A stretch of DNA of 64,000 nucleotides from Polytrichum commune (Eukaryota > Streptophyta > Polytrichopsida > Polytrichales > Polytrichaceae). Shown in pieces: positions 1 through 64,000 of the stretch. Each line of letters opens with the position of its first letter. Position 1 is the first letter of the stretch. Below the pieces are notes generated by a model. It worked only from the letters and a program-made list of their open reading frames with translations. It made no database searches and was not told the origin of the DNA. Position numbers and translations under genes: made by a program. The DNA lies in contig OX485808.1 of the NCBI GenBank assembly GCA_950295325.1, forward strand, positions 18,374,527-18,438,526, given 5' to 3'.

Positions 1-28
1 TAGTTGGGATAACTAATGTAGATGCTTA

Positions 29-544
29 GGGGTTGTTTACATCATGGACCATGAAGTCCTCCCTTGCTCCTCTACAATACATGATTGGCTATTGAACTTG
101 TCTCGAAACCACTTTGGTTTACATCAAGAATTTTTTTGTAAGAGTGACCATGCAACTTGAGGTCCCCAAAAGCCCATATTTTTCAAGCCTACATTATCTA
201 TTGTCATGATCCAACATGTTTTGATGTGAGAGAAGCAAATGAGATACTCTCGTTACAAATGTCGATGGATCATGGCAAAGAATTGCCATTTTAATTTTTC
301 TAGTCTTATTTTTTTGGATGCCAAACGTTGTCATAGTTACGAGGAAAGCATGGAAGACAAAAAGGAGGAGGTCAAACATGAAGAAAATCCTCAAAACTAC
401 CCTTTTGGGAAATATTTTTTAAAAATAATCAGCAAACCCACTTTTTGGTGTATGGTCACTTCTCTTGGTCCACGTTTCAATTTACACCAGCGAGGGGCCC
501 AATACCATGGGGACAACTTCATGGTCCATGATGTAAACAACCCG
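29..544 (+). mobile_element. C1: TTA-flanked PIF/Harbinger-type MITE
   Basis: The two ends are near-perfect inverted repeats of about 29 bp. The left one contains GGTTGTTTACATCATGGACC and its complement ends the element. TTA lies on both sides (26-28 and 545-547), the classic 3-bp duplication of PIF/Harbinger transposons. At about 516 bp there is no transposase, so this is a non-autonomous copy. A second, longer copy sits at 30753-32073, and the two align in short blocks at both ends and in the middle. The ORFs called across it (194-394 minus, 239-628 plus) are not conserved between copies and are taken as chance. Confidence 0.85.
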
Positions 545-830
545 TTAGTAATGTTACGGTGTTCCACATTAAAGGGAAATACTTATCCACCGTCTCCCCT
601 CTTTCTTGCCTCAAGACAACCTTGGTAATTGTCCCCAGGTGTGTTATGTTTTTGTGACGCCCATCATTAGGTCTTAGATTGTCGTGAGTTTCAAGAAAGC
701 CAACCATTCCCGATGCACCTCAACCTTCTACACACCAACTCGCACATTCATTTAGGGTTCCGAGGGACTCACCCAAGAATCCGGGCCCAAGAATCTCTTG
801 GTTGCATTGTGCACCGAAGTTCCGCAACTA

Positions 831-1054
831 TGATGGGGGAGAACCGGTGGTTAGTTACAAATGAACCGGTTGAGATTGAGAAACAACCGGTCGAAATTCA
901 AGACCACAAGAAAATTACCAATCATTTAAGAGGAATCAATAGAATATTCCTCCAATTTATCAAAGGAAAACAAGAGGATGTCAACAACATGTAACCGGTT
1001 GGACTTGCAAACACTAGGATCTCAACCGATCATGCCCAAAAATCTCCCCCATCA
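831..1054 (+). mobile_element. H1: short GGGGAGA-ended MITE-like repeat
   Basis: The ends are a perfect 12-bp inverted repeat, TGATGGGGGAGA against TCTCCCCCATCA. The body is rich in AACCGG and CCGGTT. Copies or parts recur at 10365-10621, 29719-29937 (minus), 36945-37176 and 37670-38296 (minus, interrupted), with a shred near 46183-46225. Length is close to 220 bp. The superfamily is unclear because the direct repeat outside the ends is not clean. The 93-codon frame at 713-994 runs across its edge and is not supported. Confidence 0.7.
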
Positions 1055-1328
1055 TTGTTCCACAAGCCTCCCATTGTTCCCCATCCACCTTCAAAACACT
1101 GTAAAAGCTACACAAAATATGATATTTAGTGTTTGATACACTAAATATCATCAACCCTATGAAAGTAAGTAACATCAAATGTACACTCAAACACTAAATA
1201 TCAACTATGGTGATATGTGGAAGTTACATGTTTGCATTTAGTGTTAGTAAGGATATAATAAGGGAGGTGGCAGTAGGGAAGGTAGCCACATTTATGTCAC
1301 ACACTAATTGTCAAAGATTTGAAAATTA

Positions 1329-1863
1329 GGGCCACTTTGCACCTAGAGGCCGGGCCAATTCGTTGTGTAAGAGGCTTGAAATCCTCACTTATGATTGGCC
1401 AAAAGGATGAAATCGGCCCCAACCCCTTTACACCTAGAGGCGGGGCCGATTTGGTGGTATGAAATTTTTAATCAAAAAATGCATGGTATGACACGGCCCG
1501 AGCTCGTTGAATTGGGTGCACCCAAAATGGAGGGCCAATTCTTGGCCTCGGGGCCAATGTCACATTTCAATAGAAAAAACTTATTTTAAATAAAATATAA
1601 ATTTTTAGTAAACTATATCCATTGGATTATATGGAAATATGAACGGCTCTATGCTAAATTATGCTAGATCCGTTGGATTATGCTAGATTTATTGGATCGA
1701 CCCTGCTTCTTGACCCTAAGGCCTTTACATATGGAAAAATTGGCCCCCATTATAATCTTATTATAATGTGTAGTTGAGGCTGGCCTCCAACCTAAAAGGG
1801 GTTGAAATTTCATGCCATCGGCCTCAAGGGGAATTGGCCCGGCCTCTAGGTGTAAAGCGGCCC
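1329..1863 (+). mobile_element. B1: TTA-flanked Harbinger-type MITE nested in D1
   Basis: The left end reads GGGCCACTTTGCACCTAGAG and continues CCGGGCCAATTC; the right end is its complement with few changes, giving TIRs of about 33 bp. TTA is present at 1326-1328 and 1864-1866. A second, diverged copy of the terminal motif lies inside the left half near 1428-1452, so the left end looks internally duplicated. 535 bp with no coding capacity. The first ten bases match family A, so both families could use the same transposase. Confidence 0.85.
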
Positions 1864-1866
1864 TTA

Positions 1867-2458
1867 GGGCCACTTCACACATGAGCCAAGAGTCGTGACC
1901 TTGTAATCGTGAGGACCCTTGACTCTCATCCAAAAGCCGTACCATGGGTGTTGGGAAAGCCCTTTTATGTAGTCTTGGGCCCTCAAGCATAGTGTGAAGT
2001 GAGAATGAACCATGTTGCGGGACCATTGCATATTTTGTTGGCGGAAAAGAGGGGAGGATTTGGTTTAATATAACATGTCTCCAAGTTTATCAATTTAAGA
2101 TAATTACTTGGTGGTGTTTGTATGTCTTGGGAATTTGTCCTGGAAACTACCATGCAGTCTGTCCTGAAATCTGTCATGTTGGAAAAAAATATTAAAAAAA
2201 ATCATGGTCTCCTAGAATTTGCGTCAAGCCCACCTCTTGGAGGTGGGTCTGACGCAAATTCCGGTAGACCATGCACCCTTATCCACAACTAGCCATGTAG
2301 GACTCCATGTAGACTTTTCATCCACGAACTTTTCTTTGGGCCTTTAGGCCTTCACCTCCTAGTGTGAAGTGAACTTGGACGGTCTCCGCCTTTTCGACCA
2401 ATGAGAGCTCTTACATTGCCATGGTCAAGGGCCTTCAGCCTTGTGTGTGAAGCGGCCC
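1867..2458 (-). mobile_element. A1: family A Harbinger-type MITE, abutting B1
   Basis: The TIRs resemble GGGCCACTTCACACACGAG. TTA on the left (1864-1866) is also the right duplication of B1, and TTA follows on the right (2459-2461). It is inverted relative to the copies at 9471, 54841 and 62667. The interior holds a strong hairpin (2204-2270) absent from most other copies. Length 592 bp with no transposase. Confidence 0.85.
2204..2270. repeat. Hairpin inside A1
   Basis: Two arms read GAATTTGCGTC and GACGCAAATTC, enclosing a second inverted pair GCCCACCTC / GAGGTGGG. The pairing extends outward through GGTCT/AGACC with three mismatches. A similarly placed but unrelated-sequence hairpin occurs in A8 at 32480-32540. 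Confidence 0.8.
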
Positions 2459-2529
2459 TTAGTGTTGAGCACGGTAGGGTGGTAACAACACTAAATATAA
2501 TCAAACACTCAATATCATACTTTGTGTAG

Positions 2530-3020
2530 TGAGGTCCACAATCATCGTGTTGTCTCAAACGAAGATCAAAATCCTCATGAACGAACACGGATGAAGCCGG
2601 AGCACACCCATGTCAGGAATTGCCAGTCACAAGGGGTGAGGAACTACAATCCATATAGAAGAAGATAGGTAGGTCATCATCCGCTTATTATATCCCTGCT
2701 GCAAATCCAACATACTCATCCACGTCAGCATTTCCCACCACTCACGGCCTGCCACCTGTCAGGTAATAGGGTCAATCTTGGGTCAGTAAGAAAGCTGCAT
2801 CAGAATCCGTGTGTCTTATTAAGTAGGCGAAGTACGAATTAACTCCTGGGGTGTAGAGACCCATGTTTTTTTTGTCTGGGCAGGCAGGCACCTTTGCCCG
2901 ACAGTGTATGTACGTTCTAATCTTTCAAAGTGTATGGCATGTGGGTAATCTTTGGTGTATGGTGCTTCACTTGGAACCTCTTTAGCATAACTTCAACCAA
3001 TGTTTATAAGCGTTCACTAG
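2530..3020. other. No gene seen
   Basis: Unique AT-leaning sequence. I see no TIR, tandem structure or convincing reading frame. It could be host spacer or a repeat with no second copy in the window. Confidence 0.5.
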
Positions 3021-3790
3021 CCTAAGTGGAGAGCACTTCCAACAACTTGCACATGTTTTCCCTATTCACATATTAAACATTTCGCTCATAGGCTCCAATT
3101 TTCGTTCATGAGTTAACCAGTTACGTCCCAAAAATGGTGTGAGTGGGTGGATGTTTCACTGTTTTTACAACTTGTCATCCACTCTCCTATCATTGGTTTT
3201 GTAATCCATAATATATGTATGCAATTTATATGTAGGCTGCAAGGTCTAGTGCAGAATACTTCCTTGGAAGCTTATAAGGACAACTTCTAAGGAGTCATCA
3301 TACATAATTGGTTGCTCATCCAAGAAGAAAGCACTTTTAGAAAACCCAAAGTGTTTCCTATCCACACATAGAACATCTCATCCATAAGCTCCAATTATGT
3401 CCATGAGCATCCCAACTTATGCTCCATAAATTGTTGGAGTACGTGGATGTCTCCATGATGTCACAACTCGTCATCCAGTCTCATGTCCCGATTAAGTAGT
3501 TCATACATAGTTTAGGTTCACTTTGAGTCCTTCTTTACTAGATTTGGTAGAGTTTGGCTAATATTTGCAAGATTCTTAACCTAAACTTGAAGACATTGAA
3601 TTGGCCATTTTTCCAAGTAGAAAAACTCCCCACAACTCCATTGTAATTTTCTATCCACACATAGAATATTTTATCCATATACAAACCTCTGAATCATGTC
3701 CAAGTACAAACCATGTTATGTCCAATCAACCACTTTAGTAGGTGGATGCTATTATGTATTGTCATCCATTTTTCTCTCACTAGCTATGTA
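3020..3790. repeat. Degenerate ~300-bp tandem repeat, about 2.5 units
   Basis: Three successive blocks share the same order of motifs: TATCCACACATAGAA (or a close form), a CATCCATAAGCTCCAATT-like stretch, a GTCCATGAG-like stretch, TGGAGTACGTGGATG, then an AACTCGTCATCC-like end. Anchor points fall near 3060, 3355 and 3650, a period of about 295-300 bp. Divergence is high, so the expansion is old. No open frame spans the units. Confidence 0.65.
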
Positions 3791-5560
3791 GTACTTATAT
3801 GAAGTGGGTCCACTATGAATGCAATGAGCAAGGTCATGATGATTTTATTTGCCTTTCATTCAAAAGCCTTAGTTGACTTGCATTTGGACTTTTGTGTGAA
3901 TGAAGTTTTGAACACCTAAATGCACTTATACGTTTTAGGGTGAAAATAGGTAAACTAAGTGACTTGCGATTAGGCAATTGTTGAAGGCGACCAACTCATG
4001 TGTAGTGGAATTAAACCGTATAGGTGTGAGTTGTTTGTATTTTATTAAATTGATATTTTGTGGCCAACCTTTTCTCACACTTAGGTAGATTATAAGAATT
4101 TTATAGTGGATGCTATGACATGGCCAACATTGGCAATTTTTGAGAGGGGAAATTTTGATGACTTTCCTAACAAATTCATAATTTTTGCAAAGAAAATGTA
4201 GGGAATCTTATCATTATATTAATACCAATCCACTAACACAAAAAATAGCAATTCACTTGTAGGTGAGTTATTTCAAATGTTTGCAGTTCCATGACCCCTA
4301 AATGTTGGCTCCAATGAGTCCTAAACCACAACATAATGGATGGACATTATAGTTACCTACTAAATAATTGGACTTGGTTTTAGTTAAGCCAATGTGGCAA
4401 AATTCGGGACCATCACATTTGACAATGGACATGGCTCGAGTGGTTTAAGTGACATTAATAAACTATATGGGCCATAGGCTCCAACAATGCATTTTGGTGG
4501 GCATCAGGAGTTTTGGCCTACATGACTAGGTGGAACCCAACGTGAGCCCAATCAAAGGAGGCCCTTGTTAGCTGGTAATTCTACACCTTGATCCATTATG
4601 GGCTTGGTTGGTGCATGTACCTCGTTGGCACCTGTAATTCAACTACATTGGGTTGTTCATATGCTTTCCACTTATGGTCCTATCCAATCTATGCCTTTTG
4701 GTTCCGAGGTTTTCCCACCTCATGGTTCAAGTGTTTCTAGCTCCATGATGTTATCATCTAAGACTCCTAGTTGGCATCTTGTAGGTGTAGCCACCACACC
4801 GTGGTCGAGTCAGTTGTAGCCTTCTTGGATTTGGGGTGTCTCATCCTTCATACTTCTAGGTTTATAATCATTTCTATCTAAATGCTATAATCTCTTGATT
4901 CATGTGACCTCATACTCACCACGAGGTACTTTTCTTGTGAGACCAATCTTACCCGTCCTCTAGGCCGTAACATGATGAGGTATTTCCTAGTAACCATGTC
5001 ACTCAATCTTCTTCGAGCATACAAGAAATCACCACACATGTACTCGCCTATCTCAACTAACACCCCTTATCCTCATTGCTACTTCCTTATATCCTAAACT
5101 CAAAAATTCTTCAATCAACCCTAATCTTTAGTTGTGTAACCCTAAATTCCAAAAGTGATGGGTGTCCTCTCTTGGTTGTTAGTGCGTCAACCAACTATAG
5201 CATTGCACCTTAAGTCCGGATGTTGAATCGATCATGTATTTTGCCCAATTATATCATACCTAACATCCTCCCGTCTTTTGAAGAAGAGGGGCATGGTAGG
5301 ACCTCCTCATTTCCTCGCATTATCTCTATTCATGTTGCAACTAAGTCCTCAAGAACTCACCTTCATGATTTTTATTTTCTTTGTTTCTTGTTGGCTTCTA
5401 GTAAGGTTGCCATTATTGTGGTTAGGTGCAATGAGCATAAAGGTGGGGTTTAGGACTGAGAGTTTAGGGTTTGGTGCATAATGTCGTGGATTCATTTTTG
5501 TGGTCGTGGTTGTGGCTACGTTTGGTGATCAACCTAAAGAAACTAGAGGCCTTTGTAGGC
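3791..5560. other. No gene seen
   Basis: Several short frames (4598-4819 plus, 4878-5063 minus, 5220-5481 plus) show no domain, biased composition or paralogue in the window. I consider the stretch unannotated. Confidence 0.45.
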
Positions 5561-5562
5561 CA

Positions 5563-5757
5563 ATAAGGTGACGGTGATTAAGGTGTTGGCTTCTTAAGGC
5601 TTGCCTCATTAAGTTGTTGCTCACTAATATTTGGTTCATATGGTTAGGGGGTTGGCTTGTCTCATTAAGGTGTTAGCCTCATTACAATGTTGCCTCGTCC
5701 CAAGAAGGTGTTGGGTCACCTCATTAAGGTGTGAACTCATTAAGGTTTGAAGGATGC
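5563..5757 (+). repeat. Short-period minisatellite, CTCATTAAGGTGTTG type
   Basis: The motif CTCATTAAGGTGTTGGC and variants recur irregularly about seven times, with spacers of 15-35 bp. It is too degraded to give an exact unit. Confidence 0.6.
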
Positions 5758-6017
5758 CATCATTAAAGGCTTGGGCAATTGCAGTTGCAAACCCAACTAA
5801 TCCAACTCCTCACCCCCTTGGTCCATCCAAACAACCATGTATAGAAAAAAGGAGTTGGCCCATCACTGATTTAGTGCATTTCAATGCCTTGGTTGCCATT
5901 TATAGCATTATTTTGAGATGTATAGCAGAGGTAGGTCAAGGGAGACACAATTGGTCCCAATTTATTATGGAAAAATGTATGATTTGAAGTGTATTTGTAC
6001 ACAATTGATGTTTTCCC

Positions 6018-6018
<1 letters not shown>

Positions 6019-6046
<28 letters not shown>
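6019..6046. repeat. (TG)14 microsatellite
   Basis: Uninterrupted dinucleotide repeat, visible directly. It makes the N-terminus of the small frame at 6018-6323 a run of Cys-Val and argues against that frame being real. Confidence 0.95.
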
Positions 6047-6050
<4 letters not shown>

Positions 6051-6177
6051 AATTTTAATTATTTTGTTATAAGCAAAGCCGCCTTAAACAAGGTAATGTA
6101 TTTGGGTCTCGATGAATTAAAAATGTTTCATAAAGAATGTTATCGTTTTTGTTTGACACCCCCCCAAATACCCTACT

Positions 6178-6888
6178 TCACACACAACTTGGATCCAATG
6201 TGCATATTGTTGAATGCGTTGATCGCATTGTTGTCAAGCTTAGGAGGGTGTCTTGACATCCAAGGCGCCTCATTAAGTATGTGTCGTGCTCACCAAAACC
6301 AAGGTAGTTCAAGAGGTATTTAAAGAATTCCTCGTTGTGAGTGGACATGTTGGGCCAATCGGCATTCAAATCACAGTGTCTAAGAGTGGTGATGACATGG
6401 TATAACCTCAAATGTCTACGGTCGATGTAAATGAAGAGACCTTGGTGGTCGACAATTAAAGTGTTACTAATAGAATGCATATTCTTTATGCCATTAAACC
6501 ACCAAGCACGGTTAGGATCCTTGTATAGTCTTCTTATCTTAATTAACATTCCATCTATGACACCTATACATGCATAAAAATTTGGGAGCATTTCAACTAG
6601 CTTTTTGTACTCATAGCTATCATATCACTCGATCTCATGTAGCAAAGCTTTATTGATGCATGATGGAATGAAGATTGCATCACGATTATAACAATTATTT
6701 GGTCCAATTGCAAAAGAAATAGCTCTACATTGTGTTATTATTGTGCTTAAAAACAACAATAAAGGATCCTTTGTTGAAGTGGTATTTTGCAAGGACAACG
6801 ATCTCGCACATGTAAATGCACCTTTTATATGAGCACGTGCATCTATGGTGGGAACAATATCTATATGTAGCTCATCAAATCTAGCAAC
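6178..6888 (-). pseudogene. Broken PIF/Harbinger (HARBI1/DDE_4) transposase
   Basis: The 137-codon open segment (6178-6591) contains the hallmarks of the DDE_4 nuclease of Harbinger transposases: CIGVIDG (first catalytic Asp), then WWFNGIKNMHSISNT, VDHQGLFIYID, a FFKYLLN block and YLMRRLG. The block that normally carries the second Asp (family form LLGDPGY) reads LLNYLGF here, so that residue is lost. The same frame continues upstream past a TGA at 6625-6627, giving segments such as FAIGPNNCYNRDAIF and KALLHEIE, until another stop at 6889-6891. It is therefore an inactivated gene. Harbinger enzymes normally move TTA-targeting elements, which matches families A, B and C, but its own TIRs were not found and no direct link is shown. 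Confidence 0.85.
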
Positions 6889-6891
6889 TTA

Positions 6892-7960
6892 GTAATTGGT
6901 AAGAATTCTAAACCAGGCAGAGTTAACATGCATGTTATCCAAGAAAATCTTTGATTGGCTTCGTAGGGTTTACATAAGATTGGCCACCCTCTTTTGTTTC
7001 ATTTACATTGAGAAATTTCATTGGAGTTTGTTGCATCCAATGCCATTCGCAAAAACACCAATGTAATTTCATCCCAACCCACATTGCCGTCACCATTGTG
7101 TTTGCTTAAAGAATCATACGACGTTGGATTTGGTAAGGGGTTTTCTATACTACTCTTTGGTTAAAAACTCATGTCTATTAAATGTATATAACAAAGATGT
7201 CGGGCTCTAATAATCAATATAGCTTAATATGAAGTTGTTATCGTAATGAATATAGAAGTGGACAACACAAACAAACAAAAGAGCTCTAGGAAAAACTGGT
7301 CTAAGTGTATTGTCATCACAAATTACCGATCTTACAAGCAAGGGAAGCTCGTCTAACAACTCGGGATTAAGGTTTATCAATGTGAAAATGAGTTGCATGA
7401 ATTGGGAACTTGATGCCATCAGTTTGGTGAGGTGTGACCACATAATTTGCTAACATGATGATTAGTGTCAGTCTAAGCACATAATTTGAGTGGGTGGTGC
7501 AACCCCCTTCTACATAAAGAATCCCCTAGGACTCCCATTACTTGTTTATTTCATAAATATCTACATAAAAGACTAGTTAATGAGAAGAAGATGCTTCATT
7601 ACAAATATGTTACTTTTGCCCAAACTTTGTGATATCTTGGATATATTAACTACACAAAACCAAAACTTGTTTGAAACTTGGGGTCGTATATGCCCCAAGC
7701 GCATTTGGGGGTTAAGGGTTAATAAGATGGTTGATTCAATGTGAAGGATTGTATGCTTTTTTGAACTTTGTGCACTCAAGTGAAAGCTTTCCATGAGAAC
7801 ATGGTGAATATGACTTTATCATTTAAATATTCGAGGACTTTATTTTCCACCTCACAATTCAATTTGATGAAGTCCTATGTGTCATACAAAATTCATGCAC
7901 ATAATTGTTTTTCTTCTTGACTTTGGGTTTCTATGATCGTTGTGGTAGTGACACTCCAAA
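6892..7960. other. Possible further transposon debris; no clear gene
   Basis: This lies upstream of the broken transposase on the minus strand and could hold its N-terminal part, but I could not trace a frame with confidence. The small minus frames at 7207-7443 and 7573-7794 have no recognisable domain. Confidence 0.35.
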
Positions 7961-7964
7961 CAAA

Positions 7965-8180
7965 GGAATCCTAGGCAATTGTCATGCATCACTAGAAACT
8001 TGTCTTGCGTGATTGGAAATCTACAAATCTACCATAATGATAGACTTGCATTATTCTTTCATCGACGCATGATAATTGTCTAGAACTCATATATTGGTAG
8101 TGTGAAGATAATGACAAATATTGTACAAAGCCATCTAATTCAACAATCTAAGTGTAGGAACATTGTTTCCATATGAGAAT
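7965..8180 (+). repeat. L1: dispersed repeat of unknown class
   Basis: The block starting GGCAATTGTCATGCATCACT and continuing through GCATGATAATTGTCTAGAACTCATA reappears, diverged, at 33540-33690 (GGCAATTATCATGCATCACT ... GCACGACAATCTCTTCGGACT) in the same order. No TIRs identified. Confidence 0.6.
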
Positions 8181-8525
8181 GTATTGATCTCAACCATCAC
8201 CATGACAACACGAGAAAAAATCCTCCTAGTAATTACATTTTTTTGTCAAGCCAAACACGGAACTACGTTGGTAGACTATATGGATGTCAATTTATAAACC
8301 TTCAAAATCTAAGAGGCTTGTTATAGGCCTCAAGTGGATGTGTTTAGTTGCTTGTATTTATTTTTTAAGTTGAAAAGCTCTAAAGCGATTCAACATGAAA
8401 TTAGCTTAAATTGTGAATTGCATTTTCCCAATTGGAGCATGCATTTATGTACATAAAACTTTGGTAATTTTAAGCTAATAAAGCATACCCAAAATCAGAT
8501 TTATTACCATAAATATATCACCACC

Positions 8526-9090
8526 GTGTTCCATCCAATCGTTTCTTGCTTCCTCCATGTAGCAGGCCATGTTAAATATAGAGTCAATATGACAAACCAA
8601 ATAAACATCAAAATCAATACTTGTTGGGAGCCCTCTATAAATCCATACATACGCCTCCCTCCACTAAGAACCAACATTTATATCATTCTTTCTGTAAACC
8701 GATGCCTCTAACAGTTAATCATTTGACGAAACACTCAAATAGAGTGCGGAGATTCACATAAAGACTTCGTCCTCAAATGACAACTAACAACTCGCAGTAC
8801 CCCTAGTCACTTTCATAGAATAATCACCATTTGTAGAGAAACCCAACATCCTTTATCGATGAAGATCTTCACACCATTGTTACATACGATTGTGTTTTTG
8901 GCTTCCTTTACGTAGTAGGTTGTCCTAAACATCATTCCAACCTCAAAATCCAAGTAAACGTAGACTCCAATACTTGTTGGGGCTCTATAAACTATTGCAT
9001 AGGCCATAGACCATTATACCGTTGTGAATCATTCGAGACACTCAAGAAGAGTGTGAAATACTCACATGAGGACTTGGTAGTTGAACAACA
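8526..9090 (-). repeat. Tandem duplication with a conserved minus-strand reading
   Basis: Two units about 340-360 bp apart (8526-8780 and 8880-9090) match block by block, for example TACTTGTTGGGAGCCCTCTATAAA against TACTTGTTGGGGCTCTATAAA, and an AAACACTCAAATAGAGTG-like block. On the minus strand both read as related peptide. One unit gives RGLPTSIDFDVYL ... YMEEARN, the other RAPTSIGVYVYLDF ... YYVKEAKN ... GVKIFIDKGCWVS. Protein-level similarity in the same frame suggests a decayed coding repeat. I do not recognise the family; only the 64-codon segment at 8813-9007 stays open with an ATG. Confidence 0.6.
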
Positions 9091-9470
9091 AACACCTGAT
9101 AAGCCACGGTGCACGTGATCACCTTCCCGAACACCAAAACAAAACAAAAAATCTCGATGTGGTAGAGAAGGCTAAGGTAGATACTTTGGGTGGTGGTTTA
9201 CAATACTAGGGTCGTTGATGCAATGGCTGTGAGCAATATGTGATGAAGGGGAGCTACAATTAGGTTAGCTTGTTGCTTGACACTCTTCCACATTATAGGA
9301 AGAGATATGCTCCTTTTGGGTCACAAGAAACAGCTTTCCACATGTTCTTGGGGTAGATAAAAATGAGTGCTTATGGAGTACTACTTCTTTGTGTGTTCGG
9401 TCTCGCATAGCCCCTACCTTTGCAATAGCATCTCACCCGGTTTTGATGAATGGGGAGAACTGACCGCGAA

Positions 9471-9961
9471 GGGCCACTTTGGACATGAGACTGAGGGCCT
9501 GTGACCAGTTCACTTTGAGCACTCTCATTGGTGGAAAAGGCGGAGCCGGTCCAAGTTCGGGTTCACACTATCCTTGAGGGATCGAAGGAGTATGTGAACG
9601 CAAGATGGATGTAAAGTCTACTTGGATTCTTACATGGCATCGAATGGATCATGTTTCATGGTCACTTGGATTGTTTCTTGGAGGTAGGCCTAGCACAACA
9701 CCATTGGGAGACCATAGCATTCCGAAAGCTCACAACCGTTGGTTTATTTTGTTTTTGTCATGTCTGAGGACCCACGTGAATAGAGAGTCATCGAAATAGC
9801 ATTTGGTTGAGGGCTTGGTCACATATGACTTCACACTACACTTGAGGGTTCGTGACCCCACTACATGATTTTGGAGGTGTCTTGGGACAGCCTTTGGACA
9901 CTTTCTTTTGGGCTCTCACGATTACATGGTCATGGCTCTTGGCTCGTGTGTGAAGTGGCCC
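9471..9961 (+). mobile_element. A2: family A Harbinger-type MITE
   Basis: Left end GGGCCACTTTGGACATGAG, right end CTCGTGTGTGAAGTGGCCC; the interior matches A6 and A7 through TGGAAAAGGCGGAGCCGGTC and GCATCGAATGGATCATGTTT. The flanking trinucleotides (GAA and TGA) no longer match, so the duplication has decayed. 491 bp; the 64-codon frame inside is a by-product. Confidence 0.85.
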
Positions 9962-9965
9962 TGAG

Positions 9966-10364
9966 TTAGGGCCGGGTTTGACTACGGAGAAGAAGCGCAT
10001 TGGTCAAGAATTATAGTGGAATAGATTGAAGCCATATGATTGGCTACAAAATGGGTTTTTCGCCGGTCGGGGTTCACACTGCGCCCGAGACTTCTCCAGT
10101 GGAGAACTTCAAGCATGGATAAGAAATGACATGGTTTGTCAATATGACAACTATTTTTGCTAGGGGAGTTCTTTGGAGGTTGAGTTTCTTGGGCAATCTC
10201 GAACCTTTGTACAAGAAACTTGGCCTCTGGAGAACTCGAGGGGTTTATTTATTTATTTATTGTTGTCTTTTCGTCTTGTTTGTCATACCAACTGTTGTCT
10301 CAAATAATCTTGTCTTGGATTGATATTCTTGACTGGCTAGTGCACTTCTTCGTTGTAGTCTAAA
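9966..10364. other. Unclassified stretch starting TTAGGGCCGGG
   Basis: Directly after A2 comes TTA then GGGCCGGGTTTG, which looks like a further Harbinger-style end, but I could not find the matching right end. The remainder contains repeated CTGGAGAACT-like motifs and a (TTTA)4 run near 10246. No gene. Confidence 0.35.
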
Positions 10365-10621
10365 CCGGTCTTAAGTTACAAATGAACCAATTGAGTTTGA
10401 GAAATGATTGGTTAAAGTTCAAGACTTATGGTAATTACCAGTCGTTGTAGATGTATCTATGAAACATGCCTCAAATTAATAAAGAAAAGCGGAAAGATCA
10501 CAACATGTAACATAACATTACTCATCAACCAATATTTGTTTTGTGGTTGTTGAGTAATGTTATGAACCAATTGGACTTGGGAAACACTAGGGTTTAGACC
10601 AATTATGCCCAACAATCTCCT
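10365..10621 (+). mobile_element. H2: family H copy with a foldback insertion
   Basis: It aligns to H1 from GTTACAAATGAACC through GGACTTGGGAAACACTAGG to AATCTCC. The CCGG motifs have largely mutated to CCAA or TTGG, as expected for an old methylated copy. A 54-bp hairpin (10511-10564) interrupts it relative to H1. Confidence 0.7.
10511..10564. mobile_element. Tiny foldback insertion inside H2
   Basis: 21-nt arms CATAACATTACTCATCAACC(A) and the complement of CATAACATTACTCAACAACC(A), one mismatch, with a 12-nt loop. H1 has AACATGTAACCGGTTGG uninterrupted at the matching place (about 987-1003), so the hairpin is extra sequence here. AAC occurs on both sides and could be a 3-bp duplication. Confidence 0.65.
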
Positions 10622-10729
10622 TGAACATTGCACCCATATCCTATACGAGCTCCCAATAAATTAATGTGCACCTATGAGCAGAAGGGCTTGCTATTTGTGG
10701 AATTTTTGTAAACTCTTCCATTGTGGATG

Positions 10730-11220
10730 AAGGGGCTGCAAGGTATGTGGGTGTTATTCAGTTTGTTTTTCCATGTTCTCCGAGTTTTACCGATTATAAT
10801 TTTACATACTTATGTCACATTAACGGATCCAAAGTGGAACATCAACAAAAATCGTATTCAAAATTGAGTCTCTCCATACTTAGTTGTGGTTATTGGAACT
10901 GTATATTTGTTGATTTCTTGAATGAAGACATAATTCTTTTCAACCAATCGTGTTCACTATCGAGTGTGGAGTAGTTAATATCATTTGAAGATGTAGTTCA
11001 AATCTATTTTTAACACAAGTCTTTTTGGTGTTGGCTATTTGATCCTCAAGAAATCACTATACCAATCAAATGTAGATGTCCAATTAAGAAGAATGATTGA
11101 ATAACACTTGCATGCCTTAGTGTTAACAAGTCCCTTGCTTGTCGAGGGTCTATTCATTCCAACTGGTCCCCATCACACTAATTATTGGTCTTTGATATTG
11201 TTTGGAATCGAGTCATCTAA
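10730..11220 (+). repeat. K1: dispersed repeat of unknown class
   Basis: The part at 10740-10797 (AAGGTATGTGGGTGTTATTC ... CATGTTCTCCGAGTTTTACC) matches 52103-52162. The part at 10940-11060 (GAGTGTGGAGTAGTTAAT ... TTTTGGTGTTGGCTATTTGATC) matches 42940-43030. The part around 11090-11165 matches 52300-52375. Three partial copies define a repeat of at least 490 bp with unknown ends. Confidence 0.6.
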
Positions 11221-11405
11221 ATAAAGTCATTTTGGTTTGTTAAATGGTTAGTAGAGTTTTCACTTCCATGACGGAGCAATTTAGGTAGACACCACGATTT
11301 CATAGGTGAACATAAGGTATATACGTGGGTGGCAAAGGATTTAGGTTTGGGCTTCATGGTGTGTAGTAACTTCATCCATCATGGATGAAGGGGTCAAGGC
11401 CCATA

Positions 11406-11439
<34 letters not shown>
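11406..11439. repeat. (TC)n(AT)n compound microsatellite
   Basis: A TC run of about 17 bases passes into an AT run of about 17 bases, followed by a C tract and further CT. Confidence 0.9.
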
Positions 11440-11459
11440 CATATCCCCCCCTCTCTCTC

Positions 11460-13880
11460 TCACGGAGCCATCTATGGTTGTCACAAGTACTCAAATTTAT
11501 AATTCATAAAAATGAATTCTTCAAAAACCATCACTAAAGGTGTGTCTGCAAAAAGGTTATGCTTGGTTTCAAACACAAATTTCAAGACCTTAACTATTTT
11601 GAGCTTGATTTAATATCGACATTCCTTAAATTCACGATGAGCTTGAATACTCTATCTCAAAGAAATTGCACAAAAGCTTCTTTTTCCACACTGAAGTTAT
11701 GTTCATATTGTTTTTGTCATGATGCAAACTATTGTTCCATTGCTTCTACCATTTCAAAAAATGTCAATAAGTAATTTCGATTTTAAATAATCTAAAATCC
11801 TTAAAAGATCAATACGTTTTGGAGAAGAAGAAAAGAATCACAAAATCCAAATTTAGTATACGGTTTTGAGCATTCTATTGTCGAACCTTCGTAGGGTACA
11901 TAAGTGGTCCAATTAACCATGCTTGCACCCAATGCTTATGTTTAGACGATTTGACAATGGGAATGGCATCAAGGACCCCTAGTAATTTAGTGGGCTTTAG
12001 TTGGAATGAGATGGCCATCAACATGGACGGGAGTACTTTTTACTAGAGTTCCTTCATCCACAGTGGATAAGTCTACATAGAACTAAGATTTAAGTATATT
12101 TGGATTTATGCATGAATTTAGACAATTCCAACCGCCAATACAACGTACAATAGATCGCAAAACTACGTAGAAATGGTGGGTGGCAAACACGGAATACAAA
12201 CTTTCAAATTTGTGGTTGTGGTGTTGTTATGTTTGATGTTGTCATTTTATGTTTTTGTCCCCACAAGTGCAGGTCCCTTATTATTTTTGGACAAGTGGTG
12301 TGTCCAAGTATACTTGAATGTTAGTCATAGACAAGACAAAACATGTGCCTTGTGAGGGCCTAAGGAGGTCATTCTTCTTAATCGGGTCCATTCAATTCAA
12401 TAGCATATTACAAGACTTGATTGCTTGTGATAGTATCATAACCTTTCATTATGCCCTACATGGCAAGGGCATTTGAGCCCAATACCACCAAATTATTATT
12501 ATTATTATTATTTGATGGTGAGCCACTTCTATGTGAAAACCGCCTCCATGGTGAAGATGTGGGAAGAAAACTCTCTTTTGTTCAACAAAAATTGAGAAGG
12601 TTTCATCGTCACATGTTGAACTCCTCACGTTTGGGAAATTATTGAAGTAAGGGACATTTTTTCCATTTGGATGACAGATTGGATGAAGACCATGGAAAAC
12701 ATACATACATACATACATTCACACAAGCGAGAATTAAAATTTTCAAATGTGAATTTTTCAAACTAAGATTGGACATGGACAACATTCTAGGCTCACTAAT
12801 GAACACAAGTAAGAGGACCTATACGCTCACCTAAAGAACAAGGGTTTGTTCGTTTTGGTCTCTTATAAATAACACATGTCTACTTCAACAATGTTACTTC
12901 AAACGATAATTTCCATATGTAGTAACTGCTAATCAAATGAGACAATGTCCAACCCAATCCGACGGCCATTAATGTACGAGGAGTTACAAGCGCCCACTTA
13001 AACAAAGCCACATGCCCTACCAATGCAACAACTTGGTTTTCTTTTGCAAATGGTGTGAAAGAAACTCCTTAGGAGACGTCACATTTCCAAGTGCCTAACC
13101 TAAATTTGAGAAATGGGGCCGGGTATCCAAGCATATTTAGGGCTATGGGTCAAGTAGCATGTGATACACAGTTATAGGCAAGATGGCAAGTTGATTGTGA
13201 GGGGATGAAGAAGATGCCTCTCTTTATTCAAGGAAGAGCCTTCTTGAAAGTAGTGCCTCGCATTATTGTGTGAACGTTTTTCTTGGTTTTGAGGATGGTA
13301 AGTTAGAAAGCATTGTCGGGAGGGTAACGGGATCAAAAGGGTACTTGGTATAAAGGGCAAGGAAATGCTCGTACCTAATGTTATCCTCCAAGTGCAATAA
13401 TCAATGGGTATCTTCACTTGTCCGTAGATTTTAGTTTGATTTTTTAAATTTTTTTTCCCTATTACGTTATCCTTACTCTAGTTGTCCCATTTTTTTTTCC
13501 TTGGATGGGGAGCAATGAGATACCTACTTTGCTTTCCAAGTTCTAATGGTCAAGGAGTCCTCGACAATTTTATGAACGCTTCTTTCATGATATTTTTGTT
13601 GTTTATGCACGTGCATTTGAGGAGATTCGGAGGACAATCTTTGTTCACAAAGTTACTTTCATGGGGAGGCAAAGGTGTTGGTGCTTGTCTTGATAAAACC
13701 CATTCAAAGCAATGCAAAGGAGGACATGACGAACCATCTCTCAACATGTGGGTTGCTATGAAGAGAGACAAAGCAAGGTTTACAATCACGCGACAAGAAC
13801 AAAAGATGGGGAGATACTTAACTCCATAACATGCATGCTACTCATATTGTCCATAATTACCCTGTAATATTGTCTATAAT
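11460..13880. other. No gene seen; minor simple repeats
   Basis: Contains an (ATT)n run near 12492-12512 and a (CATA)n run near 12705-12718. Overlapping frames on both strands at 12449-12718 and 13482-13829 are typical chance ORFs and show no domain. No TIR structure found. Confidence 0.4.
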
Positions 13881-13964
13881 AGCAATGCTCTCAACGTCAC
13901 CCTCTAATGTCATCCTAATTGTCCATCAATACTCTCACATCAAAGCCTACCATACTACTGTCAA

Positions 13965-14500
13965 TACTCATCAATATGCTCACCTCACACTCAATCAAAA
14001 GATCTCCACAAAACCCTCATAAGAGCTACATATCTTCTCACCTCTATAGATCCAATTCTTTGGTCCATCAAAAGATCCTCACAATCATCTCACCAGAACC
14101 CTCACTCAAGCTTCGCCAACGCCTCCATTGTAGTGGGCACCCCCAAAAGTGATCCATAATCCTCCACCAAAACTCATGACCCGAAGACACCACGAATACT
14201 CTCACCTCAAATCCAACCCAAATTACACAAAGGTTCACCAATATGACGACCTTAAACCCCTTCAAGAAATTCTTACCATCATTTTATCAAAATCCTCACT
14301 TAAACTCCGCCACAACGACCACCATGGTGCGCACCTCTCAAATGCTATTCAAAATACTCCACCAAAGCTCCCGATCCAAAGAAGTCATCAACACTTTCAA
14401 TCCAAATTTGACCATGATCCCATAAATGCTCATCAATATGCCAATCCAAAACCCCTTCAAGAGATCCCTACAAAAGCTTTTCTAACCAATACTCGTACCA
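13965..14500 (+). repeat. ~195-bp minisatellite, about 2.5 units
   Basis: Anchors CATCAATATGCTCACCTCAC (about 13972), CACCAATATGACGACCTTAA (about 14236) and CATCAATATGCCAATCC (about 14431), together with AACCCTCACTCAAGCTTCGCC (about 14097) and ATCCTCACTTAAACTCCGCC (about 14292), give a period near 195 bp. 195 is a multiple of three, which explains why a 156-codon frame (14149-14619) stays open with a repeated PLQEI/KPLQE motif. I do not regard it as a gene. Confidence 0.65.
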
Positions 14501-14619
14501 ATCAACCTAATTCACCGATTTGCACATCCCTCTCATCAAAACCTTCATTCAACATGTGTTCAAGGTGTTCGCATCATGTACATATGCCCATACATATCGC
14601 ATCATGTATGGCTGCATAA

Positions 14620-17600
14620 ATGTGTTCAAAGTTGTTCATATCATGTCGTCAACCTTGCATATAGATACATAAATACATGATACACATGTGTTTGTGGTAT
14701 AACCCAGTGGCATTTCTTCCCCACTGTGGCATACGTTGTAAGTGTTTTACTCTCTCATTTGTTACTATGCTTTACAATATGTGCATTTGGATTGTGCCAA
14801 AATGTCGTGGAGTACCAACAACCACTGGTGGGTGTTTGAATCGGATGAAACTTAGATATGAAAACGTGATTATGGGATGTTCAACAACCACCACTGCACT
14901 CCACACCAAACCTTCAAATGTTGTACCCAAATTATCTAGATTCCACTACAATCAAAAGGTGCAATCTTTAATTGAACTACAAGAGCCAATAGGCTACAAT
15001 CTATAACTTGAGAGAACAAGAGGTTGGCGACGAGAGGGATGAAGAATCGAGGAAAAATGATGACACCACTCACCCCATTCAGCTAAACCTTAGTATCCCA
15101 TCCCGGGTACGAAGCCTAAGTTGCATTCATGTTGGGATAGGGCTCTTAATCATTAGACAAACATACTCATAGTCATATCTCCTATGACTAATGTTTGTGT
15201 TACTTCATGATATCATTAACCCTCAAAGGATGTGGAGTCTCAATATATGGCCATTTACACAAATTATATGGGTTTCACCAAGTTCATAGATCATATTTTA
15301 TATGTTTATGCATTTGAAACATGAATATAGACATTGTATTATGTCAAGGTTAAAATGAAAATATACTTATACTGGAGATGATGATCAAAATGCAACATAT
15401 TTATTCGCATTCAAGGGCACCCAAATTGTGTATTTGAACTTAAATTTTCAATATTATCAAAGTGTTCAACTCATTCAAATAATGCACTTGAGAAATAAGT
15501 TGATTTTAGATAGGGTCAATTTTGACATGATTGGCTAAAAACAAAGTATGTAGTTTAAATATGTCATTTTTGCTTGGGGAAGCCTAACATGGGCCTCTCA
15601 GTGTAGAGGTCCAGGAGAATTTTTTAGATGGTACTTTCCCTGATGTTGTTTGTTACCAACTTTTTTTTTTGGCTTTTGTATATGAGTATTTGCATGTTGG
15701 CTGCACAATGCAAAATGAAGAATGCCATTTGAGATCTCATTTTTTTTTAATGAACAATTTAGTGTTGGCTATAGGTTGCAATATATCTCTAAAAGTTGGA
15801 GAAAGGTCACAAGGGATGAGCTATCATCATTGACGTGTTGGCGACATAATAGATTGCATATGTAACAATTGATGCATGGTTGGAACTCATGACCCATCAA
15901 ATGACATTGTTTCGTTGACCTCTTGGACCCCATTTTTCAAGATTTTGTTCTATAATGAAAAAAATCACCTTGTTATTTTAGTGCAATTTGACATCATGAA
16001 GTCCAATAACAAAACGAAACATTGCTACCAACATAAAATGCAAAAAATTAATGGAATGACGGTGAAATTGTGGAATTCGGTTGAGGTATATGCATTTTAA
16101 GTAGGAGGGGATCCTCACTTGCAACCAACCCATAGACAAACCACAGTGTTAAAAGAGGATGTGTGAAGTGTGACAAACCTCCCCTCATTTGCTATCATTT
16201 TCTAACAATAATTACTACATCCATTATAAATCCCTCCCATAAGATCACCATCAAACTCCTTCCATACTTCCACCTTTGGTTCCTTATTTCAATTCACAAT
16301 CATCAATATATGTTACAATATCTTGTTGTCGACCATGTAATTTGGAGCACCTTTAAGTCAACATCATTTGTCAAGTGCGGTTAACGCAATGTGTTTGCGG
16401 TATTATTTCTCATTCTCCCAACATCACTCGGCTCTTTAGCTTGGTCGTTTATCAATGGTTGGTAAGATTATCACCATCAACACTATCGTATGTTGACGCT
16501 TAGACCACTTACCGTAATGCAACATACAACCTTTGTGGTTGTGAACGAAAGACATTTCCACTTCAAAGCATGCGTGGTCTAGGACCTTCCTTGGAAAGGT
16601 AGGTCACTAATTTGTGTTGTAATTGTGTATGGCACGAAACCCTAACAAATATTTTTGATTACCGGAGTACCTTTACCATTTTGGCTATTTATATGTGAAT
16701 AAGTATTTTACTTTTTACTTTTTATTAGGAAATCGCGGATTTAATGGAAATTTTCACTTTTTTCATACATGTTTTTTGGTATTCCAAAAAATATATTTTT
16801 TAAAATTAGTTCAATTAGTGCCAAAGTGGTAAATGTACCACATTATTGTTTTTTGGTATTCACACAAATTTTTTGTTGAAATATCCATAAGCATACCTAT
16901 TGAGAGCAAAGTATGATGAGAGAGAGAGAGGAAGAGACACGCTTCACCCTTGGACAACATAGGCTCAAGTCACATGTAAACTTAACCAAGAGGTTTTTCA
17001 ACATTTATATGGAATGGCACGTGCAATGGTAACTTGAACTTTCAATGGTAAAGTCATGTTAGAAATTATTCATGGGAAAAAAAGATCGAGATGGTTATGA
17101 ACTATTATGTACTGCATAAATAACTGACAATATATCTTTGAACCTCATTTTGACATGATATTATTATATTTTGTCAAATTGGAGTAACATCATGTTGTTG
17201 TCCATTCAATACACCACTTATTAAACGTTAGATGTATTTATCGAGGATGTATTTCCAACGTTCTATGGTGTTGGAAAATATTGTTTATGAGTAGATAACA
17301 AACAATTGGGCAAGTAGACACATGCATCAAAAGTCCATTCCTCTAAGTTGAAGTATATTAGCCACTTGCATGTGATGTTTTTGGAATCTCATGGGCTCGT
17401 CCACATTGATCAAACTTTATTGACATCATGTGATTTGATTTGAGATGGTCCCTTAAAAGTCCTTATCAAAGGTTACCATCTTCTTGTAGTATAGCTTACT
17501 TAGATGGGCACATCATAAGTTGCATGAATTTCACGTGTTGTTGTTGAGGTGTTGATTGCATTATTAGGTCATTGGATACTAATGCTTAGTATAATTAAAA

Positions 17601-19357
17601 GTCGTATTGTCATGTATTAAGAGGAAGAGAGGGGGGGGGGGGGGGGTTATGTTAAGACGCCAAGTACATCTTTGATCATCAAGTTTCAGAAAATACTAAA
17701 GCGATGAAGTTTAATCAATGAAATTGTCCGACGTTTCTTTGAAGAATAATGTTACTATACAATATCAAGGTCTCAAGCTTTAGCAGACTTCCAATTACAT
17801 ATCATGGAGTGGTATTTTCACTCATACAAATGGTACTATTAAAGCCAAAGGGATCCTCTTTGGACGGTTTACTGATTTGATGGTTTGAACAATGCTTATG
17901 GGATCATTTTCTAACACGATACTCTATCACAAAGTGTATCCATCAATCAACAACATGGAAACAAGTTTTATGTGTAATCATTCCATTCACTCTATAACCT
18001 TGTATTTTAATGAATATTTGAATGCATGATCGAACATGATTCCTCACCGCAACATTTTTCCTTAAAATGTCTTAAACCAAGAATATTCACACACTAACCC
18101 TTGATTTTGAGTTTATCAATTATTCATCAATTATTATCTCAATTTTAGGATTACATTTAACATTATCAAGGATTCAATGTATATTATGGATGATTATTGA
18201 GCTTTGTGCAATGAGCTCCTCACGATGTAACCTTTTGCTTTGGTGATAAATTTTGAAGATCTCATATTGATATTGTGCATTTAAGTCATTTAAGTACTTG
18301 ATACAACAATAGAGGTCACCATGAAAAGAATGAATTTCAATAACATTTTGCTACTACTTCTAGGCGTTTGACCCCCAAAGAGATGGTTCTAGAATGCTAG
18401 AGCATTTTTTTGGTCCACTTCACCATGCTCGCACCCATGTGAAAGTTAGAAACACCATAGCCTTGAATAGATGGGATTTGAGTTCCCAACGTGTGACTCC
18501 AAATATTGTTTCTTTCCTTAAAGTTTTCATCAAAGCTTTCATATCTACCATTCTATGCCCTTTACTCAATGGCTCAAAGTAACCATGTGAATAAAAATCA
18601 ATCTCCATGTATTTATATTTGTAAGTTATCTCAATTTGGTTCTTGTCTAGATAAAATACGTCTTGGTTTAATATGCTTTTGTTGGGGCCAAAGATCATGA
18701 GTTTGGTTCTAAATAAGTTGACTTAAAAACTAGAAGAAGTGCAAAACTCGTGTCATAAACCAATGCCAACAATATTTGCATAGTCTCTATAGTGGTGTAA
18801 ATATCTTTCAAGATATAAACCTTGAAACATAACCTCACATGAGGTGCCGATAATAGTATAACCTTGTTAGAGGAGTGAAGTGCTCAAAGACTGCAAAACT
18901 CCCTCATTGCTATAGCACGATTCTTTCTTCACCTTGATGTGTGTATGTGTGTGGGTGACTTTGTTTTCACATGACATCAAACATCAAACATTTATTTAAA
19001 GTTCTCTCTTTCTTGGTATTTTTTTTTTTGTTTTTTGGTTGTTGTTGTAACAACACGAAAATGAGGTGTTGAACACACTCATTTGTTGCAATCTTAGGGA
19101 AAAAATTGAAGTCGTAAAAGTTTTGAGCCTGGAACATTTCTCAGCCTCTCGCATCTACTTCCACTTATTCTTGCCACAATTTGTTATTCATAATTTTAAA
19201 AACTTGAGCATTATCTTAGTTGGCGTTGAGGTAGACTTGCCCAACAAATGTTGAGCTGCACGTGGGGCCATTGGCAACGGCTATGTCAATATTATTCCTC
19301 ATTGTGTCTCTAAGTAGAATGTTATACGATTTGGTGAGGCAAGCTCGAGGCTAGCTG
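14620..19357. other. No gene seen; long AT-rich tract
   Basis: AT-rich, CpG-poor sequence with several poly-T runs and a 16-base G tract at 17631-17646. The small frames (for example 14677-15006, 18420-18698 minus) lack domains. I could not match the region to other repeats in the window. Confidence 0.4.
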
Positions 19358-19735
19358 CACTAAATATGATATTTAGTGTCACCAAGTCTAGTTGTCTTGC
19401 TCCATACTAATTGCAAACCTCGGTATAGTGTCACCAACACTAAATGTTAACCCAACATTATATGTCATTCCTTGTTAAAATAAAATTGGGGATTGTAGAT
19501 TTATAGTGTTGCAATTACTATCACTAACCAAATTATTTTTCATCCAATTTTCAATCATCCATGGTGATATTTCATCACAAGTTGCAGACAAGGGAAGGCG
19601 GGGTTCTGGCGTATGGATGAATTCATCATCCATCATCCATGAGAGTATTTGTTCACGTATTCATAAGAAGCGGCATCCGAAAAGTCACCATAGTGACATC
19701 AAATACCATACGACATTAAATATCACATTTAGTGT
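19358..19735 (+). mobile_element. E1: TA-type MITE
   Basis: Starts CACTAAATATGATATTTAG and ends with the diverged complement CATTTAGTG followed by TA (19736-19737); the left TA has become TG. It aligns over its length with E2 (21905-22259), sharing CCAACACTAAAT, TGTCATTCCTTGTTAAAA, TTTCATCACAAGTTGC and ACCATACGACA. 378 bp, no coding. Confidence 0.85.
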
Positions 19736-19945
19736 AGTTGTCGGTTCACAACCATGACGTGAACAACACTCGTGTTGAGTATTGTTCATTTTGCAAAGAA
19801 TGTTCATAATCAAAAAGGTGCATACTGCTCTTCATATTTCTAGCCCCACAATGCATTTGGTCTTTTATCTACCTAATGTTATGTGCATACACAGAGACGA
19901 GGTATACAAACATTCTTAGTTCAAGATGACCCTAAACTATTGGGT

Positions 19946-20006
19946 GGCAGTGGAGAGGTACTCATTTCGGAATGGAGTGGTTGGTGGTTCAATTCCCGTT
20001 GTGAAA
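19946..20006 (+). ncRNA. tRNA-like Pol III head (SINE remnant or tRNA relic)
   Basis: An A-box-like TGGCAGTGGAGAGG is followed, with tRNA-like spacing, by a good B box GGTTCAATTCCC. The intervening ACTCATTTCGGAATGG resembles the candidate at 40532-40600. A full cloverleaf cannot be drawn, so it is a relic or the head of a SINE rather than a working tRNA. No 3' end or duplication could be defined. Confidence 0.45.
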
Positions 20007-20589
20007 TCTTCTCTCTACTTGACGAAAAAACTAGCTAAGTAAGTAGGAAGCCAATAACCCACCCACCACATGGTAGACAGTAAACCCCACCCTACATCAA
20101 GAGTTTTCTTGAACATGTTAGAGCCAACATGCTCAAATTCATGTCTGATTGCCCAACGTTGGTTATTTATTTATTTATGAATATTGAACAATGGCAATAT
20201 GTTTGGCATCTACACTTGTGGTCCTCTAATAAGATCATCATCATTTGTTTTTGCAATCATTGGGGAAGTAAGAGAGATTTTACGTCACCATGGGGTTTGG
20301 GTGAATAAGAAACACTTTGCCTTTGAGCATAACCTTGGCTCATATGGAAACCGACAATGGTTGACGGAATTGTAATCATGTTAGTTCATAGAATTGAAGC
20401 TTATGTTGCCTCCCCTTTCTCAAATATTTCCTGCTAAATTGGTGTCAGCATGATTATTTTATTAACGATAAATTAGTTAAATAGTGTTTTTACTTATTGT
20501 GTGTGTAAGTTTGTGTTTCTTTTGTTGGGGGGGGGGGTGGAAACATCTTTATTGGTTACAAATGAATATTTTACTTCCCTCTCTACTTG

Positions 20590-20774
20590 CCATGACATTA
20601 TTAAGCAATGTGTGTTCATTCAGGTGTGCCCTAAGAATATAACCATGGGATGCCCTGACATAGTGCAAAGAGACTTAAATTAAGTGTGAATGTGCACTAT
20701 GTTGGAGCATCCCATGGTTATATTGTTAGGATCCACATGAACGAACACACACTGCTTAATAATAATGTTATGGG
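20590..20774. ncRNA. Long imperfect hairpin, miRNA-precursor-like
   Basis: Two arms of about 80 nt (20590-20676 and 20692-20774) pair at roughly 85%, with one 3-nt gap and scattered single mismatches. The best duplex is the 18-nt perfect core AATATAACCATGGGATGC, and the terminal loop is short (about 15 nt). Shape and length fit a plant MIRNA foldback. A MITE that has lost its spacer would look the same. No TSD is visible and no second copy occurs in the window. Confidence 0.55.
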
Positions 20775-21319
20775 AAATCATGATCCACCAATTTTTGACG
20801 GATTATGTTGAATTTAAGTCGGGCCTCGCTTTATTCCTTATGAGTGGAGATCCCTCGTAGGTTTAGAGCCCACCAAGGGAAAAAAAAAGGAGAAAAAAAA
20901 GGAGTGGTAGTGCTTTGTGTTTGAAAAAGGCTTGCATTCAAGCTTGCTTTAGAGTTTATTCTTAGAAAGAGAAGATGCTAGCCATAAGGGCACTACAAAG
21001 AATACTCGCTTCACCCAAGGGTGTGGTTCATACGTAGCATATATTGTAGAGGCTTTGTGGTTGCCTAGACATTTGGTCATGGGCATTAAACATTTATATG
21101 TTTATCTTCTCGTTCCATGCACCAAGTTTTCAAAAATAGCAATAACCGTGAAGCGTCAACAATTCCATAGAGAAATTGGATTTCGTCCACATAGTGAGAA
21201 ACTGAAACATCTTCGTACATTTGGAGGCAAAACACTTATTTTCACTTACGCTGCTAAGTATCCTTGCAAGACATAAGTATACTAAGTCAATAAGGGTAGG
21301 GATCATTATGTTTCACAAC
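20775..21319. other. No gene seen
   Basis: Contains A-rich simple sequence (20879-20903) and a 73-codon frame at 21055-21276 without a recognisable domain. Confidence 0.4.
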
Positions 21320-21328
21320 ATTATTAAG

Positions 21329-21684
21329 GTCCCGGGCTAAATCATATTTGTGTTATGGTGGGCCCCGCCCCTCCCACGCCTCCTTTAGTGCTTAATCCTC
21401 ATGTTCACTCATGTGTGGGAACTCTTTTCTGTTGGGAACCAATGTGACAATATCCAATCAGAATTACAAATATTAAAGTTGACATCACTTTCATTATTTC
21501 CAAGTTAATCGATGGAGTTCCTTCACATGCCAAATGAGCTTCATGGCTTAAGTGACCGGGTATTGTCACATTGGTTCCCAACATGGAAGAGTTCCCATGC
21601 ATGTGCGAGCAGGAAGACTGGATAGTGAAGGAGGTGTGGGAGGGGCGGGGCCTAGCCGAACACAAATGTGATTTAGCCTAGGGC
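21329..21684. mobile_element. MULE-like foldback element with 9-bp TSD
   Basis: 127-bp inverted arms (21329-21455 and 21558-21684) begin GTCCCGGGCTAAATC and GCCCTAGGCTAAATC (the latter read on the minus strand). They share GGCCCCGCCCCTCCCAC-like and TTGGGAACCAATGTGACAAT stretches. Flanks are ATTATTAAG (21320-21328) and ATTATGAAG (21685-21693), an 8/9 match. Long TIRs with a 9-bp duplication are the Mutator-like (MULE) signature. The spacer of about 100 bp has no coding capacity. Confidence 0.8.
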
Positions 21685-21904
21685 ATTATGAAGAGGCATA
21701 CTTATATCCTTGTTTTTTTAGGAGCCCATAATTATGAGGTAAACCCATAGACAAGTGGGAAGTTTTTTGAATATAATAATGTATGGAGAGGATGCATTGA
21801 ATTGTCTACTCCTTGGTGTGGCCACTCCTTGATTTGTCTACTTCATTTTTTTTAAATATGAAATTGTACGAGGACCTTCTTGCAACAATGCCACAACCTT
21901 ACTA

Positions 21905-22259
21905 CACTAAATATGATATCTAGTGTCATCAATACTAATTGTAAACCGCGGCCTAGTGTCACCAACACTAAATTGTAACCCAACATTATTTGTCATTCCT
22001 TGTTAAAAAGGGGGGGGGGTCATACATTTACAGTGTTGCAATTACTGCACTCACCCAATGATTTTTCATCCAAATTTCAATCATCCATGACAATATTTCA
22101 TCACAAGTTGCTGACAAGAGAAGGTAGGGTTTTGGCCAATGGATGAAATCATCCATCATCCATGACAATATTTGTTTCACTTATTCATAAGAAGTGTCAT
22201 TTATAAATGTTACCATCGTGACATAAAATACCATACGACACTAAATAACATGTTTAGTG
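21905..22259 (+). mobile_element. E2: TA-type MITE
   Basis: Left end CACTAAATATGATATCTAG after TA (21903-21904); right end ACATGTTTAGTG with the TA mutated to GA. It aligns with E1 throughout. A G-run of nine bases at 22010-22018 replaces an AT-rich stretch of E1. Confidence 0.85.
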
Positions 22260-25200
22260 GAGTCGCTTAAGCAAGGAATCCCATGCATCAAGGGGGAAGC
22301 GTTCCAACCTTATTCCCAACCCCACAATACAATTGCTCCCTTTTTTAGTTATAAGGTAGAAATACCATAACCCGTGAAAATAAGGTGATTCGCCTTGAAG
22401 ATCTGGTCTGACAATCATGAGATCATTTTCCAAGATAGACAAGAAGGATTCATGAAGAATGCAAGTTGTTTCATTTTTTTTTTTGCCCTATTAAAAAAAA
22501 TGTTACAATTTTTCAAAGTGGAAAGTTGTCCAAACCCCTACTCGTTCACTAGGTTCTCCCTACACCGAACATGGTAATACACATTTCCATACAGAGCATC
22601 TCCTAAATCGGTCACCTCATGAATACATTAACACTTGACTCTCATTGGCTACACTAAGTGTACACGTATTAAAGTTGCAGCCGAGTCATGATCGGTTTTA
22701 GAAATGGCACTTCACCATTATGATGGCAATCTAATGTACGGCTAGAGGGTGGTTATCGAGTTATGGTATTTCTACCTTATCATCTTAGAACCGATCTCTA
22801 CGATAGGTGATTTTACAAACAATTATTCAAGATGGAGAAGAATTTGCATATAAAATTTTGGGCATAAAATTTTTGCACTTTTTGGTGGGTTCATCTCATC
22901 CATCGGATCAATGCGTCCACTTTGAAACAACGTTTTGGAATTTTGCATTAGGATGACCTTAGGAATAGGGGAAGCCACCATCACACGAGAGAATTGTGAA
23001 CCTAATTTCATGATCATTACGGTCATCTAGATCCCGAGTTGTTGGGATTTTGCCAAGTTTTTGGGACTTGTGATTCTTGGCTTTCAGTCATCATGCAAAA
23101 TGAACTCTTAGTGCCGAAGAGTACCGTACAAAGCACGGATAGGTCACACATAAAAGGTACATTGTTGTGTGTATAAGTGTACCTAGCGTTGATCGTTTTG
23201 CTAGCGTCACCTTGAAAATTTATGTTTGATTGTGAGTGATGTGACTAACCATCAAACTTTGTTTGCATATAAAATAACAAACATGACATATCACACGATG
23301 AAATATGTCGTAATGAAGCCAAGTGTAGGTGTGTTGTCACATAATGTATATTGTGCAACAATTTGTGTATGTGGCACAACATACTTATAGTTACAAATGA
23401 CACGTGTTTAACCGATAGGATAGTAGCATTGAACTTAAACAATGTTTTGTTAAATTGCTAATCTACCAATTTGTGCACTTATCAATCTAATCGTGACATC
23501 TTTCCATCATTTGAATCACATGAAAGTTCGCACTATGCTTTTAGTTACATAAGTATGTCATATTTAACAGTGCCATCAATAGAGCAATTACTAGGTACAT
23601 GTTGGAATACTTACTTACATTTTTCATATTGTAATACTAAATTTGGATATGTTTTGTTCTTCTTTATCAATGGATGTCTTATAAATAAAGTATTGTGGTG
23701 TCTAGATAAACACAACCTTTAGGAAGGTGGCCATAGAAGGACATGTAATGTATTCTACAATGCATAAACTTAAATATAGTCAAAATTGACCCTTAAAATG
23801 GCATAATTACCTTGAATATATGTAGTGGAGTGCAATTACAACAAACATGCCCTCAACATGTAGGGGGGTCGTCCTATTAAGAGGTCATGAATATCGACTA
23901 AGCCATAATAAAACTCATGGTGGGTTTTTCATTAGGGTTCAAGAGGGAAAATTTTCCAACATTGAGCAAACCTATTTTAACTCTACAAATCTTCAAAATC
24001 AAGTGGGTCACGATGAATTTGTTGGACCCATGAAATTGACACCAAGGTCTGAGTCCAAGGTATGGAAAATGAGGTAGCGCTCTCGTGGCAACTCTTTCAC
24101 GACAACTCTTGGTAGTCTCCACTCAAGAAAACGATGCTTCTAGTTTGAGAAACCAATCTTCAAGTTGGCGTTCAATCTTCGAGTCCAAATTTGAGATCCA
24201 TGAAGGGGTGTTATGGACCTCAAGCTTATTAGACTTGGAGCTAATGTAAATCCACCTTCATTCTACACAACAATCTAGGACGGAGGGCAGTGCTCGGGAA
24301 AATATTGGCGAAGGTGAGAACAATACCTGCCATTGGTGAAGGTGAATACAACACCTACCATCGCCAAAGGTGAAAACGACAATCAATATGGAGAGCCATA
24401 TGATGATTATGATTATGATTATTACTATCAAACATATTAACACCTACTTTGGAATCAAAGACCCTTAATTAGTTTACTGGAATTAACTCAACGAGAGTTA
24501 TCAATAAGGTGCTACAAATATAAGGCTCTACCCATAGCTCTCCCTGTGCCTCATCTTTTAGAATGGGAGCTAACACATGTTTTAGATAACTCTACCTAAT
24601 TTGTTACTTAAATTGATCGTAGGATGCGTCCATAGTCAATGTGCACCAAAGTAGTGGTAACCAATGATTTGTAATGAAAGCAATAGGTCTAAATGTTTGT
24701 CATACAAATGTATGCTATGCAATATCTTTGAGGGTATTGTAAGTCACATATAGAATAATCATTATCTTAAAAGATCATGTTATCATTATTATTTTTTATG
24801 CTTCATAAGCATCTTGTAATCATGTTAACCATTCCTTATCGTGCTTATGATAAATCTTAAAACGTACATAGTGGCCATAATGCCTTGAATTCTAGGTGCC
24901 ACTTGATAAAAAAAAGGTATATAATTCTCATCACATTTCATTTTTTACATTTCTTTAGATTCTACATGTCTTCATGCTTTCGTTGGTTTCTTAATATGTG
25001 TGCGTATATTCAACATGTGTGATGTGTCTATGTGCATGTGTAGGGAGTTCAAATTTAGATTCTAACTCAAGCAAAGAAGAAAAAAGTAAAGAGTATGTTG
25101 TGTCAACATAATGCAGCAATATAGGAGGAGTGTTAGAATTAAAAAATTGCAAACCCACTTTTGTGAATCATTAGAGTAGATTCAATTTGGTGTTTAGGCT

Positions 25201-28200
25201 TTCTTTTGGCTTGTGTCACTGAAGTGTGGACTTGACTACTATGTGGATTTTGAGTAGTCTGCATAGTTGTTTTTTGAAGACCATGGGATTTGTTCACTAC
25301 TTGGCACTCACCATAATCCAATAACCATTCATGAAAGTTTTCAATGCAATGCAATTATTTTCTATCCATTTATGTGATTAATCTATATGAGTGTTAAGTG
25401 CTTGATGTGCTTGTCCTAGACGCCTCTATTTTTTGATTTTGTTACATGTTTGATCTATAAATTTAAACTGGATACATGTGTTTTATTTTCATGTTTAGTA
25501 TAGAACTCATGTGTGAAACTTTGGATCAAGGTGTTGGCGACATTTTTGTGGTTTTAATGACGATTGTCTTCAACTCGCATTCATGCTAGATACTTGCAAT
25601 GTTTAGCTTTGAAATATGTTTTTTATTGCATGCTTATGTTTCCAAACAAGCCTTTGAATCCCCTTACACAATCATTTTGCCAACATGCAATGCTTGAAAA
25701 ACACACCATTAAGCACAAGAGTTAATTGCTCCTTCTAAATAAGCACAACAAACACATCTAATGGTTACTGAATACATCCACCTGACACCATTTGTTGGTG
25801 GTTTCCTATCTTCAATCTCAAATGAATATATGCATGTACTAGAATTGAGATTTAAAATGAACTACACCTTTCAGACAAATACCCTATGAGTTCCGTGACT
25901 TTGTTCACTAATTAAGAGTGATTAACATTAATTAAGGGGTGATATATACATTTTGACGTAAATTAGTGTGGAAGGTGGATCATCCAATGAGTATTTTAAT
26001 TCAAGGGTTCATACCAACATTATGTACCACTTACAATATCTCAAATTGGGTGTTCTACTTAGTTAAGCAACAATGTAGTGACTCATACCCTTACTTTGTT
26101 TGTGGAGTTGTGGTTTAGTTATACTAACACCAGAAAATATAGTGAATTGACATTGTAAGTATTTGGAAGACATGAATGGAATTAAAGCATTTATTATATC
26201 CTAGGATCATGCTTGAAATTGGGGGCACCACTTATGTTTGTATTGATTTTTCAATGTAGGCTAGTCCCAATGAAGTAATGGTTCACATAATGATTACACA
26301 CGTGGTTCTCACATGAGCCAACAATGTCAGTCCTATGTTTAAGGTGGACTACACAACCTTGTAAGTGGCCAATATGCATGTTGGGCCAATACTTATACAA
26401 CACATTGGTGTTGCAATAACTCTTTCAAATGGCGTTCAATGCTATGTTAGTTCCCATTCTCCCAGATGAAGTAGTGAGAATTATTATATGGCCAAAGATC
26501 ACAACAATGCAACCATCAACAAAAAAGAGTAGAGGTGAATGCGAATGAGGAATTTGAATTCAACTTTGCTGATTTTTTTGTAGTCTGTTGGGGCGTCCAT
26601 CAAGGCCAAAGAGGAATTAGAAGAGTAGGAAATGATCAATGGGTTGCAGGTTTGGCACGATAACTAAGACAACATGGAAGAAGAAGAACTCCACAATTTA
26701 GAATGTTGGAGCCTCAAGTATAGATATGTTCACAATTAAAATTTTCATTGCCCAATCAATAAAGAAGGTATAATTTAGAAATGGTTGTACTGGTATGGGG
26801 ATTATTATATTGTTTTAAATTGCTTAGAAGTAGTTGAGTGTGCAATGTAGAGAATCGATACAAACATGTACCCTATGGGCGACGTAATATTTGAAAAACT
26901 CACATCACAAAGCATGACACAACAATATGTCGTAGGATATGTTTATTGCAGGCATGACATGGTAATAGATTAAATCAATCCACAAGGATTAAATCTGCAA
27001 TTGTGTTGAGAATAACATATTGAACATCTTGACTCAACTCCAAAGTTGAATAATTATGTTTCACACAAGGTATATATAGTAAATAGCAATTGAAACTTAG
27101 AAGCCAAAATTGAATGACAAAACACGTATGCTATTGGTTTGTCATTCCTAAGGCAACAAGCGCAATTACAAATACTCAACCTCTCATATCACTGCCCACT
27201 TACTACCATGTTCCCCTTGGTCCAATTGTCCTTCCATCCATCTTCACATTTATCTTCAAATGTATGAGCTCCCTTGACCACTAGGAACAACCAAAAAATT
27301 CATCATCGTGAATAACTACGGCCACATTAACACCAAGAAGAAAACTTGATGCAATCTCGTCTTAATCATTGCCAACTTCAACTCCAAGATTGTCCTCATG
27401 CATGTAATTTCGTATGTCAATATTGTTGCTTGCAATTAATCAAGTCAAATTCTAGCATGGCACATGTCCAACATTAACACAAATAATAGTGGAAGAAGAT
27501 GAAGAGAAAGTTCCACAAAACCAAGATAGTTGTTGGAGTGGAATGGACTTGGTGCATGGATTGACTCCCAAGTATAGTATTGCAACAATAGTATCTAGAT
27601 CAATCCACATCACCTCTTTGGATATCCTATAAATGCTTGTTGATGTGCCTTCTTCACTTAGGAGTGATTACTCCCTCACTTTTCTCTTGCTTTCTATTGC
27701 ATGCTTCAACCAAGTATTTTGCATATGCTCTTAACTCAAAGGGACACTCTACCCATAGTTCTACTTGATTCCCTACTTTTAGTTTTCTTACCTCACTGCT
27801 CATATCTCTCTGATTAAAGAGACTCTTACACAAATGATAAGTTTCTCACACATCATTTTTCACAATTTTGATTCACGCTCTGACTCGCTCAACTATACTC
27901 GCAATTTCCCACAAGTCAATTGTAGTCACTACAATAGACAATGGTTCGCACTTTTGCATTCACTCAATCAAAACAAGAACATAGTTCAACCAATCTTCAA
28001 CCATTTCATGAAACTTATATTTCAAAATAACAATGTGCTTTGATAGAAAATGATAATCCCACCATCACTGTAGTGATTACCCTCAATTCACATAATATAA
28101 TCTAATTATGACCTCACACAATCTCAACGTAGAGGGAGACAAAACTATAAATTTAGCTATGCTCTCAAAATGTTTGAAGAAATGCTTGCTTCTTCCAAAA

Positions 28201-28394
28201 AAATTGGCTCACATGTGCCTCTTTTACAATTTGTCTCAAAGTTTGCATGTGGAATCGAAGACCAATAATATTATTTTTAATATAATTTTGTTAGACTTCT
28301 AGGGCTTGAACCTTGGCAACATACTGATTCAACAACTCATCCACGAAAGCATGGACATCATTGACCTTGCAAACTTGAAAATCTGAGACTAGGT
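22260..28394. other. No gene seen; long AT-rich tract
   Basis: About 6 kb without a TIR element I can define. Small frames (for example 23847-24077, 25139-25354 minus, 27834-28043) show no domain. One plus-strand stretch, about 26590-26960, reads as a stop-interrupted but peptide-like frame (segments HNLECWSLKYRYVHN and MTQQYVVGYVYCRHDM) and may be another decayed coding relic; I would not annotate it further. Confidence 0.35.
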
Positions 28395-28405
28395 GTGGAG
28401 TGAAA

Positions 28406-28450
28406 GAAAGAAAGAGAAACTCCGGTCTACAAGGGGCCGGCGTGAAATAA
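28406..28450 (-). mobile_element. F4: 45-bp LINE 3'-tail insertion
   Basis: An exact 11-bp duplication GTGGAGTGAAA (28395-28405 and 28451-28461) brackets 45 bp. Read on the minus strand, this is the last part of family F: TTATTTCACG, a CCGG-stem hairpin, GGAGTT and a (CTTT)n-like tail. It is an extreme 5' truncation of the same LINE seen at 28992, 58281 and 58887. Confidence 0.85.
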
Positions 28451-28628
28451 GTGGAGTGAAATAAGTTGAAATGAACTTCAAGGCATTGTGCTTCAAGTTA
28501 TTAGACTTGTTCGAGACATCTCCAGACTTTGTTAGCTTTGCAACATCTCGTGCACTACGCCTAGAGATATCTCCAAAGATATCTCCATAAATGGCCTTCC
28601 CATATCCACTAACACTCCCCTAGTCTTC

Positions 28629-28979
28629 TCAAGAGCAGTTGTTCTTGATGTTGAAGCCCAATTTTGTAGGATATCCTTTGGCCTCAACAATGAAACCCTT
28701 CACAAACCATGTGGAGAATCGAATGTTTGTGACAATGGAAGAGCCATAAACCTTCTAATACAATGCAATCAACTTTGACCTTGTATCATGAGGGAGCCCA
28801 TGATTTGTGGACCTAAATTTACCCCCTTTCACACCAAGGAAAACCTCAAGAAGGTCATCCTCACTAGCAATGTCTAAACATTCTTAGGATTCAAATCCTT
28901 GTTGTACAAACCCTTGACCTTCACAAAAAATTCCTTTGTCTAAACAACAAACAAATTATTAGCAACCTCATCCTTTAGT
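28629..28979 (-). pseudogene. Decayed coding region of unknown family
   Basis: No ATG-initiated ORF is evident, but the minus strand reads as convincing peptide: KLKDEVANNLFVV, (stop), TKEFFVKVKGLYNKDLNPKN, a frameshift near 28885, then DIASEDDLLEVFLGVKGG, KFRSTNHGLPHDTRSKL, (stop at 28755-28757), NIRFSTWFVKGFIVEAKG and YPTKLGFNIKNNCS before a TGA at 28629-28631. Hydrophobic/charged alternation and codon use are protein-like over about 115 residues. I do not recognise the family; a transposon gene or a host gene relic are both possible. F1 is inserted at its upstream edge. Confidence 0.6.
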
Positions 28980-28991
28980 TTCACCTAAACA

Positions 28992-29226
28992 CTCCACTCC
29001 ACCCACTAATAATGCACTAGAGAATGGATGGCCACACTCATATTAATAATACCTAAAAACTAACCATTATGGTCCTTGTTACTGGTGACTGGTGACTATA
29101 GTGTCTACTCTCGAAAGGGAGGAGTAGATCTGTACTTCCATACCTTTGTCCTGTGGGCATCGGATTGGGGGTGGATCGAACAAACACTTAATTCACGTCG
29201 GTCTCCTCCGGAGACTGAAGTTTTTC
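28992..29226 (+). mobile_element. F1: 5'-truncated LINE 3' end, 235 bp
   Basis: A perfect 12-bp duplication TTCACCTAAACA (28980-28991 and 29227-29238) marks the ends. The last 145 bp match F2 and F3: a stem around GTCTACTCTCGAAAGGGAGG, the conserved CATACCTTTGTC and GTGGATCGAACAAACACTTA stretches, hairpin 29199-29217 (GGTCTCC/GGAGAC), then GAAGTTTTTC as a short tail. No ORF. Confidence 0.88.
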
Positions 29227-29238
29227 TTCACCTAAACA

Positions 29239-29718
29239 ATCTCCATTGGCAGTGGATATAGAGTTTACATTCAAAGCAACCTCAATGAAGAAGAATGACC
29301 AAATTCAAATCTTGCAAGAACCTCAAACCCTGAAACCCAGCCTCACAAATTCTGGTAATTTCAAGAATCATCACAAAGAATACTCATGAACAAACAACTG
29401 CACCACAACATCTACAACTTGGACAAACTACTTTGCAAACTAAGCAACCACGGAAGAGTGTGAGGACACAAAATGATCCTTTCACGACCTCCAAGCTCCA
29501 TGACCAATGGAAGAAAATTATGCATTGGCGCAAACTTCAAAGGAAGCCATGTGCATGAACTATTGTGCGCATGAGCACCTCACTCTCGACCTAGACCATT
29601 GGTTTTATTTTTGTCATCTACAAAACCCCCCCCCCAAAAAAAGGAAGCCATGTCAGCAAATCAACACCACCTTCCTACGAAAGTACTCAAGGAGCCACCA
29701 ATGGTTCATTACAGTGCC
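29239..29718. other. No gene seen
   Basis: Possibly upstream continuation of the decayed minus-strand coding region, since short peptide-like pieces such as MEIV join after F1 is removed, but the frame is not traceable. A C9A8-type tract lies near 29627-29642. Confidence 0.35.
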
Positions 29719-29937
29719 TGGGGAGTTTTTGGGCATATAGAGTCGGTCAAAGATCCTAGTGATTCTAAATCCAATCGGTTACATGTTGACATAATCTGGT
29801 TTTGCTTACATTCATTTGAGGTATAATCTTTTATAGATTCCTCTAAAATGATGGGTAATTCTACTGAAGTCTTCAACTTCAACCAATTATTTCTCAAACT
29901 CAACCGGATCATCTGCAACTAACCGCCGGTTCTTCCT
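29719..29937 (-). mobile_element. H3: family H copy, minus orientation
   Basis: Begins GGGGAGTTTTTGGGCATA and ends with an AACCGCCGGTTCTTCC-like stretch. It matches the reverse of H1 and H4, including CCAATCGGTTACATGTTGAC and ATTTCTCAAACTCAACCGG. Confidence 0.75.
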
Positions 29938-30752
29938 GGATATAGGTTTGTGTATAGCATGGATGCACCCCATATAGGTCCCCCAATTATGTTGATTATT
30001 ACGTCTAGAATGGTAACAAAATTTTGAGCGTGTACTCCAACATATATTCAACACATATTTCTTTGATGTCCATTCATATATTCGCACCCAACCATGCCCC
30101 AATCAAGTACGTGTGTATCTTCAATATCAGAACCCAATTAGGCACATCTATCTTACATCTAACATAAACGAAGCATTGTCAATGACAAAGTGCACTAAGC
30201 ATACATGTGAAGGTAAATGGATCTTAAATGGTTATTATTATTATTATTATTATTAGTCTAAACCCCAACTACCAAACAATGAGACTAATTTCTTTCATAA
30301 CATTCAATATATCGTCAATGATTGGAAACCCTTAGGGGAGGAGGAATGGCCTCCCCGTAACCCTAATGAGGGTTCATTTCCACCCCCTTGCTCTGATGTG
30401 TTGTGTGAGTTCATTTGGTGTGTGAGTTTTGAGTGTGGCGTGGTGGTGTGGTGGTGTGGTGGTGTGGTGAATACCATATCCCCCCCCCCCCTTTGAAATG
30501 CTTTGAATTAAAAGTTTAGGAACTTGTTGTGTAAGAAGGATATTTGTTTCTTGACCGTTTGAAGCTTGGTTTAGGGTAATTCTTTGACCATATAGATCTT
30601 CTCAACATTTGATCTCTACGCCGTTATATTTGAGCTTGATTGGCAGATACAAAGGATTCAATTATCCTCCAATTTGTGAGCTCTTCTTGCTTTTAGATCG
30701 ACGTATTTAGTCTAATGTCGTCTACCAACAAGGAGAAACTTTGTGTTACTAA
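29938..30752. other. Simple-repeat-rich spacer
   Basis: Holds (ATT)n near 30235-30256, a GTGGT-type repeat near 30432-30470 and a C10 tract near 30481-30490. No gene or transposon end recognised. Confidence 0.45.
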
Positions 30753-31186
30753 GGGCCGGTTTACACTATGGACCATGAAGTTGGACGAGGGCTTTGTAAG
30801 GCAACTAATTGGCTGTTGAAGTTAACCCGGGACAACTTTGGTTTACACTAAGGAAGAAATGGCAGAGGGACCATTAAGGTCGAGGTCCCCAAAATATAAT
30901 TTTAAAGGCCTAATAAGTGCATTGACATGATCCAACGGGTTTTGTGGTGAGAGAGGCAAGAGAGGTGGTCTGGTAGAAAAAGGCAAGGGCCCATGTCAAA
31001 GAAATGCCATTTAATATATTTTTAATGAATCTACCCTCTATGTGCCTTAATAGTGTCATAGCCCATGAGATATACCATTACTACCCCTTAAACCGGCTCC
31101 CACGTGTTTCACCAAACAACGTGGGACATCTAGAACTCAAGAATTCAAGTGCAACTTTGTTTTCTTGGTCTACAAACTGCAATGTT

Positions 31187-31272
31187 TGAAATTTGGGGGC
31201 TTGTAATATAATGTTGGAAAGGTCTTTAATATACCTTTCCAACAATATATTACACACCCCAAAATTTTAAAA
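31187..31272. repeat. Hairpin inside C2
   Basis: Core arms TGTTGGAAAGGT / ACCTTTCCAACA around a 10-nt loop. Pairing continues outward through TGTAATATA / TATATTACA and GAAATTTGGGGG / CCCCAAAATTTT, about 35 bp per arm. Not present in C1, so it is probably a separate foldback insertion. Confidence 0.75.
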
Positions 31273-31388
31273 ATTACGGCTAAAAAAAGAAAAAAGAAAT
31301 GTAGTTGTTTAGTGACTACAAATCATGGTAGTCAAAAGAACCGCAATGGGAAAACGATTGCGGTTTTTGTTCACATAGTTTTCTACTA

Positions 31389-31659
31389 CACTAAATACGA
31401 ATGTATACACTATACATCAATAATCCTATGAAAGTAAGTAACATTAAATGTAAAATCAAACACTAAATATCAACTATGGTAATATGTGGAATTTACATGT
31501 TTAAATGTAGTGCTAGTAAGGATATAAAAATAAACAACAATGATAAAAGGATAATTCCAACATATCTTCTGGCAAATCTCAAAGAATTGAAAATTAAAGT
31601 TGAGCAAGGTAGGGTGGTAACAACATTAAATATAATCAAACTGAATTTCTTATTTAGTG
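31389..31659 (+). mobile_element. D2: TA-type MITE nested in C2
   Basis: Starts CACTAAATACGAATG after TA (31387-31388) and ends TTATTTAGTG before TA (31660-31661). It carries CCTATGAAAGTAAGTAACAT, ATCAACTATGG and AAGGTAGGGTGGTAACAACA in the order seen in D1. It provides the uninterrupted site for B1 and A1: AAAATTAAAGTTGAGC at about 31590-31605. Confidence 0.8.
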
Positions 31660-32208
31660 TAGTGACAACACAAGGTACATGTCACATGTAAATCACATTG
31701 AACATGTACAAATTAAATCGCTCACTTTTTTTTTGTAAAAAATCTTCTGAGAAGATTTGCAAGCCACATCTTCGACATATTTAACAAAAAGGGAAGACAA
31801 GTGAAACCCAAACGAAGACAAGAGAATGGTCAAACTTGAATTTTTTTCAAAACTGCCCCTTTTGGGCATGTATTAAAAAAATCAGCACCTTCACTTTTTG
31901 GTGGATGGTCATTCTTTTTGGTCCACATTTGGCTTACACCTAGTGAGGGGCCCAAGGCTTTCAAAACTAATTTTTTAAGAAGTCGGATCATGGAAGTTGG
32001 ACCATGAACTCGGACCATTGACAAAGGCCATCTTCCATGGTCCGACTTCATGGTCCATAGTGTAAACCGGCCCCAACTACCGGCACGATTTAGTTTTTGT
32101 TTATCATCTTGCATTGATTGCTTATTTCACACCCCACCGTAAGCATGCACGGAGAGAAAGATGTCCATATAGGACCGTTTACCTTAAGAAAGAAGTATGT
32201 ACACTTAA

Positions 32209-32572
32209 GGGTTTTGTTTATACACACACCAAGAGTTGTGACCATGAAAATTATGGGCTCTTGAGTATCATCCAAAGGCCGTACCGTGGGAAATAGAAAT
32301 CCAACTTCCAATTGATGAGCCCTCAAGCTTAGTGGAAAGTGCAAGTGGACCATGTTAAGGTCCATAACAAATGTTCAGGTTTGGGTCCCAACCATCATAA
32401 TATAATATTTCTAAGAGCCAACGGCAATATAGGATTGCCACGGTCCATGGGTTTACATTAGACCCACCTCTTTTTGGTGGACCCGAGATATACAAAGTAT
32501 ATGATTGTTCCAAGTTTACATAATTTGTATATCTCGGGTCAAGGGCCCTCAAGCTCTAGTGTATAGTGGCCC
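32209..32572 (-). mobile_element. A8: degenerate family A copy
   Basis: After TTA the sequence follows the reverse orientation of family A: ACACACCAAGAGTTGTGACC, ATCCAAAGGCCGTACC, then CTAGTGTATAGTGGCCCC at the right. The TIRs are heavily diverged. It contains a 17-bp-arm hairpin (32480-32496 with 32524-32540, GACCCGAGATATACAAA). Confidence 0.65.
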
Positions 32573-33539
32573 CAGTCTTTGGTGGCCAACGTCCAAACTA
32601 GCCTTCTCTCTGTCGAGGCACTTGGAAGAAGGTTAAGGTAGACAACCCTTATTGGGCTACTTTTCTTATCATGATACCTATATTTGAATGCAATGAGGAT
32701 CAATGTGACTTGGTAAATGCATACCAAATAAACATGTGTTTTAAATAGAGTGAATAACGTGCTGAAATATGATAACATTCTAAAGTCTACAATGAACATA
32801 GTCAGGAGGACCTATATGACCATTTAAAGAGCACAAGAATCTTCACTTACATAATGAATATGAGCTCCTAAAAATACGAGGATAGTGGCTATGCCTTGAT
32901 TAGGATTTGCCAGCCATCAGGTACTACCTAATCGTGTGTTTCATATCCTAAGAGAAGTGGGCTAGTAAAAAAGAAGTAACCAACAATTAAGACCCATCCA
33001 CCTCAGGGATATCGTATCATGAGAGGAGCCACCCGTTAGACTATGTAACATTTATATGTTTTTATTATATTTTGTGCAAAGTCCATTACTAGCTGCACCC
33101 ATTCATAAGGTATTTGGGCTTCAAATTATGAGCATATCTAGCCCTGCACACACTTCTTTGGAGACGTTAAACACGTGATTAGTATAGGGTGATTGCAAAT
33201 TCACATTAACGCCGGAATCATTTTCCTCATAAGCTATGAAGCTTGTATGTATATCTTTAGCCTTTATGAAGAAAAGCCAAGACTTTTTCTTTTCGGCCGA
33301 TCGTATTGTCCCATCTTCCCCCAAGTTATGTCAATTTTAAAACTTAGAATACTTAGTTCGCATAATTCAAGCATGCAGTCCAATCTCTTTGAAAAACGTG
33401 TTTTCTAGGTGTCCATTCTTAGATCTCCGCAACACTCGTAGTTGATGTCCAATTGAGACAAGTCATTCAATCCATACAACTCATTGATGTAAACTTAAAT
33501 ATTTAGTTGTTATAATTTGTTCAGTATTGTTACAAGCGT
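32573..33539. other. No gene seen
   Basis: The small minus frames at 32539-32799 and 33121-33324 have no recognisable domain or paralogue. Confidence 0.4.
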
Positions 33540-33700
33540 ACGAGTCTTTGGCAATTATCATGCATCACTAAAAAATTCATCCTACACCATTGAGAAAATA
33601 AACATGCAGAGTTATCACAACGGTGGATTAGTATGGTCCTTCAACTAATGCACGACAATCTCTTCGGACTCATACGTCAACAGTGTACGTTACATCGCTA
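33540..33700 (+). repeat. L2: second copy of dispersed repeat L
   Basis: Matches 7965-8105 from GGCAATTATCATGCATCACT to GCACGACAATCTCTTCGGACT. The 141-codon frame at 33633-34058 starts inside this repeat, which weakens the case for it as a gene. Confidence 0.6.
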
Positions 33701-35551
33701 CAAACATACGAACGTTGTGCAATTCTCTTGTGTCAATGTAAAAAATTGCCTTTTTCTCATCGAAAAATCCGTAAATCTAACATCTCTAGTCAAATTTCAT
33801 CATTCCTTTCGCCAACACATGACGATGGCCTTGGACTCATGTGCTAGTAAGGCATACACCAAAAAAAAACAACTAGAAAAGTCTATATCCGACGCTTCGC
33901 ATCGAAAGTTTTGCATGCAAAGCACGGGTAATTGGTCGCACTTTCTCTTACACCAACAAAGCCACATAAGTACCTACATATCCCCCAAAGAAGGTCGTAT
34001 CAAAAAAGCGGGGACTCGATCGACCGTTTTATGCATCCACCTTGGAAGCATCGCATAATAATTTTGCATGGGATTGCCTCGCAAACAAGCGGAGCTTAAA
34101 ATGAGGTCGGCGTACGATGAAGGCTAACATGCATCGGCATCATGAGGTTACAACAACAACAATCCCGAATATGATAAAGGAGGGCAAAGCGAATGGTCGA
34201 AAAAGGAGTGGGCGTGTGAGTTGTATGGGGCTTTGGGAAAAGTGCCAAGTGTGCCAAAAGTGGCTCAAATCAGTCACTCTTTTGCTGCCCGTTTTTGGAT
34301 CACCGGGGCATGTAAATTTTCCCCATACTTTGTGTGTGTACGGAGCCCACAAGAAAGAAAGTAACGGTGCCTTTCCTTTACGGCTTTTATTAGAACTCAA
34401 GCCCACACATCGATCGACCGGGCAATTTCAAAATGAACTTAGCGTGACCCAAGTGTGATGAGCCCTTCCACACCACTGCTCATACCGACCACCTTCTTCT
34501 ATTATTAGTGTTTGTTGTTGTTTATTTTATGACTCCCCCTTTCGCTTCATACGCTTACCGATTTCTTTAATCAATACTACTTATTGAGGAAGAATTATTG
34601 GGTGGCCTCAATGATGATGATGATCATCATCATCATGTGTCTCTCTAAAGCACCGAGTGGAGTAAAAAAGCTCGGGAGTAGCTTTCTCAAGCTATACCAA
34701 AGTCTCTTTGTTGCCCAACCAAGGCTCCTTATGTGTGATCAACCAAAGCCCTTCTAGACAACAAGCTCAATATATATGTTATATTGGGGTTTGTTTTTTC
34801 TTAAAGAAATTTTGTTTTGTTTGGAGAGAATTCAAGTGGAATTTGTAAGCAGAAAAGGGGGCTAACAACCTAGTAATAATAAACAAAATCCATAAACAGA
34901 AAAGGGTCCCGAGTTTGATGAAATGCTAGAGTTATCCCTAAGTATAGCAAATGGAACCATGGGTGAAGTATGAAACCATGAGTTTACGAGGATTAACGCA
35001 AAGTCATTTATGTTTTCTTATTGCTTAAATTACCGTGCACAAAGAGTGGCTAGGTCATGTGATTCAAAAATGGCGTTCTAACTTGTCCTACTAGGACGGG
35101 TGGACTGAGCTAGCCTTTGCATAGGCTGATCCACGATTTAGGCCAACAAGTCCCATGCGCATACCCTATTCGAAATCTTAACATTCTCTCAAAGCTTTCA
35201 AGATGGGAAGAGCGAGGTCCCAAAAGTTTCATCCAACTTCTACCGATGCACAACGAGCTAACAAGCTTTTAACCAACAAAGAAACAAAATCTCAAAGAAG
35301 GATCTACCCCACAATTTTTTGTCCCTTGTCGAGCGCCATTACGAATATTTCTATTAACAAATCTTGGATGAGTCATCAACAAAAACAAAGTTGGAAATCG
35401 AAGGCTACACGGTTGTTGATTCCTTAGTTCAATACACAAGTTGCATGATTCATTAGTTAATTGAGCAAAGCCCACCATCTTCAACCGCACACGTCCTTTA
35501 CGATGTATGTTCTCCGATCCTCACCACACCACACACGGAATCAAAGCTCCA
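33701..35551. other. CpG-richer stretch without a recognised gene
   Basis: The frames at 34117-34458 (113 codons) and 35203-35427 (74 codons) have opposite-strand shadows of similar length and no domain. A perfect 26-bp palindrome of ATG/CAT triplets lies at 34611-34636. CpG is visibly more frequent than in the neighbouring AT-rich DNA. Confidence 0.4.
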
Positions 35552-35767
35552 CCAAATATAGTATTTAGTGTGACTTCCTATTTGAATTTACACGGTGCTA
35601 TATATAATATACTATTGAAATCATTTCTTACCAAGTAAAGTTGTCGATGTTCTGTAATGTCCAAACTACCAATCTAACATTTGTTGATAAAACATGAGAC
35701 ATACAGTAAATAGACCTAGCATTACGTAATTCCAAATAGTTAGTGACACTAAGTATCATATTTAATG
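35552..35767 (+). mobile_element. E3: short TA-type MITE
   Basis: Left end CCAAATATAGTATTTAGTG (diverged), right end AAGTATCATATTTAATG followed by TA. About 216 bp; the interior does not match E1 or E2, so it is a different subfamily with the same ends. Confidence 0.65.
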
Positions 35768-36156
35768 TAGTTGTCCGTTGAAGAAAGCGTAACCGAATAA
35801 CACCCGCTTCATACCCTAGAGGGATACGTTAGTCAACCCAATGACGGTTGACCATAGCTTAGAATCCACATACATACTATAGTTGACCGTATAGAGAATA
35901 AACTTATTACACCGAAGGAGGGGGAATATTCCCCCCGACTCGAGCCTTTGCCCGTTACAGACACGCTGTAAAGGGGAATTTAAGTTCAATAAACAAAAGG
36001 CCGACTTGGGTCCAAAGGAACTCAATAGACGGAGCTCGAGTGAGTAGTTCCAAATGCCTTTGGAAGTTACAAATTATGAGTGTGAACGAGTCAGCCTCCC
36101 TCCCCTGTAGGCTCGGATTGGCATGGTGTGGGGTGGTTCACTTTATTATACACTGA

Positions 36157-36417
36157 GGGCTGGCCACTTCACACACGAGACTGAGAGCCCGAGACCTCGA
36201 ACCATCTCCGACCTCTCGACCAATCACATATAGTATGTATGGGAGTGGGCCCTCAAGCTCTAGTGTTATGCAGTGCAATAATGTCTTAGGGCCACTTCAC
36301 ACACGAGACTGAGAGCCCGAGACCTCGAACCGTCTCCGACCTCTCGACCAATCACATATAGTATGTATGGGAGCGGGCCCTCAAGCTCTAGTGTTATGCA
36401 GTGCAATAATGTCTTAG
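36157..36417. repeat. 128-bp tandem duplication of a family A end
   Basis: GGCCACTTCACACACGAGAC begins at 36162, 36290 and 36418, exactly 128 bp apart. The first two units are almost identical (differences such as ACCATCTCC/ACCGTCTCC and GGGAGTGGG/GGGAGCGGG). Each unit carries the A left end, a CTCTCGACCAATCACATATA stretch and GGGCCCTCAAGCTCTAGTG. The third start leads into the normal A3 body. Confidence 0.9.
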
Positions 36418-36916
36418 GGCCACTTCACACACGAGACTGAGAGCCCGTGACGATTACATTTCAAGCACTCTCGTTGGTGGACAAGGCGGAGCCCGTCCAA
36501 GTTCGCTTCCCACTACCCTTGATGAGGGACCGGTGGAGTAGGTGAGTGCAAGATGATGGATGTAAAGTTGACATGGATTCCTACATGGTATTGAATGGAA
36601 CACGGTTCACGGTCACTTGGACAATTTTCAAAAATCACCTCTTGGAGGTAGGCCGAACACAAAACTGGGTGACCATGGCATTCCGAACGCTCGTAACCGT
36701 TGGTTTATTCTATTTTATCATGGGCGAGTGCCCGCGTGAATAGAAATCCATTGAAATAGCATCTGGTTGAGGGCCCGGGCACATATGACTTCACGCCACG
36801 CTTGAGGGTATGTGACCACACTACATGGTTTGGGAGGTGTGTTGGGACGGCCTTTCGGACACTTTCTTTTTGGGCTCTCACAATCTCATGGTCACGGCTC
36901 GTGTGTGAAGTGGCCC
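36417..36916 (+). mobile_element. A3: family A Harbinger-type MITE
   Basis: Left GGGCCACTTCACACACGAG after TTA; right CTCGTGTGTGAAGTGGCCC then TTC. The body matches A2 and A6 (GACAAGGCGGAGCCCGTCC, ATGGATGTAAAGTTGAC). The left end is preceded by two extra copies of the terminal unit. Confidence 0.85.
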
Positions 36917-36944
36917 TTCGACATGTACGTGTGTATCACTACTC

Positions 36945-37176
36945 GGGGAGAACTGGCGGTTAATTAGTTACATATGAACCGGCATAGTTTGAGAAATAAC
37001 CGGTTGAAGTTGGAGACTTTGGGAGAATTACCGATCATGTTTGAGGAATCTATACAAGAACATACCTCGCATGAATGAAAGCAACACCGGAAGATGTCAA
37101 CATGTGACCGGGTGGACTTAGAATCACATGGATCTTGACCGACCATATATATATGCCCAAACACACACTTCCCGGG
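36945..37176 (+). mobile_element. H4: family H copy
   Basis: Starts GGGGAGAACTGGCGGTTA, ends ACACTTCCCGGG-like. Matches H1 through TTTGAGAAATAACCGGTTG, GAAGATGTCAACATGTGACC and GGATCTTGACCGACCAT. It keeps most CCGG sites, suggesting a younger copy than H2. Confidence 0.75.
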
Positions 37177-37432
37177 CACTCGTGTGTATTCAATGTACCC
37201 TAGTAAACTCGGAAGTTGACCACCGTGTCATTGATACAAATGTGAATGTTGGATGCACACTATATACATAGCAAACAGTGTTGTTGGTGGACATTCATTC
37301 AACATAAACATAAACACTAGTGAGTTGACTTTGCGCTAAATAGAACAAGCGGGACAAGAGACATGAGGAAAACACCTGGTTGAGGGTTTAGGAAGGTGTC
37401 TGTATAGCTTGCAGGGGGGGTTCTATCTCCAC

Positions 37433-37462
37433 CATGAAGAAGAAGAAGAAGAAGAAGAAGAG
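37433..37462. repeat. (GAA)n microsatellite
   Basis: Ten or so GAA/AAG triplets. They encode the Lys run at the start of the 86-codon frame 37434-37694. Confidence 0.9.
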
Positions 37463-37669
37463 CAGCCTTAAAGAAGGAACCTGGAATGAATCCACGTACA
37501 GGCCCCGTCCGAATGTTTGTGGGCCTTTTCCTTTTTGTCAAACTTTGAAAGAGCAGCGAGTGTACGTGCTGGCTTCAATCATTGGAGTGGTGGTGGGAGC
37601 CGTGTGTGGATGGATGAGTCTACACGTTTCCATCCAATTTTGGGGCGTGTTCATCCCCCACTTGGTGAT

Positions 37670-38296
37670 TTTAAACCGACTCCTAATCGGTTGAGATCCT
37701 AGTGTTTGCAAGTCCAATCGGTTACATGTTGATGGCATCCTCCGGTTTTCCTTTTATTGGTTCTGTATGTAGGACTGTAGGACAGAGACTATGCATCAAC
37801 TTCTTCGTTTCAAGAGCAAATTTCCTAACCACTTTGTGTTCACACTTGAACGTTACTTGTTCTTGTTATTTTTGGTCCACTTTATTTAATGTGGATGTTA
37901 ACTATAGTTTATATATAAGTGCTCTCTAAAATGCATTGAAAGAAATCTAGTTAACTATACTTAGGCGGTTATTGATTATTTATTTTTTAAATTGCGGGTG
38001 ATAAATGAGTAGCTTCAATCCTTGACCCGTATTTGAGAAGAAGGTGCACAAAATCCAAGAAAGGTTTGGTATAGTGAATAGCCATGGATTGGCATGAGCA
38101 AAGTAATCAACTACAATTGTAGTCTTTCGTAGCAAAGGACAGAGCCTCCCGGTTCTACCGTTTTCTTGTTAAGTTGGGGTGTATTCAATCAATACCTCTA
38201 AAATGATCGGTAATTTCCCTACAATCTTGAACTTGAACCGGTTGGTTATTTCTCAAACTCAACCGGTTTATTTATAACTAGCTGCCGGTTCTCCCC
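37670..38296 (-). mobile_element. H5: family H copy split by an insertion
   Basis: The two halves (about 37670-37760 and 38180-38296) match the reverse of H1: CGGTTGAGATCCTAGTG and CCAATCGGTTACATGTTGA on the left, CCTCTAAAATGATCGGTAAT and TTTCTCAAACTCAACCGG on the right. About 410-420 bp of unrelated sequence lies between them; its own ends are not clear. Confidence 0.7.
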
Positions 38297-38690
38297 GATC
38301 AACGCTCCGTTTGTGTTTTGTAGGGGGTTTGTTTTAGTGGCGATTGCGTCCGTGAGAATTATGGAAACGTCGGAAAGTATTCCGTGTTCTTGTAGATTTG
38401 GAGGCGCGAATTGGAGATACGTCTCCGTATTGGGGGAAAAGGTTGGCCCGGTTGATTTGGATGTCGATGAGTGGTCCAAAGGCGAAGAGGTTATTATCAC
38501 ACACCAAGTGTAGCATGTCCTCCATCCAACACCAAGAAAGTTGACTTTTAAGTCGTAGTTTTCAAGTATGTGAGGCTTTCTCCTTGTATGTCTCATCGAT
38601 TGCATTCAATGAGGCGATGGTATTGATGAGTAGGATTTAGGGTTAGCGTTTCTAGTATTTGGTTTGCCACATGTATCGTGACGTGACGTA
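38297..38690. other. CpG-rich stretch, no recognised gene
   Basis: Frames of 66 codons (plus, 38313-38513) and 119 codons (minus, 38246-38605) overlap. The minus one ends inside H5, and neither shows a domain. Confidence 0.35.
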
Positions 38691-39037
38691 GGGCCACTTC
38701 ACACACGAGACTGATTGCCCGTGGCCATTGCATTCTTAAGGTCTCTCGTGGGTCCAAAAGCCAATGACCGTGAAAGATCGCTTCACACTAGAAGGCGCAT
38801 TGCATGAGGGTCCAAATGATGTTTTACGGATGAAAAGTCTACGTGGATTCCTACATGGCAGAATATAAACAATGCTTCGTGATCTATTAACACATGTCCA
38901 CTTCCAAGAGGTTGGCTTGACGCAGGTCCCAACGTACCGTGTCGGAATCAGGGACCTTAGACGATTGGTATGGCCTTTGAATCAGAGTGAAGGACAATTA
39001 CATGGTCATAGCCCTTGGCTCGAGTGTGAAGTGACCC
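38691..39037 (+). mobile_element. A4: short family A MITE
   Basis: Left GGGCCACTTCACACACGAG after GTA, right GGCTCGAGTGTGAAGTGACCC before TTA (39038-39040). 347 bp, shorter than the other copies, with a largely different centre after TGGATTCCTACATGGCA. Confidence 0.8.
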
Positions 39038-39040
39038 TTA

Positions 39041-40520
39041 GATTAATTCCTTTTTTCTTTATTTTTCTTTTGGCACAAAACTTGGACTTTCTCATTGCAA
39101 TCATGTTTATCTTAATTAGACATGAATACAACAACTTTGATAGGTTTTGTATGTATGTGTTCTTGCAATTCCATATGAAAAGGGAGGAAGTAAGATCTAG
39201 GAATGTAATAATTGTTTTTTGGCTCAATTAGCCTTGGGTGCACCCGAAGTTTGCTACGTAATGAAGATGTATTTTGCTAAAACCAACACACTCGAAATGT
39301 TGTGGAACATGTACATGTTGATTATAAGAGACATTGACCACCTTAACCCGGAAATGCCCAAGAAGCCAAAAATATGGTTGTGAGCGTTTTTCAGAGATGT
39401 ATTTCTCAAACATGTAAAGTGCTTGTATAACGATTTGATGGAGACCAATAATGAAGATCCATGTTCTACCTACATGGTTACGATTTTAGAATAAATCTCA
39501 AAAACTTTTTCTTGTATGCCAACACAAAATAAAGTTTCTAATTCTTACTTTACAAGACATCTTGATTCAAGCTAAAGCCCTAAGCTTTTAGAGATTAATA
39601 TCAAGTTTCAGTATTGATTTTAAATCACATATGAACAAAACTTCAAAACCCTCATAAACTTTGTATATAGAATTCAAATTACACGTATTTTGATGCGTTG
39701 CAATCCCCTATCAATCGCTACCAATAATCTTCTCAAAATATAATAAACAATTACACCATCTCAGTGTTTTAAATGGCGGTATTAGCACCATCTACCTTGT
39801 CTCCTCCTGTTGCAAAATAGTTTGAATAGACCCCAAAAAATATTTTTAAAACATTGCAATGGACTTTTCCCACTTTCATGGTTTTCTCTTTAATTTTGTT
39901 TGGTGGTGAGATATAGTCAACGAACCTTCCGAAATGCACAGGAGAACCATTGATTCTAAGTTGAAGTTGGCTTTTGGAGTCATCGTCTCGCCACTCTCGT
40001 CTACTAGGCTCACGGAAAATGCACCTATAGACCAGGCTCCACGTGTTGTTGTGGTTAAACACTTGCTTTTCAAGAGTTTGTAAGCATTCTTGCTTCCAAG
40101 GTAGATGAGGCTAATGTGGAATCGTTCAGTTAATGGATTCGAGCATTAGAAGCTTGAGCAAGTAAACAGTTGCAAACCATGATCAAAGAATTTGAAATCG
40201 TTGAAATCGGAGTTGAGATTGGTGTCGATTTAGGCTTCATAATTGAAGATACTCTACTTCCCAACGTGGTGTTATAGGGGGGGAACTCTTTTATCATTGA
40301 GTGTTGTGTAAGTGGACAACGTCATTAGCATATTCTGCATGGGCCCTTTGCCAGTGAAAAACCAAGCTTAATGCCAATATTAGTTGTGTCGTGTCTCTAA
40401 AGTGGTCACATGTACGATAAAATGTTGCCGAATTTGTTTTCCACTATACAATACCCACGGTATAAGTTGATCGGCACCCCACAACTCCACTCCTGATTTG
40501 CCCACCTCTGCCACAAAATT
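39041..40520. other. No gene seen
   Basis: Minus frames of 97 and 65 codons overlap at 39769-40073, and others lie at 39228-39448. None has a recognisable domain, and the overlaps are typical of chance ORFs. Confidence 0.4.
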
Positions 40521-40531
40521 CAACCGTGTCA

Positions 40532-40600
40532 TAGCTCAGTGGATAGCACTCCTCATTACGGAGGATGGTGGTTGTCGTTTGACTTTTGGAACAGTTAGTG
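40532..40600 (+). ncRNA. tRNA-like Pol III head (SINE remnant or tRNA relic)
   Basis: TAGCTCAGTGG is a perfect A box and is followed by ATAGCACTCC, a TCATTAC loop closed by GGAG, and a degenerate B box GGTTGTCGTTTGAC. Position 33 of the anticodon loop is not T and the stems are imperfect, so it is not a functional tRNA. It resembles the candidate at 19946-20006. Confidence 0.5.
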
Positions 40601-41021
40601 ACCCAAAAATCATCAAGGCGATGACTAGATCACCATGCATTGCTGACTCGCCGAATTAAAGCAATTGTACCGCCGATTGGGAGTGAACACCATGTGTATG
40701 AGTAAGGAAGCTAAACTGAATCAGCCTCATCTACCTCATCGGGGCACCTTTAACACATGTAAATGCGTGGACATTGACATTAAAATACTCAACAATAAGT
40801 TCTTGCACCATGAGGCCAAAAATAACATGAGCATAATTCCCCTTATATTCTCATAGGGATGCCTTAGAAAATAAACCGACATATGCATTTTAATGAATCA
40901 CACAAGTTGACAACTTCCGGGTTTTTTTTCTTCATATTTTAATTGGTGAGGGCCCACATGGACAGGAAGTTGTCCAACAAATCGGTTGGGAATCGGGCAA
41001 GATATATTTTGATGGAAAAAA

Positions 41022-41044
41022 AAAACAACAACAACAACAACAAC
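41022..41044. repeat. A-rich/(CAA)n microsatellite
   Basis: An A run followed by seven or so CAA triplets. Confidence 0.9.
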
Positions 41045-41517
41045 TAGCCGGAAAGTTATCTAGCATGCTATCATGTAAACCTTGGGGCTTGCCCTACCCT
41101 TTTGGAAAGGGCACACCCACCGTAGGCTTAGCATCATCATGGAGGCAACTCATTCTTATGTGCATCATGCATCATCAATCATTAGTCTTATTCGGAGGAG
41201 GCATACACAAAGAAGATGCAAGTAGTGGAATAGAGTCTACATACATACAAGGGGTATAACAATCAACACCCTTTATTCTCTATTATATACGTATCAAAGA
41301 TGTAATCTCTACAATCACATTATTAAAATTAGCTATGCGAATCGCCAAGATTGTTGCGACATCCTCCGGTGAATGGGAGTCAATGGTGAAACACATGCCA
41401 CCTCCCATGTACTCGGATTTAGTAAAACAAATAATTATATGTCTGCCTAGTATATTGGGTGAATACTGCTCGTCAAATTCCTGGACTCAAATAGCCCTTG
41501 AACACAATTACGAACTA

Positions 41518-41600
41518 GGTAACCGGCGAGAGGGCCAGGGTTATGACCTGGGGCCGGTGATGCTCACGCGGCGATAACCCCGGCCCTCTCGCCGGTTACC
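41518..41600. repeat. GC-rich perfect hairpin
   Basis: 19-bp perfect arms GGTAACCGGCGAGAGGGCC (41518-41536) and its complement (41582-41600). After one mismatch the pairing continues GGGTTAT/ATAACCC, about 27 bp per arm with a 29-nt loop. GC content far exceeds the surroundings. It sits four bases from the TIR element at 41605 and shares the GGTTAC motif with its ends. Confidence 0.85.
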
Positions 41601-41604
41601 CGAT

Positions 41605-42111
41605 GTAACCATCTGTTTAGAGGGTCGAGCTCCGGTGTAGGTCTTTGTGGCGGGTTTGCTTCTGAGTTTCAAGCTGGTTTATTGGAGTTTGTGATTGGTT
41701 TGTAGGTGTTTTAGTCGATTTTGTTCCATCTTCACAAAACATGCCACGAAGAGGCAGATATGGTCGTGAAAGGTTTACAACTAGCTTGGATTGTCTGCTC
41801 TTCTCTATTCCTTCTTCTTTCTACGTTGTTGAGGACGATGGCGGGCTCAGAGGTGGAGGTTCTTGGAAGCCATGGGATTCTTGAATCGTGTGAGGCAATG
41901 GACGACCCCGGAGCGTCACGGCCACGCGGGCGTTGGATGTGTAGGGATTTGAATTTATGGCACTAAAAATATATAGATGGTAGCTTTGCACTACTACTTG
42001 GTAGGTAGGAAACTAGAAGGAGGGTCATAGGTTATGGATTGTTTTCCACCATGCTCATGAACCAATAGAAGGTAGCCACGTCATCGAGACCCTCTAAACA
42101 TATGGTTACGT
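41605..42111. mobile_element. TIR element J, possible captured coding segment
   Basis: 22-bp ends GTAACCATCTGTTTAGAGGG(TC) and the complement of GTAACCATATGTTTAGAGGG(TC), one mismatch. No clean flanking duplication. The interior is GC-richer than the neighbourhood and holds an 81-codon frame (41721-41966) with a hydrophobic run (LAWIVCSSLFLLLSTLL) followed by a polar segment. This could be a captured gene fragment, but I recognise no family. Confidence 0.6.
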
Positions 42112-42789
42112 AATGTTACATTGAGCTTCGTGTTAACAAATAATTAAATATCTCATAAAATTTGAAGTGATGTGGTTGTTGATGTCATGCCCGCAATGCT
42201 TATGTGACTCTCGAGTGAACCTATGCTCGGGTACTTGAAAGTACGGGCTATGGTAATTTAGAAGAAATACCACCATAGAATATCATGCTACTTGTTGGTG
42301 GCCAAAGAGGAGGAAGTACCACTAGGCTAGTATCACCCGTTGATGGTGTTCTCCACATCATTAGAAAGTGGTGATCAAGTGGTCATGAGCAAATCGGAGC
42401 CTAGGCTGATTTTACACTAAGTTTTTTTAATTTTTAATTTTTAATAATAAGGCATCCCGTGTCTCAAAACTCCAATTGACAAACTTTGTTTATTGAAAAA
42501 CGGTCCCAAGCCCTAATGTTTGAAAATAGTTTACCTTCTGGGTATAGTACCAAGAAAACATTCCATCCCGAAATTGAATTCATTCTTTTTTTTTGTATGT
42601 ATGTCCATGTACTCTCAATATTTTGATGGATTTGTTTGATGCCATGATCCGTCGGGTATCAAATTTCAAGTATTTTTTTAATGCTTTTTATTTACATTCT
42701 AAGTATATAAAAAAATGATGCTAATGTGGATGTGTCTGATTCGGTGTTTGGTCTTAAAACGGGCATCTAAGATATATGGATGTTATTTG
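42112..42789. other. No gene seen
   Basis: AT-rich sequence with no frame over 60 codons and no transposon end found. Confidence 0.45.
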
Positions 42790-43050
42790 GATCAATTTTG
42801 AAGTTCTCCAACTTTTATTTTGGTTGCAATGGCAAATCAACTACGAAGCATCAACAATTTTCGGATTGAAAATTGGACCTCCTCTTATTTAGTTATAGTT
42901 AGTTGAATCCTTAGTTGATTCCTCCCAATTTTGTTCACCATTCAATGTGGAGTAGTTAATTGAATTTGAAAACATAGGCTGATATCTTTCACACACATAT
43001 CTTTTGGTGTATGTTCTTTGATCATCATTGAACCACACACCCATCACACA
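42790..43050 (+). repeat. K2: dispersed repeat K
   Basis: CAATGTGGAGTAGTTAATTG ... TCTTTTGGTGTATGTTCTTTGATC matches K1 at 10950-11045. The 105-codon frame 43028-43345 begins at its edge. Confidence 0.6.
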
Positions 43051-45382
43051 TGCTGAAACAAGATTGTTAACATTCTCATGTTTTGTAAACTACTGTAGAT
43101 GCAATAGTCAACATAAATGGGCAAAGGGAGACTCTAAATGGTCGTTTTATAACTCAAAGAATCTCCCCTTTGACAACGAATGGGGTGTTCATAAAAACTC
43201 CAATCATTACGAAGAATTTGTTCATGGGCACAAATTGGATTTGCTAACTGTACCAACTACACTAATCGTGTGTTTCATACCACGAGCTAGTTTGAAATCG
43301 GAAACACTTGATGCGGATTTCACTGACGCATATTCCTATCGATGAAATTGATGAAGATAATGTCATACTTTTGTGAAACAATGTGAAAGACTCATGAGTC
43401 GACTGTTTTGAATGATACGGTATACACGCACGTTTCTAAGTTTCAAACCATTCTCTACCTTCGATTTCTTGATGAACATTTTAACACGATCACAACCCTT
43501 CTTGTCTACCTTACCAACAACTCATGGTCACATGCTTTTTATTTCTTATACAACTATATTTAGCACATCACAATGACAAACAATGGACGTTTTCTATTCA
43601 TAGTTCTCAATGGACATATCCCTAAACACACTACCACGGAACAAATCACCACATGTTGGCAACCCACTACCATAGTTTGAAGAATAAAGTGAGGACGAAA
43701 TCTTCAACCACTTTTTCCCCCTACTTACATGATTCCTTCATCGATTGGTGGAGAGTGGGTCACATCATATAACAATGATCTTAGCGTATATAGGGTAGTA
43801 TTATGATGCAACTTGCATCATTATTGTTATTATGGAGCTCAATTAGGGCTGCTTCTTCCTTAGGTCAAGCCTGGAGGATTTGGAGCCTAAATTGCAGGAT
43901 CAGGTGTCTTTGGGACATGTGTCCTAGGCATATATGGTTTCTATATTAAGCTCCTCCTATTGAGAATTGAAGCTAAAACCAACAGACTGGGAGATATTAT
44001 ATAACCTTATTAATGAATGTTTAGGGAAGCGTTAGGTAGTGCATGTATGTATACTAGCTACCAGGCCACCTAGAATCCCATATTGGGAAGATCTGAGGGT
44101 TGTATTTGTAGACATAAAGTTTATACCTAATACCTAGGAGGACTACTAGAGATTTATTACTAGTGGTGGCCATTAAAGTATATATCTAGGGTTTGATTTT
44201 GAAGAGCCCCAATGCAAGGCCCAAAATAGAACGGAGCAGGGACTGTTGGGCCAGTGTCAAAATTCAAGGTGCCAAACTACAACCGACTAATCATCATCAT
44301 AAAATTAGCCCAACAGCCTCCACCAAATTTTCCCTGCAGGAAGGGCGACATGTTGTGTAGAATACGCTATCTATATACTCATCACTCCTTTGGTAATTGG
44401 ACATCATGAAAGTGCAAAGTAACTTCATGAAAGGGCTCCAGCCTACTTGTTGTAGGTGTGTTCTACCGATTTCACGAGCCTTCTAATTAGTTCAAGATTC
44501 TTATGAACCAACTTGACATGTGGCACACCTTGATTTCATGATAGTGGATTTTTATCTGTAGCGACTTCATGAATCTCCATATCAATTTCGTGAATTTTTG
44601 CAAACCAAGTGGTTCTTGTATTCTCAACTTCTCTCAGCTTCTTGCCTTCTCGTTTCGTGTTCTTTGCCTTCTCGTTTTGCAACGTCCGGTTGTTGACGAG
44701 AGACTTCGTATTGGGTCTAACAATAGAATCGATTTGGAGAAGCGAATTTGTATGCCCACATACAACTTTCTAGTTCTCTAGCAATGTGATGCAATTCTCT
44801 AGTTCTATAGTGTGTTGATCCAGTTCATTAGCACGTTCGGGTTCTCTTACGAGGTTTTGTAATGGTTACCTACCTCAAGGCCTCTTTTGCACGACTCACT
44901 AGAAAGTGATAGTATTGTATTTTCTCTCCACATCCTCTGTGTCCACAAACTCTGATACACAAATTTCATTCATATTCACTAATTGTAGACAATCGCAAAA
45001 CTCGTAATTTATTCATATCACTTTAGCGTCTAGAGTGGATAAGTCAACCAAATCTAAGTGAATGAATTAGCAAACGCTGAGTGAACAAATCAACAAATTC
45101 TATGATTACCTACAATTTGTTAATTTGATTTATTCAATTTGATTACTTTGCGATTTATTCAGATCACTCAAGTCGTCTCATAGATGATCATAGAATTTGC
45201 GGGGGCACACTGTAAGTGACCAAATACTATGACTTTGTTGGTTCCTTACAAACATGTGGTTAGTTTCAGTCTATATATCTCAAGTTATCTCCTACATAAT
45301 CATTGAATTTGTGGGGCTTGCTGTAGCTACACCTAGTGACCCGTGTAAATATAACCGCATAGATGATGCACTTCGCTCATGA
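43051..45382. other. No gene seen
   Basis: 43820-44350 differs in texture (GC-richer, TATATAACC motif, TAGGG words) and could be a solo LTR or another insertion, but I could not match two ends. 44980-45200 has several short mirrored AATTTGTT/GAATTAG words without a clean hairpin. Confidence 0.35.
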
Positions 45383-45679
45383 ATCATACACTTCATTTTT
45401 AACGGGGGCATATCTTATGCTAACACAAATGAACGTTATGGTTATCCTCACAAAACTATGAGGAGCGTAACCAACACTTTTGAAGAAATTGGTCAATTAG
45501 TGCCCAAACACATAGGCGGTGTTCGCTATCCAATTTTACAAGACGAGCGCATTCAATTGTTAGTAGATAGACTTCATGTAGATCTAGACATGACAATAGA
45601 ATCTATCCATCGTCAGATGGATGAAGCTTTTCAATTCCAATGCCATGTATCTATTAGTTGTGTTTCAAAAGCCATTTGA
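45383..45679 (+). pseudogene. Transposase N-terminal HTH remnant (IS630/Tc1-like)
   Basis: The frame runs from a TGA at 45380-45382 to a TGA at 45677-45679. It reads NGGISYANTNERYGYPHKT, SVTNTFEEIGQLVPKHIGG, then LQDERIQLLVDRLHVD, MTIESIHRQMDEAF and VSISCVSKAI. This is the layout of paired helix-turn-helix domains of IS630/Tc1-mariner transposases: a first HTH with a YG.P..T turn, a G...P...GG linker, then a T...I...M and S.S.VSKA second HTH. After the TGA the same frame continues CRVGFIRELMHYKLYN for about 30 more codons. No DDE catalytic core is found downstream, so it is a fragment. Confidence 0.55.
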
Positions 45680-45759
45680 TGTCGAGTTGGATTTATCCGC
45701 GAGTTGATGCACTACAAACTATATAATTTTAACAACGATGAATGTCACTCCTTCACATT

Positions 45760-46390
45760 AATGATGACGTATAAGCAGTCATCACAAACATGGCGCAAGG
45801 TTGGATAAGAGAGAGGTCAATAGAAATTTTGGTAGAATTGGTCGTGGGGAGCAAGTAGGAAAAATCTTATACATGATGCATCATTCTTTGTGAAATTAAG
45901 CTATACAATTCATAAAACAAATTTTCCAAAGCTGTGAATATGAGCACAAAATCACGAAGTTTTCACAACATGTAGTGAACTTGGTTGGAAATTCATATTA
46001 TATTGGTTGTCTATATAGTGAACTTGATTCATAATTCCAATGTTGGTAGAACCCATTGCTAATTTTAGTTTGTAAAACCATGAAATTGAATACACACTTA
46101 TGTGAATTCATCTTACCAAAAGGAGCAATTTATTGGATGCTTAGGTGTGAATGTTCACAACAATGAATGGGGACGCCTGATTGCTAGTTACAGATGCACC
46201 AGTTGAAGTTCAAGAATCTCACTGGGCACTAGTTTCACAAAACATGCCGAGGGGGAGGGGAGGTGAAAACGATGACTTCTATTTTTTACATCTAGGTGTG
46301 ATGATTGTTTTAAGCTAAATAAGCCTTAAAATGGAGTTTAGTGACCCCGAATTACTCAAATGTCTTCAATTAGGTTGAATCGGCAAACAA
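45760..46390. other. No gene; fragment of family H
   Basis: A short H-like shred lies at about 46183-46225 (GCTAGTTACAGATGCACC, GTTGAAGTTCAAGA). The transposase domain expected after the HTH remnant is not recognisable. Confidence 0.4.
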
Positions 46391-46394
46391 TTTT

Positions 46395-46650
46395 TAGGGG
46401 GAGAGAGAGGGAATCGTTGTACACAAGTGTACCTTGTCATCCATCCATCCATTGTGAAAACTTGAGCCTCTATAGGTTTGTTGCTGATTGATCTCAAATG
46501 ACCTCGACTACATTAATTCATGTCTATAAAGCAAATTCCAATGTCAAATCGGATTAAATAAGTAGTCTCCATGCTGCATACTATTTCAGGGCTTTTGTGT
46601 TGGATGAAATAAAGGTATCTTTGTATGCAATAATTCCCTCTCTCCACCTA
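46395..46650 (+). repeat. M1: dispersed repeat M
   Basis: Matches M2 (50645-50885): GAGAGAGAG start, GTACCTTGTCATCCATCC, GGTTTGTTGCTGATTGATC and an ACTATTTCAGGGCTTTTGTG-like end. Two inverted copies lie at 53720-53935 and 62040-62175. Class unknown; the ends near CATCCATCC are the best-conserved part. Confidence 0.65.
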
Positions 46651-46973
46651 AAGGGGATGAGGTTTTTTCTCTAACCCCCTCGGTAAGTGCTAGCACACCA
46701 AGGATGATGCTCATGGTGCAGTCCTGCACCTACCCCATGGTGACAATCGACTTGTAATTACATTATCATATTTTTTTGTTGAATCATCTACGCTTGTTTA
46801 TGGTATTTAGTGTCACGTGCACTATTTGCGAAGGGCTTGAACTAGATGCCTAGAGGTCTCAAAGTGTCACGCTTGTTAATTACCAATGAAATTGTTTTGA
46901 TTTCCGATATGATACTATTCATCAACATACGTATTTATTTGAAGTAAAAAATTATTTACATTATGATGTTTCT

Positions 46974-47500
46974 GCCCCTTCCCACCTAACTTCAGCATGA
47001 CCTCACTTAGCCTAAGAAAATTGTCTTCAAAACATGGCTCCTACACCATTGTCGCTATATGTCACGAGCCTAGTTGGCAAAGGATGTGGCATGATTTAAA
47101 AACCAAGGTTTCGAGCCTCAAGCACCAACCCTCCCATCCAGACCTGGATAGAATAAGCCAAGAATGTAGGACCTTCAATGGTGTCGCCTCCAATGCTTGT
47201 GATTGATTGCTTTTATTTTTAGCCATGAGGGCGTGAGGATCTTCATTTACAAAAACTGATGGTAGGTAGATGAGTGGTAAGGCATTTTGCTTCAAAAAGT
47301 ATCCATCATGTCATTTCTTGGTAGATAAAACAATGAACATGTGTGAAAGCTACGTAACTAGTACCTACTTCAAAATCTCTAGAGCAAGTTCTTATAAGTG
47401 AGTTGGGATAGGCGAGGTGCCTCAGCCATAACCGAGGGAGGTTTGCTTAGTAATTAAGAAAGACTCTAGCTATTTGGGTAAAGCTAGGTGGGGATGGGAT
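46974..47500. mobile_element. Insertion inside G1
   Basis: The boundary was found by comparison with G2 and G4, which are continuous here. The ends CCCTTCCCACCTAACTT and the complement CCATCCCCACCTAGCTTT form an imperfect inverted pair of about 17 bp. The interior carries tRNA-like sequence at 47066-47125. It could be a small TIR element or a SINE-bearing composite. Confidence 0.6.
47066..47125 (+). ncRNA. tRNA-like segment in the G1 insertion
   Basis: GAGCCTAGTTGGCAAAGG resembles an A box with D-loop, and GGTTTCGAGCCTC resembles a B box, with about 35 nt between them. A second A-box-like GTAGATGAGTGGTAAGGC lies at about 47249-47266 without a B box. These are best read as SINE heads. Confidence 0.45.
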
Positions 47501-47816
47501 GGAGCACATTCAAACACTTGAGATGATAGCTTTGCACTTTAGTATGCAAGAAAAATATATTCTTTAGCATATTGATGTCAAGTGTCATTTATGTACACTT
47601 TAGTCAACTTGTGGACCATCATGTCACATAGCCATGCACCTCATGACACTATTGAACATACTCATGCCAAAATATTCGTAAGCGCACTCGATCGCCAAGT
47701 GTCATGAGGTGACACTCATGGCGAAGTTGTTGATCATTAGTGCAACTAAGCATATGCCCTCAAATGAGAGCAAGTGACACTATTACGCATGACAACATAA
47801 AACCATAAATAGTGTA

Positions 47817-48356
47817 CACCATTTACGGTATTTAGTATCACGTACACTATTTGCAAAGGGCTTAAACTAGATGCCTAGAGATCTCAAAGCATCACGCCCG
47901 TTGTTTGCTGGTACAATTCCATTCGCCAACATAAGTAATTTCTTGGAGTGAAAAAAAGTATCTACCATATAACATTTAGAGTAGCACAATAGGATACGTT
48001 AGATGACAATCTTACGTTTTAGTATGCAAAGGGAAGATATTTTCAAGCTTAATAATGGCAAGTGTCGTGAGTTTACATTTTAGTATGCATGGGGAAGATT
48101 TTCTTTAACATACTAATGGCAAGTGTCATTTGTTTACACTTTAGTCAACTTGTAGCCCATTATGCAACATAGGAATGCACCTCGTAACACTATTAAACAT
48201 ACTCATGCCAAAATATTAGTAAGCGCACTCGAACGCCAAGTGTCATGAGACAAAACTTATAATGAAGTTGTTAATCATCAATGTAACCCAGCATACGCTT
48301 ACAAAGAGCATAAAATCGCACTATTTTGCATGCGAGTGTAAATGCTATAAATGGTG
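47817..48356 (+). mobile_element. G2: TA-type element, intact
   Basis: Left CACCATTTACGGTATTTAG after the TA shared with G1 (47815-47816); right GCTATAAATGGTG before TA (48357-48358). It serves as the empty-site reference for A7: TACACTTTAGTCAACTTG near 48135-48152. An internal motif, TTTTAGTATGCA ... GCATACTAATGGCAAGTGTC-like, is repeated twice. 540 bp, no coding. Confidence 0.88.
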
Positions 48357-48358
48357 TA

Positions 48359-50644
48359 GTCGTGCCCTCAAGGTGAACAATCTATTCCCATACTAAATTA
48401 CGAGACATTTTGAATTTCTACTACTGCTCAGACTACAGCCCACACTTTAGTACAGACAACTGTATAAAGTTCAGATCCAGGATTTAGATTATAAAGTAAC
48501 ACTACTACTAAAACAAGTGATTATTTTGCATTTGAAATTTCACAATCGCCTGTGATGGGTGGTCGAGTGCTTGGAGTATGTACTCGGAGTTCTTACCAAG
48601 GACGGTATAATCTCTTTATACTTACTTATTTATAACTTTTGTTCCACTATTTAACCTCTCTAGTAGTAAAGCGGGCGCTTAAGTTGGCAGTTGAAATGGG
48701 GCTATTACCATTCTTGCGATTCCGAAATAGAGTTGTCAGTTATAGTACCATAAAAACTATTTGTGGGCAATAGGTCGAATTGGTTGATGTTTTTTTTGTT
48801 TTTAAGGGTAGGTACTCGCCCCAAGTTAATGGCGTCTTGTCCTTGAGGAGTCCTTGTGTTTGTAGGCATATGCCAACGGACAACTTCAATTGAAACATGT
48901 AAGGGCGAGGGAAGAGCGTGAAAACAATCCCATGAAGATGTGACGATGCTTATGAACCTTTTGTAATGGTAGACCGTTGGAGTGTTTTCTATTCAAGGAC
49001 AGTCATTAGGTGTGAAATGTGCGAGCAACAGGTGCCAATGACTCGTCGAGGTTCACCTGATGACCATTATCTAATGTAGTTTTCGTGGGGAGAAGAGTAT
49101 GCATATCGTTGAAGAGATTTGTAAACAATGTGTTGGAGTATACAACATTTCTTGAATGAGATACATCTGTTTATGTGCATGGTCCACCCTAAGGGCAACA
49201 ATCCATCCATATGACCCCAAAAGTGACCCCCCCCCCACCCACGCGAAGCCATGTTGACAACAACAAAGTTTAATCTCAATGATGTCCAGAGGCCAACTAT
49301 CCCAGTCATGTCATTTTTTCCTCATACAAACCATACATTTCACACCTATTGTTGTAGCCCACTACAATTTTGAAAATACCACAATAAGTTTGGTCAATGT
49401 CATTTATCTTGACTTACGCCATTTTGAAGCCTACAATATCTTCTTTTTTTTGGGCAGGAATTGAAAATTCAATTGCAAGAATTGAGACTATAGCATCATG
49501 TGTTCAAATGCAAACACATGGAACTGATGCATCTATTTACATAAAATGAAATATTGTATTGGATTTTTTTCTTCAATAGAATACTAATATTTTTTCTTAA
49601 ATTGCATCATGTATGCTTGAATACAAATAGTTTATAAATTTATAAGCCACTGTAGTTCTCAATTCAGGAAACTGCTGCATTCCATTACTTGTGGAAAGTG
49701 ACCTTTTTGCCCCAACTTAGGTATACTAAGTAGTCCTATTGATATGGACCACAATACTTTTCTAGAACCCAAACTAATTGTCTTAATGAGAATTAATGTG
49801 ACCCATGCTAATTATTTCCACGCTAATAGAACTATTTAGTGTACTTATAGTCCCACAAGTCCCTTTGCTTCATAAACTTCAAAACCAACCCCTTTTTCGT
49901 TTTAATTTGATGAAAACTACATCGGAGTCTCCATCTCTTCCCAAAGGATAAGTTTTCCCTACACTGGGAATGTATTTTAGAGTATTCGTTTCATAGTGCC
50001 TACTGAGGGGATAGTAGTAATAAATTGGTTGTGAATTCATCCCGTTTTGAATCTAGTACACTAATTCAAAGTCTTTGGCCCCAAAAGAGAAGCTAATTTA
50101 TCTTAAACGATCCCTATTGATGTGAGTTACCATTTGGAGTTACATGTTGCTATAAACTATGTATTGAGAATATCATGTTTTATTGATTTGTCCCATATTC
50201 CTTGATGTGCATACTACACTAAACAATCTTATTAGTGTGGGTGGGAAATTAGCATGGAAACAATTAATGTGCGCCACACTCATTTTCTAGTCAAGGTGGA
50301 ATTAACATGCGTCTAAGACCCCATGTCTTCCCCTGAGTCTTCGCAAAGACTTATGACCAACCACATTGATTATTAGGTTTAAGACACAAGTAGCACAAAA
50401 TGAAATAATCACCCACATTATTTTTCCAACAAAACAATTCATATGAGCACAAAATTAGCTTGGGTCAAAACTTAATGCAACCCACATTTCTTTTCATTAC
50501 GAGAATTAGAATGGACCATTAAAAAAATAAAATTGAGTTCGGTGTAATCGCTTGTCGCACTTGAGTGAAAAATGACAATCTCAATATATATAAAGTCATA
50601 GCAACACATAACTCCAAATCGTAACCCATGCTACTGAGACTATC
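48359..50644. other. No gene seen
   Basis: No frame above 80 codons and no defined element. 48480-48760 has a different texture (more GC, short mirrored ACTACTAC/GTAGTAG words) and 49700-50300 is AT-rich. A C9 tract lies near 49228. Confidence 0.4.
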
Positions 50645-50885
50645 TAGAGAGAGAGAGAGAGAGTGTACCTCTCATCCATCCAACATAAAAACTTTGACCC
50701 CTGACTGGTTTGTTGTTGATTCATTGCAACTGATCTCGATAAGACTACTAGTTTGAGATCTTTAAAGCTAACTCCACTGTCAAACCAACTTGAAAAAAAT
50801 CACTTATGAACTGCACACTATTTCAAGGCTTTTTACATCGGATGAATGAGTGGTACGCTCATACACGAGAATTCCGTCCCTCCAT
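50645..50885 (+). repeat. M2: dispersed repeat M
   Basis: (GA)n start, GTACCTCTCATCCATCCAAC, GACTGGTTTGTTGTTGATTC and ACACTATTTCAAGGCTTTTT, colinear with M1. Confidence 0.65.
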
Positions 50886-51159
50886 GCTTATACACAAACT
50901 TTATTTAGTGTTAGTAGTAGCCGAATGTTTTCACCCTCCCCTTCCCCAGTTCACCCTCCCGCCCGGTAAATGATATGCCACCCGCTCCACAAATAGGAAG
51001 TGCGGCCACGAACCCAAAAGGACACCCTGGAAGTACACGGAACACCATCAAACAAGGGACCAAGAATATGTTAGATCCGCGGAAGGTTTTCATCCATGTG
51101 CCCGCAACTATTTATTCCCCGACCTTTCTTTCTTCCCTCCCGGGCCGAGCTTGAACTTA

Positions 51160-51653
51160 GGGCCACTTCACACACGAGCCAAGAGCCGTGACCATGAAAT
51201 TATGAGAGCCCTAAAGAAAGTGTCCAAAGGCCGTCCCAACACACCTCCAAAATCATGTAGTGTGGTCACCGACCCTCAAGTGTAGTGTGAAGTCATATGT
51301 GCCCGGGCCCTCAACCAAATGCTATTTCGATGAATTTCTATTCACGCGGGTCCTCACATATGATAAAGTAGAATAAACCAACGGTTGTGAACGTTTGGAG
51401 TGCCATGGTCTCCCAATTTTGTGTCTACGTCCAAGAGGTGGTTTTTGAGAATACTCTAAGTGACCATGAAACATGATCCATTCAATGCCACATAGGAATC
51501 CATGTCGACTTTACATCCATCTTGCATTCACATACTCAGTCAGTCCCTCAAGCGTAGTGTGAAGCGAACTTGGGCCGGCTCCGCCTATTCCACCAATGAG
51601 AGTGCTTGAAGTGTAATGGTCACGGGCTCTCGGTCTCATGTGTGAAGTGGCCC
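51160..51653 (-). mobile_element. A5: family A MITE, minus orientation
   Basis: TTA (51157-51159) then GGGCCACTTCACACACGAG; right ATGTGTGAAGTGGCCC then TTG (one change from TTA). The body is the reverse of A6, for example CCAAAGGCCGTCCCAACACA and AAATGCTATTTCGATGAAT. 494 bp. Confidence 0.88.
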
Positions 51654-52094
51654 TTGTTATTACCACAACACACAACGAAGAAAGCAAGCCGGCAATAAAG
51701 TGTAATGGGAAACGGGAACGTTATAGGGATAAGTTGTTCACATAGGAATTTGGTGTCGAAAACCGGGGCGGCCATTGTCATTGCCGCCTCGGCTATCCGT
51801 AAACCCTAGCCGGGGTAATAGATGGTGACAATTCACGTGTATTTTTGGCTCGTGGAAAGGTTCACGAGTGGGCGCTCGACTTGGCACAACTACGACATCC
51901 AAAAGTGTTATTGATTGGGTCGCTCATATGTATTGCTTGAAGCCAATGCACCGTGTGGGCGAAGACAATGACGACGAGTGGATTTCATGCCAACACTTCT
52001 CTATGATTGTCCATCATATTACATGTACATAGTACCCCTCCTCTTTGCCCGGCCAAAGCTCCCGACAACACTAGAGTCATGTAAAGCTTAATTG
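51654..52094. other. CpG-rich stretch, no recognised gene
   Basis: GC-richer than the flanks with many CG dinucleotides, but no frame over 60 codons is convincing. Confidence 0.35.
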
Positions 52095-52430
52095 AATGTA
52101 TAAGGTATGTGGGTGTGATATCCGGGCTTTGTTTTTCTTCATGTTCTCCAACTCCTACCAATACCATTGAGTTTGGTGTAGTTCGTGAAACTTGAAGAGT
52201 GTGGTCCAATCTCTTTTGAATGTGTGTCTTTATGGTGTTTGATTAGTATATTGGGTGAACCACACACAAGTATTCAAATATAGGAGTCTTGTTGAAACAA
52301 TACAAGTAATTGAATAAGACCTACGCACCTTAGGTGGCTTGATTTTCTATGGTTCGTGGACATTTCCAACTCGACAAACAATCATGACTGGTGGATTGTG
52401 GTCGTGAGTTGTGTCATATGGTTAGCAATT
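52095..52430 (+). repeat. K3: dispersed repeat K
   Basis: AAGGTATGTGGGTGTGATATC ... TCATGTTCTCCAACTCCTACC matches K1 at 10740-10797. The part around 52300-52380 (AATTGAATAAGACCTACGCA ... CATTTCCAACTCGAC) matches K1 at 11096-11163. Confidence 0.6.
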
Positions 52431-53719
52431 GCAAATCACAAACATTGCGATTTCAAGTTTTATGATCAAGGTTGAGATGCGGAAGTTAGATGAGGTTGAA
52501 GTTAACGTTCCTTTGCCTTTTAAAGTGATCACAAAAACCTTCTCGAGTGTGTTACCTAGTGAGCTTAGCATGGTGTCCAAATCTTGAATATGTAGGCCGA
52601 TCTCATTGTAACACCGTGTGTCTTTTTGGTCTAAGTTTGTAACTATCACCCCTGCCATATACCACTCAAATATATAGGTGTACAGTCGATAAGTTGATCA
52701 CATAAGGTCCACATACATGTAGTCCCAAGGGTGATCCACGCAAACCTTGATCTAGTAACTTATTCTGGCAACTTTGAAAATCTTATTTTGACTATACAAA
52801 TATTAAGCTAGATGTCCACTTCTCCTATACAAAATGACATTTTTATGAGAAATTTATTTTTCAATCAGCTCAAAAAATCAAAAAATTGTATAAATGGCAC
52901 CAAAATTGCCATGGTGCTCCCGGTAGTCCGATCCCACACCATAGAAAGACAATGTGTTATTTTCTGGTGGTTGGAATCAACGCCTGGTAACAAATTGTGG
53001 TGTCGGTTGGAGAAATGTAGGTAGGCATAAAGACATGTATGTTCACCTTACCGACCAGGATGTGATAAATGTGGGTTGTTAGCTCAACCCCCCAAAAAAT
53101 GAATCTCAACCAAGCCCAATGGGAGTCAATGCAACAATTATTATACCCAACATGATGAGTGGCATGTTCATTCCAATTTCATAGTCAACTTCCGAACTCC
53201 ATACAATTAGTCTTGACACATTTTTATAATCATTTTCCACATTGAAAAAGAAAGAAAGAAAAGAAAAGAAAAGAACCCTCACATGAACCCCTATAGGCCA
53301 AAGCGAAATCTCCCCAAAACAGTCTTTAAAAGTTCAATCCAAGTCAAAAACTTATCCCCAACAAAAATCGATACCAACGATGGTGGATATGACCTTACAT
53401 GTGGCATCTAATGTTGGTGTTCCTCCCTAAGTTGCCCAACTTTGATGTTGGGAACCTAATTGTTGTGTCTATAATGTCAAATCATGTCGTGTTGTTATTG
53501 CGAATGTGTCTGCCAACTTCAAAACTTAAAGGTATGTGGACCGATGCAATTGCTCTTTTCTTTGGACACCTATATTGAGTGTTTTCAGGGCAAAGTTTGT
53601 AATTAAGAACAAACATACACCAAAGAGACACGTGTTACAATAATATTGGAGTGTATGGTCAATATAGGTGCGATAGTTAGCAGAATTGGGAGGGTGTGTA
53701 TGATGGTTTGAAGGTGAAA
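52431..53719. other. No gene seen
   Basis: Contains an (AAAG)n run near 53248-53272. The short frames at 52422-52658 (minus) and 52812-53024 (plus) have no domain. Confidence 0.4.
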
Positions 53720-53935
53720 ATTCCTTCACTCTAAAGCTAGCACGAATCGTCACATACAACCATACATCTCATTCGTCCTACATAAAAGCCATGAAATAGT
53801 ATGTTGTCCGGAGATTGTTTTGTTTAGTTCATTCAACATCAAAAGTTGATTTCAAGACGATTTATAGTCTAGTAAGTACGAGATGAAAGGTTTTTATATT
53901 TGGATGGATGAGAGGTAGACTCTCGTGCGCAACGG
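53720..53935 (-). repeat. M3: dispersed repeat M, inverted
   Basis: The complement reads CCTCTCATCCATCCAAATAT and ATACTATTTCATGGCTTTTA, colinear with M1 and M2. Confidence 0.6.
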
Positions 53936-54840
53936 TTGCCCTTACGGTCACTTGGAATTACCACGACTTTTGCATTTCAAGTTCGATTATGAGACTTAAA
54001 ACAACATTTAAGGCCCGTCCACATTACAAAGACAGGCTAGCGACTTCCAAAATTAGGGCCGGGCTTGCCAGCCTTTAATAATTCATTGTGCAACGCAATG
54101 ACACGGGTGGATGCGGCATTGTTGAGAGGCTATGGAGTACTCCACGTGGTCATAATTTTTGCAGGCCTCCCACATACCAAACTTGTTTCGATGGCATCAA
54201 CCTTTAATAAGAAACACACGGGGACACATAAAGGTCCAAGAGATGATGTTGACGAAGGAAGGAGGGAAATAAAAGAAAGAGCAAAAGGGTGACAATATAT
54301 GTGAATTGACCATCCCTAGTACTTTAAAGTCATAGGGTCAATCTACTAGAGCACCATACCGGCCCGTGGTCCTCTCGATCGTCACGGGTACTTGATGATT
54401 GATGGATTGGCCACAATAATAGTTGTCTTTTTGGCGATCGAATTCTTCGTCACCGGACGTTCGATTCGAGCTCCAAGCCCCAATTTGGGGTTCGAATTAA
54501 AGGGTGTGGTGAAAAAGCTTCTTTCTTTCTTTGCGTACATGTCGACGTGTCACATTCAACCGACCAATAAAGCTCTCCTTACAAGCCTATAGAATTTTTC
54601 GGTGTTTGGGACAATGGATGGATGGATGGAGGTGGTGTTGGACATAAGAAATAAAATCTCGGACTCGATCGAATGGATAAATCATTCGAATGGAACTTAC
54701 AGTCGTAGTAGTTGACTTCTCCACTCTATACGGCCGAGGTCATTAACAATGGAAGCTGGTTGGCAGATGGTACTATATAACAGACCCACTCTAATGTCAT
54801 AGTCAGTTTGGGAAGTTTCATCAGCTTTGGGTGGGTTTTA
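53936..54840. other. No gene seen; CpG-rich in part
   Basis: Frames at 54065-54292 and 54392-54592 lack domains. TTAGGGCCGGGC at about 54055 resembles a Harbinger end but no partner end was found. (TGGA)n near 54614-54631. Confidence 0.4.
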
Positions 54841-55348
54841 GGGCCACGAGACTGAGAGCCCGTGACCATTCCACTTCAAGCACTCTCATTGGTGGAAAAG
54901 GCGGAGCCGGTCCAAGTTCGCTACTTCACACTACGCTTGAGGGACCGACGGAGTATGTATGTGAATGCAAGATGATGGATGTAAAAGTTTACATGGATTT
55001 CCTATGTGGCATCGAATGGATCATGTTTCATGGTCACTTGGACTGTTTTCAAAAACCATCTCTTGGAGATAGGTTTAATACAAAACGGGGAGAGCATGAT
55101 ACTCCAAACGCTCACAACTGTTGGTTTATTCTATTTTATCATCTGGGAGGACCCGCGTGAATAAACATTCATTCATTGAAATAGTATTTGGTTGAGGGCC
55201 CGGTCACATATGGCTTCACACTACACTTGAGGATCCGTGGCCCCGCTACATGATTTTGGAGGTGTCTTGGGACGGCATTGGGACACTTTCTTCTGGGTTC
55301 TCACAATTTCATGGTCACGGCTCTTGGCTCGTGTGTGTGAAGTGGCCC
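54841..55348 (+). mobile_element. A6: family A MITE with exact TTA duplication
   Basis: TTA at 54838-54840 and 55349-55351. The right TIR is normal (CTCGTGTGTGTGAAGTGGCCC); the left has lost about eight bases after GGGCCAC. The body matches A2 and A7. Element G3 begins only 12 bp downstream. Confidence 0.88.
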
Positions 55349-55360
55349 TTACCTACACTA

Positions 55361-55908
55361 CATTATTTATGGTATTTAATGCCACCTACACTATTTGTGA
55401 AGGGCCTAAATTGGATGCCTAGAGGTTTCAAAGTGTCACGTTTCATCTACTAACTACCAATGTGATGACATTTGTCAACATAAGTAATTTTTTTAAGTGA
55501 ACTTTTATTTGCATCATGGCATTTAGCGCAACACATCGGGATTCTTGAAATGATGGTTTTGAGTTTAGTACATTGCAAGGGGAAGATGTTATCGAGCTTA
55601 CTAATGGCAAGTGTTATGTGTTTACATTTTAGTATACAAGAGGGAGATGTTCTTGAGCATACCAATGGCAAGTGCCATTTGGGTACGCTTTAGTCAAGTT
55701 GTAGACTGGCATTGTGTAACATAGGCATACACCTCATAACAATATTGGACATATTCATGTCATGATATTGGTAAGCACACTTTAACACCAAGTGCCACGA
55801 GGTGACATTAATGATGAAGTTGTTGATCATTGGTATAACATAGTGTATGCCTCAAAAACAGGGTAACTGCAACTATAACGCACTTGACACTAAATACCAT
55901 AAACGGTG
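55361..55908 (+). mobile_element. G3: TA-type element
   Basis: Left CATTATTTATGGTATTTAA after TA (55359-55360), right ACTAAATACCATAAACGGTG before TA (55909-55910). Colinear with G2. 548 bp. Confidence 0.85.
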
Positions 55909-55911
55909 TAG

Positions 55912-57534
55912 CACTATAAGGAGGGCGTGTTCTTTTGAAATTGTTTTTGACAATGACATTGAAGTATGACATATGCCATGAGTTTTGAATGGAGAGTCAA
56001 AATCATTTTCTTTTTGAAACAAACTTTGTTTTTCATTCTTTCATTATCAAAATCACACTAAAATGGGACATGTCAAAGCCATGTCCTTTCAACTCTACCC
56101 TACTGAAAAGATGACCGTTGGTCATTGTCCAAACCATACATGTTTTTACTATAAATTTTTATTTGGTAGATTTGCGCTAGATGTCCCAGACCAAAGAGAC
56201 TTCAAAATCAAGCAATCATATTGGTCAAGACATAAGGAGTTTACACTATGGGCCCGGTCCAATGCATGACTACTTCTCCCACTCAAACACCCAACCCAAA
56301 CTAGATAAATACAATCCCTTGGTTGCACACTTTTAGGGACATGGTTGGAAACTCGCCCCTCACATCACCATGATTGCATAAGTTAGAGGGGATGTCCATA
56401 TCCCCTCCATTGAAGCAATTGTCAATGTCATCGTTCCATTTATTATCAAAACACTTGTGTCTGGCATTCAACAAAATTGCTCTTGATTTACATTGCATTT
56501 TTAATTCTCATTGAATGTAAACTTTGGCAAGCAACAATGCTCAAATTATATCACTTAAACTTCATGCTCCCATTCCGTGGCTACATAACCCACATGCTAG
56601 AAGGTAGGCAATACCTCTCTTCCAACTAGTAGGACACGCCCTTCACTAGGTCATCAACAAGTTGATATATATATTATGGTGATGTCAAAATCACATCATC
56701 ATCTTATATGATATGATATAGCATATATGTTTATTTTAGATAGTTAATCCATGGGTGTCGTACATTGATAATTATTCAAGAGAACCATATGTTACAAGCT
56801 CGCATACCTTAAGATAGGAATCTTTGTTGTGTGTACTTTTGACTTTATGGACATGTACGATCGTCAACTCATCAAGTCCAAGCTCATTAAATTTGCAATC
56901 TTGAGCAAGAAAGAGTGTCAATGAGAAATATGTGATTGGAGTTTGCATGCTTCTAAAATCTATATGCATTTTCCATTATTCATAAGGTGGTCCTAAAAGG
57001 GGGTTGTTTTCATGTACACATGTGCTTATCAAGGCATTTTCATATGCATAGGCATGTGCAAGTTTTTCCTTACATATATATATAAAAACTTAGAGAGAAA
57101 GAAACATTGACATCTTTCATTATCTTGCTGAAGGTAAAATTACCCACTAAACAACCTCTACATTGTAATCAAAGAGCAACCAAAAACTTAGACGTTGATC
57201 TTAGGTTATGACATCCCACCTTGTCGATCTTGGGCTACACCTATATATAACACTTTGAAAATCCATGACTCGTCAATATAATATCTTATATCTCTCATTC
57301 ATATTGTACATCCTAGTATGTGTTCAAATCCCCTCTCACATGTTCATTTCATCAAGTGATAATAAATAAAAAAGAACGTCCATGTGTTACTTACATTGAC
57401 GTCTAGTGTCCATTCATCATTTTTCCGTTCTTGGCCAAGTGGGCAAGGAACGTGGAGATGGCTTAGTACCTATTGTTAGTAGGTGGACCAAAATGAGGTG
57501 TTGTGTCAATTGTGTTGAGTGGGTTTAGTCCAGT
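55912..57534. other. No gene seen
   Basis: AT-rich; the frames at 56063-56269 (plus), 56301-56498 and 56772-56969 (minus) lack domains. Confidence 0.4.
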
Positions 57535-57952
57535 AGGATTGGAGATTGTTTCTTTTCAAGTTTACATTTGTTGAGTTTGCATGCTATCGCAGTTGTGGGG
57601 AATCTATCATTACAATATGTGAATTTGATAATTTGTATGTTTAAGGTGGGGTCTGGGGAGAATGGTGGTTTGGCCCGGGTGTTCCAAGTACACATCAAAT
57701 GTCCGGGCATCATTTAGCCAAGCGTTGGCAACATGGGAGGAAGCAGGTGAAGGGGAGTAGTCATGAAGATATTGTATTGTCTAATGTGCAATCTTTAAGT
57801 TTACTAACATTAATGAGTGTGAAGCAAAGTGTCACGGGGTCGGCTGATAGTGTGTTGGCGAGGACATGCACTGCTTTATTATGTTGGTTGGTTCTTAGGT
57901 TGTTTATGTGTTTGTTTTTGCAACAAGAAAATAAACGAAGGTAGTCAAATTA
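57535..57952 (-). pseudogene. LINE ORF C-terminal remnant, older copy
   Basis: The minus strand reads NKAVHVLANTLSADPVTLCF, LINVSKLKDCTLDNTISS, then a TGA, LLPFTCFLP and, after a frameshift, PDPTLNIQIIKFTYCNDRF and TAIACKLNK. The last part aligns with the remnant at 58500-58873 (DPNLTIQFIEFTYYNDRF, AIEAKNNKY). C-terminal domains of this kind follow the reverse transcriptase in some LINE proteins. No RT motif is left here. The 62-codon ATG frame (57525-57713) captures only part of it. Confidence 0.7.
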
Positions 57953-58280
57953 TCTAGAGAAATGAAGTCATTATGTTAAATACATTCAATATTCTATTTA
58001 GTATCCAATATTCAATATTTAGAGTACTTTTATATGATTGTGCTAACTTTTCTAATGACACTTTTATGAACAAGTTTGCAAATATTGTCATCTCAATGTA
58101 CTTTTGGTTTAACCAATTTTACTTTGGTAAATTCTGCATCCTCACATTTATGTAATGAAATATTATCATATTTCATCAAAAATGGATGAGAAATCACATA
58201 GTAAGTGATAATAATTGTAACACTATAAATCTATAATTCCCAAATTTTGATACAAGAAATGACAAATAATGTTAGCTCTA

Positions 58281-58876
58281 GATAATAATAATAATAACTT
58301 CGGTCTCCGAAGGAGACCGACGTGATTTAAGTGTCTGTTCGATCCACCTCCAATCCCATGCCCACATGACAAAGGTATGGAGGAAAAGATCTACTCCCCC
58401 CTTTCGAGAGTAGACACTTTGAACACAAGAGACCAGTAGCACGGAACCACGACTAACATTACACCCATTGCCCCTTACCCGTAACTTTTAAGTTTTGAGT
58501 TATGGGGGATCTAGAGTGTGGGGAAGCGGCTGGTGGTTTTCTATTCTCCTTTTGTGGAGGAGGATAGACATGGCATATTGTATTGTGATGGTGTTAATAT
58601 TTTTAAATGTATTTTTGATGGTGAGCATAGGCATTTTGAAATTAGTCTCGAGTGATTTCATAGATGGGATGTGAGCAGTAGCTCTGGCACCAGCAGTGAT
58701 GACAAGAAGTGGTTCGATTTTCCATCCTCTAGAAGCAATACTAGCAATAAGTGGTCTGTATTTGTTATTTTTTGCCTCAATTGCTTCTGGGGAGAATCTG
58801 TCATTGTAGTATGTGAATTCAATAAATTGTATGGTGAGGTTAGGGTCAATGTCAACGGGAGGGTTGTTTTGATATG
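58281..58876 (-). mobile_element. F2: 5'-truncated LINE with ORF end and 3' tail
   Basis: Bracketed by identical 10-bp GTTAGCTCTA copies (58271-58280, 58877-58886). On the minus strand it runs from a coding segment (58500-58873) through a 3' UTR with a stem (GTCTACTCTCGAAAGGGGGG, 58390-58415) and a terminal hairpin GGTCTCC/GGAGACC (58301-58319), to GAAGTT and a (TTA)n tail. 596 bp. Confidence 0.9.
58500..58873 (-). pseudogene. LINE ORF C-terminal domain, 5' truncated
   Basis: About 124 codons stay open to a TAA at 58500-58502 without any start codon, because the insertion is truncated. Recognisable pieces in order: NNPPVDIDPNLTIQFIEF, TYYNDRFSPEAIEAKNNKY, GWKIEPLLVITAGARATAH, IPSMKSLETNFKMP, TIQYAMSILLHKRRIEN. 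It follows the pattern of C-terminal domains downstream of the reverse transcriptase in some non-LTR retrotransposons. Full coding continuity suggests a recent insertion. The 65- and 74-codon ATG frames at 58658-58895 are in the wrong frames. Confidence 0.8.
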
Positions 58877-58886
58877 GTTAGCTCTA

Positions 58887-59319
58887 GATAGATAAATAGA
58901 TATGAACTCCGGCCTTCTTTCGAGGCCGGCGTGAATAAAGTGTTTGTTCGTCCTGACAATGAGCTAGTGCCCACATGATAAAGGGCCATTGGTATAAGAC
59001 TACTCTCCCCTTTCGGGAATAGACACTTTAGTAACCATGGATAAGTACTAGTAACATTAGTAGCATTGATTGGTTAGATATCATGTGGGTATAAATTGGT
59101 ATTTGTTTTTGTTGGTGGTCACCAAGTCATGGTTCCAAGGTTGGTTGGAGCATTTGTGTTACAATTATACGGTCCAAGTTCGATCTCCGTTGACTCCGTT
59201 TGAGCGTTATTGTGATATACATGACTTGGTACTGCTAGTGACTTTATCATAGGCAGGAAAGTTTGTTACATACTAGTCGGCTCTGTCCCCTCTTCCTGAG
59301 ACAAGTGTTTACTTTGATT
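58887..59319 (-). mobile_element. F3: second LINE-tail copy at the same target
   Basis: Flanked by GTTAGCTCTA at 58877-58886 and 59320-59329. The 3' part matches F1 and F2: stem at 58999-59023, CATGTGGGCA, GAACAAACACTTTA, hairpin CCGGCCT/AGGCCGG (58909-58929), GGAGTTCATA and a (CTAT)n tail. The 5' 200 bp are different and include a tRNA-like stretch on the opposite strand. Confidence 0.85.
59125..59190 (+). ncRNA. tRNA-like segment within F3
   Basis: TGGTTCCAAGGTTGG followed after about 30 nt by CAAGTTCGATCTCC looks like an A box/B box pair with a D-stem GTTCC/GGAGC. The acceptor stem does not close. Orientation is opposite to F3, so it is either chance or a separate SINE piece. Confidence 0.35.
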
Positions 59320-59417
59320 GTTAGCTCTACATTTAGTGTCGGTGACGTTACAAGGGCGGTTTAGAATTAGTATCGAGGAAGGCAAATGGAATTGGTTACA
59401 CTAACATATTTAGTGTA

Positions 59418-62039
59418 TCTTGGGTTTCATATTTACGTGTTTCTACCAGACCACAATGCATTGGAAAGGGATGCTAAAGTTTGCCAATGGCGTCAAAGAA
59501 CACTAGAATGAGTTCCTTTGGGTTTTGAAGGAGATCCCACAATAACTCACAAAGCAATTCACAAACCATGACATGCGCAATTAGGTTGCCCCACACTAAT
59601 TTATCAACAATTTATACTAATTTGAATATTTGTTATAACAATAATAAAAAACAATAAATGTGTTTTGTTTAGACTATAGTTGCCATAATGGATTTCTAAG
59701 TGTGTCTCATCAAGGCCATGTGAGGTGGAATTGTTGATAAAAACTCTCACATAATAATAGTACCAACGTATATGGTCGTTAAGTTGTGCCACAAAGATCC
59801 CATAAATTGACTTGTCAACTTGTCTTTTGTGATGGGAATTATTGTCTACACTGATATGTGCAATTAGGTTGATCCATGCTCATTTGTCAACATTCCACAC
59901 TATTTTGAAAAGATGATCACCATAATAACAAAACACGTGTTTTAGGAAAAAAATTGTGAGTAGAGCGTCATATCTATCGATTAGCCAACAACGACCTTGA
60001 GCATGAGATGATGGTCATTTATCCTTTCATATTGGTTCATTAAAAAATTATGGTTGTGTGATGTCGTTCAACTCTAACTTTGTATTTTACGGTTTCTTCC
60101 TTGTGGTCCCCCTCCAAACCTCAACTTGGGGAAACTTGGTGCATGTTAAGTGTATTATGTTTTTCAATAAATAAATAAAACTAGACTTTTGAATCCCAAG
60201 AGGGAAGGGAAAAGGAATTGAAAACACAAACCAATGAAGTGATCCCCACAACTCATGAGATCCACACCAATTTGCACTTTTCACTTTTGGTTTGGAAGCC
60301 TTTTGTGGTAGGTTTACATTAGGATTTGGGTCCAAGAACTTAGGATTTGTGTACAATGGAGCTCATGGTGGTGGGAGTCTACGAACAATGGACACATGTC
60401 CAATTAGGTTTTTAAAGAAGAAGGGCCACGTGTGAAAACATTCTTTCTCAAAACAAACATATGACAAAGGAAAGAGGAAACAAATGTCGAAAGGTAGGGG
60501 ATTACAAGTGCAGAAGGTGGGCACCATGAAGCCAAGGTGGCGACATGGCATGGAGAATAAGACAAAATAGGACTATTAATTTGAAAGAGACAAGTTTTTA
60601 TTTCCTATCCTATTTTTCTTAGCGCACTCCATGGGGGCATGGTGGCGGGCCACGGGGTGCTTATGAACATGGGCATGGCATACATGCATATGGTGGGCAC
60701 ACATGGGCATGGGCATATGGTTACATGGGTGTATGGGGTAGGGTTCATCTATGATATTGATTCAAATGCACGGGTGTAACATGCCAAGACGGCACTTGTC
60801 CATGTTAGTATAATGCACCCCTAAAATGGACCTTACTTTTGGGCTCCAGATTGAACCCGTGCTCGAAGATTAGTTTGTCAAACTGGGAGGAACGCTTTTC
60901 TTGATTGTGGATCGCCAAAACTTGGGGGGAAATGTTGCCACATTTAGCGCCACTTTGTTGTTTCATACATTGAATCTCCTTGGGTTCAAAATTTTGCTCC
61001 TGACTAATTAAGATTGTTTGATTTTAGAGTTTTATTAGTCTTGGACCCTACCATGAACCCACCATTAGTGTCATTGTGTAACAATACATGCAACTTCGTG
61101 TGAGCCACACTCCAAAACAATTGACTATATTTTACAATACTTGGCAAATAGAATAATATATGTTGCACGAAGGTCACATCCTGTATACATAACAATGGTC
61201 CAGTTATATTAGTATAGAACTATAAGTATTAGTATATTCAAACTTAACAACATTGCCTAAGTCCTAAGGCATGTCACATGAACTGACGAATACCAAAGTA
61301 CGGATTTTGCACGGAGGATCAATCCAGGCACAATCTTAGATCAATACTTGGGTGGAGAAGAGCTTGAAGAACTAAACCTAGAAGAAGAGAATGCTTTTGA
61401 CAATGATTTTCCAAGAACCTCGCAAATTGATGTCTTCGATGATTTTCAAATAACAAAAACACATTTTAGAACATATTTGATAATGCCGCCACCGACCTCT
61501 AGAATAAAAAATGCAACACCAGTCAATTTACAATGATCAATACTTTCCTCTTTCTCTTTTTGGTATAAAGCAAACGTGTTCATTTGCAAGAGGCAAACAA
61601 TATACAATGATCAATACTTTTTGCATGTGTGGAAAGAATCGAAGTGGAATCGAAAATCCAAAGGAAGACAAAGGCTTGCAACATCAAACCTAATCTTCAT
61701 TTGAAGGGCCCCTTGTGAATGGTGTCAAGGAGAAGAGACGTTGGGGGCCAACTTTCATGGGAGGTGAGAGAGACGTTGTCCTTAGAAAGCACCTCGCACG
61801 AGGAAGAAATTCTAACAAACTCGATCTCAAGGGTAAATTAATCTTATGCACTTCTACACTTAGGAAATTTCATAATTTGACTTGTATGTGCTAATGATTG
61901 ATATTGTTTTGAGAACAAAATAATAGTTTTCCCATGACTATGTAGTGAAGTCGGGCGAGAGGGAATTATCGCATAGTGAACCCAATGGAAAAACCTTGAA
62001 TTATATGTAGTACGAAGGTTATTGTTTTGTTAATGTGTT
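59418..62039. other. No gene seen; CATGGGCATGG-type repeats
   Basis: A degenerate repeat of CATGGGCAT words occupies 60627-60735. The minus frames at 60087-60356 and 60363-60551 and the plus frames at 61348-61693 have no domain. Confidence 0.4.
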
Positions 62040-62175
62040 GGCACCAAAACGACCCCAAATTAGTCTATCCCAACTCAATATAGATGAATAAGCCACAAAC
62101 ATATAGGGGTCGAGTTATATGTTGGATGGATGAGAGGTACATTCATATGAGAATATTCTCTCTCACGGTGAAATG
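62040..62175 (-). repeat. M4: dispersed repeat M, inverted, partial
   Basis: The complement reads GTACCTCTCATCCATCCAAC, then CGACCCCTATATGTTTGTGG, matching M2. Truncated compared with M1 and M2. Confidence 0.6.
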
Positions 62176-62334
62176 CTGACTCCTAGAGGAGGTAAAGTTA
62201 GTAGAGTTTCTCTCAATGAGCCTCGCGGCTCATTTGAAAAACCATGGGATCTTACTATTGGGCGATATCTATTCACACCAATTTTATACTATCCATCCTA
62301 CAACTTACTTCCAGTTACTAAGTACACCATTTAT

Positions 62335-63378
62335 GGTATTTAGTGTCACGTACACTAAATTATATGTCTGGAGGTCTCAAAGAGTCACGCCCGCTAATTG
62401 CCGATATGTTTCCATTCGTCAACATAAGTGACTTCTTCAAGTGGGGGGAAATATTTATTTAAAAAAAAACAATCTACATCATGACATTTAGAGTAGCACA
62501 TACGAAATACAATAACTTTAGCTGATAACCTTGCATTTTAGTATGCAAAGTGCTTATATGATATGTTTGAGCATACTAATGGCAAGTGTCATGTGTTTAC
62601 ATTTTAGTATGCAAGAGGGAGATATTCTTGAGCATACTAAAGATAAGTGTGATTTCTATACACTCAGGGCTACTTCACACACGAGATTAAGAGCATATGA
62701 TCAGTGCACTTCAAGCACTCTGATCGTGGAAAAGGCGGAGCCAGTCCAAGTTCACTTCACACTTCACTCGAGGGACCAAATGAGTATGTGAATGCAAGAT
62801 GGATGTAAAGTCTACATGGATTCCTACATGGCATCAAATGGATCATGTTTCATGGTCACTTGGACTATTTTCGAAAACCACTTCTTCAAGGTAGGCCTAT
62901 AAAACAAAACCGGGAGACCATGGCACTATGAATGCTCACAACTGTTGGTTTATTTTATTTTATCATGTGTGAGGACCTGCATGAATAGAAACTCATTGAA
63001 ACAACATTTGGTTGAGGGCTTGGGCACTAGACTTGTTGATCCGTGACCACACTACCGGTACATGATTTTGGAGGTGTCTTGGGACGGCCTTTGCACACTT
63101 TCTTTCCAGCTCTCACAATTACATGGTCACGACTGGCTCGTGTGTGAAGTGGCCCTTAGTCAACTTGTAGACGATTGTGTAACATAGGGATGCACCTCAT
63201 AACACTACATATTAAACATACTCCTCCCAAGGTATTAGTAATTGAACGCACTTCAATACCAAGTGTCATCAGGTGACATTGATAGTGAAGTCGTTAATCA
63301 TCAATGTGACCTAACATATGCCTCAAAATAGGGCAAAGTGACACTATTACACATAGGACACTATATGTGTAAATGGTG
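62335..63378 (+). mobile_element. G4: TA-type element carrying A7
   Basis: Left CACCATTTATGGTATTTAG after TA (62333-62334), right TGTGTAAATGGTG before TG (decayed TA). Colinear with G2 once A7 (62667-63155) is removed. Confidence 0.88.
62667..63155 (+). mobile_element. A7: family A MITE nested in G4
   Basis: Left GGGCTACTTCACACACGAG, right GGCTCGTGTGTGAAGTGGCCC; flanks TCA (62664-62666) and TTA (63156-63158). G2 has the uninterrupted ACTTTAGTCAAC, so the insertion point and TTA target are fixed. The 86-codon frame 62531-62791 crosses the junction and is an artefact. Confidence 0.9.
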
Positions 63379-63635
63379 TGGTACTCCAAAATGATGCAAG
63401 AATGAACTTATTCCTTCCACACTAAAATATTATTGCAAACGGTCGGGTGTTACTATGATTGGTACTTACCCCCATCGTCTTTCAATTAGTGGACCAACAT
63501 GTTGCAAAGTTTAAGTCATAATTTTCAATTAGAAGCACATGTTTTCTCACTCCATTGTACAGGGTCCCAAAAATAGTACTGCAAAATCATGCACAAGGTG
63601 CAAAGAATATGACATTTTTGTTTGAACAAGTGCTA

Positions 63636-64000
63636 CAGTAAATATTGTATTTAATGTCGTGTGATATTTTATGTCACTGTGGTTACTTTTCTAATGACAC
63701 TTCTTATTATTAAGTTTACTAAAATTGTCATCCCACTTTACGTTCAATGCATCCACTTTTGGTATATTTGGCACCCTAACATGTATGTAATGAATTACTA
63801 TCATGGACCATGGAAGTTTGGATGAAAAAATTACTTAGTTACTTATTTGGATGACAATAATTGCAACATGGTATATCAACAACGTCCAAATTTCCTTTCA
63901 AGAAATGACAAATAATCTTAGGTTCACATTTAGTTTTGGTGACACTAGATGGGCAATTTTAATTTAGTATTGAGCAAGACAAATAGAACTGACGACATTA
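63636..64000 (+). mobile_element. E5: TA-type element, cut by window end
   Basis: Left CAGTAAATATTGTATTTAA after TA (63634-63635). Colinear with E4; the right end lies beyond the window. It shows the uninterrupted site ATAATCTTAGGTTCACATTT (63913-63932) where E4 has F2 and F3. Confidence 0.75.

Follow-up and report, generated by a model that had tools for sequence, protein, structure and literature searches.

Copies of family F and their insertion sites

We analysed a window of 64,000 nucleotides (G000:C6:18374527-18438526) from a genome of 408 Mb in 64 contigs, in which TTTAGGG repeats start at the first base of contig C1 and the plastid genes rbcL and accD are located on contig C8. These features identify the host as a plant, and its rbcL points to a land plant that looks similar to bryophytes. 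Within the window, three full copies of family F (F1, F2 and F3) and a truncated one of approximately 40 nt (F4) were identified, which scored 146, 145, 139 and 20 bits, respectively, with a covariance model. The copies and their flanks are as follows.

28992..29226, plus strand: F1, a 5'-truncated LINE 3' end, delimited by eye, with near-identical 3' ends elsewhere in the genome
28980-28991 and 29227-29238: 12-bp target-site duplication of F1, TTCACCTAAACA, identified by eye
29096..29225, plus strand: structured 3' domain of F1 (P1-P2-P3 junction, linker and P4), from the covariance model
58281..58876, minus strand: F2, a LINE fragment with coding end, 3' UTR, structure and (TTA)n tail
58500-58868, minus strand: open 122-codon end of the predicted C-terminal endonuclease coding region in F2
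58271-58280 and 58877-58886: flanks of F2, TAGAGCTAAC
58293..58422, minus strand: structured 3' domain of F2 (145 bits; z -4.9)
58887..59319, minus strand: F3, a LINE 3' UTR fragment with structure and ATCT-like tail
58877-58886 and 59320-59329: flanks of F3, TAGAGCTAAC
58902..59031, minus strand: structured 3' domain of F3 (139 bits; z -2.7)
28415..28453, minus strand: F4, a copy of about 40 nt with P4 and tail only (covariance-model entry 28415-28481)

The first-pass annotation had proposed a candidate recognition structure of a LINE, and the LINE origin is borne out by the attached protein: a LINE is found upstream of many F tails, and F2 in the window carries the open 122-codon end of its C-terminus. 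It had also placed the hairpins of F1 at 28999-29217, of which the start at 28999 falls in less conserved 3' sequence, and the inserted fragment rather covers approximately 28992-29226. In all four copies, the domain (of which F4 has P4 only) is followed by the tail and then by the target repeat (TTCACCTAAACA in F1, TAGAGCTAAC in F2 and F3, TTTCACTCCAC in F4), as seen by eye for F1 and F4. The remnant F4, which is flanked on both sides by TTTCACTCCAC (a duplication identified by eye), looks as if it sits inside a Copia-type LTR, also judged by eye.

F3 and F2 are arranged in tandem at one target (window 58271-59329), with TAGAGCTAAC present three times. When joined, the outer flanks of the pair align at 77% identity with 7 gaps to window positions 19358-19551, and since the alignment runs across the junction, the latter segment has the appearance of an unoccupied site. 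Elsewhere in the window, a 128-bp tandem repeat (36162-36451; 2.3 copies at 98%) adjoins a dispersed repeat family (36413-36912), with related stretches near 2.4, 9.5, 51.2, 55 and 62.8 kb. Searches of the genome with F1, F2 and F3 yielded 690, 450 and 1332 rough first-look candidates, respectively, of which 40 were scored in each search.

Architecture and covariation of the 3' domain

The last approximately 130 nt of the F-type elements consist of a long-range stem, P1, around the hairpins P2 and P3, followed by a linker, the hairpin P4 and a microsatellite tail. In the numbering of the 130-nt model, P1 pairs positions 5-9 with 89-93, P2 13-17 with 22-26, P3 29-55 with 61-86, and P4 100-109 with 117-126. 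The corresponding segments in F1 are the following.

29100-29104 with 29184-29188, plus strand: P1, long-range stem, with pairing in 325/335 cells of 67 tails
29108-29112 with 29117-29121, plus strand: P2, GAAA-loop hairpin, with pairing in 331/334 cells of 67 tails
29124..29181, plus strand: P3, long and variable stem, GUCCUGUGGGC at its apex
29189..29194, plus strand: linker TAATTC between P1 and P4
29195..29221, plus strand: P4, terminal hairpin, the last stem of the first-pass annotation

An RNAalifold consensus of 30 F-type tails contained 36 pairs, 11 of which were changed on both sides. The P4 loop is UCCG in F1 and UUCG in F2, the P2 loop is GNRA-like in F and in a related group, G, and the linker motif ATTCA(C) is common to F, G and a third group, H. 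P1, with its arms about 80 nt apart, and P4 form perfect inverted repeats in many copies; a C.A mismatch breaks P4 in 30 of the 67 tails. No match to Rfam 15 was obtained at the gathering score within the window, and a search of nine loci to an E-value of 1 returned mir-653 alone, a match at chance level (E 0.62) that scored 21.8 bits where the gathering score is 77. A tRNA origin of the tail or the upstream UTR was also considered and rejected, as ARAGORN (bacterial code) found no tRNA in eight loci or in the window.

Two conserved hairpins with compensatory changes had previously been proposed at this end of the family. The hairpins are real, but they are part of a larger fold whose P1 and P3 had gone unmentioned. 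The terminal one, P4, pairs although its sequence varies, with GGTCTCC/GGAGACT in F1 (including a G.U pair), GGTCTCC/GGAGACC in F2, GGCCT/AGGCC in F3 and a CCGG-closed stem in F4, all as first described. The other one, an upstream stem with the arms TCTACTC/GAGTAGA, competes with the 5-bp hairpin P2. It was said to persist in F1 to F3, and it does so with 7, 7 and 6 of 7 pairs, respectively, but across the relatives it pairs less well than P2 (357/468 cells as compared to 331/334 over 67 distinct tails). Single changes on the tree kept the upstream stem in 6 cases and broke it in 7; for P2, the corresponding numbers were 17 and 4. With no double changes and poorer pairing than P2, the upstream stem was rejected as a part of the conserved fold, and of the compensatory changes claimed for the two hairpins only those in P4, four double changes, were recovered.

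The 130-nt tails of F1, F2 and F3 fold with z-scores of -2.9, -4.9 and -2.7, and only 2, 0 and 2 of 200 shuffled sequences, respectively, fold as well; folding of these three copies is thus above chance. In the minimum-energy folds of the 67 tails, P1 was present in 56, P2 in 49, P3 in 59, P4 in 62 and the upstream stem in 13. The single-sequence folds of F1 and F2 use the upstream stem wholly or mostly; that of F1 is without P1, while those of F2 and of the copies L046 and L013 keep P1 and P3, with P2 mostly replaced by upstream-stem pairing. The upstream stem may therefore still form in F1- and F2-like RNAs.

For the structure-level analysis, an alignment (A1) was made of 30 tails out of 38 non-redundant ones (from 72 in total); eight were dropped by hand, and seven of these deviate from 130 nt in length. 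A per-pair test similar to R-scape (a G-test with APC and a branch-wise substitution null of 200 null alignments) found none of 8001 pairs significant at E<0.05. Since the joint change of columns on one deep branch also yields high scores under the per-pair null, we then turned to structure-level and event counts. The structure used for shuffling differs from that of RNAalifold by two pairs, one more in P1 and one fewer in P4. In this structure, 96.2% of the cells were paired as compared to 87.7% in shuffled alignments (0/500), 139 cells were changed on both sides as compared to 57.6 (0/500), and the covariation score was 0.371 as compared to 0.205 (0/500) and to at most 0.153 for slid partners. 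The number of pairs with changes on both sides was only modestly elevated (12 as compared to 9.4; 19 of 500 shuffles reach 12), and distinct pair types were fewer than in the shuffles (30 as compared to 33.5; 500/500).

For the event counts, changes were placed by parsimony on a FastTree tree of 71 rows (67 of them distinct). In total, 15 compensatory double changes between standard pairs were identified in 12 pairs, while single changes kept a pair in 62 cases, broke it in 45 and restored it in 19. Random relocation of the substitutions within each branch gave a mean of 2.3 double changes (maximum 9), and re-pairing of the real columns a mean of 1.5 (maximum 6); 15 was reached in neither null (0/1000 each). 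Internal branches alone contributed 6 double changes, against a null mean of 0.46 and a maximum of 4 in 2000. Six of the nine terminal double changes were located in a single divergent tail, L097, which folds in the same way (z -6.6). With the eight dropped rows restored, 15 double changes were again obtained (0/500 and 0/1000). The covariation that had been proposed for a deep alignment is strong in the structure-level and tree-based counts and absent from the per-pair test. We conclude that the fold is strongly supported and that single pairs are perhaps under-powered, with few independent lineages.

P3 accounts for 10 of the 15 double changes, P4 for 4, P1 for 1 and P2 for none. As they fall mostly in P3 and P4, the support for P1 and P2 comes from pair retention and from the contrast between F and the groups G and H. 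Among the kept pairs, G.U cells (193) outnumber A.C cells (59, of which 40 are in P4), which favors a structure in the sense RNA. The F-type ends share one feature with stringent-type LINEs, namely a 3' RNA structure that is conserved and shows compensatory changes.

The association of the structure with the LINE was examined on 40 F-type 3' ends, which were hand-picked from 150 protein matches for their spread in identity and position without viewing the tail. L094 and L095, which are among the 40, had surfaced earlier in a tail search. The structure was present on all 40 ends (85-138 bits), and 39 carried a tandem tail of at least 8 nt, 36 of which were rotations of TCTA. The tails observed are short repeats and not poly(A). 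Their units tend to differ between the subfamilies, with TTC or TC in F1, TTA in F2, and TCTA/ATCT in F3 and most of the sampled F-type LINEs; TTTA-like units were observed in group G and TTTTC-like units in group H.

An automated scan for target-site duplications was performed on 30 loci, of which 14 extend beyond the fetched 5' end. A target-site repeat of at least 9 bp was identified behind the tail in 9 of the other 16 (L002, L008, L010, L014, L017, L024, L027, L029 and L030), as compared to control maxima of 6-8. Among the remaining scanned loci, L001 has an off-place 10-mer, with the likely real repeat seen by eye, and six have none longer than 7 bp. Two copies, L051 and L053, consist of the 130-nt domain, the tail and a few extra bases, and are located between the repeats GCACTACATT and TAGAAATGATCT (by eye). 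Like F4, they look like truncated copies. They represent 2 of the 20 F2-type copies fetched, and their start lies only a few bases from P1, which could reflect a halt of the reverse transcriptase where the junction domain ends.

The LINE protein and the related groups G and H

Copy L139 has an ORF of 2854 amino acids (bases 777-9338), and open frames of up to 2919 amino acids were found among the copies listed. The ORF of L139 encodes an AP-type endonuclease with a score close to the line (Pfam Exo_endo_phos, 25.5 bits; cut-off 24.5), and in the same ORF a reverse transcriptase (RVT_1, 3.7e-27) and an RNase H (RNase_H, 1.5e-14). In a second copy, L031, Exo_endo_phos_2 was identified at 27.7 bits (cut-off 27.4), a similarly narrow margin, with Exo_endo_phos below its cut-off (20.8; cut-off 24.5). 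Among proteins of solved structure in the PDB, the reverse transcriptase of L139 is closest to that of R2 (7.5e-33). R2 is a LINE specific to rDNA.

A domain of the PCIF1 type (PF12237; 2.8e-12, above the cut-off) was identified between the reverse transcriptase and RNase H domains, at amino acids 2106-2234 of L139, and was also found in L031. PCIF1 is the methyltransferase that produces m6Am next to the cap. This region has weak sequence matches to PCIF1 in the PDB (E 0.018 and 0.071), and as its fold was predicted poorly (pLDDT 40.6), the assignment is based on Pfam and these matches.

The C-terminus has no Pfam match in L139 or L078 and no significant sequence match in the PDB. Its fold was predicted with a mean pLDDT of 61.6; when averaged over blocks of ten residues, values of 68-89 were reached in 14 of the final 16 blocks. 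The five best Foldseek hits were R2 proteins (E 4.4e-6 to 1.7e-4; query TM 0.36-0.42), and with VIA the seven best were R2 chains (Z 10.9-12.8, as compared to 8.1 for the next). The C-terminus is thus predicted, by its fold, to be an R2-like restriction-like endonuclease. With an AP-type endonuclease, a reverse transcriptase, a PCIF1-like domain, an RNase H and the predicted C-terminal R2-like endonuclease, the elements of family F are placed among the Dualen/RandI-type LINEs by their layout with two endonucleases. This layout is best known from green algae.

Ahead of the endonuclease, L139 and L031 contain the motifs GDIETNPGP and GDIEPNPGP, respectively, which we take to be 2A-like and which suggest, from the sequence, that the N-terminal part may be separated co-translationally. 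Protein searches of the genome gave 3702 and 4138 rough first-look candidates, of which 150 were scored in each search. The copies number at least in the hundreds and are spread over many contigs, and long open frames are present.

Group G was reached through a chance match in L014. Its LINE protein is related to that of F, with identities of 34 and 42% for two pieces of L137 and of 36% for L138. P1 is GGAGCCC/GGGCTCC in G as compared to AGTGTC/GACACT in F, with the ATTCA linker motif kept. All four G sequences that were folded form P1 and P2, and a covariance model built on F only (R1) matched 15 of 16 G loci with 19.7-41.1 bits, missing L132. The RNAalifold consensus of G differs and is without P1 and P2. 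With the structure named above, 93.2% of the cells are paired, a value reached by 116 of 500 shuffles, and for covariation the score is no different from the mean of the shuffles (240/500). The G copies are probably old and would have decayed after insertion.

Group H is represented by 20 ends from protein matches, with P3 and P4 sequences of its own and a P1 like that of G. An alignment (A3) was made of 18 of these ends, leaving out L157, which is G-like, and L158, which is interrupted. RNAalifold drew P1 to P4 with the same topology for H without a given structure, and 12 of the 34 pairs were changed on both sides. The fraction of cells paired was 97.8% as compared to 91.1% in shuffled alignments, and the score was 0.274 as compared to 0.149 (0/500). 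The F model R1 is weak on H, where its best score is 24 bits and E<0.01 was reached for 9 of the 20 loci.

Proposed recognition of the 3' end

Several known systems offer points of comparison. Dualen has been named as the LINE group with both types of endonuclease, and an RNase H has been reported for Dualen/RandI (PMC4640811, in excerpt). Tails made of short repeats, either (ATT)n or (CTATTT)n, were described for all 8 RandI families listed from green algae, and SINEs of algae were paired with RandI 3' ends (PMC3747384, in excerpt). The elements described here resemble the green-algal ones in their AP-type and restriction-like endonucleases, RNase H and short-repeat tails, but their host is a land plant, as seen from the plastid genes. 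They also carry the PCIF1-like domain between the reverse transcriptase and RNase H.

In the stringent LINEs of the L2 clade (UnaL2, ZfL2-1 and ZfL2-2), the LINE protein binds a 3' stem-loop that matters for retrotransposition, and R2Bm and R2Dm need their own 3' UTR (PMC4176376, in excerpt). The former resemble family F in having a 3' structure at the tail, but consist of one stem-loop in another LINE group, as opposed to a junction domain of about 130 nt with an additional hairpin. The likeness to R2 is at the protein level, in the closest reverse transcriptase in the PDB and in the fold of the C-terminus, whereas the copies here are located on many contigs. A 3' hairpin with compensatory changes has also been described by Ohshima for plant L1 and a monocot SINE (PMC3747384, in excerpt), but this is a single hairpin in the L1 clade with a related stretch of about 50 nt. 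A literature survey of mostly open-access scope, and in that sense a weak negative, found no description of a 3' RNA structure for Dualen/RandI, nor of the group in land plants. The class of mechanism is known; what looks new is the fold, together with the clade and the host.

We consider family F to be the 3' end of a Dualen/RandI-type LINE with a conserved fold that is most likely bound by the protein of the element for priming. By analogy with the stringent LINEs, the protein would bind the fold on its own RNA, and binding would place the repeat tail in the active site of the reverse transcriptase at the nicked target. Target-primed reverse transcription would then start in the tail, and slippage would give rise to variable repeats. 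From the terminal position of the domain and the minimal copies, the 130-nt domain would be the first thing that the reverse transcriptase meets. That the fold is needed for priming, and which helix would be read, are inferences. P3 and P4 change while they pair, P1 is nearly fixed within each group, and the bases of the junction and linker stay, which suggests that the shape and a few bases are read.

An alternative explanation, which we regard as unlikely, is that the fold serves another step in the life of the RNA, such as shielding a 3' end without poly(A) against nucleases, export from the nucleus or processing of the 3' end, and that the reverse transcriptase needs the tail only. A protecting structure is plausible for RNAs that end in short repeats and not in poly(A), and a compact junction with a hairpin at the very 3' end fits this role. 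The argument against it is one of analogy, namely the binding of the 3' stem-loop by the protein in stringent LINEs (PMC4176376, in excerpt). The data presented here do not separate it from recognition for priming, and L051 and L053, composed of domain and tail, fit both.

It is very improbable that there is no selected structure and that the covariation reflects the shared ancestry of a few subfamilies. The negative per-pair test, the lack of covariation in G alone and the lack of double changes in P2 are in line with such an explanation, but the tree-aware counts in F and the unsupervised fold of H agree in topology. That the inverted repeats act at the DNA level, as cruciforms or by being read as DNA at integration, is hardly credible despite the perfect inverted repeats of P1 and P4 in many copies, since the excess of G.U over A.C cells fits a sense RNA and not duplex DNA, and the arms of P1 are far apart.

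Returning to recognition by the element's own protein, we tentatively suggest, without quite reaching the point of favoring it, a broader reading of the three groups. The P1-P2-P3 junction, the ATTCA(C) linker and P4 may define a class of structured RNA, not previously described, which would serve the dual-endonuclease LINEs of a land plant as a shared recognition signal. The topology is kept while the helix sequences change, in P1 from F to G/H and in P3 and P4 within the groups as well, so that the protein would read the shape and a few junction bases and not the sequence. In each lineage, the protein may have diverged in concert with the tail and the repeat unit that belong to it.

The way in which LINE enzymes select the RNA of their own element has been worked out in few clades. 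The elements described here show that LINEs with a layout best known from green algae are present in the genome of a land plant, and the covariance model offers a means of finding such 3' ends where the proteins have decayed. If the fold is the signal of the LINEs with two endonucleases, it would provide a compact RNA, with many natural variants of unlike sequence, for testing what the reverse transcriptase reads.
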